Shown in pieces: positions 1 through 64,000 of a stretch of DNA of 64,000 nt (its first letter is position 1; every line of letters begins with the position of its first letter). The notes under the pieces are model-generated. The model was not told the DNA's origin, ran no database searches, and saw nothing but the letters and a program-made list of their open reading frames with translations. Source of the stretch: Planctomycetales bacterium 10988 (GTDB lineage: Bacteria; Planctomycetota; Planctomycetia; Pirellulales; Pb10988); the NCBI GenBank assembly GCA_009664345.1, contig CP043547.1:3872709-3936708 (forward strand). Reading direction: 5' to 3'. The translations under genes were made by a program, and so were the position numbers.

Positions 1-1342
1 CCGGTTCAAGCCCATTCGCGTACGAATCCAAATTCTGCTTTTCGAGAGGTTGCCAACGCTGCGGGGGATCAACAACGGCGGTCTCGGCATGGGGTCGCTG
101 TTGAAAATGGATCGCGGTGCCCTTTTTATTGGAACTAACCACATCCAAAAGATCGTCGCCATTCAGGTCGGCCACGAGCACCCCGACGCCGATGCCGGAA
201 TCCTCATCGATCAGATGCGGAACGAATTCCACTTCCCCGTCTCGCTCCGTGGCTTCGAACCAGTACACAACGGCAGGTTGATGCGAGCCAGGGTCTTTGC
301 CGTTGTGGGCCTTCCACCGTTTTCCGGTGATTAGATCAAGCTTGCCATCACCATTCAGGTCAGCACTCGCAAGGCCATGCAACTGACTGAAGACGACCCC
401 ATAAGGATTAAGCACCGAAGAATTTCCCATGATCCGATGGACCAGAAATCCCCGGCGGTCTTTGCCTCGCTTCACTTGCCGATGCCAGGCGAAGCCATAT
501 CCGTGGGCATCGCGAGAAGTGATGAGATCATTGAGGCCATCACCATCGACATCTTGCACCAAGATCTGTGCCCCTCCACGGCCGGACTTGGATTCGTTCC
601 AAAGATGCTTTTTCCAAACGCGATCGTTTTGATCATCGGCGGGATGTTCCCACCAGTGATAACGTTCGATCACATCCAAGCGGCCATCGCCATTGATATC
701 CCCAACACCCAAGCCGTGACCGAAGCGTTTGACCGTCACGCCGGTTTCTGAAATCGCGTGCCACTGCCAAGGCTTGGTCGCATCGTCCCCAGCCTGAAAA
801 TAGCCGTACGCTTGATCGCGAGAGCAGACGATTTCGGGAAAACCTCCGGAGATCAAATCGACCAAGCTCGGGGATTCATTACTGACTTGATCGGCGATCA
901 TATGAACCGACCATTCGGAATGCTCGGACTCTAGATTCTCGCCAGGGTTGAGATAAAGACGGGCCTCTCGGCCCGGAAAGCCAAGGACCAAAATATCTTG
1001 CCGCTCGTCCTGATTGAAATCCATGACATAGGTAAAGAAATGATCCGAATAGCCATTGATATCGAAAGCACGCGGAGGATAATATGAAAACTTCTCTTCA
1101 AACGCCGGGCCTTTCCACCAAAAAGGACCGCTGACCAGATCGGTCTGCCCATCGCCATTGATATCGCCAGCCGCTGCCCCTTCCGCATAAAAGAGGGAAT
1201 CAAGCTTCTTTGTCTCCCAAGTAAGATTCGTTTGCGGCTCCTCCGCTTGGCCCAATCCTACAAGAATCGAAAATAAACAACTGACGAAAATCCCACTGAT
1301 TACCGAAGTAGGCGAAGTTAACAAGGTGTAAAACTGGCTCAT
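1..1342 (-). CDS. Secreted FG-GAP/VCBS-repeat protein (3' end outside window)
   Basis: The reading frame runs from ATG at 1342 to the window edge without a stop, so the C-terminus is missing (447 codons seen). The N-terminus has a hydrophobic stretch (about residues 8-32) ending near AEEPQT, consistent with a Sec signal peptide. The rest repeats the FG-GAP/VCBS calcium-loop signature: GDINGDGQTDLV, GDINGDGRLDVI, DVDGDGLNDLI, ADLNGDGKLDLI and ADLNGDDLLDVV, spaced as in a beta-propeller. Such proteins are abundant and secreted in planctomycetes; no enzymatic activity can be inferred, and a carbohydrate- or protein-binding role is a guess. It is transcribed away from the HD-domain gene, across an AT-rich gap that should hold both promoters. 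Confidence 0.85.
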   Translation of the reverse strand, partial: MSQFYTLLTSPTSVISGIFVSCLFSILVGLGQAEEPQTNLTWETKKLDSLFYAEGAAAGDINGDGQTDLVSGPFWWKGPAFEEKFSYYPPRAFDINGYSDHFFTYVMDFNQDERQDILVLGFPGREARLYLNPGENLESEHSEWSVHMIADQVSNESPSLVDLISGGFPEIVCSRDQAYGYFQAGDDATKPWQWHAISETGVTVKRFGHGLGVGDINGDGRLDVIERYHWWEHPADDQNDRVWKKHLWNESKSGRGGAQILVQDVDGDGLNDLITSRDAHGYGFAWHRQVKRGKDRRGFLVHRIMGNSSVLNPYGVVFSQLHGLASADLNGDGKLDLITGKRWKAHNGKDPGSHQPAVVYWFEATERDGEVEFVPHLIDEDSGIGVGVLVADLNGDDLLDVVSSNKKGTAIHFQQRPHAETAVVDPPQRWQPLEKQNLDSYANGLEP

Positions 1343-1652
1343 CGTGTGTTCCCTCAAGCCACAATGGATGCTGGTTGCCTGTGAAAAGGATTGCGGAGAA
1401 AGGTCTCCGACTCGTCCCTTTGAGCTTTATTGTTTCACTCTTTAAATCAAACCGCTATGAGAAATTGCGAAAAAGTCCTGAGATATTTTACATCACCAAT
1501 TGAAAGGACCGAGTCTTTTTCACTTCGTTTGGATATTTAAATTTTTAAATAAATGCGAACTTTATAGTTTAATAGATGTCTCTCGATTTATATATTTAAA
1601 AGAATTAACGAACACATTATTTAATCAGAAACTTTGAAATAACTTTTATTGA
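1343..1652. other. AT-rich divergent intergenic region
   Basis: This non-coding stretch lies between divergently transcribed genes and becomes very AT-rich after 1530. A perfect 6-bp inverted repeat, CGGAGA/TCTCCG around an AAGG loop, sits at 1394-1409 in the probable 5' leader of the minus-strand gene. I see no convincing promoter boxes and no gene. Confidence 0.5.
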
Positions 1653-2210
1653 ATGACAAACTATCCTTTTATTTATCAACAAATGATTGAAGACCCTCGT
1701 TATTTAAAAAACGTGGAATGGGGCTTCCCCCGCGGTGGACATCCCGAAGGTGCGATTAAACATCACATTGCTGAGTTGGAAGCGAATTTAAGTCGATTTC
1801 AGGCAAAACTTTCTGAAGAAGAAATTTGGAAATTAAAGATTCTGATTCATGTGCATGACACTTTTAAAGGAGATGCACGAACAGGAGTTGCCATCTCGCA
1901 TCCATCCTCTCATGCTTCTTTAGCGGCCAATTTCCTCAGAGAATTCTGTCAGGAAGAAGATTTAATTCAAATGGTGCAGTGGCATGATGAACCGTACGCA
2001 CTTTGGAAAAAATTTCGTCACGGAAAACGCATCCCTACCACTCGACTTCAAGCCCTGATTAAAAACATTCAGGACTGGAATCTTTTTTTAACGTTTTTAA
2101 TTATTGACAATTGCACTGCCGGAAAATCCCGCGAACCCCTCCGCTGGTTCCTTGAAATCATCCCTTCACACATCGAAACCCACCTCACCGCAGCAGATTT
2201 ATTAAGCTGA
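1653..2210 (+). CDS. HD-domain (predicted metal-dependent phosphohydrolase) protein
   Basis: This 185-residue protein has the spaced His/Asp pattern of the HD superfamily: GHPEGAIKHH (His30, His37/38), LIHVHD (His68-Asp69), SHPSSH (His83, His87) and a late LIIDN Asp near residue 152. HD enzymes use these residues to bind metals and hydrolyse phosphoesters; the substrate here is unknown. No signal peptide is visible, so it is probably cytoplasmic. ATG at 1653 is the only sensible start, although no clear Shine-Dalgarno sequence precedes it. The gene is visibly more AT-rich than its neighbours (many TTT, AAA and ATT codons), which could mean acquisition by transfer. Confidence 0.7.
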   Translation: MTNYPFIYQQMIEDPRYLKNVEWGFPRGGHPEGAIKHHIAELEANLSRFQAKLSEEEIWKLKILIHVHDTFKGDARTGVAISHPSSHASLAANFLREFCQEEDLIQMVQWHDEPYALWKKFRHGKRIPTTRLQALIKNIQDWNLFLTFLIIDNCTAGKSREPLRWFLEIIPSHIETHLTAADLLS

Positions 2211-2456
2211 TAAAAATCTCCTCTTTTAACTTTCCTAGAGCACTTAAAGCCCTTTTCTTCCCTCTCTTTGCTCTGCTCTGAAAAGAGGCAGAGGTTTTCA
2301 GAGGAATTGGTCTTTACTTCGTTGTCCAATCTTGACTATCTTTCACGGGCAAAAAATTTCGCGAAGTCGGTGCTTCGCAACAAATCTGACAAACTCGACG
2401 AGAGTGATCGCGGCGTAGGGATGCCTGCGATCCTTGCAGCAAGGAAGGCGGACGGA

Positions 2457-3419
2457 GTGAAGACATATTTGGTCACCGGAGGTGCAGGCTTTATTGGTTC
2501 CCATTTGGTCGAGCGGTTAGTCGGCCAAGGTCATCAGGTGCGTGTGCTCGATAATCTGAGCACCGGCTCGATGCAAAAGTTGGAATCGGTTGCAGATAAA
2601 ATCAAGTTCTTCGAAGGGGACTTGCAAGATGTGCAACTGATGCAAGAAGCTGTCGAAGGCGTCGATATTGTCTTTCATCAAGCCGCGTTGGCTTCCGTGC
2701 AACGTTCGGTCGAACATCCGCTGGATACCCATGATGCCTGCGTGACGGGAACGGTCGTCTTGCTCGATGCCTGCCGCCGTGCGAATGTCCGCCGGGTCGT
2801 CTATGCCGCTTCCAGCAGTGCTTACGGAAATACGAAGACGTTGCCCAAAACGATCGATCACGCCACGCATCCGCGTTCCCCTTATGCCGCTGCCAAACTT
2901 GCTGGGGAACTTTATTGCGAAGCCTTTGCCGCGACCTATGGAATCGAGACCGTACGACTTCGTTACTTTAATGTCTTTGGTCCGAAGCAAGACCTCGATA
3001 GCCCCTATGCGGCGGTCATTCCGAAGTTTGCCGAAGCGATTCTTTCCGGCAAGCAACCGATCATTCATGGCGACGGAACTCAGAGCCGCGATTTTACCTA
3101 TGTTCAAAATGTCGTCGATGCGAATATCGCCGCTTCCGAGGCCGAAGGGGTTTCCGGAAATGTTTACAACATTGGCTGCGGCGGGAATCTCCGCGTGATT
3201 GAGCTGCTCAAAGAGATTTGCCAACGGCTGAACAAACCGTGCGATCCGATTTTCGCCGAACCACGCCAAGGGGATGTCAAACACTCGTGGGCCGAAATTC
3301 GCGAGACCGAAGAAGATTTGGGATATGAAGGAAAAGTCTCTTGGCAGGAAGGTCTGCAACCTACGCTCGATTATTATGTGAAGCTGTTGAGCAAGGAAAA
3401 AACTTGCAAGGTTGCTTAG
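2457..3419 (+). CDS. NAD-dependent sugar-nucleotide epimerase/dehydratase
   Basis: This is an extended short-chain dehydrogenase of the UDP-glucose/UDP-glucuronate 4-epimerase group, about 320 aa. The N-terminus carries the NAD-binding Rossmann motif TGGAGFIGSHL. SSSAYG and the catalytic YAAAK (Tyr near residue 143) follow, then RYFNVFGP and the substrate-loop region IHGDGTQSRDF. The frame is open back to 2268, but GTG at 2457 is chosen because AAGGAAGGCGG lies just upstream and the Rossmann strand begins at once, as in the family; ATG at 2421 is the alternative. It probably makes a nucleotide sugar for surface polysaccharide. Exact substrate specificity cannot be read from sequence. A strong terminator follows. 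Confidence 0.9.
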   Translation: MKTYLVTGGAGFIGSHLVERLVGQGHQVRVLDNLSTGSMQKLESVADKIKFFEGDLQDVQLMQEAVEGVDIVFHQAALASVQRSVEHPLDTHDACVTGTVVLLDACRRANVRRVVYAASSSAYGNTKTLPKTIDHATHPRSPYAAAKLAGELYCEAFAATYGIETVRLRYFNVFGPKQDLDSPYAAVIPKFAEAILSGKQPIIHGDGTQSRDFTYVQNVVDANIAASEAEGVSGNVYNIGCGGNLRVIELLKEICQRLNKPCDPIFAEPRQGDVKHSWAEIRETEEDLGYEGKVSWQEGLQPTLDYYVKLLSKEKTCKVA

Positions 3420-3470
3420 AGGTGCCTCCAAGATTAGCCCTCTCAGGCAAAACGCTGACAACATAAAAGA

Positions 3471-3512
3471 AGCCGTCTGATCCACTCAAAGGAACCAGAC
3501 GGCTTTCTTTCG
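3471..3512 (+). terminator. Intrinsic terminator after the epimerase
   Basis: AGCCGTCTG (3471-3479) pairs perfectly with CAGACGGCT (3496-3504) and is followed by a T-rich run (TTTCTTTCG). It separates the epimerase from the convergent PDZ gene. Confidence 0.85.
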
Positions 3513-3581
3513 TTTTCATCTTCTTTTTCTCACTATGGAAGCAACAGGTTAAGATTCAAAGATTCTTGTAGGGGTTGCTTG

Positions 3582-4064
3582 CTAGTTTCGTTTGAAAAAG
3601 TTTGGAAATTGAAGCCCGGTTTGGAAAGAAGGCTTTTCGCTGTAGTGATGCACATCGCCACGGTATTCTAGATCGACATGGACGAAAACCGTTCGGGGAC
3701 GTCGCCAATCTCGAACTTGCAGATCAAGGTGCCCACGCGAGTGAGCGATCAACTCTTGCATTTCGTGGTGACTGTCCGGCCGGCGTCCGTTGACTTTCAA
3801 GAGAACGTCGCCGCGTTCCAGCCCGGCACGATGAGCAGGCGAACCATGCTTCACAAAGGTGATTTGCATCCCATGATGCGTAGGTCGCAGGCTCGCTCCG
3901 AAATACCAGTTATCTTCATGATGATGACCGTGGCCAGGATTCGGATTGAATCGTGGAGCGAACTTCGCGGAAGGTTGTTGAGGACCTTGAGCGGAAGCCA
4001 CCGAACCAACGGAAAAGATGCCAACAGCGGCCAGGGCGAGCAACGTGGATTTGAGCAGTTTCAT
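3582..4064 (-). CDS. Small secreted PDZ-domain protein
   Basis: This is a 160-residue exported protein. The signal peptide is MKLLKSTLLALAAVGIFSVG with cleavage near ASAQ. A His/Pro-rich linker (GHGHHHEDN) leads to a compact PDZ-like domain: WYFGASL, then MQITFVKHGSPAHRAGLERG, DVLLKVNGR and a terminal beta strand. PDZ domains of this type bind C-terminal peptides and usually regulate proteases, but no protease domain is present. ATG at 4064 is chosen because AGAGG lies about 7 nt upstream and the signal peptide begins there. It is a tandem paralogue of the 4477-5034 gene, with a homologous promoter and 5' leader. Confidence 0.8.
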   Translation of the reverse strand: MKLLKSTLLALAAVGIFSVGSVASAQGPQQPSAKFAPRFNPNPGHGHHHEDNWYFGASLRPTHHGMQITFVKHGSPAHRAGLERGDVLLKVNGRRPDSHHEMQELIAHSRGHLDLQVRDWRRPRTVFVHVDLEYRGDVHHYSEKPSFQTGLQFPNFFKRN

Positions 4065-4160
4065 TGGAATACCTCTAAAAAAAGAATTTATCATTTTGAC
4101 TTCATTTAACTTACTTATCCGTTGCAAAGAAGCATCATTTTGTTCTTTACGACAGAGTAT

Positions 4161-4181
4161 TAAAGCACAAGGAATGCCAAA
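4161..4181 (-). promoter_or_regulatory. Predicted sigma-54 (-24/-12) promoter for the 3582-4064 gene
   Basis: On the minus strand the sequence reads TTTGGCATTCCTTGTGCTTT. The GG of TTGGCA and the GC of TGCT are 12 nt apart, which is the sigma-54 (RpoN) spacing of TGGCAC-N5-TTGC. Predicted initiation near 4154 would leave a leader of about 90 nt before ATG 4064. The same box precedes the paralogous gene. An enhancer-binding protein would be needed; no site for one was identified. Confidence 0.6.
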
Positions 4182-4376
4182 CAGAACCAACCCCAAATAC
4201 AATATTCATAAATATATATAAATAAACAACTTACATCAAACATAAGTCTTTATTACCTAAACACCAAACAACCTTAAATGACATCACAACGATACATTAT
4301 AAAATCATATTGAATACATATAGTTATTTTCAACAACTGACATTCTTTGACTCTCAATCAAATCCAAAACAAAAAA

Positions 4377-4409
4377 AGCCGGCGTAGCCTCCGAGGAAGC
4401 TAGCCGGCT
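4377..4409 (-). terminator. Intrinsic terminator of the His-rich PDZ gene
   Basis: On the minus strand AGCCGGC...GCCGGCT form a stem (bases 4377-4383 with 4403-4409) followed by a run of seven T. The loop segment CCTCCGAGG can itself fold. Confidence 0.85.
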
Positions 4410-4476
4410 TTTCTCTATCTATTTCGACGCTCTAGTGATAACAAGAGCTAAGAGTTAACACACTGAAAAGGGTTGT

Positions 4477-5034
4477 TTAGAGGCGAATACGTTGCAGATC
4501 GACGTGGACGCCGACCGGACGGAGTCGATTGTCTTCACGAATTTTCAAATCCAGATGACCTCGCGAATGATGGATCGCGTGAACCAGGTCCGATTCGCGA
4601 TACAGGCGTTTGCCATTCGCATAGAGGAGTACATCCCCTCGATCCAAACCAATGCGAGAAGCAGGCGATCCGAACTTCACAAAAACAACCACAAGTCCGC
4701 GAGAGGTTCGTTGCACTTTCGCCCCTAAGTACCAAGAGTATTGGACTTTCGGCTTGAAGTGGTTGTTATGTCCAAAGTGGCTATTGTTACCGAACTTGCT
4801 TGAATGCTTAAAGTGATCATTGTGACCGAACTTACTTGGGTGTTTAAATTGATTGTGATTGAACTTGCTGTGATGCTTGAAGAAATCATTGTGACCATGT
4901 TTTTTATGGTGGTCATGCTTATCATGGTGGTCGTGTTTGCCATGATGCCCATGATCTCCAGCAGAGGCGACCGAGCCAACCGCGAAGAATCCAGCAAGAG
5001 CGAACGCTACAAAGAGGTGTTTGGTCGTATTCAT
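4477..5034 (-). CDS. Secreted His-rich PDZ-domain protein
   Basis: This 185-residue paralogue of the 3582-4064 protein has a signal peptide ending around VASAG. A histidine-rich segment of about 70 residues follows (GDHGHHGKHDHHDKHDHHKK, then 11-residue repeats of the type FKHxSKFGHND). The protein ends in the PDZ-like domain: WYLGAKV, VVVFVKFGSPASRIGLDRG, DVLLYANGK and HSRGHLDLKI. The His-rich part could bind Zn, Ni or Cu in the periplasm; this is inferred from composition only. ATG at 5034 begins the signal peptide. The gene is monocistronic, with its own sigma-54-type promoter at 5131-5150 and terminator at 4377-4409. Confidence 0.8.
   Translation of the reverse strand: MNTTKHLFVAFALAGFFAVGSVASAGDHGHHGKHDHHDKHDHHKKHGHNDFFKHHSKFNHNQFKHPSKFGHNDHFKHSSKFGNNSHFGHNNHFKPKVQYSWYLGAKVQRTSRGLVVVFVKFGSPASRIGLDRGDVLLYANGKRLYRESDLVHAIHHSRGHLDLKIREDNRLRPVGVHVDLQRIRL
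4749..4890 (-). repeat. In-frame 33-bp (11-residue) His-rich repeats
   Basis: Three to four degenerate copies of an 11-residue unit (F-K-H-x-S-K-F-G/N-H-N-x) lie head to tail within the His-rich PDZ protein. They are also visible at DNA level as recurring TGTGACCGAACTT-like blocks. The array could vary in copy number between strains. Confidence 0.7.
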
Positions 5035-5130
5035 TTGTCTGGCCTTTTTTCTAATTTGTTGCTTGAAAATCTATTGAATGTAAGCAAGACACTTTAAAAG
5101 ATTGTTTTGTGCTTGTTACGGTAAATAGTT

Positions 5131-5150
5131 AAAGCAGAAAGAATGCCAAA
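5131..5150 (-). promoter_or_regulatory. Predicted sigma-54 (-24/-12) promoter for the His-rich PDZ gene
   Basis: The minus strand reads TTTGGCATTCTTTCTGCTTT. It is almost identical to the box at 4161-4181 and has the same 12-nt spacing between the conserved GG and GC. Predicted start is near 5120, giving a leader of about 86 nt. Conservation of this box in both duplicated units, within otherwise diverged AT-rich DNA, is the main support. Confidence 0.6.
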
Positions 5151-5327
5151 CAAGAAGCCAAACGAACTATAATTACATTAAGTCCATTACAAGAAACACT
5201 TTATGATAATAAAACACAACTTCAACCGCCTTTAACCAATGATGAAATTGTATTCGATTTGATTTTTAAGTAAGTCATAACGATAACACTCGCACATCTT
5301 ACTGATTTCTCAAAAGACACAAAAAAA

Positions 5328-5357
5328 ACGCCTCCTGGTCCGAAGATCAGGAGGCGT
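5328..5357 (-). terminator. Intrinsic terminator of the Tad/VWA gene
   Basis: ACGCCTCCTG (5328-5337) pairs with CAGGAGGCGT (5348-5357). On the minus strand the stem is followed by eight consecutive T. Confidence 0.85.
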
Positions 5358-5446
5358 TTTATAGCAGAGGGCACAGGTTAGAACGGAGGTCGTACGCTTC
5401 AATTTTGTCTAATAGACTTTCATCGCCATAGGCAACGAAAAGCAAT

Positions 5447-7219
5447 CTAGTTGGAACTTGGCTTGAAGAGCTTCCCTAAGCGATCCCTGGCAATATCGAC
5501 AAAGATCTGACTCAAGCCATCTTGGTCATCTGCGTCTGCCGTGAACATGGTCCCATTCCCAATATTTGCGATTTCCCGCATGAGGTCCAAATCGGCACCT
5601 TCCCCCAGGGCGATCGTATGAATATAGATCCCCCGGTCAGCGGCAAGCTGGGCTTGAACCAACGAATTGTCATAAGCCAATCCGTTATTGCTTGAACCAG
5701 AATCGTTATAGATATTCGGCAAACCATCGCTTAACAGCACGATCAAGCGGGTAGTGAACTCTCGATGATTGACATCTTCGGTTAGCAACTGGCGACCTTG
5801 CTTGATTCCCATTTGAATGTTGGTACGCCCATTCTCTCCATAGGCCCCGGAAACGAGGTTCGCCGCCGCTCGCTTGACTTCGGAAAGGTCAGGGTCTAAG
5901 TAAAAGTCTTTCGTCGCGAGTGTCCCATAGCTGACATACCCAAGCTGATCGAAGAAGAGGGCTCCTTCGATATTCCCGCTTTCCATCTCTTCGATCCCAG
6001 CCAAGGCGGCGTTCCGCACTAAGTTGATTGGATTGGAAGGAACCAAAGGATAGTTCTGCCAAGCGTCCGAATGGACAGGCAACGGAAACAGCTTATTGTT
6101 GGTATGCCCCGAGGTATTGTAAACGTAGAAATCTTGTCCTTTATAGGCTGGTAAGTAACCATTTACCTGTAAGAACTGAACATATTGACGTTGGCTAAAT
6201 TTGCGATATTGGTTGTTACCAAAACTTCCCCAACCAACGGAACTATAGGTGTAATGGGTATTCGTATGCCCCATATTCCACATGAAGCGGCAAAAAGCAT
6301 CCCATTTCCAGTGCTTCCAATGCTCATTCGAACTGGCACCCGATGGGAGTTCATTGGCAGGAAATTCCTGATCGAAGAACTGGGTTTCCGTCAATTGCGA
6401 GCCAGTCTTATTCCTATGAAAGACATCATTCGACAGACACCAGTTGTAAAGACTTTGAGCACCAGGGTAGTTGCTGAGCGAGTTGGGGTGCCGCTTTTCT
6501 CCCCCGGAGAAAGTTCCTCCAGAGCCGGCGCTCCCATCCCCGAAAAGGGCGTCGAAAATCGCAGTCACTTCAGGACCGCCTACATAACCATTTTTCCACA
6601 TGGAGTCTTCTTCCATCGAGCCAGAGCGGTCGATCACGAAGACCATATCACGAGGGGTTAGATGAGCCTGAGCACTTCCTCCCACAGAAGCGAGATAGGC
6701 ATCCTTTCCATTGAGGTGATACATCACATCGGCAAAGAAGAGCTCTAATCGACCATTTGGGGCATCTGGATTCGGATTATCCCGCGCGGCACTCACCTGA
6801 ATGGCATTGTAAGGGCCTTCTCCCCCCCATTCCACGGTAACTCCAGATTCATCATGGGATCGTGAACCAATCTGAATGTCGCTATCGGAAAGGGTGACAG
6901 GACGGTTCCCTGCCTCATTATAAAGGGCGACTTTTTTAGCTTCATCAATCGCATTTTGCTTCGCTTGGTCGGGTTCGATGGCAGCTCCCAGCTCAATGAC
7001 GCCTGCCAAGGTCGCGGCATCCGCGGCATTTTGCAGTTGAGCTTGCACCAAGACAATGTACCCAAGGTCCACCGCGAAGGCAGCCATCGCGAAAACGATG
7101 ACCATGATAAAGGTACTCAAGACAAGGATGATCCCTTGCCGAGCTTGATGGCGAACTCGAAAACTTGAACGAGGCAACGGTTGAGGCGAACTTGGCGACA
7201 ACGTTTGCGAAGCGTACAT
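5447..7219 (-). CDS. TadG-like pilus-assembly protein with a VWA domain
   Basis: This is a 590-residue envelope protein. After a basic N-terminus, residues about 28-55 form one transmembrane segment (GIILVLSTFIMVIVFAMAAF) followed by AVDLGYIVLVQAQLQNAADA, the hallmark of the Tad/TadE-G N-terminal domain. A von Willebrand factor A domain follows with the MIDAS motif DRSGS near residue 195 and a later LIVLLSDGLPN. A long Tyr/Asn/Trp-rich insertion (about residues 215-400) separates the first MIDAS element from the rest of the VWA fold. Tad proteins of this kind are pseudopilin-like or envelope-anchored; no tad locus is visible nearby. It has its own terminator. Confidence 0.8.
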   Translation of the reverse strand: MYASQTLSPSSPQPLPRSSFRVRHQARQGIILVLSTFIMVIVFAMAAFAVDLGYIVLVQAQLQNAADAATLAGVIELGAAIEPDQAKQNAIDEAKKVALYNEAGNRPVTLSDSDIQIGSRSHDESGVTVEWGGEGPYNAIQVSAARDNPNPDAPNGRLELFFADVMYHLNGKDAYLASVGGSAQAHLTPRDMVFVIDRSGSMEEDSMWKNGYVGGPEVTAIFDALFGDGSAGSGGTFSGGEKRHPNSLSNYPGAQSLYNWCLSNDVFHRNKTGSQLTETQFFDQEFPANELPSGASSNEHWKHWKWDAFCRFMWNMGHTNTHYTYSSVGWGSFGNNQYRKFSQRQYVQFLQVNGYLPAYKGQDFYVYNTSGHTNNKLFPLPVHSDAWQNYPLVPSNPINLVRNAALAGIEEMESGNIEGALFFDQLGYVSYGTLATKDFYLDPDLSEVKRAAANLVSGAYGENGRTNIQMGIKQGRQLLTEDVNHREFTTRLIVLLSDGLPNIYNDSGSSNNGLAYDNSLVQAQLAADRGIYIHTIALGEGADLDLMREIANIGNGTMFTADADDQDGLSQIFVDIARDRLGKLFKPSSN

Positions 7220-7811
7220 GATTGGAACCCTGGTTTAAAGACAAGTAAAAGAAGCGCCGATCGGCATAACCAGAAAGACGAGAATCGAGCAGTATCACCG
7301 ATGCGAATATTTTTAAAAATAGCGAATATTATTTTTCTTTCAATCAAAAAAATGAGAATCGACGAAAAAACTGTTCTTCCAGAAAGGCGGTATATTTTAC
7401 CGATTCTCTTGTATAACAACGACTTTAGTCAATTGAACCTGTGAAGCATTTTGATCGCGGAAATGTTAGCAAATAACATACCATTAGATCCGAATTACGA
7501 AAGGATCTCCACCGCACCCGTCATTATCCAAAAGTCAAATTTCCTAATCGCTTCTGATAACATTACTTAGAAAAAATACCTTTCGATCCACAGTTCACCA
7601 AGTTTCGAAAATTTTAAATAAGTCATATCTCTCGTTGAACTTAGAGCCTATCTAGTTTATTTTCTGCACCGGCTCAACTTGGGACAAAATTCTCATTTTG
7701 AGCCGCATTGAAACCTCCATGAATAAAAAAAGGCCAGTCAGGGATACTCCCTAACTGACCGGTGTAAATTTTTCAGCCATCGAGACTCAAAGGCCTCGGG
7801 TTTGATTTGCG
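7220..7811. other. AT-rich intergenic region
   Basis: It separates two minus-strand genes. The lower part should contain the promoter of the TadG-like gene, and the upper part holds the terminator at 7732-7762. Open frames here are short and lack ribosome sites; I see no gene. Confidence 0.5.
7732..7762 (-). terminator. Intrinsic terminator of the CxxCH/HEAT gene
   Basis: On the minus strand CCGGTCAGTTAGGG pairs with CCCTGACTGGCC (two G-U pairs) and is followed by a run of seven T. It lies 50 bp after the stop codon. Confidence 0.8.
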
Positions 7812-10800
7812 TTACTCTTCCTCAACACGAACGCCTTTGGCGGTTCCGTTCAATCCGGCGAGATAGCTGACCAAGTCGCGAAGTTCTCGCAGGGAAAGGT
7901 GCTTGCTCAGGTCCGCCGGCATCGCGGAAGGCCCTCGCATTTGGTCGAAGATTTCATCTTTCGGCACGCTGAACTCTTCCCCTTGCGGGGTCATCAGGAG
8001 AAAGGCCTCTTCGGTCTCTTCTCTCAAAATACCGCTGAGGATTTCGCCATCTTCCGTCAGAATCTGCACCGTTTCGAAACCTTTGGCAATTGCCTTGCTC
8101 GGATCGACGATCGATTCCAAGAGATACATGCGATCCTTTTGCTTACCGATTCGGGTCAGTTCAGGGCCGACTTCGCCCCCATTGTTGCCGACTTTGTGAC
8201 ATCGCTGGCAGGAAACCGCGACTTTCTCGAAGAAGATCGCTTTCCCCAGCTGACGATTCCCACCTTCCAACGCCGGAGAGAACTGCTCTCCTTTTGATTT
8301 CTGAAGAAGCTCGGTTTGATATTGTGCGAAAGACTGGTTGATCTCCGGCGAATCTCGCAAGGCAACCGTCTCCAACAGTTCCACTTGTAAGGCTGTCTTG
8401 ATCTCTCCCGTTCGCAGTTGATTCATTTTCTCAATAAGAAAGGCATCAGCCGCCGGAGTCGCGAGGGTCCCGATCAGGCCATAAGCGGTTTGCTGTTCAA
8501 AGAGCGTTCCTTTCTGCAAGGTCTCTTGAATCATGGCGAGACCATTTTCGGGGTCCTGTTCAACTTGATATCGCAAGGCCATCGCCCGGACTTCTTTCGA
8601 CTTGTCCGAACTGGCAAACGGAAGTGCTTCCGCCAAGAGCGGGCTCTCAAGCTGATCCAGCAATTCCAAAGCTTGCACACGATCCGCAGGTTGATCGCGA
8701 TGATTCTTGATGATCTCCAAGAAGTAAGGCTCGACTTCCTTTAATTCCAAATTCGCTCCCAAGGAGGCAACCTCGCTACGAACCTGCTGAGGGCTTTTGA
8801 TCAAAGCATCCCACTTGGCGGAGACGGCTTGGCGAACTTCCTCCAAATCGGCCACTTGTTCCAAAGGATGAAAATCCCCGGTAACGAAATCGAGCTGATC
8901 GAGTTCATCGCGCTTCTCAGGGAAGGTCCAACGCTGTAAGGCTTCCACGGCTTCCCAGCGCAGTTCGTTGGAAGCCTTCTCATCAATGGCCAAAGTCACC
9001 AGAGGCTCGACCGAAATCGATTCTTCCACCCTCAGGAAAGCGGCAATCGCTCGACGCCGTACAAAATCCGGCAGTTGCGACTGGTCAATCAATTGGGTCA
9101 GCGGCAGGTAGCCCGCTTCGATCCGTTCGTCGTAGATGGCCCGGGCGGCTTCGGTGACAATGCGAGGATTCGAGTCTTGCAAGAAGCTCACCAATTCAGC
9201 GCTGTGCAAACGCCGCAAGGTCAACAGCACGGCCATGCGGACGGCCGCCGATTCATGCGATTTTGCCTCGACTAAATGTTCCAGGCCTTCGGCAGACCCG
9301 GCACTTCCCAACAGCCCCATCACTCCGGCATGCCGCAAGTAGGGCTTGTCTTCGCCGTGCTTTTCTAAAAATGCAAAAAGTGGTTTTTGAGAAGAGAGCG
9401 ATTGCAACTTCCCCAAGGCGATCGCGGCTTGAAGCTGCACCGGTTCGGAAGAATCCTCCAAGGCAGCGATCAGGCTGTTTTCCGCTTCGCTGATCTTGGC
9501 ATCTCCCAGGACCTTGGCGGCTTGGGCACGGACCTCGGGATATTCCGAATCCAATAACCCTACCACCGGGGCGGCTTCGATTTGATCGGTTCGCAACAAC
9601 TGGCCCATTCCCCAGACCGCATGGCATTGTGAAAGCGGGCTGTCCAACTCAGCGAGAAGATTTTGAAAGAGTTCGTTCTTTGCCGTTTTATCAGCGGACA
9701 AGTCTTGCAGACTCTCGACAAACGCAAATTGTGCTTTTTGCCTTACTCGTTGATCGGGGTGATTGAACAAACTTACCGCTGAAGCGATCGCGGCGGATGC
9801 GTCGTTTTCCAAATCAAAGGAAAAGGTCGATTGCAGGAGTTCTTTCGTTTCTTGCAAGACCGGATCGCTGGCTTTGTCGGGGCTGAAGACGCGATAGATC
9901 CGGCCTTTGGTTGGCAAGTCCCAACCGAGAACCCAATCCAAAACATAGAACGAACCATCCGGGCCGAATTCGCAATCCGTCGGCAAAATGCCCCAGATCG
10001 GCGATTCACTCTCTTCGATCTTGAAGCTGGCCCCTTGCGGAATCGCTTGAAAGGCACGAATGCCACTACGAAGCGGAGAGCCGCGGAAATCACTTAGCAA
10101 AAAGTGGTTTTTGTATAGTTCGGGCAGTTGCGAAGTTCCCGGATGATAGGTCAAGCCGGAAGGGCCATCGCTCAAATGCAACAGCGGCGGGACGATCGAA
10201 GCGGCCTGCTCCTCCGGCGGAAGGTCGGTGTGCCACAGCTTTTCGGCATTCCAAGGGCCTCGCAATTCAGGGATTTGATGGTATTGATACCCGATCCGCC
10301 AGCCGGAATCGCCCCCTTCCACGATCTGCACAACACGGGCTTGGTCGCTGCTGTCGGAATTATTATCGACCGTGAAGAGATTGCCCCATTGATCGAAGGC
10401 CAGCTCTTGCGGATTCCGCAGACCATAATGGACGACCTCCAGCTTCGAACCATCCGGCTCGCAACGAAAAACCGCCCCGGTATCGGGATTCGAAACGAGG
10501 CCGTCTTCGGTATCAACATCGAAGCCGCGGTCACCGATCGAAAAGTAAATTCGCCCATCCGGCCCGCGTCGCAAGCCGTGCAAATCATGTCCGAGGTAGG
10601 AGACATGCACGCCGTAGCCACTGCTGAGTGATCGCTGTTCGTCAGCCACGCCGTCGCCATTGGCATCAATGAAAAGATAAAGATCAGGGATATTCGTGAA
10701 GTAAACCTTCTCGCCTTCGACCATGACCCCGGCGGCGATGCCATCTTCAGCAGCATTAAAACCCTCCGCAAAGATGACCGAAGAATCGAGCATGCCATCG

Positions 10801-11303
10801 CCGGTCGTATCTTCGAGGCGGCGAATACGATCCGGAGCCATCGCGAAGGTCTTGAAGTTTTCGCCTAAATACTTGTGATACATCTCGACGCGTTCGGCCA
10901 CCGTTTCCGTGGCCAAATCATCGACAAGCCATTCCATGTGCCGGCGATTGTCGGTCACACCCTGATGTACGCGGAAGGTCTCAACCACATAGAAGCGGCC
11001 TTCGGAGTCAATATCAAAAGCGACCGGATTGGCCAAAAGCGGCTCGGCGGCGATCAACTCTACCTCACAGCCAGGGGCAACTTGAAACTCGCGAATGGCC
11101 AGCTTTCCTTCGCTGGAAGCTGAAGCAATCTCCGGGGTGAAAGGTTGTCCGGCTTGCAACTGATTTTCCGCACCCAGCTCGTGACCCCCTGCGGCGGGTT
11201 TTTCTTGAGCCAAGGAAAAGGTGGAAAGCGTGCTTGCTAACAAAAAACAAACGAGGGAGAGAGGCCGCTGAAAACAGCGGAAAAGGTGAGGATCAGAGGT
11301 CAT
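7812..11303 (-). CDS. PVC-type membrane-bound dehydrogenase-like protein with HEAT repeats and CxxCH haem domain
   Basis: This is a 1163-residue secreted protein. The signal peptide is PLSLVCFLLASTLSTFSLAQ. Residues about 60-470 form a propeller-like domain of the Planctomycetes/Verrucomicrobia 'putative membrane-bound dehydrogenase' family (FDIDSEGRFYVVETFR, GLRRGPDGRIYFSIGDRG, DCEFGPDGSFYVLDW). Residues about 500-930 are alpha-helical HEAT-like repeats. Residues about 1010-1150 are a C-terminal cytochrome-c-like domain with the haem site CQRCH near residue 1031. Members are thought to act in periplasmic electron transfer linked to sugar oxidation, but the substrate is unproven. An IS5 element lies only about 150 bp upstream of the start and may affect its promoter. 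Confidence 0.9.
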   Translation of the reverse strand: MTSDPHLFRCFQRPLSLVCFLLASTLSTFSLAQEKPAAGGHELGAENQLQAGQPFTPEIASASSEGKLAIREFQVAPGCEVELIAAEPLLANPVAFDIDSEGRFYVVETFRVHQGVTDNRRHMEWLVDDLATETVAERVEMYHKYLGENFKTFAMAPDRIRRLEDTTGDGMLDSSVIFAEGFNAAEDGIAAGVMVEGEKVYFTNIPDLYLFIDANGDGVADEQRSLSSGYGVHVSYLGHDLHGLRRGPDGRIYFSIGDRGFDVDTEDGLVSNPDTGAVFRCEPDGSKLEVVHYGLRNPQELAFDQWGNLFTVDNNSDSSDQARVVQIVEGGDSGWRIGYQYHQIPELRGPWNAEKLWHTDLPPEEQAASIVPPLLHLSDGPSGLTYHPGTSQLPELYKNHFLLSDFRGSPLRSGIRAFQAIPQGASFKIEESESPIWGILPTDCEFGPDGSFYVLDWVLGWDLPTKGRIYRVFSPDKASDPVLQETKELLQSTFSFDLENDASAAIASAVSLFNHPDQRVRQKAQFAFVESLQDLSADKTAKNELFQNLLAELDSPLSQCHAVWGMGQLLRTDQIEAAPVVGLLDSEYPEVRAQAAKVLGDAKISEAENSLIAALEDSSEPVQLQAAIALGKLQSLSSQKPLFAFLEKHGEDKPYLRHAGVMGLLGSAGSAEGLEHLVEAKSHESAAVRMAVLLTLRRLHSAELVSFLQDSNPRIVTEAARAIYDERIEAGYLPLTQLIDQSQLPDFVRRRAIAAFLRVEESISVEPLVTLAIDEKASNELRWEAVEALQRWTFPEKRDELDQLDFVTGDFHPLEQVADLEEVRQAVSAKWDALIKSPQQVRSEVASLGANLELKEVEPYFLEIIKNHRDQPADRVQALELLDQLESPLLAEALPFASSDKSKEVRAMALRYQVEQDPENGLAMIQETLQKGTLFEQQTAYGLIGTLATPAADAFLIEKMNQLRTGEIKTALQVELLETVALRDSPEINQSFAQYQTELLQKSKGEQFSPALEGGNRQLGKAIFFEKVAVSCQRCHKVGNNGGEVGPELTRIGKQKDRMYLLESIVDPSKAIAKGFETVQILTEDGEILSGILREETEEAFLLMTPQGEEFSVPKDEIFDQMRGPSAMPADLSKHLSLRELRDLVSYLAGLNGTAKGVRVEEE

Positions 11304-11451
11304 GCTAAATACCTTGAAGTAACGATTTATCGGGGACTTAGAGCATCTCTAGACAAGCTTTCATTGTACTCAAAAAAGCTTGGAGCGGGAGGGATAAAAT
11401 GGGAAAGAGGCTGAGAAGGGAGACCGGCTACATTCAAAAGGCAATGCTTTA

Positions 11452-11469
11452 GGCTCTGTCTGAAAAGGT
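11452..11469 (+). repeat. Left terminal inverted repeat of the IS5 element
   Basis: GGCTCTGTCTGAAAAGGT is the exact reverse complement of 12374-12391. Confidence 0.9.
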
Positions 11470-11535
11470 ACTTGCATCTCTGTTCGCACTTTTGCAGACT
11501 GGAAGGAACTCGTTTCTTTCGCCAAGGAGGTTCTT

Positions 11536-12374
11536 ATGCCACGCCATCAACTGACCGACGATCAGTGGGAATGTATCCACGATCTGTTCCCCCAACCCCA
11601 ACGGACCGGGCGGCCGCCGAAGGATCGACGTCAGGTGATCAACGCCATTTTGTGGGTCTTGCGGACCGGGTCTCCTTGGCGAGACCTCCCCGCGGAGTAC
11701 GGCCCGTGGCAGACGATTTATCACCGCTTCAATGCCTGGAATGCCGACGGGACGCTCGACCAGATTCTCGATCGGTTGCGAGCGGCCTACCTCGATACCG
11801 GGGCGATCGAGGGCGAACTGTGGTGCGTCGACGGGACCTCCGTCCGAGCCCATCGCTGTGCGGCAGGCGGCGGCAAAAAAGCGACCCGCACGAGCCAAGC
11901 GACCACGCCTTAGGCCGTTCTCGCGGAGGTTTTTCCACGAAAATCCACCTCCTGTGCGACGGGCAGGGACATCCGCTGGCCTTCCATCTCACTGCCGGAC
12001 AAGCCCATGAGAGCACCGCGCTGGAGCCGTTGCTCGAACGTGCCGAGGAGGAGTTGATCGACTCGTGCGGCCAACCGCTGGCCTGGCCGATGCGGCTAGC
12101 GGGCGATAAAGCCTACCGAGCAGATTGGATCGACGAGCTCCTGGAGTCGCTGGAAATCACTCCGGTAATCCCCTCCAAGTCGAGCGAACGAAACCGGCGA
12201 GCGGCCGAGTTCGATCAAGACCAATACCGCCGCCGCAACCTCATCGAGCGCGTCATCGGCTGGCTGAAAGAATGCCGCCGTGTCTTCGCACGCTTCGAGA
12301 AAACCGCCCTCAACTATGCCGGCATGCTCAAACTGGCGATCATTCAACGCTACTTGAAATTAATCATCGCCTAA
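11536..12374 (+). CDS. IS5-family transposase, probable -1 programmed frameshift
   Basis: ATG at 11536, preceded by AAGGAGG, opens a 125-codon frame (MPRHQLTDDQWECIHDLFPQ, the DUF4096-like N-terminal domain) that stops at 11913. The catalytic half continues in the -1 frame to 12374. The switch fits the A6G run at 11875-11881: slipping back one base there joins GGGKK to SDPHEPSDHALGRSRGG, the normal family continuity, and gives a fusion of about 279 aa. DDE residues are visible as CVDGTS, AGDKAY and RRNLIERVIG. The second frame has no good start of its own, which supports frameshifting over two separate proteins. Confidence 0.85.
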
Positions 12375-12391
12375 CCTTTTCAGACAGAGCC
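12374..12391 (-). repeat. Right terminal inverted repeat of the IS5 element
   Basis: It is the exact reverse complement of 11452-11469. Its first base is the last base of the transposase TAA stop. Confidence 0.9.
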
Positions 12392-12455
12392 TAGTACTAC
12401 AGTTGTAGATTCTTTTTGGTAAATTTCGCTCCTTCCTCTGCAAAGAGAAAGAGCG

Positions 12456-12822
12456 ATGAATCACGAAGGGATTGAAGTATCCGCGGCGATGGAGGCGGAG
12501 CTGGAGCGGGTCGGAAGCGTGCTACGGGGGCTGACCTTGGAAGTCCGTCGGAAGAACTCCTGGCAATTGGCCGAACGGCTCGGCGATGCGACGCCGTATA
12601 GGATTCAACATTTGCTGGGTCGAGCCTCGTGGTCGGCCGATGCCTTGCGGGACAGTTTGCGGAGCTACGTTTGCGAGGCCCTTGCCGATCTGTAGGCGGC
12701 TCTGATCTTGGACGAGGCCGGGTTTCTCAAGAAGGGGACCAAAAGTGCCGGGGTCGCTCGGAGGTACTCGGGCACCGCCGGACGCCTCGAGAACTGCCAA
12801 ATCGGCGTTTTCTTGGCGTAGG
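12456..12822 (+). pseudogene. IS701-family transposase remnant
   Basis: Translation from ATG 12456 gives an IS701/DDE_5-like N-terminal region (NSWQLAERLGDATPYRIQHL, then ALRDSLRSYV). A TAG at 12693-12695 interrupts the frame. The same frame then continues with [20 protein letters not shown] and [19 protein letters not shown], containing the first catalytic Asp region. It stops at about 12822 and the remaining two thirds of the transposase are absent. It is therefore both truncated and nonsense-mutated and cannot be active. Confidence 0.85.
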
Positions 12823-12879
12823 CAAGTCGGAGAAACGTTCACCTACCCAACATCTTCCCGTCCAACCCGCTGATCAAGG

Positions 12880-14190
12880 TTAGAGAATGCCTTCGTAGTC
12901 ACGCTCGATTTGCCGCAGGTCCAAATGCCGGAGAAAATTGGAATAGCACATCCAGGCCGATAACGCTTGGACATCGGCAAACTGAGGCGGGACAAAATCC
13001 GGGGGAACCACCAGCCCTTCTTCGACCGCATGTTGCAACGGTTTGAGGTCCGCCAAGGTCGCTTTTCCACAGAACAGCATGGGGATTCGATCGAGTAACC
13101 CTCGCTTCACGGCAATGATAATATAGTTGTAAATCAGCACGAATCCCTTGCTATAACTCAGGTCTTTGGTGAAAGGACCGCCGGTGGGCGTGCTGCCGCG
13201 GAAGATACGAGACGCCAGGGTAAAGCTATCGCGTTCGTTGTAATCGGCCTCTTGGAAGAAATGAAACACTTCAAGGAAGTCGGCCCCGTCTTCCGCCATT
13301 TCAACGGCTCGGATTCGATTGGTGATCTTTCGAAGACGATCCGGATAAGACGAAAACGTCACCAGTTCAATTAGAATCGCCAGCCCTTCTTGCGTGATCG
13401 TCGAGGAAGGCGGGCCTTTGCTAAGGAACGTGCAATAAGGTTGTTGCTTCCCGTTGAGGGTCGTTCCCAGATGCACCCAGCCTTCATGGACTTCCAACAG
13501 GCGGAGATCGCGTTCGTTGAAGAAAGCTCCGGACCGCAGCTTGATGTAATCCGCTCCCGCCGCCGCATCGGCCACGATGCCATCGCTGACCAAGACCCGC
13601 ATCGGTTGATCCATCGAAGGCATGGAGTTATCCAACCGCTGTTGAAGAATAACCACGGCATCCTCCGCCGGGATGATTCTCTCCTCGATCAATCCGGGGT
13701 TGCCCTGTTCAATGGAATGCAAGGACTCGGACATCATCTTGCCGAGGTCCGCCAGGGTCGGCTCCCCGGCATAAAAAACATCCCCCGCACTCCCATAAAG
13801 TTCACGAGACTTGCGGGAGAAGGCCGGCGTCCCGCGTGTGGCAAGCATCTCGACTACCACTTCGTATTCTTGGCACATCCGCCGCATGATGGCCCCGATG
13901 GGATTGTACTGCCCCAGCTGGCGGTGAATGTCCTGCTCTAGCTCCTCGAGTTCGGTCTGTTTCTGGTCGGGATCAAAATTCAAAGGGCGACTGTCATAGT
14001 ACCGTCTGTCCACTTGCGGAAGCTCTTGGCAATGATCGGCAAAGAACTGTTCCTCCACGCTTTCGTCCCACTTGATGGCATCGAGAATGCGGATGTCACG
14101 CTGGGCTTCCACCAGCCGCTCCGACAAGGAGTGAACTAAATGCTGAATCTTGGTTGGCTCCGGCGGGAGGGTCTGCTCATTCATGCTCAT
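12880..14190 (-). CDS. DUF1704/MATCAP-family putative zinc metallopeptidase
   Basis: This 436-residue protein belongs to the 'flavohaemoglobin expression-modulating QEGLA motif' (DUF1704) family, related to eukaryotic MATCAP tubulin carboxypeptidases. The metal-site motif HExxxH appears as HEGWVH near residue 233, and TQEGLA near residue 265 supplies the family name and a probable Glu ligand. The N-terminal 120 residues are helical. No signal peptide or membrane segment is seen, so it is probably cytoplasmic. Its bacterial substrate is not established. Its 3' end lies about 60 bp from the decayed IS701 fragment but looks complete (a normal C-terminus, RDYEGIL). Confidence 0.8.
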   Translation of the reverse strand: MSMNEQTLPPEPTKIQHLVHSLSERLVEAQRDIRILDAIKWDESVEEQFFADHCQELPQVDRRYYDSRPLNFDPDQKQTELEELEQDIHRQLGQYNPIGAIMRRMCQEYEVVVEMLATRGTPAFSRKSRELYGSAGDVFYAGEPTLADLGKMMSESLHSIEQGNPGLIEERIIPAEDAVVILQQRLDNSMPSMDQPMRVLVSDGIVADAAAGADYIKLRSGAFFNERDLRLLEVHEGWVHLGTTLNGKQQPYCTFLSKGPPSSTITQEGLAILIELVTFSSYPDRLRKITNRIRAVEMAEDGADFLEVFHFFQEADYNERDSFTLASRIFRGSTPTGGPFTKDLSYSKGFVLIYNYIIIAVKRGLLDRIPMLFCGKATLADLKPLQHAVEEGLVVPPDFVPPQFADVQALSAWMCYSNFLRHLDLRQIERDYEGIL

Positions 14191-14449
14191 GGCATTGTCA
14201 CTTCCAAGAAGGTGGTATGATCAATCAAATTGGACCAGAAGGGGGACGTGCTGGTTGGGAAGTCAGCCCGAGTATTAAGAATCAGTCAATAATACCCTTC
14301 TAGGAGATTTCTACAAATACCGCATTCTGAAACGGAACGCCGCCGGCCATCGCTGCTAACCCCCCGGCTTCACGCAACGCTTGGACTGTAAGGTTGATCA
14401 AGTCTGTAAGAGGAACGGGTAGGTCATGGGGTGATCTGAGAAGAATCTC
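14191..14449. other. Gap with an in-frame open extension downstream of the 14450 stop
   Basis: No separate gene is called. Directly after the TGA at 14450-14452 the same minus-strand frame stays open for about 49 codons to a TAG at 14300-14302, with a protein-like translation (LINLTVQALREAG, then LAAMAGGVPFQNAVFVEIS). It lacks its own start or ribosome site. Given its length, chance is a real possibility. Confidence 0.3.
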
Positions 14450-15703
14450 TCAATTCGAGGCAGAGCGAAGTTTGGCATTCGCTTCGATCGCTTCGGTCAT
14501 CGAGTCGGCTTCTGAGAGCTGCTTGATTCGAATGGCATCTGGATAGATCACGAAGTACTGGGCTTTGGTTTTCTTCCCGTGGCCAAGAACTTTCACTCTC
14601 CAAGTTGGGCGCTGTGCGAGTGTGGTTTGGACTTCCGCAACGGCGGCAGGAAGGATCTCAGCGAGGTAATCCGAAGGCTCGATTTCAACGGTAATGGTCC
14701 GGTCGAAAAACTTATCTTCCCAAACGAAGAAATCTTGTCCGCTTTCTAGACTGGTCTTTCCATAAACACTCCCATGTTTCCCAAGCGCCGAAACGATCTC
14801 CATCTGAACTTGATAAAATTCTTGATTGGTAAGCTCCGGGAGTCCTTCCTTTTCCGTCCAAATTTTCCCTTCGTAATCAGGAAGAGAACTTCGCGGAACA
14901 TTGTAGGGACCAAGGAAGTTCCGTTTCGGTCGTTTCTTACCCTTGGTGACAAAGTCCAGTTGAGATTTCTCGGCAATGATTTGATCGATCTCTGCCAAGG
15001 CCTTTTGCTGTTCTTGCTCAGAGAATTGTGATTTGGTTGGCTGATCTTGGCTTTGGTCCTCTCGGGTTGCAAGTCCTTCCAGAACGCCAGTCGCGATAAG
15101 AATCTTCGAATGATCGCTTTGCACTTGTTGATAGAGGGTCTCCGCAATCTCTATCTTTCCAGCTTCTGTAACCCCCATACTAAATGGCATGTACAGTTCA
15201 GATGGAGAGGGAATTTTTTCTAGTTGCTTTCCGATTTGAAGAAGCTCCGCATCGTCCGTCACCTTTGCAATTGATCCGAAGGGGTTGTTGAATGAAATTC
15301 CAAGCGAAATACCGGAGAGGACCATTTTCGCATCCATCTCCACAAGTTTGAACAGCAGGTCAAACATCTCCTTGTAATACTTTTTCGCTTGTTTCCCTTC
15401 ATCAAATTCCGCGCAGAGCATCCCGAGAGTGAGCAGTCCCAAGCAGCGTTGTCCGGGATCAAGTTCTTTGAGAAGGGAAGAACCTTCCTTGATCGCTTGC
15501 GAAAAAGCGGCTTTGTCCTTCTCGTGGATTGCAAGTCGGGCATGGCATTGCATACGAGCGAGTTTCAAATCGACTTCGGAAACCCCTGCAAACTGTGATC
15601 GTGCCCTCCGAAAATTCGAGATGGTTCGCTCAACATAGTCAGGGTCTCCAGGCTCGGCGATACGACGCAGACTCTTTAGATTTTCGCGAACGGTTGTTTT
15701 CAA
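14450..15703 (-). CDS. Hypothetical protein, probable downstream part of an interrupted gene
   Basis: The 417-codon frame begins only at a TTG (15703), with no ATG or clear ribosome site near it. The in-frame stop TAA at 15728-15730 closes the preceding frame. The N-terminal half is helical and TPR-like, and the C-terminal half is mixed alpha/beta (EGKIWTEKEGLPELTNQEFY, then DRTITVEIEPSDYLAEIL). I do not recognise the C-terminal domain. Because it shares the frame of the signal-peptide-bearing ORF upstream and the helical pattern runs across the stop, it is best read as the continuation of that gene rather than an independent cytoplasmic protein. Confidence 0.55.
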   Translation of the reverse strand: MKTTVRENLKSLRRIAEPGDPDYVERTISNFRRARSQFAGVSEVDLKLARMQCHARLAIHEKDKAAFSQAIKEGSSLLKELDPGQRCLGLLTLGMLCAEFDEGKQAKKYYKEMFDLLFKLVEMDAKMVLSGISLGISFNNPFGSIAKVTDDAELLQIGKQLEKIPSPSELYMPFSMGVTEAGKIEIAETLYQQVQSDHSKILIATGVLEGLATREDQSQDQPTKSQFSEQEQQKALAEIDQIIAEKSQLDFVTKGKKRPKRNFLGPYNVPRSSLPDYEGKIWTEKEGLPELTNQEFYQVQMEIVSALGKHGSVYGKTSLESGQDFFVWEDKFFDRTITVEIEPSDYLAEILPAAVAEVQTTLAQRPTWRVKVLGHGKKTKAQYFVIYPDAIRIKQLSEADSMTEAIEANAKLRSASN

Positions 15704-15727
15704 CTCTTCACTTTGAATCAGCGAGTA

Positions 15728-16267
15728 TTAAATAAGGACTTCCTGATACCGTCGTGCTTTCATCAGTTTATCGATGATCGTTCTTCGAAGGTCATCCTTT
15801 TCGTCTTGGCTAGTGAGCCGTTCGAGGAGTTGAAGGCTATCCTCAAAGTCTCCGCGTTGAGCCTGACGAATCGCGATTACTTGATGAGTGGAAGCTAGGT
15901 AATGCTCGTTTTGGATAAGGCTTGCTGTTTTCCAGGCCCCTTCGACGTCATCACTGGTTGACTGGGCATCCGCGATAGTCTGATAGCCTATCGCCTGCCG
16001 TATTGCATCGAGTTTCTCCTCGGAGATCGCGATGGCTTCCTCGGCCCGACCAACACGGGCAAGGACATGGATCGTCCGTAGGCAAAGTCCCATTTGATCG
16101 GTCTTGTCGATTTCGTCAGCCTTCTCGTAGAGCCGCTGCAAGTCTCCCTGGATTCGCTCCGCCCAAACCTCGATGGTGGGCAATTCTTCCTCCGCCCAAC
16201 AGTTTGAATTTTCGGCAATCGATCCCAGACTGATGACTAGTAATAAAAGGAGAACGCTTCGATTCAT
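15728..16267 (-). CDS. Secreted TPR-like protein, probable N-terminal part of an interrupted gene
   Basis: It encodes 179 residues with a signal peptide (MNRSVLLLLLVISLGSIAEN, cleavage near CWAEE), then regular helix pairs typical of tetratricopeptide-like repeats (GRAEEAIAISEEKLD, QAQRGDFEDSLQLLERL, KARRYQEVLI). It ends abruptly at TAA 15728-15730. The next in-frame codons (YSLIQSEELKTTV) extend the last helix smoothly into the 14450-15703 frame. Suppressing that codon would give one protein of about 605 residues. A sequencing error, a true nonsense mutation or two translated pieces are all possible. Confidence 0.6.
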   Translation of the reverse strand: MNRSVLLLLLVISLGSIAENSNCWAEEELPTIEVWAERIQGDLQRLYEKADEIDKTDQMGLCLRTIHVLARVGRAEEAIAISEEKLDAIRQAIGYQTIADAQSTSDDVEGAWKTASLIQNEHYLASTHQVIAIRQAQRGDFEDSLQLLERLTSQDEKDDLRRTIIDKLMKARRYQEVLI

Positions 16268-16598
16268 GATGGATCATCCTAGGTTCTTTGTTCCGCGATT
16301 CACTTCGTTGATTGTATCAGAAGCGAATGAGAGGGCGATAGGCGAATGGTTCGGAGTCTCCAGCGGTTACTTCAAAGAGAATGGAAGAATCCCGTTGACC
16401 CGGCCTTGTTGATCCTTCACAATAACGCTGCTCGGGAGTTTTTGCGCTTTCGGGCAATCAGACCCAAAGTTCAGGCGGAACTTTCCTTCATCTATATCCT
16501 ACCCCGTTCTGACGGACGCCTTCCTCTTAAGGATGTCCTTGGGTCTTGGCTTCATCCTTTTTATCTATCGTTGCTCTTGGAATTCTTGGAGGTGAAAG
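16268..16598. other. Divergent intergenic region
   Basis: It lies between the minus-strand TPR-like gene and the DUF1559 gene. It should contain two promoters, but no boxes stand out. A GGAGG ribosome site (about 16589) precedes the DUF1559 start. No gene is seen. Confidence 0.45.
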
Positions 16599-17768
16599 AT
16601 GGGACGTACACAACCTGCACGCTCAGGTTTTACGCTCGTCGAACTGCTGGTGGTGATGACGATCATCGCCGTGCTGATGGGGTTGCTTGTTGGGGCCGTT
16701 CAACAGGTCCGCGGCTTGGCCCTTAACACGACATGTAAAAACAACTTGAGTCAATTCATGATCGCCATGCATCAATTCGATGCGGCCAAAGGCTCGCTCC
16801 CTGGTTCGAAGATGGCCCTGCCGGGGCGGTTTTCGATCCATACCGAACTGCTTCCTTACATGGATCAAGCGATTATCTCCGATAGCCTGATCTATGAAAT
16901 TGAAGAACCGACGATTCGCAATGTCACGACCGATGCTTCCGGTTCTCAGGTGATGCTGCCGACGAACTGGACTTGGGGTTCTTTCAACCAAGCCCAACCG
17001 GTAAACAACCAAAACCTGCCCGGTTCGCACTTTAAAGCGGTGAACACGCCGATTGCTTCCTTCCAGTGCCCAGCCGATACGACGATCAATGCGATTACCA
17101 CCGGGGGTAATAATTATGTGCCGATCGTCGGGACTTTCGGAGCACGACAAAATAATTCTGGCGGGCCGCGACTGCGGGGCATTTGGCCTCCGGATAATGA
17201 AGTCGGCTTTCCTTTGCCGGTTGGTCAGCCGGAAGAAAAATTCCGTGCCTTGGTAAGCCCGATTTCACTCAATGTGCTTTCGACCCAAGACGGCACCACT
17301 CACACCGCCGGCATCACTGAGCGTGTGAAAGGGGTTTTGGTCAGTGGAGTGATTAGTCCCAAGAATATGGCCGTCAGCGGCGGAACGAACTCGTTCTATA
17401 TTATTCAAGGCACGGAAATCACGACTTCGAACCAAGATATGGTGATCGGTTGTAAGCAAGCCGCGATGGTGGTCAATAACAATGTCGCCGTGAACAATCT
17501 CTCCGGGGTGCAGTGGTTTCAACACACGTGCCGCTGGCTCGGCTGTGCCAACATGATGGGACCGCCGAATACGCCTCCTTGTACTGGAACCAACACGGAT
17601 GGGAATCTCGCTTGGTTCGGGATTGCCGCGCCGAGTTCCAACCACGGAGACATGGCGAATGTCGTCATGATGGATCGTAGCGTCCGTTCGATTCCCAATG
17701 ATGTGGACCTCAAAGTGATGCACGCCATGGGAACCTGGTCCGGCCGCGAACTTCACCCTTGGCAATAG
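16599..17768 (+). CDS. DUF1559 prepilin-like secreted protein
   Basis: This 389-residue protein starts with a type IV prepilin/pseudopilin leader. The motif SGFTLVELLVV (cleavage expected after Gly, near residue 10) is followed by a hydrophobic helix to about residue 33. The rest is the planctomycete DUF1559 domain, with the conserved NNLSQFMIAMHQFDAAKGSLP start and the C-terminal SSNHGDMANVVMMDRSVRSI element. These proteins are expected to be processed by prepilin peptidase and assembled or exported by type II secretion-like machinery; their function is unknown. GGAGG lies about 8 nt before ATG. A terminator follows. Confidence 0.88.
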   Translation: MGRTQPARSGFTLVELLVVMTIIAVLMGLLVGAVQQVRGLALNTTCKNNLSQFMIAMHQFDAAKGSLPGSKMALPGRFSIHTELLPYMDQAIISDSLIYEIEEPTIRNVTTDASGSQVMLPTNWTWGSFNQAQPVNNQNLPGSHFKAVNTPIASFQCPADTTINAITTGGNNYVPIVGTFGARQNNSGGPRLRGIWPPDNEVGFPLPVGQPEEKFRALVSPISLNVLSTQDGTTHTAGITERVKGVLVSGVISPKNMAVSGGTNSFYIIQGTEITTSNQDMVIGCKQAAMVVNNNVAVNNLSGVQWFQHTCRWLGCANMMGPPNTPPCTGTNTDGNLAWFGIAAPSSNHGDMANVVMMDRSVRSIPNDVDLKVMHAMGTWSGRELHPWQ

Positions 17769-17850
17769 TATTTAAAAGTTGAATGTTTAACAATCGTTGA
17801 AAGCGTATAGAAAACGCTTTCAACTTTGATAAACAATAAACAAAAGAAAG

Positions 17851-17885
17851 AGGCGACCTCTGACACTTCGGAGGCCGCCTTTTTC
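17851..17885 (+). terminator. Intrinsic terminator after the DUF1559 gene
   Basis: AGGCGACCTC (17851-17860) pairs with GAGGCCGCCT (17871-17880), with one mismatch, followed by TTTTCT. Confidence 0.75.
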
Positions 17886-17915
17886 TATTAAAATGTTAAA
17901 TGTAAATAATTTCTA

Positions 17916-18305
17916 TCACTTCTTTGATCTGTCAAAGTCAAAATTACCTATAAAGGTAAGTGGAGAATTGTTAGGCCACGTTTCTACATGTAGTTCTTGA
18001 TTCGCAAGCGTTACAACGCTGTTTGCAGATTCTATTCCAAGTTCCTTTGCTGCTGAAACAACTTGCTTCAAAAAAGCACCTGAGTGTGATATTGGACGTG
18101 CCAGCTTTTCAATAGGAGGCGGTTTCTTTACATGATTTCCATCAATGAGTTCGTATTCATAAGAGTATTCCCCCATATCTACTGCAAATCGATCCATTGG
18201 TTCATCGAAATCGCCAAGAGTCTCGAAATCGATATACTCATCCAGCTCTTCTTTTGTAAGATTTCCTATCCAGACCACAATTTTATCTTTGTTGGGAACT
18301 AACAT
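17916..18305 (-). CDS. Imm22-like immunity protein
   Basis: This 129-residue cytoplasmic protein has features of the Imm22 immunity family: an N-terminal strand VVWIGNLTKEELDEYIDFET, a central acidic region around the MDRFAVDMGEYSYEYE segment, and the characteristic ending LTFIGNFDFD. Imm22 proteins neutralise polymorphic-toxin effectors in other bacteria. A second family member lies 48 bp upstream on the same strand (18354-18803), so the two are probably co-transcribed. No toxin gene is visible on either side. No good Shine-Dalgarno sequence precedes ATG 18305. Assignment is from motif recognition without a profile search. Confidence 0.6.
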   Translation of the reverse strand: MLVPNKDKIVVWIGNLTKEELDEYIDFETLGDFDEPMDRFAVDMGEYSYEYELIDGNHVKKPPPIEKLARPISHSGAFLKQVVSAAKELGIESANSVVTLANQELHVETWPNNSPLTFIGNFDFDRSKK

Positions 18306-18353
18306 CTTATGGTTTCAGCGGTTTCCATTAATGGAGGATAAGAAGGGGTAATT

Positions 18354-18803
18354 TTATGTATCGATTTCAAAGGTTCCTAAAAATAGAAACTCAAAACCTG
18401 CGAGAGTAAACTCTTTTCTTTCATCACGGTAAGCGACGCTATAGAGAATGATGGTGCAGTTGGAAGGAGGAAGTTCCGGCCAACGCATTTGAAGCTCTGA
18501 CAGAAAGGGCTCTCCGTAAAATAAAAGTTTGGGATTGGTAAGCGGTTTAGAAAAATATTTTCCGCCGAACACATCGGGATCATAGTTTTCTATTCCAAGC
18601 TCGAAACAGAAAGAACAAGCTTCGAAGTCACCCAGCCCATCGTCGGTGATGCGATATTCTAGCAGTCTATGAAATTCACTTCTTCCGGTTCCCTTCCCGG
18701 ACCAAACGCTGACGATTTGATTTGCAGAGATGGCTGACTCCGATCCGTGAAGAAGGTGGGAAAAGTCGGCTTGTTGGCCCGCTCGGAATTGACTTTGCCG
18801 CAT
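18354..18803 (-). CDS. Second Imm22-like immunity protein
   Basis: This 149-residue protein resembles the 17916-18305 product in layout: an early VSVWSGKG strand, the acidic core FCFELGIENYDPDVFGG, then NCTIILYSVAY and the terminal FLFLGTFEID strand. It carries about 30 extra N-terminal residues, so the true start could be internal. The pair is divergent from the sulfatase gene across 115 bp. Tandem diverged immunity genes without a toxin are typical of polymorphic-toxin resistance arrays, which protect against neighbours' effectors; that role is inferred here. Confidence 0.55.
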   Translation of the reverse strand: MRQSQFRAGQQADFSHLLHGSESAISANQIVSVWSGKGTGRSEFHRLLEYRITDDGLGDFEACSFCFELGIENYDPDVFGGKYFSKPLTNPKLLFYGEPFLSELQMRWPELPPSNCTIILYSVAYRDERKEFTLAGFEFLFLGTFEIDT

Positions 18804-18919
18804 GGCTGGGCGAGAATAAGCTTCAAATAAACGAAGGTTGATTCATTTGCGGATCGCGAACCTTCCTGCCGTTTTGCCGGCTTCCCCCCCTTTGTCCTCC
18901 AAGATTGTGAGCATTCTTT

Positions 18920-20650
18920 ATGTTATGCGTCTTCGCCAGGCGAGTCTTTCAAGGCCCGCCCCAGCCGTGCAGTCTATTCTTGTTGTCGATCGTCTTGTTC
19001 GGCTCGATGCTTGCTCCGCTTACTAGCCAAGCGGAGGAGCGGCCGAATGTCATTTTGATTATGACCGACGATCAAGGCTATGGCGATATGTCTTGTCATG
19101 GAAATCCCTATCTGAAGACGCCGGCGATTGACAGCCTTTATCGTGAAAGTATTCAGCTTACGGATTTTCATGTCGATCCGACCTGCTCGCCTACGCGATC
19201 CGCGTTGATGACAGGGCGATACTCCCCGCGAACCGGGGTGTGGCATACGGTGATGGGCCGCTCGATGTTGCGGAAAGATGAAGTCACCTTGGCGGATGTT
19301 TTTGCGGAAAACGGCTATCGGACCGGGATGATTGGCAAGTGGCACCTTGGCGATAACCATCCTTTTTTCCCGGAAGAACGGGGGTTTGATTACGTTCTGG
19401 CTCACGGCGGTGGCGGGATCGGGCAGACGCCGGACTTCTGGGGCAATGATTATTACGACGATGTTTACTATCAAGGGAGCGTGCCGGTTCAGGAGGCAGG
19501 CTATTGCACGGATGTCTTTTTCGAGGCCGCGACCAAGTTCATCTCGGCCCCGCAAAACAAGCCTTTCTTCTGTTATTTGGCGACGAATGTTCCGCATAGC
19601 CCCCGCATTGTTCCCGAACAATATTCAAAGCCCTATCAAGACATCCCCGGCGTGAGTGCCGAGTTTTATGGAATGCTAGCCAACTTTGATGAAAACTTGG
19701 GCCGCTTGCTGAAGCATTTGGAAACGACCGGCTTGGCCGAAAATACCATTCTCATTTTCATGACGGATAATGGCTCGGCGGATGGTTTTTATAACGCCGG
19801 GATGCGTGGGAAAAAGGGATCGGCCTATGATGGCGGGCATCGCGTTCCGTGTTTCATTCGTTGGCCGTCCAAGTTCGGTCGCACGCCGCGGGCCGTTGAT
19901 CAAATTACCGCGCATGTTGACCTCTTCCCGACGTTGTTGGAACTCTGTGGTTTGGAAGAGTACGATCCTCCGCCACGTGATGGCACCAGCTTGGTTCCTT
20001 TGTTGGAAGGAAAAGACGATTGGAAAGAACGAACCCTCTTTGTGCAATCGCATCGGATCGATCATCCCGAGCCATGGCGGCAATCCGCGGTCATGACGCA
20101 GCGTTGGCGATTGGTCGATGGCAAGCAACTGTTTGATGTTTCGCATGATCCCGGTCAGAAGAAGGATGTCGCCGCCGATCACCCCGAAGTCGTCGAGCAA
20201 CTTCGCGGGGAATATGAAGCCTATTATAGGAGTGTCAGCGAGAGGTTTGATGAATACACTTCGATCATCTTGGGAACCGAAGCGAACGAGCCGGATCATT
20301 TGACCGCCCACGACTGGCACACCGGCAAGAGTCTTCCTCCTTGGAATCAAGATAAGGTTCAACAGATGCCGGAAGTCAATGGATACTGGGTGGTCGATGT
20401 TGCCACGCCGGGAAAATATCGCTTTACAATGCGGCATTTCCCTGCGGTTGAGCCGAAAACGCTGCAAGCCACCGAGGCCCGGTTGCAAATCGGTTCGCAA
20501 GAGGTTTCCACGAGCGTTCCTGAAAACTCGGATGCGGTGAGCTTTGAACTGTTTCTGAACATCGCCGAGGAAGTTCGATTGATGACTTGGCTTGATGACG
20601 GCGAAGTGTCTCGCGGGGCCTTCTTTGTGGATGTCGTACGATTGGAATAG
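18920..20650 (+). CDS. Secreted arylsulfatase-family enzyme with C-terminal extension
   Basis: This is a 576-residue sulfatase. After a signal peptide (cleavage near SQAEERP) come the metal-binding strand NVILIMTDDQGYGDM and the formylglycine motif CSPTR within CSPTRSALMTGR. GKWHLGD, then HSP and a late MTDNGS complete the active site. It should hydrolyse sulfate esters, probably of marine polysaccharides, after Cys-to-formylglycine activation in the cytoplasm. The last 115 or so residues after the sulfatase fold (GYWVVDVATPGKYRFTMRHF onward) look like a beta-sandwich accessory domain. A gap of 155 bp separates it from the PQQ-like gene on the same strand. Confidence 0.92.
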   Translation: MLCVFARRVFQGPPQPCSLFLLSIVLFGSMLAPLTSQAEERPNVILIMTDDQGYGDMSCHGNPYLKTPAIDSLYRESIQLTDFHVDPTCSPTRSALMTGRYSPRTGVWHTVMGRSMLRKDEVTLADVFAENGYRTGMIGKWHLGDNHPFFPEERGFDYVLAHGGGGIGQTPDFWGNDYYDDVYYQGSVPVQEAGYCTDVFFEAATKFISAPQNKPFFCYLATNVPHSPRIVPEQYSKPYQDIPGVSAEFYGMLANFDENLGRLLKHLETTGLAENTILIFMTDNGSADGFYNAGMRGKKGSAYDGGHRVPCFIRWPSKFGRTPRAVDQITAHVDLFPTLLELCGLEEYDPPPRDGTSLVPLLEGKDDWKERTLFVQSHRIDHPEPWRQSAVMTQRWRLVDGKQLFDVSHDPGQKKDVAADHPEVVEQLRGEYEAYYRSVSERFDEYTSIILGTEANEPDHLTAHDWHTGKSLPPWNQDKVQQMPEVNGYWVVDVATPGKYRFTMRHFPAVEPKTLQATEARLQIGSQEVSTSVPENSDAVSFELFLNIAEEVRLMTWLDDGEVSRGAFFVDVVRLE

Positions 20651-20805
20651 GGATAGGCGTCCTAAGTGCGGATTGATCGCTGCCCTATGGATGCGTATGA
20701 TCGGATTATTCTGTTTGCGGTGGTTTTGGGGACGGGGCCGAAGTCGGCTGGTCGTTCAAATGACCGTGGAATTTTTTAAGAAACGTTTTTACGAGGAATA
20801 TTAGG

Positions 20806-22092
20806 ATGAGCAATCTGCTCCGTTGCGGGCTTTGGTTGGGCTGTGCGTTTGTGATGGTTTCGACGATCCCCGCTTCCGCCGAACGGCTGGAAGGGCAATG
20901 GCCCCAATGGCGAGGACCGAACCGAGACGCCATCGCCCCGGAAACCGGCTTGGCCGACAGTTGGGAAAATCAGGCTCCGCAACTTGCTTGGGAAGCGGAT
21001 GGCTTGGGCTCCGGCTATGCGAGTCTTTCGCTGGTCGATGGCAAAATCTACACCATGGGCGACTTCGATACCGAACAATGTGCCCTCTGTTTGGAAGATG
21101 GAACCGGGAAAGTTCTCTGGAAAACCCCGGTCGGACCGGCGGGTGGCATCGGCTATGCCGGTTCTCGCTGTACCCCGACGGTCGATGGTAACCTTCTCTA
21201 TGTCACGGGAAGTTCTGGAACGATCGTTTGCTTGAATGCCAAAACCGGCAAAATCGTTTGGCAACGCGAAATGGTCGATGAGTTCGGCGGAAGTGTCCCG
21301 AAGTGGGGCTTTGCCGAATCGCCGTTGGTCGATGGCAACCTGCTGCTTTGCACTCCCGGCAGCCCGGATGCAACCATCGTCGCCTTGAATAAGAAGAATG
21401 GCAAGGGAATTTGGAAGTCTAGCGTTCCCGATCTCGGTGAAAATGGGAAAGACGAAGCCGGCTATTCCTCGATCGTGATCAGCGAAGCTTGCGGCGTCAA
21501 GCAATATGTCCAACTCACCGGAAAAGGTGTGATTGGGGTGGATGCGAAAGATGGTAAGTTCCTTTGGGGCTACAATCGCATTGCCAATCGCGTGGCCAAC
21601 ATTCCGACCCCGTTGATCGATGGGGATTATGTCTTTACCTCGACCGGTTACAGCACGGGTGCGGCTCTCTTGAAGATCGTCAAAAAGGGGAGCAAGCTCG
21701 AAGCCGAAGAGATGTACTTCTTGCCTCCTAATAAAATGCAAAATCACCACGGCGGCATGGTCCTGTTGGATGGCCATGTCTATTGTGGGACCGGACACAA
21801 TGAAGGCTTCCCGCTTTGTGTCGAGATGGCCTCCGGCGACATCAGCTGGTTCGGCGGTCGTGGTCCTGGGAAGAAATCCGCCGCGGTCGTCGCTGCCGAT
21901 GGTAATTTGATCTTCCGTTATCAAGATGGCGTGGTCGCCTTGATCGAAGCCACCCCGGATGAATATCGTCTCAAAGGGACTTTTCAAATTCCCAATGTCA
22001 GCGATCCGAGCTGGCCGCATCCGGTTGTCGTCGAAGGAAAACTTTTCCTTCGCGAGCAAGATCATCTCTATGTTTATGATCTGAAGTATTAA
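20806..22092 (+). CDS. Secreted PQQ-like beta-propeller protein
   Basis: This 428-residue exported protein has a signal peptide ending near ASAERLEG. It begins WPQWRGPNRDA, as planctomycete PQQ-binding-like propellers do, and repeats blades of the form DGxxYxxxxxGxxxCLxxxxGKxxW (for example IVCLNAKTGKIVWQREM and LCLEDGTGKVLWKTPV). It lacks the catalytic residues of true quinoprotein dehydrogenases that I could recognise, so an enzymatic role is uncertain; BamB-like scaffolding or substrate binding are alternatives. GAGGAATATTAGG upstream supplies a ribosome site. Confidence 0.85.
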   Translation: MSNLLRCGLWLGCAFVMVSTIPASAERLEGQWPQWRGPNRDAIAPETGLADSWENQAPQLAWEADGLGSGYASLSLVDGKIYTMGDFDTEQCALCLEDGTGKVLWKTPVGPAGGIGYAGSRCTPTVDGNLLYVTGSSGTIVCLNAKTGKIVWQREMVDEFGGSVPKWGFAESPLVDGNLLLCTPGSPDATIVALNKKNGKGIWKSSVPDLGENGKDEAGYSSIVISEACGVKQYVQLTGKGVIGVDAKDGKFLWGYNRIANRVANIPTPLIDGDYVFTSTGYSTGAALLKIVKKGSKLEAEEMYFLPPNKMQNHHGGMVLLDGHVYCGTGHNEGFPLCVEMASGDISWFGGRGPGKKSAAVVAADGNLIFRYQDGVVALIEATPDEYRLKGTFQIPNVSDPSWPHPVVVEGKLFLREQDHLYVYDLKY

Positions 22093-22140
22093 TCATCGTT
22101 CAAGGCCGACCCTTAAGGTTCCGGCATCTTTGATATTGAG

Positions 22141-22176
22141 AGGGAGTCTTTTCCATTGGGGAAGAGGCTCCCTTTT
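22141..22176 (+). terminator. Intrinsic terminator after the PQQ-like gene
   Basis: GGGAGTCTTTTCC pairs with GGGAAGAGGCTCCC (several G-U pairs) around an ATT loop, followed by TTTTTCT. Confidence 0.8.
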
Positions 22177-22903
22177 TCTATTGATAAGATGTCAGTTGTT
22201 CAATGCTTTTACCTTTGGTAATTCTATTTATTGTATAAAGCAAATGGTTGACAAAAACTCCTAAAACTTCATTGAATATTCTTTTTAAATAAACAGAACC
22301 ATTTTCTGTGAAGAAAGCTTCTTGTTTTCTACTTATAAAGCGACATTAATGAAGGGATAGGGATAATCGTGTAAAGTTATTGTTGAAACCATCATCTTTC
22401 CTTCATAAATCGCGATTGAGGCATCACATCTTTACCAATCCTTGCGCTTTTTTTAAGCCTTTGTCCGCTTTCTCTTCTGAAAGATTTCAGCAATGTTACT
22501 ACAAACTCTTCTTGTGGATGAGCCTGATCAAGTTTACTGGTTTTCCCCGAAAAGAAGCAAACTTTCATCACTCATTCGATTGAAAGAAGTTTTAGTGAAT
22601 AATAGCTGAATATAGCAATTTTCGATTGACGTTAATCTGCGGAATATTACAGTTAGTTCTATCTCTTGATTTGTTTAAAGGCTCGGACAAAGTTTTCAGA
22701 TTTGAATTAAAAACACTCGCGTTTGTGTGTGATAGGCAAATTTAAATCCGTTTTGTCAGAGCTTCTTAGATTGATTGTAGTTAAGGATTAATTACTGCGT
22801 CTTGATTTATTGAATTCGAGGGCGGACCACGGTTCTACACATCCAATGCTTCTGATTGGTGAGCGATGCCAGTGGATCAAGACAACCAACGTTAATGTGA
22901 CCC

Positions 22904-22923
22904 GGCTTTCAGGAATGAAAGTC
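22904..22923 (+). promoter_or_regulatory. GNRA-tetraloop hairpin in the giant-gene leader
   Basis: GGCTTTCA (22904-22911) pairs with TGAAAGTC (22916-22923), with one G-U pair, and is closed by GGAA, a GNRA tetraloop. Such loops often dock tertiary receptors in structured RNAs. I cannot match it to a known riboswitch class. Confidence 0.35.
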
Positions 22924-23139
22924 AGCCGTTGAAACTCCTTCCTTCGTGTTTCCTTAATTCCTAAGTGAAAGCTTCCGCGATCGGTGATTGAAGCTGAATG
23001 AGACTTTATGTCTTTTCGGCTTTCGCTTGTTCAGGAAGTTTTTATTGCGCTCCCGGTACGCGCTGTGGATAACTCGTCTCAGGTGTGTCGAGGTTGAGCA
23101 GTTTGGTAGAGGAACGGACTATTTTAGATCGATATCGAA

Positions 23140-23167
23140 CTCCCTGACCGCCAGGGAGATTTTTATT
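23140..23167 (+). terminator. Terminator-like hairpin within the giant-gene leader (possible attenuator)
   Basis: CTCCCTG (23140-23146) pairs perfectly with CAGGGAG (23152-23158) around ACCGC, followed by ATTTTTATT. It stands about 180 bp upstream of the start codon and in the same direction, so if transcription starts upstream it could end transcripts before the giant gene. It could also simply terminate an unseen upstream RNA. Confidence 0.5.
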
Positions 23168-23345
23168 GAGACCTCTCTATGCAGTTGTTCTTGTCTTCTT
23201 TCTTCAGGAAGGGGACAGGTTTTTGTTGGTCAGCCCTCTGAAAAGAGCGGCTTGCTGTTGAATGTCATCCATCGTGTTGGGAACAACGTCTAGCCCCCCT
23301 CCATCGCATCGAGCGCTGTTATCGGATAACTGTGAGTACCCTGCA

Positions 23346-26300
23346 ATGATTCGCAACCTCCTGAGCGTCGTTCAACGTCATCTCCGTTCGCAAGCCTATC
23401 AAAAAACGCAATCGGTCACCTTGGCCTGTGAAAAGTTGGAACACCGCATCGTGCTGGCGACGACTTCCGGGCTGGAGTTAGTCGACTTTCCCCCTCTAGA
23501 AAATGAAGCGATTCCCGAAGCGAGGGCGTCTTCGTTATTGACCGATTCTTCCACGAACGAAACTTCTTTTGTACGAGAAAGTCAAGTTGGGGAAGCTCAA
23601 GGCACGACGCTGCTCTTCGTGGATGAATCGATTCAAGATTTTGAAACCCTCCTGCCGGAGATTCCCAGCGATATCGAAGTGGTCGTGCTGCAATCCAGTC
23701 GCGATGGGATCGAGCAGATGAGCGAGGTGCTAGCCGCTCATGAAAACGTGACCTCCGTTCACATCCTTTCCCATGCGTCACCGGGGGCGCTTTCGCTGGG
23801 GGGAACGCTGCTGACCGAAGCGAATGTCAATGAATATGCCGACCAACTCGCTCGCTGGAGTGAAAGCCTTGCCGAAGGGGCGGACCTGTTGATTTACGGC
23901 TGTAATCTGGCCGAAGGCGAATGGGGCGTCGAGTTCGTTCAGCGAATGAGTTCGACCATCGGGGCTGATGTGGCGGCTTCCAATGACTTGACGGGTTCGT
24001 CTCGTTTAGGGGGCGACTGGGATTTGGAAGTGCAAACCGGTTCCATTGAATCCGATTTCCTCTTCCGCGCGTCGGACTTTGATAACTACGCTCATACCTT
24101 GGGAATCACGCAAACCGGCGATGTCGTGACCGTGACGGGGACGAATTCCGCCGATGAGCTGATTATCTCCAGTCGCGGAAGCGATGGGGATTTTACCTTG
24201 GAAGGGATTTCAGGAGCCGGTGATTATAACGACGTCAATCATATTGTCTTCCTCGGCCTCGATGGAGACGACAAAATTTCCTTCGATGACAACGTCAAAG
24301 GCTTCGATGGTTCCTCGCTCGACTTCACGATTGATGGCGGACAAGGCGACCTTTCGATTGTCGGGCTGGCCAGCATTAGTTTCACAGGATCGGTCATTAC
24401 CAATGGCGGCAATCTTTCTGTCGCGGCCTTGGGCGATACCATTCATATCGACGACAACACTTTGATTTCGACGCGAGCGGTTCCCGGAGTGAATTACGAT
24501 CTCGATGTTTCTACCGCGAACTCGGGCAAGATCGTGATGGAGGCGAAGGATATTCGGATCGATTCCGGGGCACAACTCTTTTCGCATGTCGAACCGGGTA
24601 GCAGTTTTTCCGCCGGGGATATCACCATCAAGGTGAGTGATACCTCCATCACTTCAGCCTTCAACCTGCTGCTGGTCGCCAACTATGCCAACAATGTTGC
24701 CTCGATCGATATCGATAATGCCCTGATTAAAGGGAAAGATATATCGATCAAGGCGGAAGCGAAGGACCTGACACTTTCCGATGCGATTCCCAAATGGGCA
24801 ACGAATCAGATTGTCGGTCCGCTTTCGGGCTTGGCAACCGATGCTCTATCCGCTGCGATTCCGATTCCGGCTTCGGTCAATGTCCGCGCGGGCGAGGCGA
24901 CAATCGACCTGACGAACTCCGCCATTGATAGTAGTGGCAATGTGGAAATCTTGACCGATGTGAAGGTCGATGCAACGACCAAGGCGATTAGCCTGAAAAC
25001 CCCCGGCTCCGGCGCGATCATGAGTGCGTTGACTTCGCTCAGCGTTGCCTACTCGCAAGCCTTTGCCACGGCCAAGATCAACGTCGGCGGGACGGCAGCC
25101 GATCGGACGGAGATCTTTGCCGCAGGCGATGTCGATATCAAAAGTAATGTGAAAAACACCGGGGATGCCAAGGCCCGGACTACCGGGAATATCAGTGTCA
25201 CGGCCCCGGCGGACCCGAAAGCATCCGGGGGATCGATCGCGGTTACGAACACCCGGACCACGATTCATACGATTCTCGATCAGCATACGTATGTGCAATC
25301 GGGTGGAAATATCAATGTCCATTCGACTGGGGAAATTAAAAGCAAGTCCGGCTCCGGGGTGGCGATCTATGTCGATGGGCTGGCGGCTTTCGGCCTGGGC
25401 CTGACTTTCGACGATGTCGATATCCGGGCGGAACTGCACGGCACCGCGATTGCCACCGGCAGTTCAACCGATAAAACCTTCGGCACCGCGGAAGTGAATG
25501 GTGCCAATGATACGATCACCATCACCGGACATGGCTTCGAGACCGGCGACGTGATTACTTATCACGCCAATGGCGGCACCGCGATCGGCGGCCTCGTCGA
25601 CGGGGCGGAATATGTCGTCCGCGTGGTTGATGAAAACACGATCAAGTTGCAAATTGAAGAAAACATTGATCTGGAAAATGAAGAGACCGACGACACTTCG
25701 ACCCAAACTTTATCGCGACAAAATGCTTTGGACTTCGATTCGAGCAATGCTTCCATTGTCGATATTAACAGCGATATCCTCACGATCGCCGGGCACATCT
25801 TTCAAACCGGCGACAAGATCGAATATCTCCTGGCAACCGACGACGATTCGGTCATCGGGGGCTTGCTTGATCAGGGGGCTTACTATGCAGTGGTTGTCGA
25901 TAGCAACCGTATTCGCTTGGCGGAAACGAAGGAGAAAGCCCTCGCGAGTGACTATATCGATTTGACAAGTTTAGGCGTCGGGCTGCATGTTTTGGGCTTC
26001 ACCGAACCGGCCAAGTCTTTCAATCCAAAGAACAATGTCGATGCCGGGGCCGATACGATCACGCTCGCCAATCATGGCTATGCCGATGGCGACGCCGTGT
26101 TCTACTTCACGGATCAAACGAAGTCGAAAACCGTGGCGAATATCAAAACGACGACCTTCGAGCCGACCGCGATTGCCGATGGCGGAGCGATTGACTTTAC
26201 CAATAACTTCATTCGTGCCACCGGGCACAGTTTGCAAACGGGGCAAGAAGTCACCTACCTGGTCAGTGGCGACCCGCTGGTCACTTCCACCGGAACGCTC

Positions 26301-29300
26301 GTGGGGGGGCAGACCTATTTCGCCATTCGGATCGATGCGGATACGTTCCAGCTTGCCGGAACGATCGCGGATGCTTCTGCCGGAACCGCCATTGATCTGA
26401 CCGGGGCGGGGACCGGGGACCTGCATGGAATTGAAACGGCTTACTGGGTCGAAACCTTCGAAGCAGGCCGCGACGTGCCGATCGTTGACCTGACCAACAA
26501 TACGATTGAAATCGCCTCGCACGGCCTTTCGACGAACGATCGGGTGATCTACAACGCTTCCGGTGGCACCGCCATCGGGGGGCTGACGACCGAGACGGAA
26601 TACTTCATCATCGCCGTCGATGCGGATCATCTTCAACTCAGCCTGACCGAAAACGGCACGGCGATCGACCTCACCTCTCGCGGTTCGCTTGGCAGCGGTT
26701 TTCATTTGCTCAGCGTGGCCAAGTCGCTTTCTTTCGATGCGGCCGGTGCCGTGGTGAATCTGGCTTCGAACACGTTTACTTTTTCGGATCACGGTTTGGA
26801 AACCGGGGATGTTCTCACCTACGATGCCAAAGGTGGCACGGCCATCGAAGGGTTGGAGACCGGCACGTCCTACTTTGTGATTGTCGTGGATGCGAATACA
26901 TTCCGCCTCGCGGCCTCGTTTACCGATTCGCAAGACGGTACCGCGATCGATCTCACTACGGCGGGGTCGGGTACGCAGGAACTTCTCGGCTTTGGTGATC
27001 GCCTGGTCACCTTTGATCCGACGATGCAGTTGCCGGTGACGTTGAATACCGATCGCATCACGATCCTCGGTCATCAATTCCGCACCGGGGAACAAGTGAC
27101 TTACCTGAATGGTGGTGGCACTTCGATGGGGGGCCTGACCAATGGCACGGATTACTTTGTCATTGTCATTGATGAAAATACCATCGAACTGGCGACGACC
27201 GAGGCGAATGCGGTTGCCGGGATTCGTTTGGACCTGACCAGTCGCGGCACGGGCCTGTCGCATGGCTTCCAGCGAGACGCTTATCTCTTGGTCGGCGATA
27301 CGGAAATCCGGGGCCTGACTAATGGCGAACTTTATTTCGTTACTGTGATTGATGCCAATACGATTCGGCTTTCGGAGGACTTCACGACGGCCTTCGCGAT
27401 CGATCTCGATCCCACCGGGGCCTCGGCGATGGGGCATAGCTTCGAGGTCGTGCAAGGGGCGGGCGTCAAAGTTTATTCGTATCTCAAAGCCGACAATCGC
27501 GTGAAGACCTCCGTCGGGCTAGGGACGGAGCCGAGCATCAAAGACCTCTTGACCAAAGGGGAGATGCTTACCTCGGCAACGCGGATTAAAGAGGTCCTCA
27601 AGGTCAAGTCGAAGGATGCGTTCACCGGGGGCGGCACGGAAAAGAACAGCCTCTTCATTGTCTCCGGCGGGGTGGCTTATCAGCAATATACGCACGATGT
27701 CATCGCGAAGATCGGCGGCACGGCCGAGGTGAAGGCCACCGGCGATATCGTGGTGCAGGCGGAAGTCTCCCAGAAAAATCAAGTAAGCGTTGAAGGGAAG
27801 GTCTCTGCGGACAAAGGCTCCAAAAAGTTTGCCGCCGCCGCCGCGGTCGGGGTTGCGGAGTATAACAACAATGTGCAAGCGATCGTCGAAGGGCATGTCA
27901 AGCTCGATGCCACCGGGAAGATCGACGTGCTGGCCTCTCTTGAATACCCCCTCCTCGTCGAGCCGATCGACCTCATTCCGTTTGCCTCGATCATTCGCGA
28001 AGAGAACAAAGACAACGCCGAGGGCGTGATCAAGGACTTGGGACAATTTCTGAATGGGAAATTGGGCCTTGATCAAATCCTGAATGTTTGGTCCTGGGCG
28101 AAGGGGAAAGCTCCTGAGGCGGAAGTGACGATCAGTGGTTCGGTCGCGGTGACGGACTATGAGAATACCGTCGTTGCCACGATCGGGGATGAGGCGGTCC
28201 TGAACGAAGACATCGCCTATCGCAACAACGATCAGAGTGTCAATGTCGATGCCTTGCTGATGATGGAGATTGTCGATGTCTCCGGCGTGTTGACGATCGA
28301 CCTGCACGATAAAGGGGCGGTCAAGGCGTATCGCAAGAAGGGAAAAGCTGGTGCCTACAAGGAAATGTTCAATTTCTTCGGCAACCAAGCGGCGACCTTC
28401 GGCTTCGGAGGATCGGTCCTCGTCCAATTGATTGACAATACGACGATCGCCTCGGTTGGGAAGAATGCCCGTATAACGACGGGAATCAACGGCGGTTTGA
28501 ATGTTTCCGCGAAGGAAGATATCGCCTCTTTCGAGTTTGCTCAGGCTGGAGGGGATTCCGGCAAGGTAGGGATCAGCGGAAGTTTCGCGGTGATCAATCA
28601 TACCAGTACCGTTCATGCCTTCATCGAAAGTGGCGTGCAGTACCAAGGTGGATCGGTCCACATCATTTCCGACAATCAGCTGCGGCATATCACCATCGCG
28701 GGGGCCGTGCAATCAGCGAAGACCGCTGGCGTCGGGGTATCCGGGACCATCGTCGAGGTTGAGCGGGATACCCAAGCCTATATCGGAGCGGAACGCGATG
28801 AAAATCTGCTCATGGGAAGCTCGGGTTCGGATTTTCAAGTCGTCGGCGATACCATCGTGCGGGCGAATTCCGGGGGAGCCCTTTGGTCGTTCTCGATTGC
28901 CGGCGCGATTGTTTCGCAAGTGCCCACCAAGGCTGAGCCGGAAGCCGCCAACGCGGGAGACGCCCCTGCGAACGGGGATGCCGGCAATCAAGGCTTCACC
29001 GGCTTCGGCGTGGCGGGCGATGTCTCGATTCATACGATTACGGATAAAACAAAAGCCTATATCAACGACGAGGGGACCTTTATCCTGACTGGAGGTGGGG
29101 ACCTTGAGATCGACACCGATAACAAAACGACGATCTATTCTGCCTCGGGTGCTGTTGCGAAATCAACGCAAGTGGCAGGCAGTACTGCCGCTCTCGCCGG
29201 GTCGTTCAGTAAGAATGTTCTCGACATTACGACACAATCGTTTGTGATCGCGGCGACGATCCAAGCGGACAATGTCTCCATCACGGCGGATCAAGATCGC

Positions 29301-32300
29301 TTCATGATTGCGGTTTCTGCCGGGGGGTCGGGGGCCTTGGCTCAAAAAGGTTACGCGGTTGCTGGTTCGGTTTCACTGAATAAAATCACCACCATCACCG
29401 AGGCCTTTCTCGATGGGGCCTATGTCGCGGCCGCGCGGGATATCACCTTGCGTTCCGAGGATGGTTCCGAGTTGGTCGCCATCGGCGGCGGGATCGCGAT
29501 TGGGGGAAGTCTCGGCTTCGGGGTGGCCGTCGGGATCAACGAACTCAGTTCAACCACGCGGTCATTCATTGTCGATACCTACCGCCGCCCGCAATTGCAG
29601 CATGGCGAAACTCTCGGACTTTATGCAACGAACAATGTTGGGATTCGCACCGGGGCACTTTCGATCGGGGCTTCGGTAAATGGCTCGACCGGGATTGCCG
29701 GAACCGTCTCGATCAACTTGTTGACGACCGTGGTGGAAGCTTCGATGCAAGGGGTTTTCCAGCCGGCCGATCAAGGTTCGATTGAACTCGATGCCGACGA
29801 CAATGCCGTGATCACGGCCATCGCAGGTGCCGGAGCCGGAGGGGGCGGCGGGTTCGGAGCAGCCGTTAGCTACAATGATATCAATGGTTCCGTGAAGGCC
29901 TTCGTCCATGATTCCTTGCTGGACCTTACAGGTTCGCTGACGATCACGGCCTCGGAAAACGCCGACATTCAATCCGTGGCGGCCTCGGTTACTGGGGGAA
30001 CGAAATCAACGACGATCGCCGCTTCGGTCACCGTGAATGAAATCGACAACGATACCGAAGCCTACATCGACAGCAATTCGGTCATCACGGCCCACGGCCA
30101 TGTCACCCTCGATGCCTCGGATCACTCCACGATTGTTTCCATTGCCGGCGAGGTTGCCATTACGACAACCGCGACTTCGATCGGTGGAGCCTCGGCGGCG
30201 AACACGATCGACAATACGGTCAAGGCTTACATTCTTGATTCGACGGTGACGACGACGATCAACGGGAATGTGGAAGTCAAAGCCCTGGAAAAAGTCAACG
30301 TCGTCACGGTCAGTGCCGGGGGGAATGGGGCTAAGGAAGTTGCGGCCGGCGGAAGTGTTTCGGTGATCCTGATTGATATTTTGACCAGGGCCAGAATCGA
30401 TGGCACGAGCGTTGTCTCGGCGGATGGCAGTGTGCATGTCTCGGCCTTGAGCGAGATGCTGATGACCTCGGTTTCCGGGCAAGTGAATATCGCAGGCAAG
30501 ACCGCCTTTGGGCTTTCGAACTCGACGACGATTGTTGACAGCGTGGTTCATGCGTTTCTTGGAAGTGGCGTGACGGTCGATGGCAAAGGTGACTCTGCCG
30601 TGACGGCTTATACCGGCAAGAAGAATGGGGACGACTATCAAACCGAATCGCTTCGTGGGGTCATCGTCCGCTCGATTTCGCTAGAAGATATCGACACGAC
30701 CGCAGCCGGCGGATCGGGTGCCGGGAAGGCTGGGATCGCCGGATCGGCTTCAGCGGCGGAAATCAATCTCACGACGACCGCGGAAATTCGGAGCGGTGCC
30801 TCTGTCAATACCGTCCTTACGAATCCGCACTCCGAGCAAACTGTGAGTGTCTTGGCCTCTGATCGTTCGACCTTGATCGGCGTCGGTGGGGCTGCCGCGT
30901 ATGGTGCTTCCGGCGGCGTCGGAGCAGGGATCGATGTTATCCTGCTCACGAAAAATACCCAAGCCACCGTCGGCGAAGGGGTGACGATCAACGCGGCCAG
31001 CAACATTCTCGTTCAAGCCTTTTCCGATGAGAATGTTACTTCCGTTTCGGCTTCTGCCGGGGTGGGCGGCTCAAGCTTGAATATCGCGGGGAGTGTCGGC
31101 GTTTCGACCTTTTCTATTACAACGAAGGCCTTTGTCGCTTCTTCCAGCGGAAATGTCACGATCTTTACCGCAGGCGGCAGCATTGTCGTCGCGGCGGATG
31201 AGCATCTCGAACTTGACCAGATCGCCGGGACCGCGGCCATCGGAGGTGGAGCAGGCATCGGCGGGGCCGTCTTGGTGCCGATCGTTTCCAAGACTACGCA
31301 TGCCTATGTCGGTCAGGATGCGGTGCTCGATGCGAAAGCGAATCAAGCGGCCGTTACGACGAAGACCGGGGAATTCAGCATCACCTTCAGTACGAATGAT
31401 ACCGATGAAGGAGAGGTTACCCCGTCGGATATCGACAATAGCGATGCGACGGACCCCGCTCTGTCGCAGCAACGGGTTTCCACGCCAGGTACTCGACTTT
31501 TCCGAGGGGTCGCGATTACGGCCACGAATGCCGATGATATCGAAGCCTTTGCCATCGGCGTTGCCGGTTCGGATAAAGCCGCCGTGCAAATCTCCGGCAC
31601 GGTGCATTTTATGGAAAACAGCACCAAAGCCTTTATCGACAACAACGCCGCCGTGAATCAAGACCGTATTGGCGTCGGGGCCGATCAATCCGTCCTCGTG
31701 GCCGCTGGAAATGATTTCTATCACACCGGGGTCGCAGGCGGGGCGGCGATCAGCCTCACCAGTTTTGCTGCAACGCCGGGTGCATCGGTCAACAATGTTT
31801 CCAATACGACACTGGCCTATATCGGAGACGGGGCGGCCGTGACCGCGACCGATGATGTCGAAGTCCTGGCCCATTCGGTCGAAGATATCCTCCTGATTGC
31901 GGCGTCGGTTGCCGGGTCGAAAACGGTGAGTGTTGCCGGCTCGGTTGTCGTGGTGGAAATTGATAATGCAACGCAGGCCTACATCGGAGCAAGTGCCACC
32001 ATCAACGCAGGTGGGAATGTCCTCGTCTCCGCGACCGACCTGACCGATGTCGATATCATCAGCGGAGCGGTCGGCATCGGCATCACCGGAGGTGGCTTAG
32101 GGGCCGGCATCGGGGTAACGTCCATTCTCAAAGATACAAAAGCTTACATCGGGCAAAGTGCGACTGTCGATGCTTACGGCAATTCCGGCAGTGCCTCGAC
32201 CTTTGATGGAACCCTTGATGGCAACGGCAACTTCGGCACGGTCGGTGGAATCAATGGCGTGATCGTCAGTGCCTTGTCGAGAGAAAATGTGCTCACCATC

Positions 32301-35300
32301 GCTGCTTCCGGGGCAGGTGGGAAGTTCGGCGGTGTCGCCGGGGCGATCTCGTTCGAGACGATCGATTCGGATACGCAGGCGTTTATCGCCGCCGGAGCTT
32401 TGATCAATACCGATGGGGCCGGGGCCTCCGCCACGCAAGATGTTTATGTGGTCGCGATCAACGACGTCGTGATTCATGCCATCGACGGTTCGATTGCCGG
32501 TTCGCTCGGAGGCAGTATCGCCGGGAGTATCGATGTCGGGATGGTCTGGAACGACACGACGGCTTATATCACCGGAAGCGATGTCCGTGCTCGCCGCGAT
32601 GTGGAAGTCACTTCGCTGGCCAACCGCGATATTCTTTCCGTGTCTGCCAGTGCCGGCGCGGGGACGGTGGGGATTTCCGCCTCGATTTCGCTATGGGCAT
32701 TGACGGGGAACTTGCAAAGCAGCTACACGGTTGATGGCAACTCCGATAACCTCCTGCAAGCCGATGACAGTGGCAACACCACGCAAAGTTTTATCGATGA
32801 CGAAAAACGTGTCAGCCTCGTGACGACGGCCCTGGGCGGGTATAGTTCCTCGGGAAGCAACAACTCCAGCCAAGTGCAATCTTCGGCGAACAACTCCAGT
32901 AGTTCGGTGTCCTCAGGCGTTTCCAACAACATCGCCACTTCGGCGGTCACCTCCAATGTCAATGGCGGAGCCCGCAACGTGCCACAGGGAACCAGCGCTT
33001 TCATCGGGGCGAATGCGATGGTCACCGCCAATCGTCACGTCAATGTGACCGCGGAAGAAAGGTTGGAATTCGATGTCCACGTCGGACAGATCGCCGCTGG
33101 GAAAGTTGGCTTCGGGGGCAGCATCGCTGCGGCCATGATCGATTCGAATGTGGAAGCCTTCATCGACAACGCGGCGATTGTCAATGCCAACGACGATATC
33201 AATGTCTACGCGGGCCTGGATGAGAATCTGGAAGGGTACGCTTATGGCGGGCAGTTCGGGGCCATTGCCGCCTTGGGGGCTCAGGTAGTCCTTCTCTATG
33301 ACAACGGCACACAACTCGCCTACCTGTCCGACTCGGTTCAAATTTATCAGGCCGACGATATCCTGATCAAAGCCGAAGCGAATCGTTCGATCACTGCGAT
33401 CGCGGCCAATGCTTCCTTTGCCGGAAAAGTCGCCATCGGGGTGGGAGCTGTCTTCGTCGATGTCGGTGGAGCCACGAAGGCCACGGTTGGAACCAATGTG
33501 CAGATCGGCCAGCAAGCGGGACTTTCGGTCGATAGCCTGACAGTGATGGCCTATTCTTCGATCAATGTGAATGCGGATGCCTATGCCGGAGCCGGAGGCG
33601 TTTTCGTCGGCGGCAGCGGTGCCCTTTCGTTCGTGACGATCGATACGAACGTCGTGGCTTCCATCGATAGCCGGTCCTTCATCACGGTCGATGAAGGCGT
33701 CGCGGTGAAGGCGATCTCCCTCAACAATGCCGATGTTGATACCGTCGGCTTCGCCGGGTCGGGGGCCTTGGCGGTCGGGGTTTCTTATGGGAAGGCCGAG
33801 ATTACCCCGACGATTCGAGCCTTCATCGGCCAGAGTACTTCATCCGGCGACGGAGCCGTTCAGGCCAACAGCATTCATGTCGCCGCCTATCACAACTACA
33901 ACGAAGACGGCAGCTTGGCGAATAACGAAGCCGATGTGCTTTCCATTGCTCCTGCCGGTGCCTTGGGCGCGGCCGGGGTCGGGGCCATCTCCGAAGCGAC
34001 CGTCGCTGCCACGGTGGAAGCCTATGTCGGTCAGAATATGATCTTGACGACGACCAACGACATCACGGTTGAAACGCAGGTCAATGACGATGCTCAAGCG
34101 GAGTCGGGCGGCATCGCAATCGCCGGGGTCTTGTCCGTCGGAGTGGTGCTCGCAACCGCCGTGGTCAATGGGACGACGAACACGTTCTTCCGTGGGAAAG
34201 TTGCTTCCAGTCGAAATGTGAATGTAAAAAGCAGCACCCGCCACGATGTGGATGCCTTCACGACTGCGGTAACGGGTGGGATTTTCACCGGATCCGGCTC
34301 CGTCGCGACCGCGGAGGTCACGCCATCCATCCATACCTATCTCGGTGGTTCGGCGGAGATCAATGCCAGTGGAAGTGTCACCGTCACGACGCTTTCGGAC
34401 ACCTCTTCACAGGCCGATGCCTTGGGAATCAACGCCGGTGGTTTGAATATCGGGAAGTCGATCGCCGAGGCGAAAGTCAAGCCTGCCCTCAATACTTACG
34501 TCGGCGATGGTGCCGAGGTCACTGCCGGGAGTATCACCGTTCAAGCTTTCCACAACTATAATTCCGACGGGACGAAACTCGACCGCAGTGCCGATGCCTA
34601 TGCGACGGCGGCCAGTGGTTCGCTGATCGGCGTCGATGGAGCGGAGGCCACCGCGATTATGGCCGCTAGTTTGAATACCTATGTTGGCAACGGTGCGAGT
34701 CTCACCACGACCTCTGGGGATTTGGTGGTCAAAGCCCTTTCGCACAACAAAGCGAAGGCCGATGCTACCGGCAAGTCGGGCAATGTGGTCGGGGTCGGGA
34801 AGGTTCGGTCTTATGCCAAGGTCACCGATAGCCTCAACCATGTTTACGTCGAGGGAAGTGCCGAGCTGGATGCAGATCAGAATCTGACGCTTTATGCCTT
34901 CACTTACAACGACACCGAGGCCGATGCCCGCGGAGCCAGCGGGGCCTTGATCGATATTTCCTCTGGCGAATCGGAAGCGACGACGACCGATCAAACGAAA
35001 GTCACGGTCCAAACCGGGGCGGACCTCACGGCCCGCAATCTCTTGAAGCTAGAAGCGGTGAGCGAGGCGAAATCTTATACGGATTCCGATGTGGACAACG
35101 GAGGCCTCGGAGCAAACACGACCGCTGATGCCACCACGAAGATTACTTTAACGACGACCACTACGGTTCAAGGGGCGACCTTCCGAGCTTCCGAGATTGA
35201 CCTGCTGGCCCGCGTTTCTCGGATCGATGCCTCTGCCAAAGCGGATTCAGACGCCGATGCCGCCGGGGCGGATTCCGATGCGACGGCCATCACGACGATC

Positions 35301-38300
35301 AACTCGACGACCGCCGTTAACATCGAAGCCGATGCCGATCTTACTGGGATTCACGACTTCGATATCAAGTCGCGTCACGAAAATCTTTCGATCCGTTCCG
35401 AAGCCGATGCGGAAACCGATGGCGTCGGGGGCGATTCCGATGCCACCTCGACGACGACGGCCAACACGAATTCCAATGTCTCGGCAGTGCCTTCTGCGGA
35501 CTTGACGACTCGCGATCTCTATGTGGAAGCGATGACGCAAGCCAACCCGACGGTTTCGGCTGACGCGGATAAGCATGGTGCCTTGATCGATACCGGAAGC
35601 GAAAATCAAGACGCTTACCCGAATCACTCGCGAGAAATAAGCTTTGATGCGACCGTTCATCTGCCTGGTGCCAGCCCGGTCTTGGAGATTGCCGCCGATG
35701 GCTCGGTCGTCGAACAGACCGATGTCACCTTCACGCAAGACGGCTCCAATATCTATGTCGATCCGATTCGTAATACCGGGGCCTTGGGCGGGCATGTCGA
35801 GTTTGCGATTCCTTCGACTACCCCGACCAACGGCACGGCGGTGATTACGGGAGCCCCGGACATCGTGTTCGAGACCGGTTTCGAAAGCGTGCGGATCATC
35901 AATCATTCCAACAAAATCTTGCACATTCCCGATATCACCGTTCAGAACACGACCGGGCAACTGTCGCAGAATATCACCGTGAATGTCGCGAATAGCTCCG
36001 GCTTCTCTTACACCGTGTTGACCGATCCGGGTGATACGCCGATCTTGGTACAGGCCACCGGCACCGGGGATATTTGCATCAACGGCTTTGTCGATAACCC
36101 TTATGGCTCGGTCCTCGCGACTGCCCAAGGGGGGGATATTCTTCAAGAGAACAGTACCTCCAAGGTCAAGGCGATCGATATCGATTATCGCACGGTTGCC
36201 GGCGGCATCGGAAGTTCGGCCTTGCCGATGAGAATTCAATCGACGACCTTCAGTGCGTCGGCCCAGAACGACATTCATATCGATCAAATCAGTGGCAATC
36301 TCAATGTGGCCAGCGTGACCTCGACGGCCGGGTCGGTGTACCTGACGGCGGACGGCTCGATCTTTGATGGAAGTGGCAATGGCGATGCGGAGGTCACCGG
36401 CTTGCTGATCTCGCTCACGGCTGAGAATGGAAGTATCGGAGCTGCCGCGAATGCCTTGGAGATTGATACCACCTCCGGGACAGGTTCCTTGATCGCCACC
36501 GCCCAACAAGGGATCACGATCACCGAGGTCTCCGATGAACTGAATGTTCAAACCGTCACCGCGTTCACGGGGGACATCACTCTCGCCGTGCAAGAAGCGA
36601 TCGCCATGGGGCAAGACCTGTGGATGGCGGCAGGGACGACGATCCGCGCCTTTGCCGGAGCGGTGACGCTTTCGGCGGGCGATGATGTCACCCTGGCGAC
36701 CGGCAGTTCGATCCAAGCCTTCGGGGCGATTACGATTTCAGGAGATAGCGGTGATCTCGATACTGGCGTCGGTGCGATCATTCAACTGCAAGGAACCATT
36801 CAAGGTTCGACGCTCGATATCAATACTGCCGAAGATGACGACACCGTGAGTCTTGTTCGCAATGCGACCGGCATGACAACCACCATTCAAACGATGGGCG
36901 GAGGCGACTTGATTCGTCTAGGAAGTCAAGCCACCGCGGCGTCCAATACCGGCGGAACGCTGAACCAGTTTGCCGCGGGAATCTTGATCGATGGTGGCAC
37001 TGGCGACGATCGCTTGGAACTGGATGACTCTGGCGAAACGCAAATCAATTCCGGCATGCTCACCAATCAAACGGTGACAGGGTTTGGGCTTTCGTCAGCG
37101 GGCTTGAGTTACTCGCAAATCGAAAATTTCGATCTCTTCCTTGGCTCCAATCAAGACACGCTCACGGTGCAAAGTACCCAGTACGGCACGGTTACGACTG
37201 TCGAGATGGGAGCAGGCAACGATCAAGTGAACGTCGGAAATTCCTCCTTGCAGGTGAATCAAATCTCTGGCCTGCTCGATATCAAAGGGGGGCTGGGAAC
37301 CGATGATCTGGCCTTGCTCGACTCAGGAGATACCGCGGCCAACAGCGGCAAGCTTGATCATCGTCGCATCACCGGGCTTGGCATGGGACCTGTGGACGAA
37401 GCCGATTCGCTGGGGATTTTTTACGAGACATTCGAAGCCCTCGCCGTCACGTTGGGCAGTGGCGATGATATCTTTGTTGTCGCCGGCGTTGATACGGAAG
37501 CGACCATCTGGGCCGGGGCCGGTAGCGACATGGTGACCATTGAAGAGGATCACACCCGCCTTGTCGAGAACTTGCATCTTCGTGCGGAGTCCGGCGTCAA
37601 TGACCTCCTCGTCTACAATACCACGATCAAAAGTGACCTGACCCTGAGTGCCCTAAATGGCTACGGAATGATCATGGATACCGGGATGAGCGGCGAGGTA
37701 GACTATCTCTCGTTCAACTCCGTGGTGGTCGATTTGAGTGATGTTTTAAGTGGCGATGACGTGGTCGTTGAGCATACCGTGGCGCCACTCTTATTAAAGA
37801 CGAATGCCGGCGATGACCAGATTCAAGTCGAAACGACGTCACATGTGGTCGGGATCGAACTGGGTGACGGCAGCGATGAAGTCACGGTCTTCGACGCTAC
37901 CCAGAGAATTGGGATTCAAGGTTCCGCGACAGGCACGGATCGATTGATTGTCGATCGGCAAACCGAAACGGCCCCGGTCACGGGTGGTTGGCTGCAAGAT
38001 GGCCTCTTGCAAAATGTGACCTCGGGAACGATTGAATTTTGGAACCTCGAATTTGTCGAAGTCCTCTTCGGAACGGGAAATGATGTTCTCGGCGTCAGCC
38101 TCACGCAAGCCGGGACGCAATACACCTTCGACGGCGGAGACGGGGACGAACTCTTCACGGTTTACGATTTGGCGGACATCACGAACATTGCCGGGAATGA
38201 AGGGGAAGACACCGCCACTGTGGTCATCCCCACCTTCCCGCTGCCGAATCAATTCACGAATCTGAGCCTCGATATTGAAACGCTGGTGGTCGATAACCGG

Positions 38301-41300
38301 GCCAATACCACGCAAGCGGTCGCCTGGTCGCTGGTCGATGAGCAACTCAAAGCCCGGCCGATTCCCGGCTCGGCCATGACGGATGTTCTCAGTACTGAAG
38401 GGGCGGAGCGGGCACGAATCCTGGGCGGGACGCAATCCGATACCTTGGAGATCGTGACGACCACTTCCAGCAATGTGGAAGGGACGATCAATGGCAACTC
38501 CGTCGAGCTACGAACGGGATTAGTTGTCTTGGACCCGACGGGCTTCAATACCTTCACCCATTACGATGCGGTCATGGGCTTCGACAACATCGCGGATGGG
38601 GACACTTCGATCACAGAGGATGACCTGACCCTTTCGACGGACGGGAATTTCCTGCGAGAAGATTCGATCAGTCCCGCGATCAAGGCGACCTCTGGCAGTG
38701 AAACGTTTACCCTGGTGTCCGAACACGGCAACGCCGTTGCTCTTTACTCGATGCAGCTTGCGGCGGCGTCGGGTTCGCACACGGTTGTCTTTACGGGAAT
38801 TACGCTCAACGGGGAGGAAGTTTCTCAATCCTTTACCATTCAAGGGGGGATCGGCTTCCAGCAGATTGATTTTTCCGCGGCCTTCACCGGGCTGAAGTCC
38901 ATCAGCTGGACGGCGGGTGCGGTGTGGTATGATAACGTCGTCGCGGTCGATATGCTGACGGCAGGAAGTCCGAACACGGCGAGCGGCGTTCCGGCGACCT
39001 CTGCCCTTTCGACGACGATGACGATCGACACTTGGAACGGCAGGATTAACGGACAGGGCAACGGCGGCTCCTTCAATGGAACCACCTTCTATGTGCAAAA
39101 CTTGGGATCGATCATCCGGTTTATCTTCATGGGCGACCTTTATCTTCCCGATGATAGTCAAGTTTCCATGGTCGATACGAGTAGCACCAGGGCCATTCAA
39201 TTCCATGTGCTCAACGATGCGGTGATCGGCGAAAATGTCACCTTCAATGTCGCTGCCAGCGGAGTGAATGCCGGTGCGGGCGGGACCGACGGGGGATACA
39301 GCAGTTATGCCAATGGCGGTTGGGGCGGCTACGGCGGCAGCGGCGGCGGTGTCAATAATAACTACGGCGACGGCGGCGGTGGCGGAGGGGCTCCTTATGG
39401 GGGAGGCCACGACGGGCAGCCGGGAACCGCTGGATATGACGGGAACTGGGGGGGCGATGGGTACACGGGAGCCCAAGGTGCCGGGGCCGGCAGCAATTCC
39501 TCGCTCGGTGCCGTGGGTGGTGCTGGAGGAACGGGCGGTGCTCCCGGTGAATCGACATATCTCGGGTTAATGGTCGTATCCTATCCTCCTTATCTCGTCA
39601 TTGGAGAGATTGGAACCGGTCGATCTGCGGGGCGTTATGGCTCGGGCGGATCTGCTGGGGCGAAGAACGGCGGAGCTGGCGGGCAAGGGGGCGATGGCTA
39701 CGATGGGGCAGACGGTGGTCAAGGAAACCCTGGCGGCGGCGGTGGCAATAGCGGCTCTGGCCTTGATATCTCTGCCGGAGGTGGCGGCGGTCAAGGCGGC
39801 CAAGGTGCCGGCGGTGGCGGTGGCGGTGGTGCCGGCGGCGGTGGTGCCGGTGGTGGTGGGAAAGGTGGCCGCGCGGGTCTCTTTTCCAGTGGTCCTCGCG
39901 GCGGTCACGGCGGTGGCGGTGACTATGGCGGCTCTGGAGGCTATGGCGGAAAAGGTGGTGTCGGTGGTGCCGGGGGTGGCGGCGGTGGTGCCTTAGAGAT
40001 TCATGCTCTCGGTGAAATCGTCATCGAAGAGATGTCCCGACTCCTGGCTTCCGGGGGGGATGGAGCTACTGGGGCTACCGGGGGTACTGGAGATGATGGA
40101 AATATCGGTGGAAAACGTGCCGGCGGTCAAGACGGCAGTGGCGACGACTTTACCTTCTTCACCACTTCCAGCGGAGGCGGTGGTGGCGGTGGAAACGGCG
40201 GTGATGGCGGAGATGGTGGCGATGGCGGTCAAGGGGGCCAAGGCGGTGGCGGTGCCGGGGGGACCATCAAACTCTTTGGTTCCGTGGTCGATGCCAGCGG
40301 CGCAACGATCGATACGGCCGGAGGGGATGGAGCCACCAATTCCCAACACGGTGCGAATGGCCGTTTCATCTTTGGAACCAATACCAGTGGCGGAACCGTC
40401 GATCCGGCGAAACAACTTGGGACGAATACCGAAACTTTCGCTGGCCCGACCGATACAAACTCGTATCTTTCCGGCTCGCCCGACACGCCGTTTATCGCCG
40501 GGCTGCAAGGCGGGGCGGAAGTCTTCGGCCTGCTCAAAAATGTTAACTGGGCCTCGCTGCTATCGAGTGTGCCCGATGATGCGTTGGCGGCCTTGCTCCG
40601 GCTCGAAGTCGGACCGGGCGACTATGCCGATGATTACGTCGGTTACGACATGCTCCTCTTTGTCAACCTCACCGATCGGGCCTTGGACGATCCGGAACTT
40701 GGAATTGCTACAGGTTCTTCGCAAAGTACCGCAACGATTGACTTGAAGACCGGCGGTCTTTCGAAAGTCACTCAAGTCGGAAGTGCCTTCGTTCGAGTCA
40801 GTGGAACCGGAAACCTTGATAACCTCCAAGCCTTGGGCGTGGGACAAATCTGGGCGACCCTGATCCCGGATGGCACCGTTCGCGTGAATGCCAAGGTCTC
40901 CGATAACTTGCCGGGCATCTCGGGCACCATCAAGAATCTGAGCAATGTGACCTTCATCGATGCCAACGGGGTGGTCGATTATATCCGTGCGGATAAACCG
41001 GACCTGAACGTCGATCCTGAACTTTCGGGCTTCCAAGACATCGCGTATAGTCCCGATGCCCAGCAAATTTATGCCGTGTCGGCTTCGCAAGATGCGTTGA
41101 TCGTGATCAATGCCGCCGATATGAGCCAACGGCAACTGCTCAAAGATGGCTTTGATAATGTCGATGGTTTGGCGGGTGCTACCGAAGTCGTTGTCAGTGA
41201 AGATGGGGCGAATGTCTATGTCGTCGCTGCCGGGGAAGGGGAGATTTCGATCTTCACCCGAGATCAAGCCAACGGCAACCTCACGTATGTCGACACCATC

Positions 41301-44300
41301 GCGGTCGCCGGCGTGCAAAGTTTGACGGTCGATGGGAATCTTCTCTTCGCGGTCGGAACCAACGGCATCACCGAGATTTCCCGCATCTCACACACCATCA
41401 CCCAAGCGACCACTATGCCGGGTGGAAATGGCCAACTGAGCTTTGCCGAAGTCAGCCACGATCACTCTTTAATCTTTGTCGTCAGCGAGGCCAATGACAA
41501 ACTGCTGGTGCTGGATGCCAACGATTTCAGCCTTTTACAGGAATTTTATGGGGAAGCCTTCGGCCTGAATGGGGCCAGTTCGGTCGCCGTCACTTCCGAT
41601 GATGCCTTTGTCTATGTAACTGGAAAAGATGGCAACACCCTGTCGATCTATCAACGTAGTGGTAATTCGCTGACGTATCTGCAAACGATCCAAAACGGGG
41701 TGGCCGGCGTTCGCGGCTTGGCCCAAGCGACGGATGTGGTCTTCACGCCGGACGAGCAATACGTGCTGGTAGCCGGGCAGGAAAGCCACGCCATCGCGGT
41801 CTTCGAGCGCGACCCCACGACCGGGCTGCTCATCTTTGTGCAAGTGCTGCGGAATAACATCGGCGGCACCAATGGCCTCTTTGCTCCAACTGCCATCGCC
41901 GTCAACGTGACGACTTCGAAGATTCTGGTCAGCAGCTTCGGAGATAATAGCATCCAAGGCGGCATCGTCACCTTCGATAACCTGGGCTTTGGCAGCACGA
42001 TTCCCGAGCCCGATAGTTTGCTGACGGAATTTGAAAATATCGAAGCCCTCACCGTTCAAACCGCTGGTGGGGAAGATATTATCACCTTGCAAAATGCCCC
42101 CAGCTCGGAGGTCGCATCCACCACGATCATCACCGGAAGCTCGAATGATATTGTTGTCTTGCAAGATCAAAGCGTTGTCACAGTGGTCGAAACGAATGAC
42201 GGTGACGACCTCGTTCAGATTCGCTCCGAAACCGAATCGGTTGATACCACGATCGATACCGGGGCTGATTCCGATACGATCAATGTCGAGCTGGTGGGCG
42301 ATTTCTCCACGACGACAATCAACACAGGTTCGGAGGCCGACCTAATTCGCGTCTCCGGCGGAAGCTTGCCTTACTTCGCGGAGATTCAAATTAACGGCCA
42401 AACGCCGACTGGCACGGGTATTGGCGATACTCTCCTCTTCGATCCGGAAGACCCGACGCCCGACACGCGTAACTATCTCCCGACGGTTCCGACGACGCCT
42501 TCGGGAACGCTCGGGGTAATCGGGAAAGGCTCCGTTGATTATCAAGATATCGAAATCGTCCGCGTCATCGCTGCCCCACTCATCGAGTTCGAGCAAATCC
42601 CTTACATTATCCGCGAAGGCGAAGGATTGCTCTTGGAAGTCGATGTCGAAGCCCTCGGCAGCACCGGCCAACTCTCCGGCGATATCTTATGGGACCTTGA
42701 TGGCGACGGCCGTTTCGGGGAAGCCTTCGGTTCGGTGATCCAACTCACCTGGGCACAAGTCCGGGACTTCGGCATGGGTGACAACGGGGTCTATCAAATC
42801 GGGGTCCAAGCCACGAACGAAGATGGCTTCACTACCGAAGAGTTCGCTTCCGTCACGGTACTCAATACCCCGCCGACGTTGACGGTGAGCGGGCCGAGTA
42901 CCGTTTGGGTCGAGACTGATTTCCAAATCGACTTTGAAGGAAGTGACCCAGGGACTGATCGAATTTATGAATGGCGGATCGATTGGGGTGATGGCAACAA
43001 CGGCGTTTACGGAAGTGGAGAAGCCTCGGCCATTCATCAATACGACCGTCCCGGTAACTTCTCCGTTGTCGTGACCGCGGTCGATGAAGACGGCTCGACG
43101 GTCGCGAATCCGCACTCGGTTCAAGTCCTGGTCGATGTCTCGCAAGTCGATGCAGGTGGCCCATACACCATCGCGGAAGGGGAATCGCTCGACCTCGTTG
43201 CCACGGCGGTGGGTACACCGACTGGATATGCTTGGGACCTGAATAACGATGGGAACTTCGGCGACGCGACCGGCCTCGCTCCCACCTTGACGTGGGCGGA
43301 CCTGCAAAGCTTGATCCCGGCGATCAACGACAGCGGGACGTACAGTGTTTCGGTTAAAGTTTCCTACACCGGCATCAGCCCGGTCGTCTCGACGCCGGTT
43401 TCCTTGACCGTTCAGAACACCGCCCCGACGGCGACCTTCACGAACTCCGGTCCCATTTTGGAAGGGACGACGGCCTCGGTATCGTTCTCCAATATGTTTG
43501 ATATTTCGGATGCCGACATGGCCGCCAGATTCACTTATAGCTACGACTTCGACAATGACGGCACCATCGACCTTGCCAGCGTTTCACAAAGCACCGCCAC
43601 GGTCCCAGCCAACCTGACGACAGACGATGGTGAGCTGACCGTTCGGGGGATCATCTTCGACCAAGACGGCGGCAGCACGGAATACTTCACCACCATCGAG
43701 ATTCAAAAGACCGCCCCGACGTTGAATATCCATGGGGCCGTTAGCATCGGGGAAGGAACCGACTACACGCTGACCCTCAGTGCTACCGACCAAGGGGACG
43801 ATACCATCAGCCAATGGTTCGTCGATTGGGGCGATGGCGCAGCTAACACTTTCGATGGGCCGTCGCAGGTCTTGACCCATCAGTTCGGTGACGATGGCAT
43901 GCGAACCATTTCGATTAAAGCTATTGACGAAGACGGCTTCTATCTGGGCTCACAAGTTGTCTCGGTCACCAACGCCACGCCGACCCTCACCAATCTGAAT
44001 GCGACAACGATCAACGAGGGTGGAACGACCCAGCTGACCGGAACGATCGAAGACCTCGGTGCCCTCGATAGCTTCACGCTCGACATCGACTGGGGCGATG
44101 GAAATACAGAAAGCATCGAATTCGCTGCCGGGACGACCGACTTCGAGCTAACGCATAAGTATTTGGATAACGATGCAACGCAGATTAGCTTAACCGTTAC
44201 CGACGATGATCTGGCTTCGAGCAATGCCCAGACGAGCATCACCATTCATAATGTCGACCCCACTGTCTTGCTCGGGGTCGATCAACTGCTGATTCGCGAA

Positions 44301-47300
44301 GGCGACACGGTGACGCTCTTCGGACAAATTGCGGATGTCGGCACCCTCGATACCCATACGGTCACCGTCGACTGGAAAGATGGCACAATTTCGAATGCCA
44401 TCGTCGATCAGGCCACCGGACAGTTCTCGATTTCGCATCTCTATCAAGACGATGACCCTTCTGGTTCCGCCGAAGATATCGTCAGCATCTCGGTCACGGT
44501 CACCGATGATGACCTTGGTTCCGTCACGGAAACGGCAGACCTGATGATCGAGAATCTTGAGCCGAACCTTGGGGAATATTACAGTGATGCCCCTGCTGGA
44601 ACCGCGGCCCTTTCGCTGACCGATGTCACGATCGATGCGACCTTCGAAGACATCGGCTTGCTCGATACCTTCACCGCGTCGATCGATTGGGGAGATGGCC
44701 AACAGACACTGGGGACCGTCGCTTATAACAATGTGACCGGAGAAGGGACGATCACCGGAGTCCATCAATATGCCCACGGCGGAGTATATGATGTGACGCT
44801 GACCTTGACGGATGACGATACGGAATTCGATCAGAAGACGATCACGGTTTATGTGATCGATGTCACGCTCACCGGCGATCAACTCAGTATCACCGGGACC
44901 GAGTTTGCGGACGAGCTGAATCTTGTTCACGGACCGAGTGGCGAACTTGAGGTTGAATCGAAAGGCCGCTTCCGTCGCTTCAATCCAGCAGATGTTTCCT
45001 CCTTGGTGTTGGACCTCCGCAGTGGAGACGACGATCTCTTTATCGATACCTCGCTCTCGGTCGATACCGCAACGGTCGCAACCGGCGAAGGGAATGACCT
45101 CATCGAACTCGAAGGAACGCAACCAGGAGCATGGGGAAGTCTCGCCCTCAGCGGCGGACTTGGAGATGACACGATCACCGGCAAGGCGATGGATTTCACT
45201 GGGACCTTCTCGGTTGATGGTGGAGAGGGGAGCGATACCTTGAGCGTCATCGACCTCGACGTGACCGGGGCGACCGGAGATGGATTTGTTGCCACTTCGC
45301 TCGACTCAGTGGAACTGACGGATGCCACGCTTGTCGGCAACAGCGGGATCGGCCTCAAGATTACTGAGGTCAGCGTCGTTACCGTGGAGCAAGTTGATTC
45401 AACCGGCAACGGCACCGGGGCTTCTATCCAAAGTATCGACACGCTTGAAATCAACGATTCGGCTTTCACCGGAAGCACGCTCAATGGGGTGACTATCCAA
45501 GATGTCATGGGGACCGTGGACCTGACTGACATCGACATCTTGAGTAATCAAGGAACCGGCCTACATTTGAATGGGACCGGAGTGGTTACACTCGAAACCA
45601 TGAGGATCGAGGAAAACGGCACCGGGGCACAGCTTGATCAACTCACTTCGCTCTCGATCTCCGATGTGACTTTCTCAAAAAGCACTTTTGGTAATGGTCT
45701 TACGATTGATCAGGTGATCGGCTCGGTGATGCTTGGGCAAGTCGATCTCTTGGATAATCAAGGAATCGGCTTGCAAGTGACAAACACCGGAGCCGTTACT
45801 CTCAATGAGGTGAATGTCGATGGCAATGGCAGCGGGGCCACGATCAGCAGTGTCAGTTCGGTTGAAATCACTGATGCTTCTTTCTCGGAAAATATCGGCA
45901 GCGGCCTGAGTATCAATCAAGTGACTGGCGATGTCACCCTGACCGAGATCGTAGCCAGCATCAATGAAAATGTCGGGCTAGAGATCAACGATGCTCAGAC
46001 GACGACCCTCACGAATTTCCAAGCCAACGAAAATGGCTCGGGAGCAAGCCTCAATCAGCTGGACTCCCTGTCCATTGCCGATGCCAGTTTCTCAAAAAGC
46101 ACTTTTGGAAATGGTCTTGCCATCAACGGCGTTACGAACTCGGTTGAGCTTCTGCAAGTAGACCTGCTGGAGAATCAAGGGACTGGCTTGCAACTAAATA
46201 ATATCAGCGGCATCGTCTCTCTCGAAGAAGTACAGGCCGATGAGAACGCAATCGGGGCCGCCCTCACCGAGCTTGCCTCGTTGGAACTTTCGCAGTCCAG
46301 CTTCTCGCAGAACAACGAAAGCGGCCTACTGATCAATCGAGTTTCCGGCGATCTTGAGTTCATTGAAGTGGATATCGATGGCAACGGCAGCCTTGGCCTA
46401 GAGGTTACTTCTGCTAGTGAAGTTACTTTGAACGAAGTAACCGTCGATGGAAATGGCACTGGCGCGATCTTGAGTCAACTCGACTCACTCTCGGTGACCG
46501 AGGCTAGCTTCTCGAAAAGTACTTTTGGGAATGGACTATCTGTCAGTCAAGTTTCTGGGGAGGTGATGCTTTCGGTGGTCGACATGAATGAGAATGCTGG
46601 CACCGGACTCCAACTTTCCGAAGTCGGGCCTATCAGCCTGAGTGAAGTCGAGGCCAATCAAAATACTACCGGGGCCACGATCAGTCAGGTCGCCAGCGTT
46701 GAGATTCAAGAAGCGAGTTTCTCGGAGAACGAAGGGGCCGGTCTGTCAATCAGCCAAGCCGGAGTGGTAGACTTGGGACAAATCGTGATTCAAGAGAATG
46801 GTGAACTTGGATTGCTGGTGTCGCAGTCGGGTGATGTGACTCTCGAAGAAGCAACCGTCAGCGATAATAGCCAAGGGGCAACGATCAACCAAGCTTCTAG
46901 CATCGACATTACCAATAGCGAATTCTCCGGCAATGATGGGGCTGGGCTGACCCTCAATCAAATTGGTGGCGACGTTGATCTCCTTCGTACAAATATGAAT
47001 GGGAACGAAGGGGCCGGCTTGCAACTTTCCGGGGCGATGGATGTCAGCTTCGATACTGTTGAAGTCCATCTCAACGAGAGCGGGGCAACGCTGAATCAAC
47101 TTCAATCCTTCACCGCGATCGATAGTGAGTTCTCCGACAACGATCAAACGGGCCTCACCATCAATCAATCGGCGGGTGCGATTTCCTTGGACGAGGTCGA
47201 AGCGGTGGGCAATGGGGGCTCCGGCGTCGAAATCTCGGATGCCGGTTCCGTCGCCTTTAATCTGCTCCAAGCGGTGCAAAACGGAAACCGTGGGGTCTCT

Positions 47301-48935
47301 CTCAATCGGATTGGTTCCTTGCTTAGTACCGATTCACAGTTCTCTGAGAATGAAGATTCTGGGCTGGAAGTGAATGAAGTCGCCGGACCTGTGACCCTGT
47401 TGCGAACGGACCTTCTTCAAAACACCGGGGCCGCGATGAATCTCTTCGGAGCGGGCGACGTTGCCCTGGAACTGGTGAATGCTACCGGCAATGGCAACGG
47501 GGCCAGCTTCCAACAAATCGCCTCCTTCTCCGCGATCAATAGTGATTTCTTGCAAAATGGTGGCACGGGCTTGGTCGTGCAAGATGTCTTCGGCAACGTT
47601 GAACTCTTGCGAACGAACTTCGTGGAGAACATCGGACTTGGCTTCCAAATTCAGAGGGCGGAAGACGTCGCCCTCGAACTTGTGCAAGCTTTGAAGAACT
47701 CGCAAAACGGCGGCCTTGTGGAAGAGGTCTTCTCTTTCACTTCGGTCGATGGCAGCCACTCCGGCAACCTGCGGCATGGCTTGGAAGTCCGGGGCGTCGA
47801 GACTTCGGTGGAACTGACTCGGGACGATCTCCTTGAAAATGCCGAGACCGGCTTGCAGGTCGTCGCCGCGTCGGAACTCTCGCTGACGGATGTGACCTTC
47901 TTGCTCAATGGGATCGTCGGCAGTGACCTCGCCTCGATCGGCGTCTTCAACTATACCCCGACGACCGGCATGGCCGACGATGTCTTGATCATCGAGCGTG
48001 GCACCTTGAACCACTCTCGTGATGGCATCGCGTTGGATACGATGTTCTTCGATTCGATCAGCACGCTCAATCTCTTCTCCGAAGCTGGCGAAGACGACGT
48101 GACGATCCTGCCGAATATCCAAACGACGTTCAACCTCGATCTGCAAGATCAATACGATCGCCTAGAAGTTGAGATCGGCGACACGACGCTGGATAGCATT
48201 GGCCTCTTTGCCCCGAACGCCGGTTCGCTGACGTTCACTTCGGGGCATCAAGCGATCAACTTCCGCAACGTGGAAGAGTTCGTGATGAGTGCCCCGTTTG
48301 GTACGAATTTGGTTCAGATGCTTCTTGGCCTTGATATCTTCTTCCCGAATACCGAGGTCGATGTCCAGTCGCCGGTTCCGACGGCAACGTTCATCTTCTC
48401 GACGACGACCGAAAATTCTTCATCCGAAGAAGCCAATGGCGATGACGAGCCGGGCTATGGAAACTCGCTGCCAGGTTTTGAATTCCAACTGGTGGCCAAA
48501 TCTTCCGGGGGAAGTTGGAACCTCGGCATCAAGATTTATCTCGATGGGGATCAGATTCGTCTGGCCACCCGAACGATTCGTGCCTGGCTGCGGGCCTTAC
48601 CGCCGGGTGAATATTCGATCGAGGTCAAGTTGCCCGGCCAGCAAGAAATCGAGCCGGTTTCGGAACGGGCGAAGTTGTCTTTCTCGAAGCGAGGGGAATT
48701 TGGTGGGGATCGAAATGTCAATCGGATCATTCGACAGCTGCGAGTGATGATCCGCGGCATGCTCGAAGCTCAACGGCGGGAAGCTGATGAAGCGAACGAG
48801 CCGAAGACCGCGGATTCTGAAGAAGCCTCGCCGGAAGCGAACTCGACTGAATCGGCCTTCGCGGCGGCTGGACTGCTGGGCCTTGTCCTCCCTTTCTTGC
48901 GTCGCAAGAAGAATGGCAACACCGAACTGAACTAG
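23346..48935 (+). CDS. Giant modular surface/adhesin protein (about 8529 aa)
   Basis: One uninterrupted frame of 25.6 kb. ATG 23346 is preferred over the frame's first ATG (23262) because MIRNLLSVVQRHLRSQ plus the LEPR-XLL-like motif LACEKLEHRIVLA (residues about 27-39) is the usual start of such proteins. Order (residues from 23346): DUF4347 (86-252); about eight 90-aa beta repeats (713-1370); leukotoxin/filamentous-adhesin-like repeats (1379-4072); further beta-helical and RTX-like segments; a glycine-rich block (5309-5639); a YVTN-like propeller (5898-6220); PKD-type domains (6407-7172); a beta-helix of about 23-residue rungs (7312-8194); and a hydrophobic tail AFAAAGLLGLVLPF followed by RRKK. 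It is probably exported and cell-surface attached, with adhesive or biofilm roles by family analogy. No catalytic domain was recognised. I noticed only three Cys codons. Confidence 0.88.
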   Translation: MIRNLLSVVQRHLRSQAYQKTQSVTLACEKLEHRIVLATTSGLELVDFPPLENEAIPEARASSLLTDSSTNETSFVRESQVGEAQGTTLLFVDESIQDFETLLPEIPSDIEVVVLQSSRDGIEQMSEVLAAHENVTSVHILSHASPGALSLGGTLLTEANVNEYADQLARWSESLAEGADLLIYGCNLAEGEWGVEFVQRMSSTIGADVAASNDLTGSSRLGGDWDLEVQTGSIESDFLFRASDFDNYAHTLGITQTGDVVTVTGTNSADELIISSRGSDGDFTLEGISGAGDYNDVNHIVFLGLDGDDKISFDDNVKGFDGSSLDFTIDGGQGDLSIVGLASISFTGSVITNGGNLSVAALGDTIHIDDNTLISTRAVPGVNYDLDVSTANSGKIVMEAKDIRIDSGAQLFSHVEPGSSFSAGDITIKVSDTSITSAFNLLLVANYANNVASIDIDNALIKGKDISIKAEAKDLTLSDAIPKWATNQIVGPLSGLATDALSAAIPIPASVNVRAGEATIDLTNSAIDSSGNVEILTDVKVDATTKAISLKTPGSGAIMSALTSLSVAYSQAFATAKINVGGTAADRTEIFAAGDVDIKSNVKNTGDAKARTTGNISVTAPADPKASGGSIAVTNTRTTIHTILDQHTYVQSGGNINVHSTGEIKSKSGSGVAIYVDGLAAFGLGLTFDDVDIRAELHGTAIATGSSTDKTFGTAEVNGANDTITITGHGFETGDVITYHANGGTAIGGLVDGAEYVVRVVDENTIKLQIEENIDLENEETDDTSTQTLSRQNALDFDSSNASIVDINSDILTIAGHIFQTGDKIEYLLATDDDSVIGGLLDQGAYYAVVVDSNRIRLAETKEKALASDYIDLTSLGVGLHVLGFTEPAKSFNPKNNVDAGADTITLANHGYADGDAVFYFTDQTKSKTVANIKTTTFEPTAIADGGAIDFTNNFIRATGHSLQTGQEVTYLVSGDPLVTSTGTLVGGQTYFAIRIDADTFQLAGTIADASAGTAIDLTGAGTGDLHGIETAYWVETFEAGRDVPIVDLTNNTIEIASHGLSTNDRVIYNASGGTAIGGLTTETEYFIIAVDADHLQLSLTENGTAIDLTSRGSLGSGFHLLSVAKSLSFDAAGAVVNLASNTFTFSDHGLETGDVLTYDAKGGTAIEGLETGTSYFVIVVDANTFRLAASFTDSQDGTAIDLTTAGSGTQELLGFGDRLVTFDPTMQLPVTLNTDRITILGHQFRTGEQVTYLNGGGTSMGGLTNGTDYFVIVIDENTIELATTEANAVAGIRLDLTSRGTGLSHGFQRDAYLLVGDTEIRGLTNGELYFVTVIDANTIRLSEDFTTAFAIDLDPTGASAMGHSFEVVQGAGVKVYSYLKADNRVKTSVGLGTEPSIKDLLTKGEMLTSATRIKEVLKVKSKDAFTGGGTEKNSLFIVSGGVAYQQYTHDVIAKIGGTAEVKATGDIVVQAEVSQKNQVSVEGKVSADKGSKKFAAAAAVGVAEYNNNVQAIVEGHVKLDATGKIDVLASLEYPLLVEPIDLIPFASIIREENKDNAEGVIKDLGQFLNGKLGLDQILNVWSWAKGKAPEAEVTISGSVAVTDYENTVVATIGDEAVLNEDIAYRNNDQSVNVDALLMMEIVDVSGVLTIDLHDKGAVKAYRKKGKAGAYKEMFNFFGNQAATFGFGGSVLVQLIDNTTIASVGKNARITTGINGGLNVSAKEDIASFEFAQAGGDSGKVGISGSFAVINHTSTVHAFIESGVQYQGGSVHIISDNQLRHITIAGAVQSAKTAGVGVSGTIVEVERDTQAYIGAERDENLLMGSSGSDFQVVGDTIVRANSGGALWSFSIAGAIVSQVPTKAEPEAANAGDAPANGDAGNQGFTGFGVAGDVSIHTITDKTKAYINDEGTFILTGGGDLEIDTDNKTTIYSASGAVAKSTQVAGSTAALAGSFSKNVLDITTQSFVIAATIQADNVSITADQDRFMIAVSAGGSGALAQKGYAVAGSVSLNKITTITEAFLDGAYVAAARDITLRSEDGSELVAIGGGIAIGGSLGFGVAVGINELSSTTRSFIVDTYRRPQLQHGETLGLYATNNVGIRTGALSIGASVNGSTGIAGTVSINLLTTVVEASMQGVFQPADQGSIELDADDNAVITAIAGAGAGGGGGFGAAVSYNDINGSVKAFVHDSLLDLTGSLTITASENADIQSVAASVTGGTKSTTIAASVTVNEIDNDTEAYIDSNSVITAHGHVTLDASDHSTIVSIAGEVAITTTATSIGGASAANTIDNTVKAYILDSTVTTTINGNVEVKALEKVNVVTVSAGGNGAKEVAAGGSVSVILIDILTRARIDGTSVVSADGSVHVSALSEMLMTSVSGQVNIAGKTAFGLSNSTTIVDSVVHAFLGSGVTVDGKGDSAVTAYTGKKNGDDYQTESLRGVIVRSISLEDIDTTAAGGSGAGKAGIAGSASAAEINLTTTAEIRSGASVNTVLTNPHSEQTVSVLASDRSTLIGVGGAAAYGASGGVGAGIDVILLTKNTQATVGEGVTINAASNILVQAFSDENVTSVSASAGVGGSSLNIAGSVGVSTFSITTKAFVASSSGNVTIFTAGGSIVVAADEHLELDQIAGTAAIGGGAGIGGAVLVPIVSKTTHAYVGQDAVLDAKANQAAVTTKTGEFSITFSTNDTDEGEVTPSDIDNSDATDPALSQQRVSTPGTRLFRGVAITATNADDIEAFAIGVAGSDKAAVQISGTVHFMENSTKAFIDNNAAVNQDRIGVGADQSVLVAAGNDFYHTGVAGGAAISLTSFAATPGASVNNVSNTTLAYIGDGAAVTATDDVEVLAHSVEDILLIAASVAGSKTVSVAGSVVVVEIDNATQAYIGASATINAGGNVLVSATDLTDVDIISGAVGIGITGGGLGAGIGVTSILKDTKAYIGQSATVDAYGNSGSASTFDGTLDGNGNFGTVGGINGVIVSALSRENVLTIAASGAGGKFGGVAGAISFETIDSDTQAFIAAGALINTDGAGASATQDVYVVAINDVVIHAIDGSIAGSLGGSIAGSIDVGMVWNDTTAYITGSDVRARRDVEVTSLANRDILSVSASAGAGTVGISASISLWALTGNLQSSYTVDGNSDNLLQADDSGNTTQSFIDDEKRVSLVTTALGGYSSSGSNNSSQVQSSANNSSSSVSSGVSNNIATSAVTSNVNGGARNVPQGTSAFIGANAMVTANRHVNVTAEERLEFDVHVGQIAAGKVGFGGSIAAAMIDSNVEAFIDNAAIVNANDDINVYAGLDENLEGYAYGGQFGAIAALGAQVVLLYDNGTQLAYLSDSVQIYQADDILIKAEANRSITAIAANASFAGKVAIGVGAVFVDVGGATKATVGTNVQIGQQAGLSVDSLTVMAYSSINVNADAYAGAGGVFVGGSGALSFVTIDTNVVASIDSRSFITVDEGVAVKAISLNNADVDTVGFAGSGALAVGVSYGKAEITPTIRAFIGQSTSSGDGAVQANSIHVAAYHNYNEDGSLANNEADVLSIAPAGALGAAGVGAISEATVAATVEAYVGQNMILTTTNDITVETQVNDDAQAESGGIAIAGVLSVGVVLATAVVNGTTNTFFRGKVASSRNVNVKSSTRHDVDAFTTAVTGGIFTGSGSVATAEVTPSIHTYLGGSAEINASGSVTVTTLSDTSSQADALGINAGGLNIGKSIAEAKVKPALNTYVGDGAEVTAGSITVQAFHNYNSDGTKLDRSADAYATAASGSLIGVDGAEATAIMAASLNTYVGNGASLTTTSGDLVVKALSHNKAKADATGKSGNVVGVGKVRSYAKVTDSLNHVYVEGSAELDADQNLTLYAFTYNDTEADARGASGALIDISSGESEATTTDQTKVTVQTGADLTARNLLKLEAVSEAKSYTDSDVDNGGLGANTTADATTKITLTTTTTVQGATFRASEIDLLARVSRIDASAKADSDADAAGADSDATAITTINSTTAVNIEADADLTGIHDFDIKSRHENLSIRSEADAETDGVGGDSDATSTTTANTNSNVSAVPSADLTTRDLYVEAMTQANPTVSADADKHGALIDTGSENQDAYPNHSREISFDATVHLPGASPVLEIAADGSVVEQTDVTFTQDGSNIYVDPIRNTGALGGHVEFAIPSTTPTNGTAVITGAPDIVFETGFESVRIINHSNKILHIPDITVQNTTGQLSQNITVNVANSSGFSYTVLTDPGDTPILVQATGTGDICINGFVDNPYGSVLATAQGGDILQENSTSKVKAIDIDYRTVAGGIGSSALPMRIQSTTFSASAQNDIHIDQISGNLNVASVTSTAGSVYLTADGSIFDGSGNGDAEVTGLLISLTAENGSIGAAANALEIDTTSGTGSLIATAQQGITITEVSDELNVQTVTAFTGDITLAVQEAIAMGQDLWMAAGTTIRAFAGAVTLSAGDDVTLATGSSIQAFGAITISGDSGDLDTGVGAIIQLQGTIQGSTLDINTAEDDDTVSLVRNATGMTTTIQTMGGGDLIRLGSQATAASNTGGTLNQFAAGILIDGGTGDDRLELDDSGETQINSGMLTNQTVTGFGLSSAGLSYSQIENFDLFLGSNQDTLTVQSTQYGTVTTVEMGAGNDQVNVGNSSLQVNQISGLLDIKGGLGTDDLALLDSGDTAANSGKLDHRRITGLGMGPVDEADSLGIFYETFEALAVTLGSGDDIFVVAGVDTEATIWAGAGSDMVTIEEDHTRLVENLHLRAESGVNDLLVYNTTIKSDLTLSALNGYGMIMDTGMSGEVDYLSFNSVVVDLSDVLSGDDVVVEHTVAPLLLKTNAGDDQIQVETTSHVVGIELGDGSDEVTVFDATQRIGIQGSATGTDRLIVDRQTETAPVTGGWLQDGLLQNVTSGTIEFWNLEFVEVLFGTGNDVLGVSLTQAGTQYTFDGGDGDELFTVYDLADITNIAGNEGEDTATVVIPTFPLPNQFTNLSLDIETLVVDNRANTTQAVAWSLVDEQLKARPIPGSAMTDVLSTEGAERARILGGTQSDTLEIVTTTSSNVEGTINGNSVELRTGLVVLDPTGFNTFTHYDAVMGFDNIADGDTSITEDDLTLSTDGNFLREDSISPAIKATSGSETFTLVSEHGNAVALYSMQLAAASGSHTVVFTGITLNGEEVSQSFTIQGGIGFQQIDFSAAFTGLKSISWTAGAVWYDNVVAVDMLTAGSPNTASGVPATSALSTTMTIDTWNGRINGQGNGGSFNGTTFYVQNLGSIIRFIFMGDLYLPDDSQVSMVDTSSTRAIQFHVLNDAVIGENVTFNVAASGVNAGAGGTDGGYSSYANGGWGGYGGSGGGVNNNYGDGGGGGGAPYGGGHDGQPGTAGYDGNWGGDGYTGAQGAGAGSNSSLGAVGGAGGTGGAPGESTYLGLMVVSYPPYLVIGEIGTGRSAGRYGSGGSAGAKNGGAGGQGGDGYDGADGGQGNPGGGGGNSGSGLDISAGGGGGQGGQGAGGGGGGGAGGGGAGGGGKGGRAGLFSSGPRGGHGGGGDYGGSGGYGGKGGVGGAGGGGGGALEIHALGEIVIEEMSRLLASGGDGATGATGGTGDDGNIGGKRAGGQDGSGDDFTFFTTSSGGGGGGGNGGDGGDGGDGGQGGQGGGGAGGTIKLFGSVVDASGATIDTAGGDGATNSQHGANGRFIFGTNTSGGTVDPAKQLGTNTETFAGPTDTNSYLSGSPDTPFIAGLQGGAEVFGLLKNVNWASLLSSVPDDALAALLRLEVGPGDYADDYVGYDMLLFVNLTDRALDDPELGIATGSSQSTATIDLKTGGLSKVTQVGSAFVRVSGTGNLDNLQALGVGQIWATLIPDGTVRVNAKVSDNLPGISGTIKNLSNVTFIDANGVVDYIRADKPDLNVDPELSGFQDIAYSPDAQQIYAVSASQDALIVINAADMSQRQLLKDGFDNVDGLAGATEVVVSEDGANVYVVAAGEGEISIFTRDQANGNLTYVDTIAVAGVQSLTVDGNLLFAVGTNGITEISRISHTITQATTMPGGNGQLSFAEVSHDHSLIFVVSEANDKLLVLDANDFSLLQEFYGEAFGLNGASSVAVTSDDAFVYVTGKDGNTLSIYQRSGNSLTYLQTIQNGVAGVRGLAQATDVVFTPDEQYVLVAGQESHAIAVFERDPTTGLLIFVQVLRNNIGGTNGLFAPTAIAVNVTTSKILVSSFGDNSIQGGIVTFDNLGFGSTIPEPDSLLTEFENIEALTVQTAGGEDIITLQNAPSSEVASTTIITGSSNDIVVLQDQSVVTVVETNDGDDLVQIRSETESVDTTIDTGADSDTINVELVGDFSTTTINTGSEADLIRVSGGSLPYFAEIQINGQTPTGTGIGDTLLFDPEDPTPDTRNYLPTVPTTPSGTLGVIGKGSVDYQDIEIVRVIAAPLIEFEQIPYIIREGEGLLLEVDVEALGSTGQLSGDILWDLDGDGRFGEAFGSVIQLTWAQVRDFGMGDNGVYQIGVQATNEDGFTTEEFASVTVLNTPPTLTVSGPSTVWVETDFQIDFEGSDPGTDRIYEWRIDWGDGNNGVYGSGEASAIHQYDRPGNFSVVVTAVDEDGSTVANPHSVQVLVDVSQVDAGGPYTIAEGESLDLVATAVGTPTGYAWDLNNDGNFGDATGLAPTLTWADLQSLIPAINDSGTYSVSVKVSYTGISPVVSTPVSLTVQNTAPTATFTNSGPILEGTTASVSFSNMFDISDADMAARFTYSYDFDNDGTIDLASVSQSTATVPANLTTDDGELTVRGIIFDQDGGSTEYFTTIEIQKTAPTLNIHGAVSIGEGTDYTLTLSATDQGDDTISQWFVDWGDGAANTFDGPSQVLTHQFGDDGMRTISIKAIDEDGFYLGSQVVSVTNATPTLTNLNATTINEGGTTQLTGTIEDLGALDSFTLDIDWGDGNTESIEFAAGTTDFELTHKYLDNDATQISLTVTDDDLASSNAQTSITIHNVDPTVLLGVDQLLIREGDTVTLFGQIADVGTLDTHTVTVDWKDGTISNAIVDQATGQFSISHLYQDDDPSGSAEDIVSISVTVTDDDLGSVTETADLMIENLEPNLGEYYSDAPAGTAALSLTDVTIDATFEDIGLLDTFTASIDWGDGQQTLGTVAYNNVTGEGTITGVHQYAHGGVYDVTLTLTDDDTEFDQKTITVYVIDVTLTGDQLSITGTEFADELNLVHGPSGELEVESKGRFRRFNPADVSSLVLDLRSGDDDLFIDTSLSVDTATVATGEGNDLIELEGTQPGAWGSLALSGGLGDDTITGKAMDFTGTFSVDGGEGSDTLSVIDLDVTGATGDGFVATSLDSVELTDATLVGNSGIGLKITEVSVVTVEQVDSTGNGTGASIQSIDTLEINDSAFTGSTLNGVTIQDVMGTVDLTDIDILSNQGTGLHLNGTGVVTLETMRIEENGTGAQLDQLTSLSISDVTFSKSTFGNGLTIDQVIGSVMLGQVDLLDNQGIGLQVTNTGAVTLNEVNVDGNGSGATISSVSSVEITDASFSENIGSGLSINQVTGDVTLTEIVASINENVGLEINDAQTTTLTNFQANENGSGASLNQLDSLSIADASFSKSTFGNGLAINGVTNSVELLQVDLLENQGTGLQLNNISGIVSLEEVQADENAIGAALTELASLELSQSSFSQNNESGLLINRVSGDLEFIEVDIDGNGSLGLEVTSASEVTLNEVTVDGNGTGAILSQLDSLSVTEASFSKSTFGNGLSVSQVSGEVMLSVVDMNENAGTGLQLSEVGPISLSEVEANQNTTGATISQVASVEIQEASFSENEGAGLSISQAGVVDLGQIVIQENGELGLLVSQSGDVTLEEATVSDNSQGATINQASSIDITNSEFSGNDGAGLTLNQIGGDVDLLRTNMNGNEGAGLQLSGAMDVSFDTVEVHLNESGATLNQLQSFTAIDSEFSDNDQTGLTINQSAGAISLDEVEAVGNGGSGVEISDAGSVAFNLLQAVQNGNRGVSLNRIGSLLSTDSQFSENEDSGLEVNEVAGPVTLLRTDLLQNTGAAMNLFGAGDVALELVNATGNGNGASFQQIASFSAINSDFLQNGGTGLVVQDVFGNVELLRTNFVENIGLGFQIQRAEDVALELVQALKNSQNGGLVEEVFSFTSVDGSHSGNLRHGLEVRGVETSVELTRDDLLENAETGLQVVAASELSLTDVTFLLNGIVGSDLASIGVFNYTPTTGMADDVLIIERGTLNHSRDGIALDTMFFDSISTLNLFSEAGEDDVTILPNIQTTFNLDLQDQYDRLEVEIGDTTLDSIGLFAPNAGSLTFTSGHQAINFRNVEEFVMSAPFGTNLVQMLLGLDIFFPNTEVDVQSPVPTATFIFSTTTENSSSEEANGDDEPGYGNSLPGFEFQLVAKSSGGSWNLGIKIYLDGDQIRLATRTIRAWLRALPPGEYSIEVKLPGQQEIEPVSERAKLSFSKRGEFGGDRNVNRIIRQLRVMIRGMLEAQRREADEANEPKTADSEEASPEANSTESAFAAAGLLGLVLPFLRRKKNGNTELN
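23601..24102 (+). other. DUF4347 domain of the giant protein
   Basis: Residues about 86-252 contain LLFVDESIQDFETLL, SVHILSHASPGALSLGG, DLLIYGCNLAEGEWGVEF and GADVAASNDLTG, the recognisable DUF4347 pattern. This domain is common at the N-terminus of very large bacterial surface proteins. A caspase-like fold with His and Cys at the SHAS and GCN positions has been noted for similar sequences, so a protease-like role is conceivable but unproven. Confidence 0.8.
25483..27455 (+). repeat. Array of about eight 90-residue beta repeats in the giant protein
   Basis: The unit contains ITxxGHGFxTGDxVTY, GGTAIGGLxxGTxYFVI and VVDANTIRLA. Cores begin near 25521, 25784, 26063, 26218, 26511, 26781 and 27062, with a degenerate last copy near 27290. 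Period is about 263-293 bp apart from one short interval. Copies 3 and 8 look partial. Confidence 0.8.
27480..35560 (+). repeat. Filamentous-adhesin-like repeat region of the giant protein
   Basis: About 2700 residues are built from degenerate units of roughly 55-75 residues alternating TxAYIxxGAxVxAxGDVxVxA with AGSxGxxGxAGSVSVNxI. The pattern resembles leukotoxin LktA-type filamentous adhesins and predicts stacked beta-solenoid rungs. In the last part (34.5-35.6 kb) units become Asp/Ala/Thr-rich (DADAAGADSDATAITT). Confidence 0.65.
39269..40262 (+). repeat. Glycine-rich block of the giant protein
   Basis: About 331 codons encode more than half Gly, as GGxGG, GGDGG and GAGG runs, broken once near 40000-40080 by a hydrophobic segment. 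At DNA level it is a GGYGGY-type low-complexity tract. Such blocks may form glycine-helix bundles or flexible spacers. Confidence 0.85.
41037..42005 (+). other. YVTN/lactonase-like propeller in the giant protein
   Basis: About six blades repeat the pattern SPDAQQIYAVSASQDALIVI, SEDGANVYVVAAGEGEISIF, TSDDAFVYVTGKDGNTLSIY and TPDEQYVLVAGQESHAIAVF. It probably acts as an interaction module; no active site is visible. Confidence 0.75.
42565..44860 (+). repeat. PKD-type domain array in the giant protein
   Basis: Six to seven immunoglobulin-like domains carry the PKD signature WxIDWGDG...HxYxxxGxYxVxVTVTDDDG (for example YEWRIDWGDGNNGVYGSG, then FTLDIDWGDGN, then FTASIDWGDGQ). They are usually extracellular spacer or binding domains. 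Confidence 0.85.
45280..47925 (+). repeat. Beta-helix repeat region with about 420-bp super-repeats
   Basis: About 880 residues are made of rungs of roughly 23 residues (VxLxEVxxxxNxGTGLQLxxx). Within the first half a larger period is visible: SFSKSTFGNGL-type segments recur at 45671, 46088 and 46508, spaced 417 and 420 bp, that is every six rungs. This indicates duplication of whole blocks. Confidence 0.75.
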
Positions 48936-48951
48936 GTCATCCAATAATAAA

Positions 48952-48989
48952 GAGCAAGTCACCGCTTTTCATCAGGCCGTGACTTGCTC
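48952..48989. terminator. Hairpin between convergent giant and esterase genes
   Basis: GAGCAAGTCAC (48952-48962) pairs perfectly with GTGACTTGCTC (48979-48989). Neither side has a long T run, so it may be a Rho-assisted or bidirectional terminator. Confidence 0.6.
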
Positions 48990-49013
48990 CTGCGACAGAT
49001 TTTCGAATGGAAA

Positions 49014-50777
49014 CTATTGATCTTTGCCGGTCGTTTGCCACTGAACGCGGGGGCGAACGCCTTCGGCTTTGATCTTCCGCTTGAAGACTTTATCCATCGT
49101 CGTTACATACAGCGTGTCGAAATTCTCGCCACCGATGACCACATTGGCGAGCCAGTCGTCTTGCGGTTTGGTGATAATAAAATGGACCGAACCGCTGGTG
49201 GTGCAGACTTGCAGGCCGTAATCGCTGGTGACATAGAGGCGGCCTTGCTGATCGAAGGTCATCCCATCGGCGGAGCTTTTCGTTTGGCCGAATCGTAGCT
49301 CCAACGGAATGAGGGCCTGACGATTGGCGAGGGTGCCGTCGGCCTGCACTTGGAAAGCATAGACGAACTGCCCGTCGGTATCGGCGACGTAGAGATGACT
49401 GAGGTCCGGCGAGAAGACGAGTCCGTTGGTTTTCTCGATTCCCTCATCGACGGCCTCGGGCTTTTGACCAGGACGCAAAAGATAAATCGTTTTGTTGCTC
49501 GGGCTGGTGAAGTAAATGCCGTGCTTTCCTAAGGCCAGGTCATTGCAGCGAACGCCTTCGGCCAAGACTTCTTTGTGCCCATCGGGATCGAAGGCGACGA
49601 TCTGCCGGGTACGATTGCAACAGCCATACAGGCGGCCATCGCCACCGAACATCAACCCGCTGGCGTGGCCGGAGTCGTCGGTGAAGAGCGTGACTTTGTC
49701 ATCGAGGCCGATCTTGAAAATCTTAGCGGCAGGGACATCGACAAAGAAAACTTCCCCTTGAGCATTCACGGCGGGGCCCTCGGTGAACTGATGGCCGCTG
49801 CTCACTTCTTGCCACTCTTCGCCGGGGATGAGAACATCGGTGCGGCGTTCGGGGGCTTGCGGGGTTTTGATCGGTTCGGGATATCCTTCCCATAGCCAAC
49901 GCATCACCTCGGGCATGATGGCGGCGGCATGTTTGCTACTGTGTCCACCTTCGCCCCAACTATGATTCACTTCATAACCGGCCCACTCCAACGCGGCGAG
50001 CATCTGCTGATTCGCTTGCCACCAGCTTCCGGAATAAAGGTTCAGATCGGTCGAGCCATCTTGCAGAAAGACGCGGATTGGTTTCGTTTCGTGTTTGCGA
50101 ATCATGGTCGGGAAGCTATGGCCGCCACGAATATTCACAAAGGTGCCAATCGTACTCAGCACGCGGCGAAACTCATCGGGGCGTTCCCAAGCGACATTGA
50201 ACGCACAAATCGCCCCGGAGCTGGCCCCGGCAATCGCTCGATCGTTGGGGTCGTCGCTGAGATGATATTTCTTCGAGACTTCCGGCATGATCTCTTCGAG
50301 CAAGAACCGGGCATATTGATCACCGAGCGAATCGTATTCGAAACTGCGATTCGAACGCGGCTTGCCCTTAGGATTCACGGAAGGAACCTCGCCGGGATTG
50401 ATGAAGATGCCGATCGTCACCGGCATGGCCTTTTGATGGATGAGGTTATCCATCACTGTGGTGAGATTCCAACCCTTGGAACGCTTGAGGCCGTCTTGCA
50501 CGACCATCACGCAGGCAGGCTCTTCCTTGTCATATTGAGCAGGCACATAGAGCCAATAATCGCGAACGGTGCCGGGAAAGATTTCACTCTTCCAAGTGAA
50601 CGGGCCGAGGATTTCGCCTTGGGGAACGCCTTCTTGAACTTGCGAATCGGGATGAATTTCGTAAGCTTCTTCCGCTTGAGCCGGGGCGGCGATCATTACC
50701 AAACCGAGCAAACAACCAGACAACAACCAGCTTGAGGCGGTCTTCCAATCAATAGAAAAACACGAAGAACGGTGCAT
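49014..50777 (-). CDS. Secreted esterase (EsD family) fused to SMP-30/gluconolactonase-like propeller
   Basis: This 587-residue two-domain exported protein starts at ATG 50777, which has AAAGGA about 8 nt upstream; the frame is open a further 12 codons. A signal peptide ends near PAQAEE. Residues about 35-310 form an alpha/beta-hydrolase of the esterase-D type with the nucleophile motif GASSGA (Ser near residue 182) and a late GEGGHSSKHA that supplies the His. Residues about 320-587 are an SMP-30/gluconolactonase-like propeller (FTEGPAVNAQGEVFFVDVP, then EKTNGLVFSPDLSHLYVADT). A role in deacylating and then processing carbohydrate-derived lactones or esters is plausible but inferred. Confidence 0.88.
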   Translation of the reverse strand: MHRSSCFSIDWKTASSWLLSGCLLGLVMIAAPAQAEEAYEIHPDSQVQEGVPQGEILGPFTWKSEIFPGTVRDYWLYVPAQYDKEEPACVMVVQDGLKRSKGWNLTTVMDNLIHQKAMPVTIGIFINPGEVPSVNPKGKPRSNRSFEYDSLGDQYARFLLEEIMPEVSKKYHLSDDPNDRAIAGASSGAICAFNVAWERPDEFRRVLSTIGTFVNIRGGHSFPTMIRKHETKPIRVFLQDGSTDLNLYSGSWWQANQQMLAALEWAGYEVNHSWGEGGHSSKHAAAIMPEVMRWLWEGYPEPIKTPQAPERRTDVLIPGEEWQEVSSGHQFTEGPAVNAQGEVFFVDVPAAKIFKIGLDDKVTLFTDDSGHASGLMFGGDGRLYGCCNRTRQIVAFDPDGHKEVLAEGVRCNDLALGKHGIYFTSPSNKTIYLLRPGQKPEAVDEGIEKTNGLVFSPDLSHLYVADTDGQFVYAFQVQADGTLANRQALIPLELRFGQTKSSADGMTFDQQGRLYVTSDYGLQVCTTSGSVHFIITKPQDDWLANVVIGGENFDTLYVTTMDKVFKRKIKAEGVRPRVQWQTTGKDQ

Positions 50778-51050
50778 GGGAATCCTTTGTGGGGGGCAAA
50801 AAAGAAAGAACAAACGATTCCGGCAAGTCTACGCTTCTTCGCCCCTCCTCGCTAGTTGCCTCCTTAGACTCCCGGCAAGTTTCAATATTTTTCTTGCGAT
50901 GTTCCGCCTCACACGGCGTAGTAGAAAGAAAGAATATATATCTTGTGTTTTATGTGGGAAATATAACGAAAGGTCATTCTTCCCTCTAAGAAATTTGGTA
51001 TATTAAAGTCTCACGATCATTCCCAGGCGACGGATTCCATGGAGAGCGAA

Positions 51051-52439
51051 ATGACACGTCGAGCTATTTGTTCCTTATTATTTGCACTGCTTACCCTTCT
51101 AGGATGTAGTTCGGGAGATTCAACCTCGGAGCAACCCAAAGCCGTATCCAAGGAAGATGCCGCCGCGGCCATGGAAAAAGTCCTAAACGCCATCGAAAAA
51201 AGCGAAGCCAAGCGGCTGGCGGGAGAGAGGGATTTTGAGGAACTTCCCACTCAAGGGTTTCAGGAATGGGTCGATGTTTCTTCCAAGAAACCAGGAACGA
51301 TTCGGGTGCATTTTACCCGGATCAAGAATCTTTCCGTCGATCAATGCCCTGAAGCTTTTCAAGAAGCTTTCGAGCAGTATCGATCGGGAATGGATGCCGC
51401 CAACAAGTCGGTTCAAGACTGGATGTCCGAGCAAGAATGGATGGCTGAGAAGGATAAGAAAGAAGCGGCGATAAGACTGAATGAGCAACTCAAACAATCG
51501 CTTGATGCGGAAATTGCGATGCTCTCGATTGCTGAAGAATATGGCGTCCAACCCCCTGAGCGGAGTCAAAACCGAGCGAGACTATTCCTACTCTATCAGG
51601 CTTTTTCAAAACTCTTCGCCCTTCAAAAGGAGTATAAACGGGCAGTCCAAGAATCCATGGAACAGGGTAGTTCTCCGGAGGCTCTGCTGGAACTCCTTGG
51701 AGATTATCGGAATGAAGCTGCCCAACTCCGGACAGAAGCCAAGTTAGGGTTTTGGGGGAATGACTACATCAAGGCGCTTACCGAGTATCGAAGATATGCG
51801 GATGAAACATGGTCTCTCTATGAAACACTTCGCAGATTTCCAGGGGCCACAGCCGATGTAGAGCAGCTAAAGAAGGCGGTCAATAATTACACGGGTTTTA
51901 TGATTGTTGGATCGAACCTCCTAGAGGCCGAAGAGGCGTTGATTATTGAAGCAAAGATGGATGGATTGCCCGTAATCGAATCTGAAATAGATCTGAGAGA
52001 AGCCCGCTTCGTTCTCGAATTTCTGATGAGGATGCGAGTCACTCGATTCGAACAGCGAGAATACTTTGAAAAAGTCAAAAGGCTAGGAAAAAAGATCGTT
52101 TTGGAGGGCTACTTTCGCAGGGAAGAATCTGGGCTGAAATTTCCGAATAAAGAAAAGCTTCCTGAATCGATGCAAACTCTCCTTGAAAAGCATCTACTAA
52201 CGGTTTCCACCCTTCATGAGATTTACGCTGCGGACACGAGCATCTATGAGAGTGATAGGAAGGCAGAGGGCCTAATGGCCGAGTATCTGGAATCGATTCC
52301 AGAGCTTTATTCCGCCGCAATGCTCTGTGATCTTCCGCCATTGCTGAAGCATCCGATTAGTATGGGGATCGTCGTAACCCCTGATCTGGAACCCCAATGG
52401 GGGAGTCTACTTCAAAAAATAACGGAAGAACGATATTAG
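51051..52439 (+). CDS. Hypothetical helical lipoprotein
   Basis: This 462-residue protein begins MTRRAICSLLFALLTLLGC, a lipoprotein signal with lipobox LLGC (Cys19), followed by SSGDS. ATG 51051 is preferred over 51039 because GGAG lies 7-8 nt upstream and the charged N-terminus directly precedes the hydrophobic stretch. The mature part is highly charged and almost entirely helical. Residues about 50-90 (ELPTQGFQEWVDVSSKKPGT) may form a small beta module. I do not recognise the family. It should be anchored in an envelope membrane. It converges on thyX with 4 bp between stop codons. Confidence 0.7.
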   Translation: MTRRAICSLLFALLTLLGCSSGDSTSEQPKAVSKEDAAAAMEKVLNAIEKSEAKRLAGERDFEELPTQGFQEWVDVSSKKPGTIRVHFTRIKNLSVDQCPEAFQEAFEQYRSGMDAANKSVQDWMSEQEWMAEKDKKEAAIRLNEQLKQSLDAEIAMLSIAEEYGVQPPERSQNRARLFLLYQAFSKLFALQKEYKRAVQESMEQGSSPEALLELLGDYRNEAAQLRTEAKLGFWGNDYIKALTEYRRYADETWSLYETLRRFPGATADVEQLKKAVNNYTGFMIVGSNLLEAEEALIIEAKMDGLPVIESEIDLREARFVLEFLMRMRVTRFEQREYFEKVKRLGKKIVLEGYFRREESGLKFPNKEKLPESMQTLLEKHLLTVSTLHEIYAADTSIYESDRKAEGLMAEYLESIPELYSAAMLCDLPPLLKHPISMGIVVTPDLEPQWGSLLQKITEERY

Positions 52440-52443
52440 GCCA

Positions 52444-53349
52444 TTATGCTTCGGGGATGAGGCCCAAACGGCGGAATTTGGCAAGGCATTCGTCGCGTTC
52501 ACGGCAGCGTTTGAGATTCGCCCAGATGTCGGGTTGTACGGCGAGGAGGTCTTCTTCGGTGGCAGTTGTTTTTTGCTCGCGTTGCAGGTGGGCTTGCAGG
52601 CGTCCGCAGAGTTCGATCTCCAACTTGGAAAGCATCATCGCCCCGAGTCGGTAATCTTCAAAGGCTTCCCAAACCACGGGAAAGAGCGGCTTGACGATGT
52701 TTTCCCCGAGCGTCGTCGCGAACTTGCGGATTTCCAACTGGGCATGAGAATCCATCCGCAGGGCCAAAAAGTGCAGCAAGTTATGAAGGTCGATCTTCCA
52801 ATAAGCCTCGGTATACGTGCAAAGGGGCAAGTCTTTGCGGGCCTGCTCGCGAGCAACGCCTTGCTCCAAGCGGTCTTCATACAATTGGCGGGCCTGTTCA
52901 TGAAAGGCCGCTTCCGAAGAGGTCAATGCCTGGCCGAGTCCCCCTTCGATAAAACCTTCACTTCCCTGACGATTGGACTTCGACTGCAACCGCCATTCAT
53001 CCTCCGGCGTGCCTTGCATGGCGTCGATAGCTAGTGAATACCTCGTGCTGTATTCATTAATTGAGGCCGCGCGATGTCTGACCCACTGACGCCAAGTGTC
53101 CATCGGAACGCGGACGAGGACTTTGATTTCGGCCATTTCAAAAGGCGTCGTATGGCGATGTCGCATCAAGTAACGAATGAGCGTGCGGTCGTCGCTGACT
53201 TTTTTCGTCCCTTCCCCGTAGCTGACGCGGGCGGCTTGTACGATTGCCCCGTCATCGCCCATGCAGTCAACCAGACAGACATACCCCTGATCCAATACGG
53301 GGAATTTTTGCCAACGTAGCTCTTCGACCAAGGAACGGTTGCTCGCCAT
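52444..53349 (-). CDS. thyX: FAD-dependent thymidylate synthase ThyX
   Basis: This 301-residue enzyme converts dUMP to dTMP using FAD and methylene-tetrahydrofolate. The diagnostic ThyX motif RHRxxSxNExSxRY is present as RHRAASINEYSTRY at about residues 92-105. HTTPFEMAE upstream and the C-terminal DLHNLLHFLALRMDSHAQLE, containing the substrate-binding Arg region, are also typical. The frame extends to 53445, but ATG 53349 matches the usual family start. It lies downstream of the coiled-coil gene on the same strand (114 bp gap). ThyX is cytoplasmic; no link with the neighbouring envelope genes is evident. Confidence 0.93.
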   Translation of the reverse strand: MASNRSLVEELRWQKFPVLDQGYVCLVDCMGDDGAIVQAARVSYGEGTKKVSDDRTLIRYLMRHRHTTPFEMAEIKVLVRVPMDTWRQWVRHRAASINEYSTRYSLAIDAMQGTPEDEWRLQSKSNRQGSEGFIEGGLGQALTSSEAAFHEQARQLYEDRLEQGVAREQARKDLPLCTYTEAYWKIDLHNLLHFLALRMDSHAQLEIRKFATTLGENIVKPLFPVVWEAFEDYRLGAMMLSKLEIELCGRLQAHLQREQKTTATEEDLLAVQPDIWANLKRCRERDECLAKFRRLGLIPEA

Positions 53350-53463
53350 GGGGAAGCATCTCAAACAAGAGGAAGCGGGAAAGAGCGACTCTCCGTAGCC
53401 GCAATTGATAGCTTCTAAGGTACGCTCTGAGAGGAAAGGTGACAAGCGGGGGCGGTTGCTCTC

Positions 53464-56382
53464 CTAGTCCTCTGAAGTCCAGAATACCGGGCGGCCTTGT
53501 TGAAACGCATACGGATTGATCGAGGCGAGCGAGAATTCTCGATTGTCCAAGCTGCCGACTTTTTGGAATCGCCACGGGCCGGTCTTCGGGGCAACCAGCA
53601 CCCACAAGTCGCCTTGGCGAGGGGGACGATCGCGGAAAGCCACGGTCCATTTGCCCGTTTCTTCTTGATGCAGCCAACCGGTCCAGAGATAAGGTTCTCC
53701 GATCGACGACCCGATCCGTTGCAGGCGGCTCATCGCGTCTTTCGTCGCATCTTCAATACTAGGAAAGTTTTCCAAGACCGTTTGGGCAATTTTCCGCTGC
53801 TCGTTGGCTTCTTTCTCTTCGGGATTGACCCAATTGGTAATCCGGTCCAAACCGCTGGAAGTCAGGGCATCTTTATGAGCTTCAAAGGCTTCCGCAAAGG
53901 GAAGGCTGCCGCGAGAGCCAACTTCGATAATCTTTTGCATCATTTCGACACGAAGGATCGGATCGACCTCTTGGGCTTTGAGAACGGTACTCAGCAGGTC
54001 AGCGAAAATGTTTTCCCAGTTGCGTTTTTGCCGCTCGGCGACGGGGTTGCGGGCGTAGTCATTCAGCCGGCTGAGCACGCTTTTCAGCGAATCGACCAAA
54101 CCGATCTGGGGGGCATTTCCACTTTGCAGGACACTGTCTCGTTGCACCCGTTCTAGCTCTGTCCCTCCATTTTGATCGCTGAGGAATCGCACGGTGAAGC
54201 GATCGTTGCTCTGCAAGATGCTCGGTTCGGATTCCATATAGAAACTGCCGGAAGTGGTCTTCACCCGCCAGAGCGGACCGCCGATGAATTGATTATCCCA
54301 CATCCTGCGCAAAGCCTGGGTCGCCGAGGAAGAACCACTGCCTCGGGCGGAGATCGCCTGCCAATCTCGAAGTCGAGTTCGCAAGTCATCCAGAATGGGA
54401 AGGCGTTGATTCTCTTCCAAGAAAGACTGCGTGGTTTTGACACGTACCTCCGCTTGGCCGGGGGAAAGCTGGGCCCCGTCGCTGGACCAAACCCCGAGGA
54501 AACTATTCCAAGCCAAGACCGCCTGGAGGCCAGGGACTTCTTCCAAGCTATCCTTGATCGCCTCGGCGGTAGGTGATTCCGGCTGGACCTTGATGACGGC
54601 TTCCAGTGCATTGCGGTAGGCGGGAATTTCGCCGACCATTCGCCGCACGCGGGAGATCGCTTCCTGACGTTCATCGGCCAGACGAAGACGTTGCGAACGA
54701 GTACGCAGGTCCGCCGAAAGCTCATCCGCCCGCTTCTTCAAATCTTCCGGGACAGGGCGATTCCGTTCGAGGGTCGATTCCAAGTTACTTGCCAATCGCG
54801 TGAGCTTTTGCCGCAGGACGAAGCGATCTTCGGGATTGTCTTCGGGCAGGGAAGAAAGTTCGCGATCCAAGTCATTGATCGTTTGCATCAAGACGGAACG
54901 GCGGGAAGATTCTTGCTCTTCCTGCACGGCATCGACCTTCGTTTTCCAGTTGCGGACGCGGTTGCGTTCTTCGGTGGTGCGTGCCAATCGGGCCGCTTCT
55001 TGCAAGGCCATGTCGTTCGGCAGGCGGACGCCGGCCTCTTCTGCCTCTTCGATTTTTTCAAGATAGGAAGCTCGGCGGCGTTCCTCCGCGGCGAGTTTAT
55101 CGACGAGCGGTTCGAAGCTCGCATCGGACGCCATGATCGGCTCGTCCTTTTCCAGCTGCTCTAAAAAGGCTTTGCCTTCGTCGAACTTTTCTTGATTCAC
55201 CAAGGAAGCAAGCTGATCACGTTGTTTGGCAAGTTCGATTTTGTAACGTTCATTGGCAATCATTCGCCAAGCGGTCATGCCGATCCCGACGGCAACGAAG
55301 ATCAAAAAAGCCCCCAACAGAATCCAATTGCGGAAGGCGATCGTCTTGAGGCGTTCGATTTCGCGTTTGTATTTATTGTCGGTCTCCGGCGGAATTTTCA
55401 TCCCGTAGAGATTGAGTTGGCGGTGGATTTGGACCAATTCCTTGCGGGGACGCCGGGCGATAATCGCGTTTTCCAGCTGTTGGACATGGATGGCAAAGGC
55501 CTCTTTGCGACGCTCTTGGTCCTCTTTCTCTTGCAGATATTCCCAGACGGGAGCGACCTCTTCATGCACCGGATGATCGTCGGGCAGTTCGACCCGCTCG
55601 ATGAGTTCGCCCCATTGATCGCGGAGTTCGTAGACTTCTTGAACCTGATCGTGGGCCATGGCCTGCTTCATCTTTTGTAGAATCTTGGCCAATTCATTTT
55701 TCGAAGAAGCTTTTTCCAGGCGGTTGCAGGCCCGTTCCAACCGCTGGGCAACGTCAGGTGGAGTCTCGACGAGCCAGGTATCTTCCTGTTGCAAATGCGT
55801 TCGCAGCCCCTTGAGCCCTCGGAGGTCCCGCCCTTCGTACATGCGATTGATCATCTCGGGGACTTCTTCCAACCAAGCCGATTGGAATTTGGCGAGGTCT
55901 TCCTTCCAGAAAGGTTGGCTCGGGTCGAGGTATTCGAGTTCGAAGATCGTGCCCAAACGTTTGGAGAGCGAAGCTCCGCTGAGGGATTCTTCTCGGAAAC
56001 GCTTGAGGTGATCTTGAATGGGGGCCTCCATGGCGAAGGCTTCCGCTAACTCTTTGGCAATTTCTAGATTGAGATCGGGAGGCGTTTCCAGCTCGTGGGC
56101 CTTGGTGTAATCCTGCCAGTCGGCGAACTCCGCGAAGTCGAGCGATGCCACCAGGTCGATGAGCGGCGGGTCCCAATCGCTACGACGCAGGGCCTCGCTG
56201 CGGTAGCCTTGTTGCAATAACTCCTGGCAAGCCTCCAGCCGGGCGTTTGCCTGATGACAAAGTTGGGTAAACTGCGCTGCTTTTGGGGCCGCATTCTGCG
56301 GGTCCGCACCTTCGCCGGATAGAATCTCTTGGATGGATTCGATCAAGGTAAGATAATCGGGAACAGTAGACGACTGCGACAT
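53464..56382 (-). CDS. Large single-pass coiled-coil membrane protein of unknown function
   Basis: This 972-residue protein has no N-terminal signal. Residues 1-345 are helical and acidic. One clear transmembrane segment lies at about residues 349-371 (NWILLGAFLIFVAVGIGMTA). It is followed by a long heptad-rich region (about 375-600), a mixed region, and a C-terminal beta-rich domain (about 880-972; YLWTGWLHQEETGKWTVAFR, then QGDLWVLVAPKTGPWRFQKV). No known family is recognised. It follows the GTPase-like gene on the same strand after 127 bp and may form an operon with it. It could be an envelope scaffold regulated by that NTPase; this is inference from proximity. Confidence 0.75.
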   Translation of the reverse strand: MSQSSTVPDYLTLIESIQEILSGEGADPQNAAPKAAQFTQLCHQANARLEACQELLQQGYRSEALRRSDWDPPLIDLVASLDFAEFADWQDYTKAHELETPPDLNLEIAKELAEAFAMEAPIQDHLKRFREESLSGASLSKRLGTIFELEYLDPSQPFWKEDLAKFQSAWLEEVPEMINRMYEGRDLRGLKGLRTHLQQEDTWLVETPPDVAQRLERACNRLEKASSKNELAKILQKMKQAMAHDQVQEVYELRDQWGELIERVELPDDHPVHEEVAPVWEYLQEKEDQERRKEAFAIHVQQLENAIIARRPRKELVQIHRQLNLYGMKIPPETDNKYKREIERLKTIAFRNWILLGAFLIFVAVGIGMTAWRMIANERYKIELAKQRDQLASLVNQEKFDEGKAFLEQLEKDEPIMASDASFEPLVDKLAAEERRRASYLEKIEEAEEAGVRLPNDMALQEAARLARTTEERNRVRNWKTKVDAVQEEQESSRRSVLMQTINDLDRELSSLPEDNPEDRFVLRQKLTRLASNLESTLERNRPVPEDLKKRADELSADLRTRSQRLRLADERQEAISRVRRMVGEIPAYRNALEAVIKVQPESPTAEAIKDSLEEVPGLQAVLAWNSFLGVWSSDGAQLSPGQAEVRVKTTQSFLEENQRLPILDDLRTRLRDWQAISARGSGSSSATQALRRMWDNQFIGGPLWRVKTTSGSFYMESEPSILQSNDRFTVRFLSDQNGGTELERVQRDSVLQSGNAPQIGLVDSLKSVLSRLNDYARNPVAERQKRNWENIFADLLSTVLKAQEVDPILRVEMMQKIIEVGSRGSLPFAEAFEAHKDALTSSGLDRITNWVNPEEKEANEQRKIAQTVLENFPSIEDATKDAMSRLQRIGSSIGEPYLWTGWLHQEETGKWTVAFRDRPPRQGDLWVLVAPKTGPWRFQKVGSLDNREFSLASINPYAFQQGRPVFWTSED

Positions 56383-56509
56383 GACGAGGCCTATAGATAA
56401 AGTTTCAATGGTTGGATCGAGGGGATCCTAAAAGCGTTTTTTAGATTGTTCGCATTGCGGGTCGATCGCTTGTTGTCAAAAAGTAGTTTTTGCCTTAGTC
56501 GGGAAGCGG

Positions 56510-57868
56510 TCAGTTTTTGATCCCACGATGCCACTCAGGAAGCCAAGATGAAAGCAGGGCCAGCCAAGCCCAATCCCAGCCGACCGGGGCTTCGCGAGTC
56601 TTGGGCTGAGCGGTCAAGGCATTTCCGCCCCAAGGTAAAAAGTAGATTTCGTGAGCCAACGGGGCCACGGCGGAGACCAAATCCGGGGCTTCCGATTCTA
56701 GCTTCTTTTTCAAAGCTTCTGAAATCGCCTTCCAAGTCCCTTTGGAAAATTTCCCCGGCGGCGGGCCGTTTTGCGGTTGCCAACAAGGAGGAAATTCATT
56801 CAAAGGAAATTGATCTTTCCAGAGATCGTACTTCGTCAACAACACAATCAGTTGCGAAAACTTCGGCGGTCCGCCTTGTCCGGGTTGCCGCATTCGCTGA
56901 CTCCAGGCAATCAAGCGATCCGCCTGCGATGCCGTTTCGGTCACGGCGGGATGCCCATTCTGACCGGCCCAACTTTGACAACCTTGATCTTGTGTCGGAT
57001 CGAACAGGAAAAGAACCGTCTTCACGCGGGCGATTTGCGAAAGCTTCATCTCCGGTCCGCTGGTCGCCAACGGATCGCGATAGAATGTAAACCACGTCGG
57101 CGGTAGCTGCGTATCGGCTTTCGGATTCAGAATCGTATTTAAAGGACGCAAGAGGGAGATGCGATTTCCAGGAGGACCGATTCCGGCCCAGAGTTCGCCA
57201 TCTTTCTCATCCGGCGTTCGTCCCCACTCTACAACGCGGGCGGCGACGGAATTTCCTTCTTCGATGGGCAGTTCGCTTTGGCAAACGTTATTGAGTTGCT
57301 TTTGCCGTTTCGAAACCGTCAGAGGATCGTCGGGCAGTTCCACCACGCCTTCCCAAGAGAAAGAGGACCAAAAGTCTTTCATCCAAGGCTCGCGTAGGGC
57401 CGTGACAAAGGACGTTTTCCCACTGCCGGGAATGCCCAGAACCGGAATCGGCGAAGATTCCAACTCCATCGTTGCCGGAGGAACGGGCAAATGACAATGC
57501 GGGCAGGCCAAATGTAAGGCCGGCTCGCCGCGTCCATCAAGGGCATAGCCTTCGGGATGAAATCGACTTGGCAAAAAACGCAAAGACGCCTGCGGTCCCA
57601 ACCGCGGATCGCGACGCATCGCGGGGTCTCCGCTGATCCAAACGGTTTCCGCAGGAGCAAAGCGAAAGCCACAAAGCGGGCATCGAGACTTGGTTCGTAG
57701 AATCCCACTAGCCGAAGTACGAATGACCGAACTGTTGCTGCCTAATCGACTTCGGCTGCCGCTTTTGCTTCCGGTCCCGCTCTTTCGACCTGAGCCGGTT
57801 CCACTCTTTCGGCCTGATCCGCCTTTGCTACCGAGTGAACCGGTGCTGTTCCCCCGTGCTGTTGACAT
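56510..57868 (-). CDS. Zinc-ribbon P-loop GTPase-like protein
   Basis: This 452-residue protein starts at ATG 57868, preceded by GGGAG at 5 nt. Residues 1-60 are a low-complexity Gly/Ser/Lys/Arg tract (GSKGGSGRKSGTGSGRKSGT). A split zinc ribbon follows (CPLCGFRF and CPHCHLPVP). The P-loop GIPGSGKTS lies near residues 145-153, a Walker-B-like FLFDPTQD further on, and LLTKYDLW matches the [N/T]KxD guanine-specificity motif. This layout resembles the zinc-ribbon 'double-GTPase' NTPases reported in prokaryotic conflict or signalling systems, but family membership is not proven. The partner coiled-coil membrane protein is encoded immediately downstream. Confidence 0.7.
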   Translation of the reverse strand: MSTARGNSTGSLGSKGGSGRKSGTGSGRKSGTGSKSGSRSRLGSNSSVIRTSASGILRTKSRCPLCGFRFAPAETVWISGDPAMRRDPRLGPQASLRFLPSRFHPEGYALDGRGEPALHLACPHCHLPVPPATMELESSPIPVLGIPGSGKTSFVTALREPWMKDFWSSFSWEGVVELPDDPLTVSKRQKQLNNVCQSELPIEEGNSVAARVVEWGRTPDEKDGELWAGIGPPGNRISLLRPLNTILNPKADTQLPPTWFTFYRDPLATSGPEMKLSQIARVKTVLFLFDPTQDQGCQSWAGQNGHPAVTETASQADRLIAWSQRMRQPGQGGPPKFSQLIVLLTKYDLWKDQFPLNEFPPCWQPQNGPPPGKFSKGTWKAISEALKKKLESEAPDLVSAVAPLAHEIYFLPWGGNALTAQPKTREAPVGWDWAWLALLSSWLPEWHRGIKN

Positions 57869-58585
57869 CGTTCTCCCGCCGCCCTTCTGTTCCAACTATC
57901 TCTTATGGTGGAGAAACGGTCCCGCGTATGCAGGACGATTTTTCCGCTGACGTGTGAACGCCTACATGGTGTATCTTCAATGCAGAACTGCTGAAGATGG
58001 TCGTGCTTCGATGATTGATCGTTTGCCCCTGCCCTGAGCCGATCTTCATGAGTTGCCGGTTGGTCTATGTCGTTGACAACTTGGCCCTGTTGTACGTTAG
58101 GAGGAAATGTCAAGCAAGCAAATCTCTCTCTTTTTTCGAGATTCTCGCCTGCCGAAATTCTCGACGAATCGTACCTTGAAGTCTTTTACTTGCCCAGGGA
58201 GCGTTTTGTCGTTCGTTAATCTACACTATACCATGTCAGGAGAAAAAACGCTCACGATTTCCCGCTGGTTTTTGAGATTCTTCCTCGTCAGGAAGCGATG
58301 TTTCCCTGGTTCTTCCTTGGAACTTCCACCGGCAAGAGAACGAAGGTTTTTGTGATTTTCCAGAGAAAGACTTTTGCCTCCTCCAAGGGTATGTTACTTT
58401 AGCTCTAGCCAAATCGAGGGTGGGTGTATACAGACAGGAGTCTTGGTTTGTCTACTTTTTTGCTGGCATTTCCAGTCTGTCAGGAACCGATGGTCAGCCG
58501 GCATGTTCTGCCTTTTCCGTTCTTTCATTAGAAACGATACTCAAGCGAGTCGGGCTTGTCTCTTCACCGAGGCGAAAGGGAAATG
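57869..58585. other. Divergent intergenic region
   Basis: This 0.7-kb gap between the GTPase-like gene and the LRR lipoprotein contains only short frames without ribosome sites. Inverted repeats include CTTCCT/AGGAAG around 58283-58299. Promoters for both genes are expected but not recognised. Confidence 0.4.
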
Positions 58586-60289
58586 ATGAAACTCCGCCTT
58601 TTCTGCTGTGTTTGCCTCCTGTTGGTCGGATGTTCCGGCGGCAGCTCCTCCAAATCCGACTTAAAAATGGCGGCGGGCAGTTATGATTATCGAGAATCGT
58701 TCGGCAATCTGAGCCAAGACAATGTGAATGACGAAGTGCTGTCGGAGTTGGCCCAGGCGGAGCAACTGCATGTCCTCCGACAAGCCCTGGATGTGGATGG
58801 AGAGCCTGCCGCCCAGGATCGGCAAATTGCCTCGCTCGATCTTTCGGGCACCGAGATCAGTAGCGATGGGCTTCGGTATCTGCAAGGCTTGACGAATCTT
58901 CATTCGCTCGATTTGGGGGAAACTTCGGTCGATTCCACGGGCATGCGGCATTTAAGCATCCTCTCGAATCTCCTGACGCTCAATCTCGGGGATACCCTCG
59001 TTGATGATGAAGGGTTGCCGCCGCTGGAAAGCCTGAAGCAGTTGCAAACGTTAAGGTTGGGAGGAACACAAGTCACCGGGGCGGGAATGTCCCACTTGCA
59101 GGGCTTGACGAAGCTCCAAGAACTCCAGCTTGTGGGTACCAAGGTAGACGATGAGGGAATTCACTCTTTGGAAGGGCTGACCAGTCTCAAAACCCTTGAT
59201 CTCTTTGGTACAGAGATCAGTGATGCGGGCCTGCCGCACTTGGCCAAGATGACGACCCTGGAGTCGCTCGACCTCAGTGATACAAAAGTCAAAGTCGCTG
59301 CCTTTCAGTCCGTCCAAACATTAACCAATCTCCGTGCGTTGAAGTTGGCGTTCAACACAGAATTGACTGATGTCGGCTTGGCTGCCCTTCAGGAATTTCC
59401 TCGGTTGGAGATTCTCGATTTGGAATACACTGGAATCGGAGATGATGGTATTGCGAATCTCTCCAGTGCGGTTTCTTTGCGAGAGCTAACGCTGGCGAAT
59501 ACGCAAATTACCGATGAAGGATTGGCCCATCTGTCTGGCTTGATCGGGTTAGAAAAGCTCAATCTTACCGCGACGAAGATCAGCAACGACGGTTTGAAGC
59601 ACGTTTCGAATCTTTCCAGCCTCACGGAATTGAATCTCCTGCGAACGTCGGTGACAGATCAAGGGCTTTCGCATCTAGAACACCTTCTCGTTTTGCAAAA
59701 GCTCTGGCTTTCACGCTGTGAAATCACCGACGATGGATTGAAGCATCTGGAAAACTTGATCAACCTGCAGAACCTCAATCTTGCCTATACCAAGATCAGC
59801 AACGACGGACTGGCGCATCTCGAAGGGTTGACCAATTTGGAAATACTTTATCTGGATGGAAATCCGATCGACGATACCGGCATCGCCCATCTCTCGGGTT
59901 TGGCGAATATGACGAACTTGCACCTGTTCGGCACCGAGGTGAACGACGACGCCCTCAGTCATTTGCGACCGCTTGTGCAACTCTCGGAGCTTTATCTCAG
60001 CAAAACCAAAGTAGAAGGACCGGGGCTTGTTTCCTTGACGGGTCTCGATCAATTAAAGGTTCTTTGGCTCACGCAAACGCCGATCACAGATGAGGGATTG
60101 GCGGGGATTCAGCACTTGAAGCATTTGCATAATCTCTGGCTGAGCGAAACGGAGATCAGCGATGAGGGGTTGGTCCATCTCCGTGGCTTGGACAAATTGG
60201 AAGTCCTTTGGCTCAACGACACCCAAGTGACGCTGGAAGGGGCGCAAGGCCTGTTTCAATACCTTCCCAACTGTACGATCTATCGCTAA
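58586..60289 (+). CDS. Leucine-rich-repeat lipoprotein with 20 LRRs
   Basis: This 567-residue protein starts at ATG 58586, which has AAAGGGA at a good distance (ATG 58583 is the alternative). MKLRLFCCVCLLLVGC is a lipoprotein signal with lipobox LVGC, so the product is anchored in an envelope membrane. After about 70 residues it consists of 20 consecutive 24-residue LRRs of the form LxxLxLxxTxIxDxGLxHLxxLxx, ending at the C-terminus (LPNCTIYR). The Thr-rich variant is widespread in planctomycetes. It probably mediates protein-protein contact at the cell surface; ligand unknown. Confidence 0.88.
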   Translation: MKLRLFCCVCLLLVGCSGGSSSKSDLKMAAGSYDYRESFGNLSQDNVNDEVLSELAQAEQLHVLRQALDVDGEPAAQDRQIASLDLSGTEISSDGLRYLQGLTNLHSLDLGETSVDSTGMRHLSILSNLLTLNLGDTLVDDEGLPPLESLKQLQTLRLGGTQVTGAGMSHLQGLTKLQELQLVGTKVDDEGIHSLEGLTSLKTLDLFGTEISDAGLPHLAKMTTLESLDLSDTKVKVAAFQSVQTLTNLRALKLAFNTELTDVGLAALQEFPRLEILDLEYTGIGDDGIANLSSAVSLRELTLANTQITDEGLAHLSGLIGLEKLNLTATKISNDGLKHVSNLSSLTELNLLRTSVTDQGLSHLEHLLVLQKLWLSRCEITDDGLKHLENLINLQNLNLAYTKISNDGLAHLEGLTNLEILYLDGNPIDDTGIAHLSGLANMTNLHLFGTEVNDDALSHLRPLVQLSELYLSKTKVEGPGLVSLTGLDQLKVLWLTQTPITDEGLAGIQHLKHLHNLWLSETEISDEGLVHLRGLDKLEVLWLNDTQVTLEGAQGLFQYLPNCTIYR

Positions 60290-60432
60290 GTGCCGTTCCG
60301 AAGCGAAGCACCTCTTGCAAACCGCCCCTGGGTGGCAGATACTCGGGCGAAGTGACGATTCGGTCGATTCTCTTTTGAATCTTATAAAAACCGAATTTTG
60401 GATTGAGTCTCTTTGCCCCCAGGAGTTGATTG

Positions 60433-61785
60433 ATGTTGCGACGTACTCAACGCGTGCTTGTGGCCTTGGCTGTAAGCCTTCCTTTCTTGATTGACATTAC
60501 CTCCGCCTCCGCGGAAAAGCAGCCGAACTTCATTATTATCTTTGCCGATGACTTAGGGTACGGCGATTTGGGTTGTTACGGAAACCCGACGATCGCCACA
60601 CCGAACCTGGATCGCATGGCCGCTGAAGGGATGAAGTTCACGCAGTTCTACTCGGCTGCTTGTGTCTGCACTCCGAGCCGTGCCGCGCTGATGACTGGTC
60701 GCGTTCCGGTACGAAGTGGAATGTACGGCGATAAGTCCCGCGTTCTCTTTCCCAATTCCCTTTCCGGATTGCAAGCGAAAGAACGAACCATCGCCGAGGG
60801 GTTGAAGAGTGTCGGTTATCAAACCGCCTGTGTGGGAAAATGGCATTTGGGTCATCTGCCCGATTATCTGCCGACCGAACATGGATTCGATTATTATTAT
60901 GGAATTCCCTACAGCAACGATATGAAGCCTTGCCCGCTGATGCGGAATACCGAAGTCTTGGAAGAACCCGCTGATCAAACGACCCTCACCCGGCGTTACA
61001 CCGAGGAAATCCTCAGCTTTTTGGATGATGCGAAAGACGAACCGTTCTTCCTTTATTATGCACAGACATTTCCGCATGTGCCGCTGTTTGCTTCGGATGA
61101 CTTCTTGGGAAAAAGCCGTCGGGGCTTGTACGGCGATGTCGTCGAGGAACTCGATTGGAGTGTCGGGGCGATTTTCGAAAAGCTCCGAGAATTGAAATTA
61201 GACAAAAACACCTTGGTCCTCTTTACCAGTGATAACGGCCCTTGGCTTATTAAACAGCAAGAAGGCGGCACGGCGGGGCAATTGAAAGATGGAAAAGGTT
61301 GCACCTGGGAAGGGGGCATGCGTGAGCCGGGCTTGGCTTGGTGGCCAGGGAAGATTCCCGCCGGTTCCGTCAATCCGGAACTTGCCAGTACGCTCGATTA
61401 TTTGCCGACGCTCTTTGCTCTCGCCGGCGTCGCGACCACTCCGGACCGCCGGTTGGATGGCGTCGATATGTCCCCGATTCTTCTGCAAAACGGGCCAAAT
61501 AACCGCAAAGGGATGCCCTTCTATCGCGGTTCGGAATTGATGGCCTATCGGCACGGACCGTGGAAAGTTCACTTCTTTACCCAAGCTGCCTATGGTCGCG
61601 AATCGCGAAACCGGGTCGAACACGATCCGCCGTTGCTTTTCAATCTAGAACATGATCCTTCAGAGCGATTTAATCTCAACGAAGAGTATCCGGAAGTATT
61701 GGCGGAGGTGATACAAGCCGCGAAAGAGTTCGAAAGCACGGTGAAAATCGCCCCGTCCGAGCTGGAAAAACGTGAAGCGAAATAG
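60433..61785 (+). CDS. Secreted arylsulfatase-family enzyme
   Basis: This 450-residue sulfatase has a signal peptide (cleavage near SASAEKQP), the metal-binding strand NFIIIFADDLGYGDLGCYG, the formylglycine motif CTPSR in CVCTPSRAALMTGR, then GKWHLGH, a later FTSDNGPW and DGKGCTWEGGMREP. It is closest in layout to arylsulfatase A/cerebroside-sulfatase-like (family S1) enzymes. ATG 60433 is used because AGGAG lies 7 nt upstream; a TTG three bases earlier is less likely. Together with the 18920 sulfatase it suggests use of sulfated polysaccharides. Confidence 0.92.
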   Translation: MLRRTQRVLVALAVSLPFLIDITSASAEKQPNFIIIFADDLGYGDLGCYGNPTIATPNLDRMAAEGMKFTQFYSAACVCTPSRAALMTGRVPVRSGMYGDKSRVLFPNSLSGLQAKERTIAEGLKSVGYQTACVGKWHLGHLPDYLPTEHGFDYYYGIPYSNDMKPCPLMRNTEVLEEPADQTTLTRRYTEEILSFLDDAKDEPFFLYYAQTFPHVPLFASDDFLGKSRRGLYGDVVEELDWSVGAIFEKLRELKLDKNTLVLFTSDNGPWLIKQQEGGTAGQLKDGKGCTWEGGMREPGLAWWPGKIPAGSVNPELASTLDYLPTLFALAGVATTPDRRLDGVDMSPILLQNGPNNRKGMPFYRGSELMAYRHGPWKVHFFTQAAYGRESRNRVEHDPPLLFNLEHDPSERFNLNEEYPEVLAEVIQAAKEFESTVKIAPSELEKREAK

Positions 61786-61818
61786 CCTTCCGGCTCGAAA
61801 TAGAAGGTAGGAAGAAGC

Positions 61819-61890
61819 AAAAACCCCCTCTTTTGGACTAGTTTGACTTAAGGATGTAGCGATTAGGGTAGTTTCTGAGAGGGGTTTTTC
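61819..61890 (+). terminator. Terminator after the second sulfatase
   Basis: AAAAACCCCCTCT near 61819-61831 pairs with AGAGGGGTTTTT near 61878-61889 across a long loop; the T run belongs to the right arm. The loop is unusually large (about 45 nt), so efficiency is uncertain. Confidence 0.55.
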
Positions 61891-61993
61891 ACTTTTTTTT
61901 CAAAATTTCTTTATTGACGCTTTTCACACCCTAAAAAACAGCCATAATGTGATTCACGGGATAAGCGAGACTTATCTTAAGGAGGCATGGAAT

Positions 61994-62038
61994 ATGCTTC
62001 GATTCTGGCGAGTGACTGCCCTCGTTTACAGGCGGTAG
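61994..62038 (+). CDS. Possible 14-residue leader peptide
   Basis: AGGAGG at about 61980-61985 precedes ATG 61994 by 8 nt, and the frame MLRFWRVTALVYRR stops at TAG 62036-62038. The strong ribosome site and following hairpins are why it is listed. With no homology visible it may be fortuitous. Confidence 0.25.
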   Translation: MLRFWRVTALVYRR

Positions 62039-62090
62039 TTTAGGTAAACTTGGCGGTTTATCAACTATCGAAAGGAGAGCAGCCGTCGAC

Positions 62091-62114
62091 GAAGAGAAAC
62101 TCGCATTTCTCTTC
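62091..62114. repeat. Perfect 9-bp inverted repeat
   Basis: GAAGAGAAA (62091-62099) and TTTCTCTTC (62106-62114) flank a CTCGCA loop. It lies about 315 bp upstream of the small gene and could be an operator or RNA hairpin. Confidence 0.5.
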
Positions 62115-62429
62115 CAAGGACAAGCTGGCCATTTATAGTTCAACTGAAAAGATAGTGGAAGAAAACTTCGACTATCTGTTACTTTCCAACCATCCAACCC
62201 AGAGAACAGGCGTCCTCCCTCCGGAGCAAAGAACACCCACACTTTCAACAATTGACGTTGTTGAATCTCTTTGCAATTGATTATTTCCCCCAACCCACAA
62301 GAAATAATCAACGGATATCTGGCAAATGGAATGTCGATCAAGGTAACAATTTCCGTTGATTTACAGGCAACCTCAGGTGGGGATGTAGGAGAAGAAGATG
62401 GGACACTTTTTCTCCAAGGAAAGGATCGC

Positions 62430-62729
62430 ATGTCAACCGTCATTACCGAAACGAAGCCCCAGGTGTCTTTACGCTTGGAAGGCGAACGGATTATTCGTAC
62501 TGCTGTTGCTCACGATTGGGGAACCAACATTCGATGGAAAGTCTATCGTGATGGAAAATTGGTCCATCTTGTACCCGCTCGGGCAAAGTTCTTCTATGAT
62601 CTCGCGGATCAACCCGCAGGTCATTATGAAATCTGCCTAGAAATGTGGCGCTATACCGGTTCTCATTCCGAAGACCTCGGCAAGTACTTGGAAATCTCCA
62701 ACCGCATCAGCTACGAATTGCAACGTTAA
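62430..62729 (+). CDS. Small beta-rich hypothetical protein
   Basis: Starting at ATG 62430, with GGAAAGGA 5-6 nt upstream, the product has 99 residues without signal peptide. Alternating strands (VSLRLEGERIIRTAV, NIRWKVYRDGKLVHLVPARA) and the ending AGHYEICLEMWRYTG look like a single Ig- or FN3-like sandwich. The frame also allows starts at 62331 or 62271, but these lack ribosome sites. The family is not recognised. A strong terminator follows 25 bp after the stop. Confidence 0.65.
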   Translation: MSTVITETKPQVSLRLEGERIIRTAVAHDWGTNIRWKVYRDGKLVHLVPARAKFFYDLADQPAGHYEICLEMWRYTGSHSEDLGKYLEISNRISYELQR

Positions 62730-62754
62730 GCGAACGCACGCTCGAAAAAAATAG

Positions 62755-62790
62755 AAAAGGAACCGTGAGCTTCTTCACGGTTCCTTTTTT
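62755..62790 (+). terminator. Bidirectional intrinsic terminator
   Basis: AAAAGGAACCGTGA (62755-62768) pairs with TCACGGTTCCTTTT (62775-62788), with T runs on the right and A runs on the left. It serves the small gene and probably the convergent DUF1569 gene. Confidence 0.85.
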
Positions 62791-62805
62791 GGATCTTGGC
62801 AAAAG

Positions 62806-63309
62806 TTAAGTTGCCGCCGATTTTTCTTTTTGGCTCGCTGACGTTTCGGCTTCTGACTTTGGAATCAAATGGCTTAAATGTAAACCTGCATGAATCCACT
62901 GGAGTTGCTTGAATTCCTCGACGGTCATTTTTCCAAAGATCGGATGCACGAACGGGGGCCCCTCCATCGCTTCGATTTGGCGAACCGATTTGATGCAATC
63001 GGCGATCTTTTCCGAGTCGTCCCCTTCATGTCCTTCGGGCACAAGGCTCTTGATCGTGCTGTAACCTGTTGGCATTTGCCGGGTTTTCATCAGTTTGCGA
63101 AGATAATACGGCCCAATCGTCCAGCGAAGAAGTGGCGTAACACGGAAGTTCTGAAAACCGTTGAGTCCCGATTGCATCACCCGGTGGAGATGATCGCAAT
63201 TCTCGGACAAATTCCAATTGCCTAACTTCTGATAGCCGACTGTTTGTAGGTGCTGAATGTCCTCAATGACTTCCTGACCTGTACCGAAATCGAGTGTTCG
63301 ACGTTGCAT
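62806..63309 (-). CDS. DUF1569 (DinB-superfamily-like) protein
   Basis: This 167-residue cytoplasmic protein starts at ATG 63309, preceded by AAAGGAG at 6 nt. It shows the DUF1569 pattern, a four-helix DinB-like bundle: NWNLSENCDHLHRVMQSGL near the N-terminus and HPIFGKMTVEEFKQLQWIHA then HLSHLIP near the C-terminus. The His residues could form the DinB-type metal site. Related DinB-fold proteins include thiol-dependent transferases, but the activity here is unknown. It has a Ser/Ala/Lys-rich C-terminal tail. Confidence 0.8.
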   Translation of the reverse strand: MQRRTLDFGTGQEVIEDIQHLQTVGYQKLGNWNLSENCDHLHRVMQSGLNGFQNFRVTPLLRWTIGPYYLRKLMKTRQMPTGYSTIKSLVPEGHEGDDSEKIADCIKSVRQIEAMEGPPFVHPIFGKMTVEEFKQLQWIHAGLHLSHLIPKSEAETSASQKEKSAAT

Positions 63310-63420
63310 GGAATCTCCTTTGGGAAGATATTTGCCAAAAACCAATCGAAACCACCATGATATCCTACCGGTAAGTTAGGCGATCAGGCACTCTAACTCG
63401 ATAGAAAAAATGTCGCACCA

Positions 63421-63445
63421 CTGAAATAATTGAAAAATTATTCAG
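63421..63445 (-). terminator. Weak AT-rich hairpin after gyrA
   Basis: CTGAATAATT and AATTATTTCAG on the minus strand pair with one bulge just after the gyrA stop. A possible terminator, but with low GC. Confidence 0.3.
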
Positions 63446-63453
63446 AAATTCAA

Positions 63454-64000
63454 TTATTCTTCTTCATCGCCTGCGGTGGTTTCTGGGGTTTCGGTGGAAC
63501 CTTCGATTTGTTTGACAGGTTCTTTCTCTTCAGCAGTTCCATTTTCCTCAGAGCCATTTGCTCCATTGGTATCTTTGGGAATGCGGACAATGCCGACCAA
63601 GAAATCTTCGCTATCCATGCTCATGATGCGGACACCTTGGGTATTTCTCCCGACGACGCTGATTTCGCGAGCGGCCATCCGTTGAAGTTTTCCGCTGGAA
63701 GTGATCATCATCACTTCATCATCTTCCCGAACCGCGACGGCATCGACGACCGGCCCATTTCGCTTGGTGGTCTTGATGTCTCGCAGACCTTTTCCACCAC
63801 GGCGTTGCGTGCGATAGCGGAAGTTGGAAGAGACCGGGGCATCGGCAGCTTCCGTAACTTCTTCACTCTCTTCGATTTCCGTTTCTGTCTCTGTTTCGAG
63901 GTCCGCAGGTTCATCGAGCGTACTCGGGCCAAAAGGCGTCCGCTTGCCATAACCATTTTGACAAATCGTGAGCAAAGTCGCCTCGGGATCGGCAATCACC
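63454..64000 (-). CDS. gyrA: DNA gyrase subunit A, C-terminal part (5' end outside window)
   Basis: The last 182 codons of a minus-strand frame are present. They contain blades of the GyrA C-terminal DNA-wrapping pinwheel: LLTICQNGYGKRTPF, then YRTQRRGGKGLRDIKTT, VREDDEVMMITSSGKLQRMA and GRNTQGVRIM. Gyrase introduces negative supercoils with ATP. Two unusual acidic tracts occur: an insertion of about 30 residues between blades (LETETETEIEESEEVTEAAD) and a Glu/Thr-rich tail after the last blade. The catalytic N-terminal domain lies outside the window. Confidence 0.93.
   Translation of the reverse strand, partial: VIADPEATLLTICQNGYGKRTPFGPSTLDEPADLETETETEIEESEEVTEAADAPVSSNFRYRTQRRGGKGLRDIKTTKRNGPVVDAVAVREDDEVMMITSSGKLQRMAAREISVVGRNTQGVRIMSMDSEDFLVGIVRIPKDTNGANGSEENGTAEEKEPVKQIEGSTETPETTAGDEEE

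What the first reader, a model, noticed from the sequence alone, without database searches (positions are those of the whole stretch)
53464..57868. Zinc-ribbon GTPase-like protein paired with a large coiled-coil membrane protein
The 452-aa protein has a basic low-complexity tail, paired CxxC motifs, GxxxxGKT/S, a DPTQ Walker-B-like motif and TKYD. It lies directly upstream of a 972-aa one-pass protein with long coiled coils and a C-terminal beta domain. The first resembles NTPases reported in conflict/signalling systems ('double-GTPase' type), and the membrane partner is a plausible effector or scaffold. I cannot place the pair in a described system.
Basis: partly seen in the sequence, partly recalled or inferred. 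Interest (0 to 1): 0.6.

Follow-up and report, generated by a model that had tools for sequence, protein, structure and literature searches.

The report
Stripped-down GTPase and membrane-scaffold pair
Two neighbouring planctomycete genes are the leftover half of a known family of GTP-controlled membrane systems: the middle partner (GAP1) has vanished from the genome and the GTPase has lost the motif it would need to cut GTP, while its membrane-anchored partner stayed normal.

Summary
Both genes are real. The 452-aa protein is a very divergent relative of Pfam DO-GTPase2. The 972-aa protein belongs to an unnamed one-TM helical family (called BIG here). In relatives, DO-GTPase, GAP1 (GAP1-N2/GAP1-M) and BIG form one conserved operon: 20/20 BIG-seeded loci of the same order, and every GTPase-seeded locus from Planctomycetota and Lentisphaerota that carries BIG. 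GYF_2 and MotA/ExbB genes often follow. The window is the exception. GAP1 is absent from between the genes and from the whole single-contig genome, and the downstream genes are gone (ThyX follows instead). Its GTPase lacks the 'YDxxGE' G3/Walker-B motif that 80/80 homologues keep, has an 18-fold longer branch than the median, and keeps 58% of conserved columns (median 98%); BIG keeps 81%, inside the normal range. Zinc ribbon, P-loop and TKxD survive. Best reading: a reduced derivative in which the GTPase binds GTP without normal hydrolysis and docks on BIG at the membrane, or an early stage of decay. New variant of a known kind; function, including anti-phage defence, is untested.

The parts
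56510..57868 (-). 452-aa DO-GTPase2-derived protein: basic G/S-rich N-tail (1-52), zinc ribbon (C63, C66, C122, C125, H126), P-loop 145-152, conserved T218, FDPTQ 289-293, TKYD 345-348; G3 'YDxxGE' lost at 263-265
53464..56382 (-). 972-aa BIG-family protein: helical repeat domain 9-354 (cytosolic side inferred), TM 352-372, long helices 382-680, beta domain 705-756, helical 758-891, C-terminal beta domain 899-970
56383..56509 (-). 127-bp intergenic gap where relatives carry a roughly 2-3 kb GAP1-N2/GAP1-M gene
52444..53445 (-). ThyX (flavin-dependent thymidylate synthase) directly downstream, in place of the GYF_2 and MotA/ExbB genes of relatives; probably unrelated

Best explanation
The pair is a reduced, derived remnant of the planctomycete/lentisphaeral DO-GTPase2-GAP1-BIG operon (about 0.9; shown by homology and synteny). 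In the ancestral machine a zinc-ribbon GTPase acts as a switch, GAP1 couples it to other parts, and BIG carries the state across the membrane through one TM helix and a long helical extracytoplasmic stalk (inferred). In this lineage GAP1 and the downstream genes were lost (shown). The GTPase also lost its G3/Walker-B motif and many conserved positions but kept the zinc ribbon, P-loop, T218 and G4 motif (shown; the order of the losses is inferred). Most likely the protein still folds and binds GTP but does not hydrolyse it normally, and works as a nucleotide-loaded or nucleotide-insensitive docking subunit for the cytosolic helical domain of BIG at the inner membrane, so that BIG acts as a GAP1-independent envelope sensor or scaffold (inferred, about 0.5 given the first part).
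For: Conserved order GTPase-GAP1-BIG: 20/20 BIG-seeded loci; GAP1 next to the GTPase in 60/65 GTPase-seeded loci with room, and BIG in 47/51 with room. Of 79 BIG-positive genomes in the order, 75 have GAP1-N2; the three other negatives are fragmented drafts of one genus. The own genome lacks GAP1-N2, GAP1-M and any hit to the N/M part of a family-specific GAP1 profile, while six positive-control genomes score 1e-120 or better. YDxxGE in 80/80 other GTPases, YRD--- here. GTPase end branch 5.04 against median 0.27 (2.83 against 0.29 under LG), BIG 1.33 against 0.75. Conserved columns kept: GTPase 49/84, lowest of 70, next 86%; BIG 30/37, 20th lowest of 56. GTPase fold retained: VIA Z 11.1 to Arl5, 10.8 to RagA-like, 10.5 to EF-Tu.
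Against: No close relative of the pair was found (best identity about 31% for the GTPase, 28% for BIG), so selection on it cannot be measured and drift towards a pseudogene is not excluded. GTP binding, physical interaction and membrane orientation are predictions. The region 175-220 after the P-loop is modelled at pLDDT under 50.
Confidence: 0.6

Rival explanations
1. Decaying remnant: after loss of GAP1 the system stopped working; both genes drift, the GTPase faster, and the pair has no present function.
For: Very long GTPase branch and loss of 35 of 84 conserved columns; a low-complexity N-terminal tail with no counterpart in most relatives; no downstream partner genes.
Against: Both ORFs are full length without stops and have host-like codon usage; the metal ligands, P-loop lysine, T218, D290, K346 and D348 are all kept; BIG keeps conserved positions at a normal rate.
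Confidence: 0.27
2. A still-working DO-GTPase conflict system whose GAP1 role is taken by an unrelated or unrecognisable adaptor, possibly encoded elsewhere.
For: Lone DO-GTPases with intact G3 and no linked GAP1 exist (L053, L059, L063, L119), and other divergent family members sit with other partners (L201).
Against: No hit to the GAP1-N/M region in the genome even at E 10 with a family profile; the catalytic motif of the switch itself is gone; GYF_2 proteins of the genome lie in unrelated neighbourhoods.
Confidence: 0.08
3. Housekeeping GTPase (Era/Der/EF-Tu type) next to an unrelated membrane protein.
For: Shared fold with EF-Tu, Arl and Rag GTPases; weak profile match to Der around G4.
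Against: The closest family by far is DO-GTPase2; conserved pairing with BIG; patchy distribution, with BIG in 79 of 397 genomes of the order.
Confidence: 0.02

Closest known systems
[quoted passage not shown]
   Same: Common descent of the GTPase (family profile 7.8e-88), zinc-ribbon-GTPase layout, membrane-linked partner; that paper reports planctomycete versions with GYF-domain proteins fused to trypsin or TM regions, as seen in relatives here
   Different: The window locus has no GAP1, no GYF/trypsin/FNIII genes, and no Walker-B glutamate, which the paper gives as a family feature. The section of that paper on these systems does not mention the BIG protein, and its text does not mention MotA/ExbB
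Divergent or pseudo-GTPase members of the same family (L206, L201)
   Same: Motif loss in additional family members: L206 (G161) lost P-loop and G4; L201 (G205) has YDQYEL in place of YDNAGE
   Different: They occur in genomes that also hold a canonical copy and are not followed by a full BIG gene; the window protein is the only family member in its genome
Rag/Arl/EF-Tu GTPases (structural neighbours)
   Same: GTPase fold, VIA Z about 10.5-11 over 148-173 residues
   Different: 9-15% identity, no G3 motif here, extra N-terminal zinc ribbon; a shared fold shows no function

Membership tests
DO-GTPase2 / GAP1-N2 system | GTPase of the DO-GTPase2 family (profile homology) | tested here: met
   In-family profile E 7.8e-88; PF19993 itself hits 45/70 members but not P0001
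DO-GTPase2 / GAP1-N2 system | N-terminal zinc ribbon(s) on the GTPase | tested here: met
   C63, C66, C122, C125, H126 invariant in 81/81
DO-GTPase2 / GAP1-N2 system | Conserved glutamate in Walker B (YDxxGE) | tested here: not met
   80/80 others keep it, P0001 has YRD---
DO-GTPase2 / GAP1-N2 system | GAP1-N2/GAP1-M protein encoded downstream of the GTPase | tested here: not met
   Absent at the locus and in the genome
DO-GTPase2 / GAP1-N2 system | FNIII-repeat component and variable effector genes in the neighbourhood | tested here: not met
   No such Pfam match in the pair or in the six flanking genes scanned
Planctomycete GTPase-GAP1-BIG operon (defined here) | Single-TM helical BIG protein of about 970 aa with its conserved positions | tested here: met
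   30/37 conserved columns kept; TM-strength hydropathy peak in 55/56 members
Known anti-phage defence systems (PADLOC) | Profile match to a defence protein | tested here: not met
   No match for the pair
Functional GTPase switch | GTP binding and hydrolysis | not testable with these tools
   P-loop and TKxD kept, G3 lost; needs biochemistry

The most novel reading that the evidence does not exclude
A conflict-type GTPase switch has been converted, after loss of its usual partner GAP1, into a GTP-binding but non-hydrolysing docking subunit that works with BIG alone as a two-gene, GAP1-independent envelope signalling module.
Probability: 0.3. Interest if true: 0.55.

Novelty: new variant of a known kind. 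Interest (0 to 1): 0.42.

Why it matters
It identifies a previously unnamed ~970-aa single-TM protein (BIG) as a near-constant third component of planctomycete and lentisphaeral DO-GTPase/GAP1 systems, often beside a MotA/ExbB-family gene, which points to an envelope machine. No experiment on these systems was found in the library searched. The window locus is a natural deletion experiment: with GAP1 gone, the GTPase lost its catalytic motif while BIG stayed conserved. This predicts that GAP1 is what holds the GTPase to its catalytic form and that BIG can serve without it.

Tried and rejected
Pfam, NCBIfam, PADLOC and PDB sequence searches with the two window proteins gave nothing meaningful. 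A genome-contig scan with BIG alone found no relative, and the alignment A2 was too diverse to scan with; the GTPase alignment worked. Foldseek of the BIG model found no PDB match at E 0.001 or below; this does not show that the fold is new. The idea that GAP1 might be encoded elsewhere was rejected: a family GAP1 profile at E 10 gives only weak hits to its low-complexity middle, of the kind seen in the control genomes too. The idea that the system is dispersed was not supported: the two GYF_2 genes of the genome lie in unrelated neighbourhoods. An apparent second GAP1-less GTPase-BIG pair (L201) proved to be a formylglycine-generating-enzyme-like protein (recognised by eye, no Pfam scan) with only an ~80-residue BIG-like segment. 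A frameshift as the cause of the missing G3 was rejected: the frame is continuous and conserved positions are lost throughout the protein. ThyX adjacency was judged incidental.

Full report
What is there. On the minus strand lie a 452-aa ORF (57868-56510) and a 972-aa ORF (56382-53464), separated by 127 bp and followed by thyX. Both read as real genes: they are uninterrupted, and their codon usage matches neighbouring genes in that frame only. Neither matches a Pfam, NCBIfam or PADLOC family above cut-off on its own.

What family it is. Same-order genomes contain homologues of both, near each other. In these neighbourhoods the GTPase scores above cut-off to Pfam PF19993 (DO-GTPase2), and a third gene sits between GTPase and large protein with GAP1-N2 (PF20013) and GAP1-M (PF20014). 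This is the GAP1-N2-type GTPase system predicted by comparative genomics in PMC7159879. That paper notes planctomycete versions with paired GYF domains fused to trypsin or TM regions; GYF_2, trypsin and vWA genes indeed occur in relatives. Its section on these systems does not mention the large coiled-coil protein (BIG here), and its text does not mention MotA, ExbB or TolQ; its figures and source tables were not read.

How constant the operon is. Of 80 loci retrieved with the GTPase family from Planctomycetota and Lentisphaerota, 65 have at least 2 kb after the GTPase; 60 have GAP1 next, one more has it on the other side, and four are lone GTPases with neither GAP1 nor BIG. BIG follows in 47 of 51 loci with at least 6.5 kb of room. 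Seeded from BIG, 20 of 20 same-order loci carry GTPase, GAP1 and BIG in that order. BIG occurs in 79 of 397 genomes of the order. Of those 79, 75 have GAP1-N2 and 75 have the GTPase; apart from the window genome, the genomes without GAP1-N2 are three draft assemblies of one genus. After BIG come a GYF_2 gene (48 of 76 loci with all three genes), a MotA/TolQ/ExbB gene (25) and paired small TM-plus-coil proteins (19).

What is different in the window. GAP1 is absent between the genes and from the genome (6.65 Mb, one contig): no PF20013, no PF20014, and no hit to the N/M part of a 39-member family GAP1 profile, while six control genomes score 1e-120 or better. A GAP1 as diverged as this GTPase should still be seen, because the corresponding GTPase profile finds P0001 at 7.8e-88, although that profile includes P0001 itself; a profile without it still scores 169 bits. 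GYF_2 genes exist in the genome but in unrelated neighbourhoods.

What happened to the GTPase. Across 81 aligned GTPases the zinc-ribbon residues, the P-loop Gly-Lys, T218, D290 (FDPTQ) and K346/D348 (TKxD) are invariant, window protein included. The G3/Walker-B motif YDxxGE is present in 80 of 81; the window protein alone has YRD---. Leave-one-out conservation: the window GTPase keeps 49 of 84 conserved columns (58%; median 98%, next lowest 86%), whereas the window BIG keeps 30 of 37 (81%; 20th lowest of 56). Tree end branches agree: GTPase 5.04 against a median of 0.27 (2.83 against 0.29 under LG), BIG 1.33 against 0.75. The change is concentrated in the GTPase. The model still shows a GTPase fold (VIA Z 10-11 to Arl5, RagA-like, EF-Tu), with residues 175-220 poorly modelled.

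BIG. AlphaFold2 (mean pLDDT 87) gives an N-terminal helical repeat domain, one TM segment (352-372; a TM-strength hydropathy peak in 55 of 56 members, mostly in the corresponding place), long helices, a middle beta domain, a helical domain and a C-terminal beta domain. No solved structure matches with confidence.

Mechanism. Shown: descent from the operon, loss of GAP1 and downstream genes, loss of G3 with retention of the nucleotide- and zinc-binding motifs, ordinary conservation of BIG. Inferred: the GTPase binds GTP but does not hydrolyse it normally, and docks on the cytosolic domain of BIG; BIG acts as envelope sensor or scaffold. Loss of GAP1 may have removed the constraint that kept the G3 motif and the other lost positions. 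The chief rival is decay. Retention of all metal and nucleotide ligands and of intact ORFs argues against advanced decay, but without close relatives selection cannot be measured.

Classification. By descent the GTPase is DO-GTPase2-derived, but the locus fails defining tests of that system (Walker-B glutamate, GAP1), so it is not filed as a member. It is a new variant of a known kind. Motif loss is not unique to it: L206 has lost P-loop and G4, and L201 has an altered G3, but those genomes also hold a canonical copy, whereas the window genome does not.

Literature limits. Only open-licence PMC papers were searched; the term DO-GTPase in this sense was found only in PMC7159879 and, in passing, PMC11237479. 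No experimental study turned up.

Noticed in passing
L031:11248-12108; L154:9169-9999; L036:2804-4500: Relatives' operons often continue with a MotA/TolQ/ExbB gene (25 of 76 loci) and paired small proteins beginning 'SLFxFQDxITSVxG' with a TM and coiled coil (19 loci), reminiscent of ExbD/MotB partners though no Pfam model matches above cut-off; this suggests a proton-driven envelope machine under DO-GTPase control.
   Followed up: partly
L206:5484-6683: A family member that has lost P-loop, G3 and G4 but keeps the zinc ribbon, in a genome with a canonical copy (G161): a pseudo-GTPase paralogue.
   Followed up: partly
L201:5798-8457: DO-GTPase relative with altered G3 (YDQYEL) next to a formylglycine-generating-enzyme-like protein that carries an ~80-residue segment similar to BIG profile positions 113-193, a possible adaptor module.
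   Followed up: partly
L053, L059, L063, L119: Lone DO-GTPases with intact G3 and neither GAP1 nor BIG within the retrieved flanks.
   Followed up: no
L157:6013-9036; L093:15618-17432: Ten loci have a similar large gene upstream of the GTPase (Ser/Thr kinase in the example scanned); six loci have a gene after BIG that matches PilM/FtsA in the example scanned, from Lentisphaerota.
   Followed up: no
L060: Contig labelled Chitinophaga pinensis groups tightly with Planctomycetota in both trees; probably a mislabelled or contaminated MAG.
   Followed up: no
23262-48935 (+): Very large gene (8557 aa) with features of a secreted adhesin or repeat protein.
   Followed up: no
51039-52439 (+): 466-aa lipoprotein-like protein of unknown family, between two oppositely oriented genes close to the pair.
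   Followed up: no
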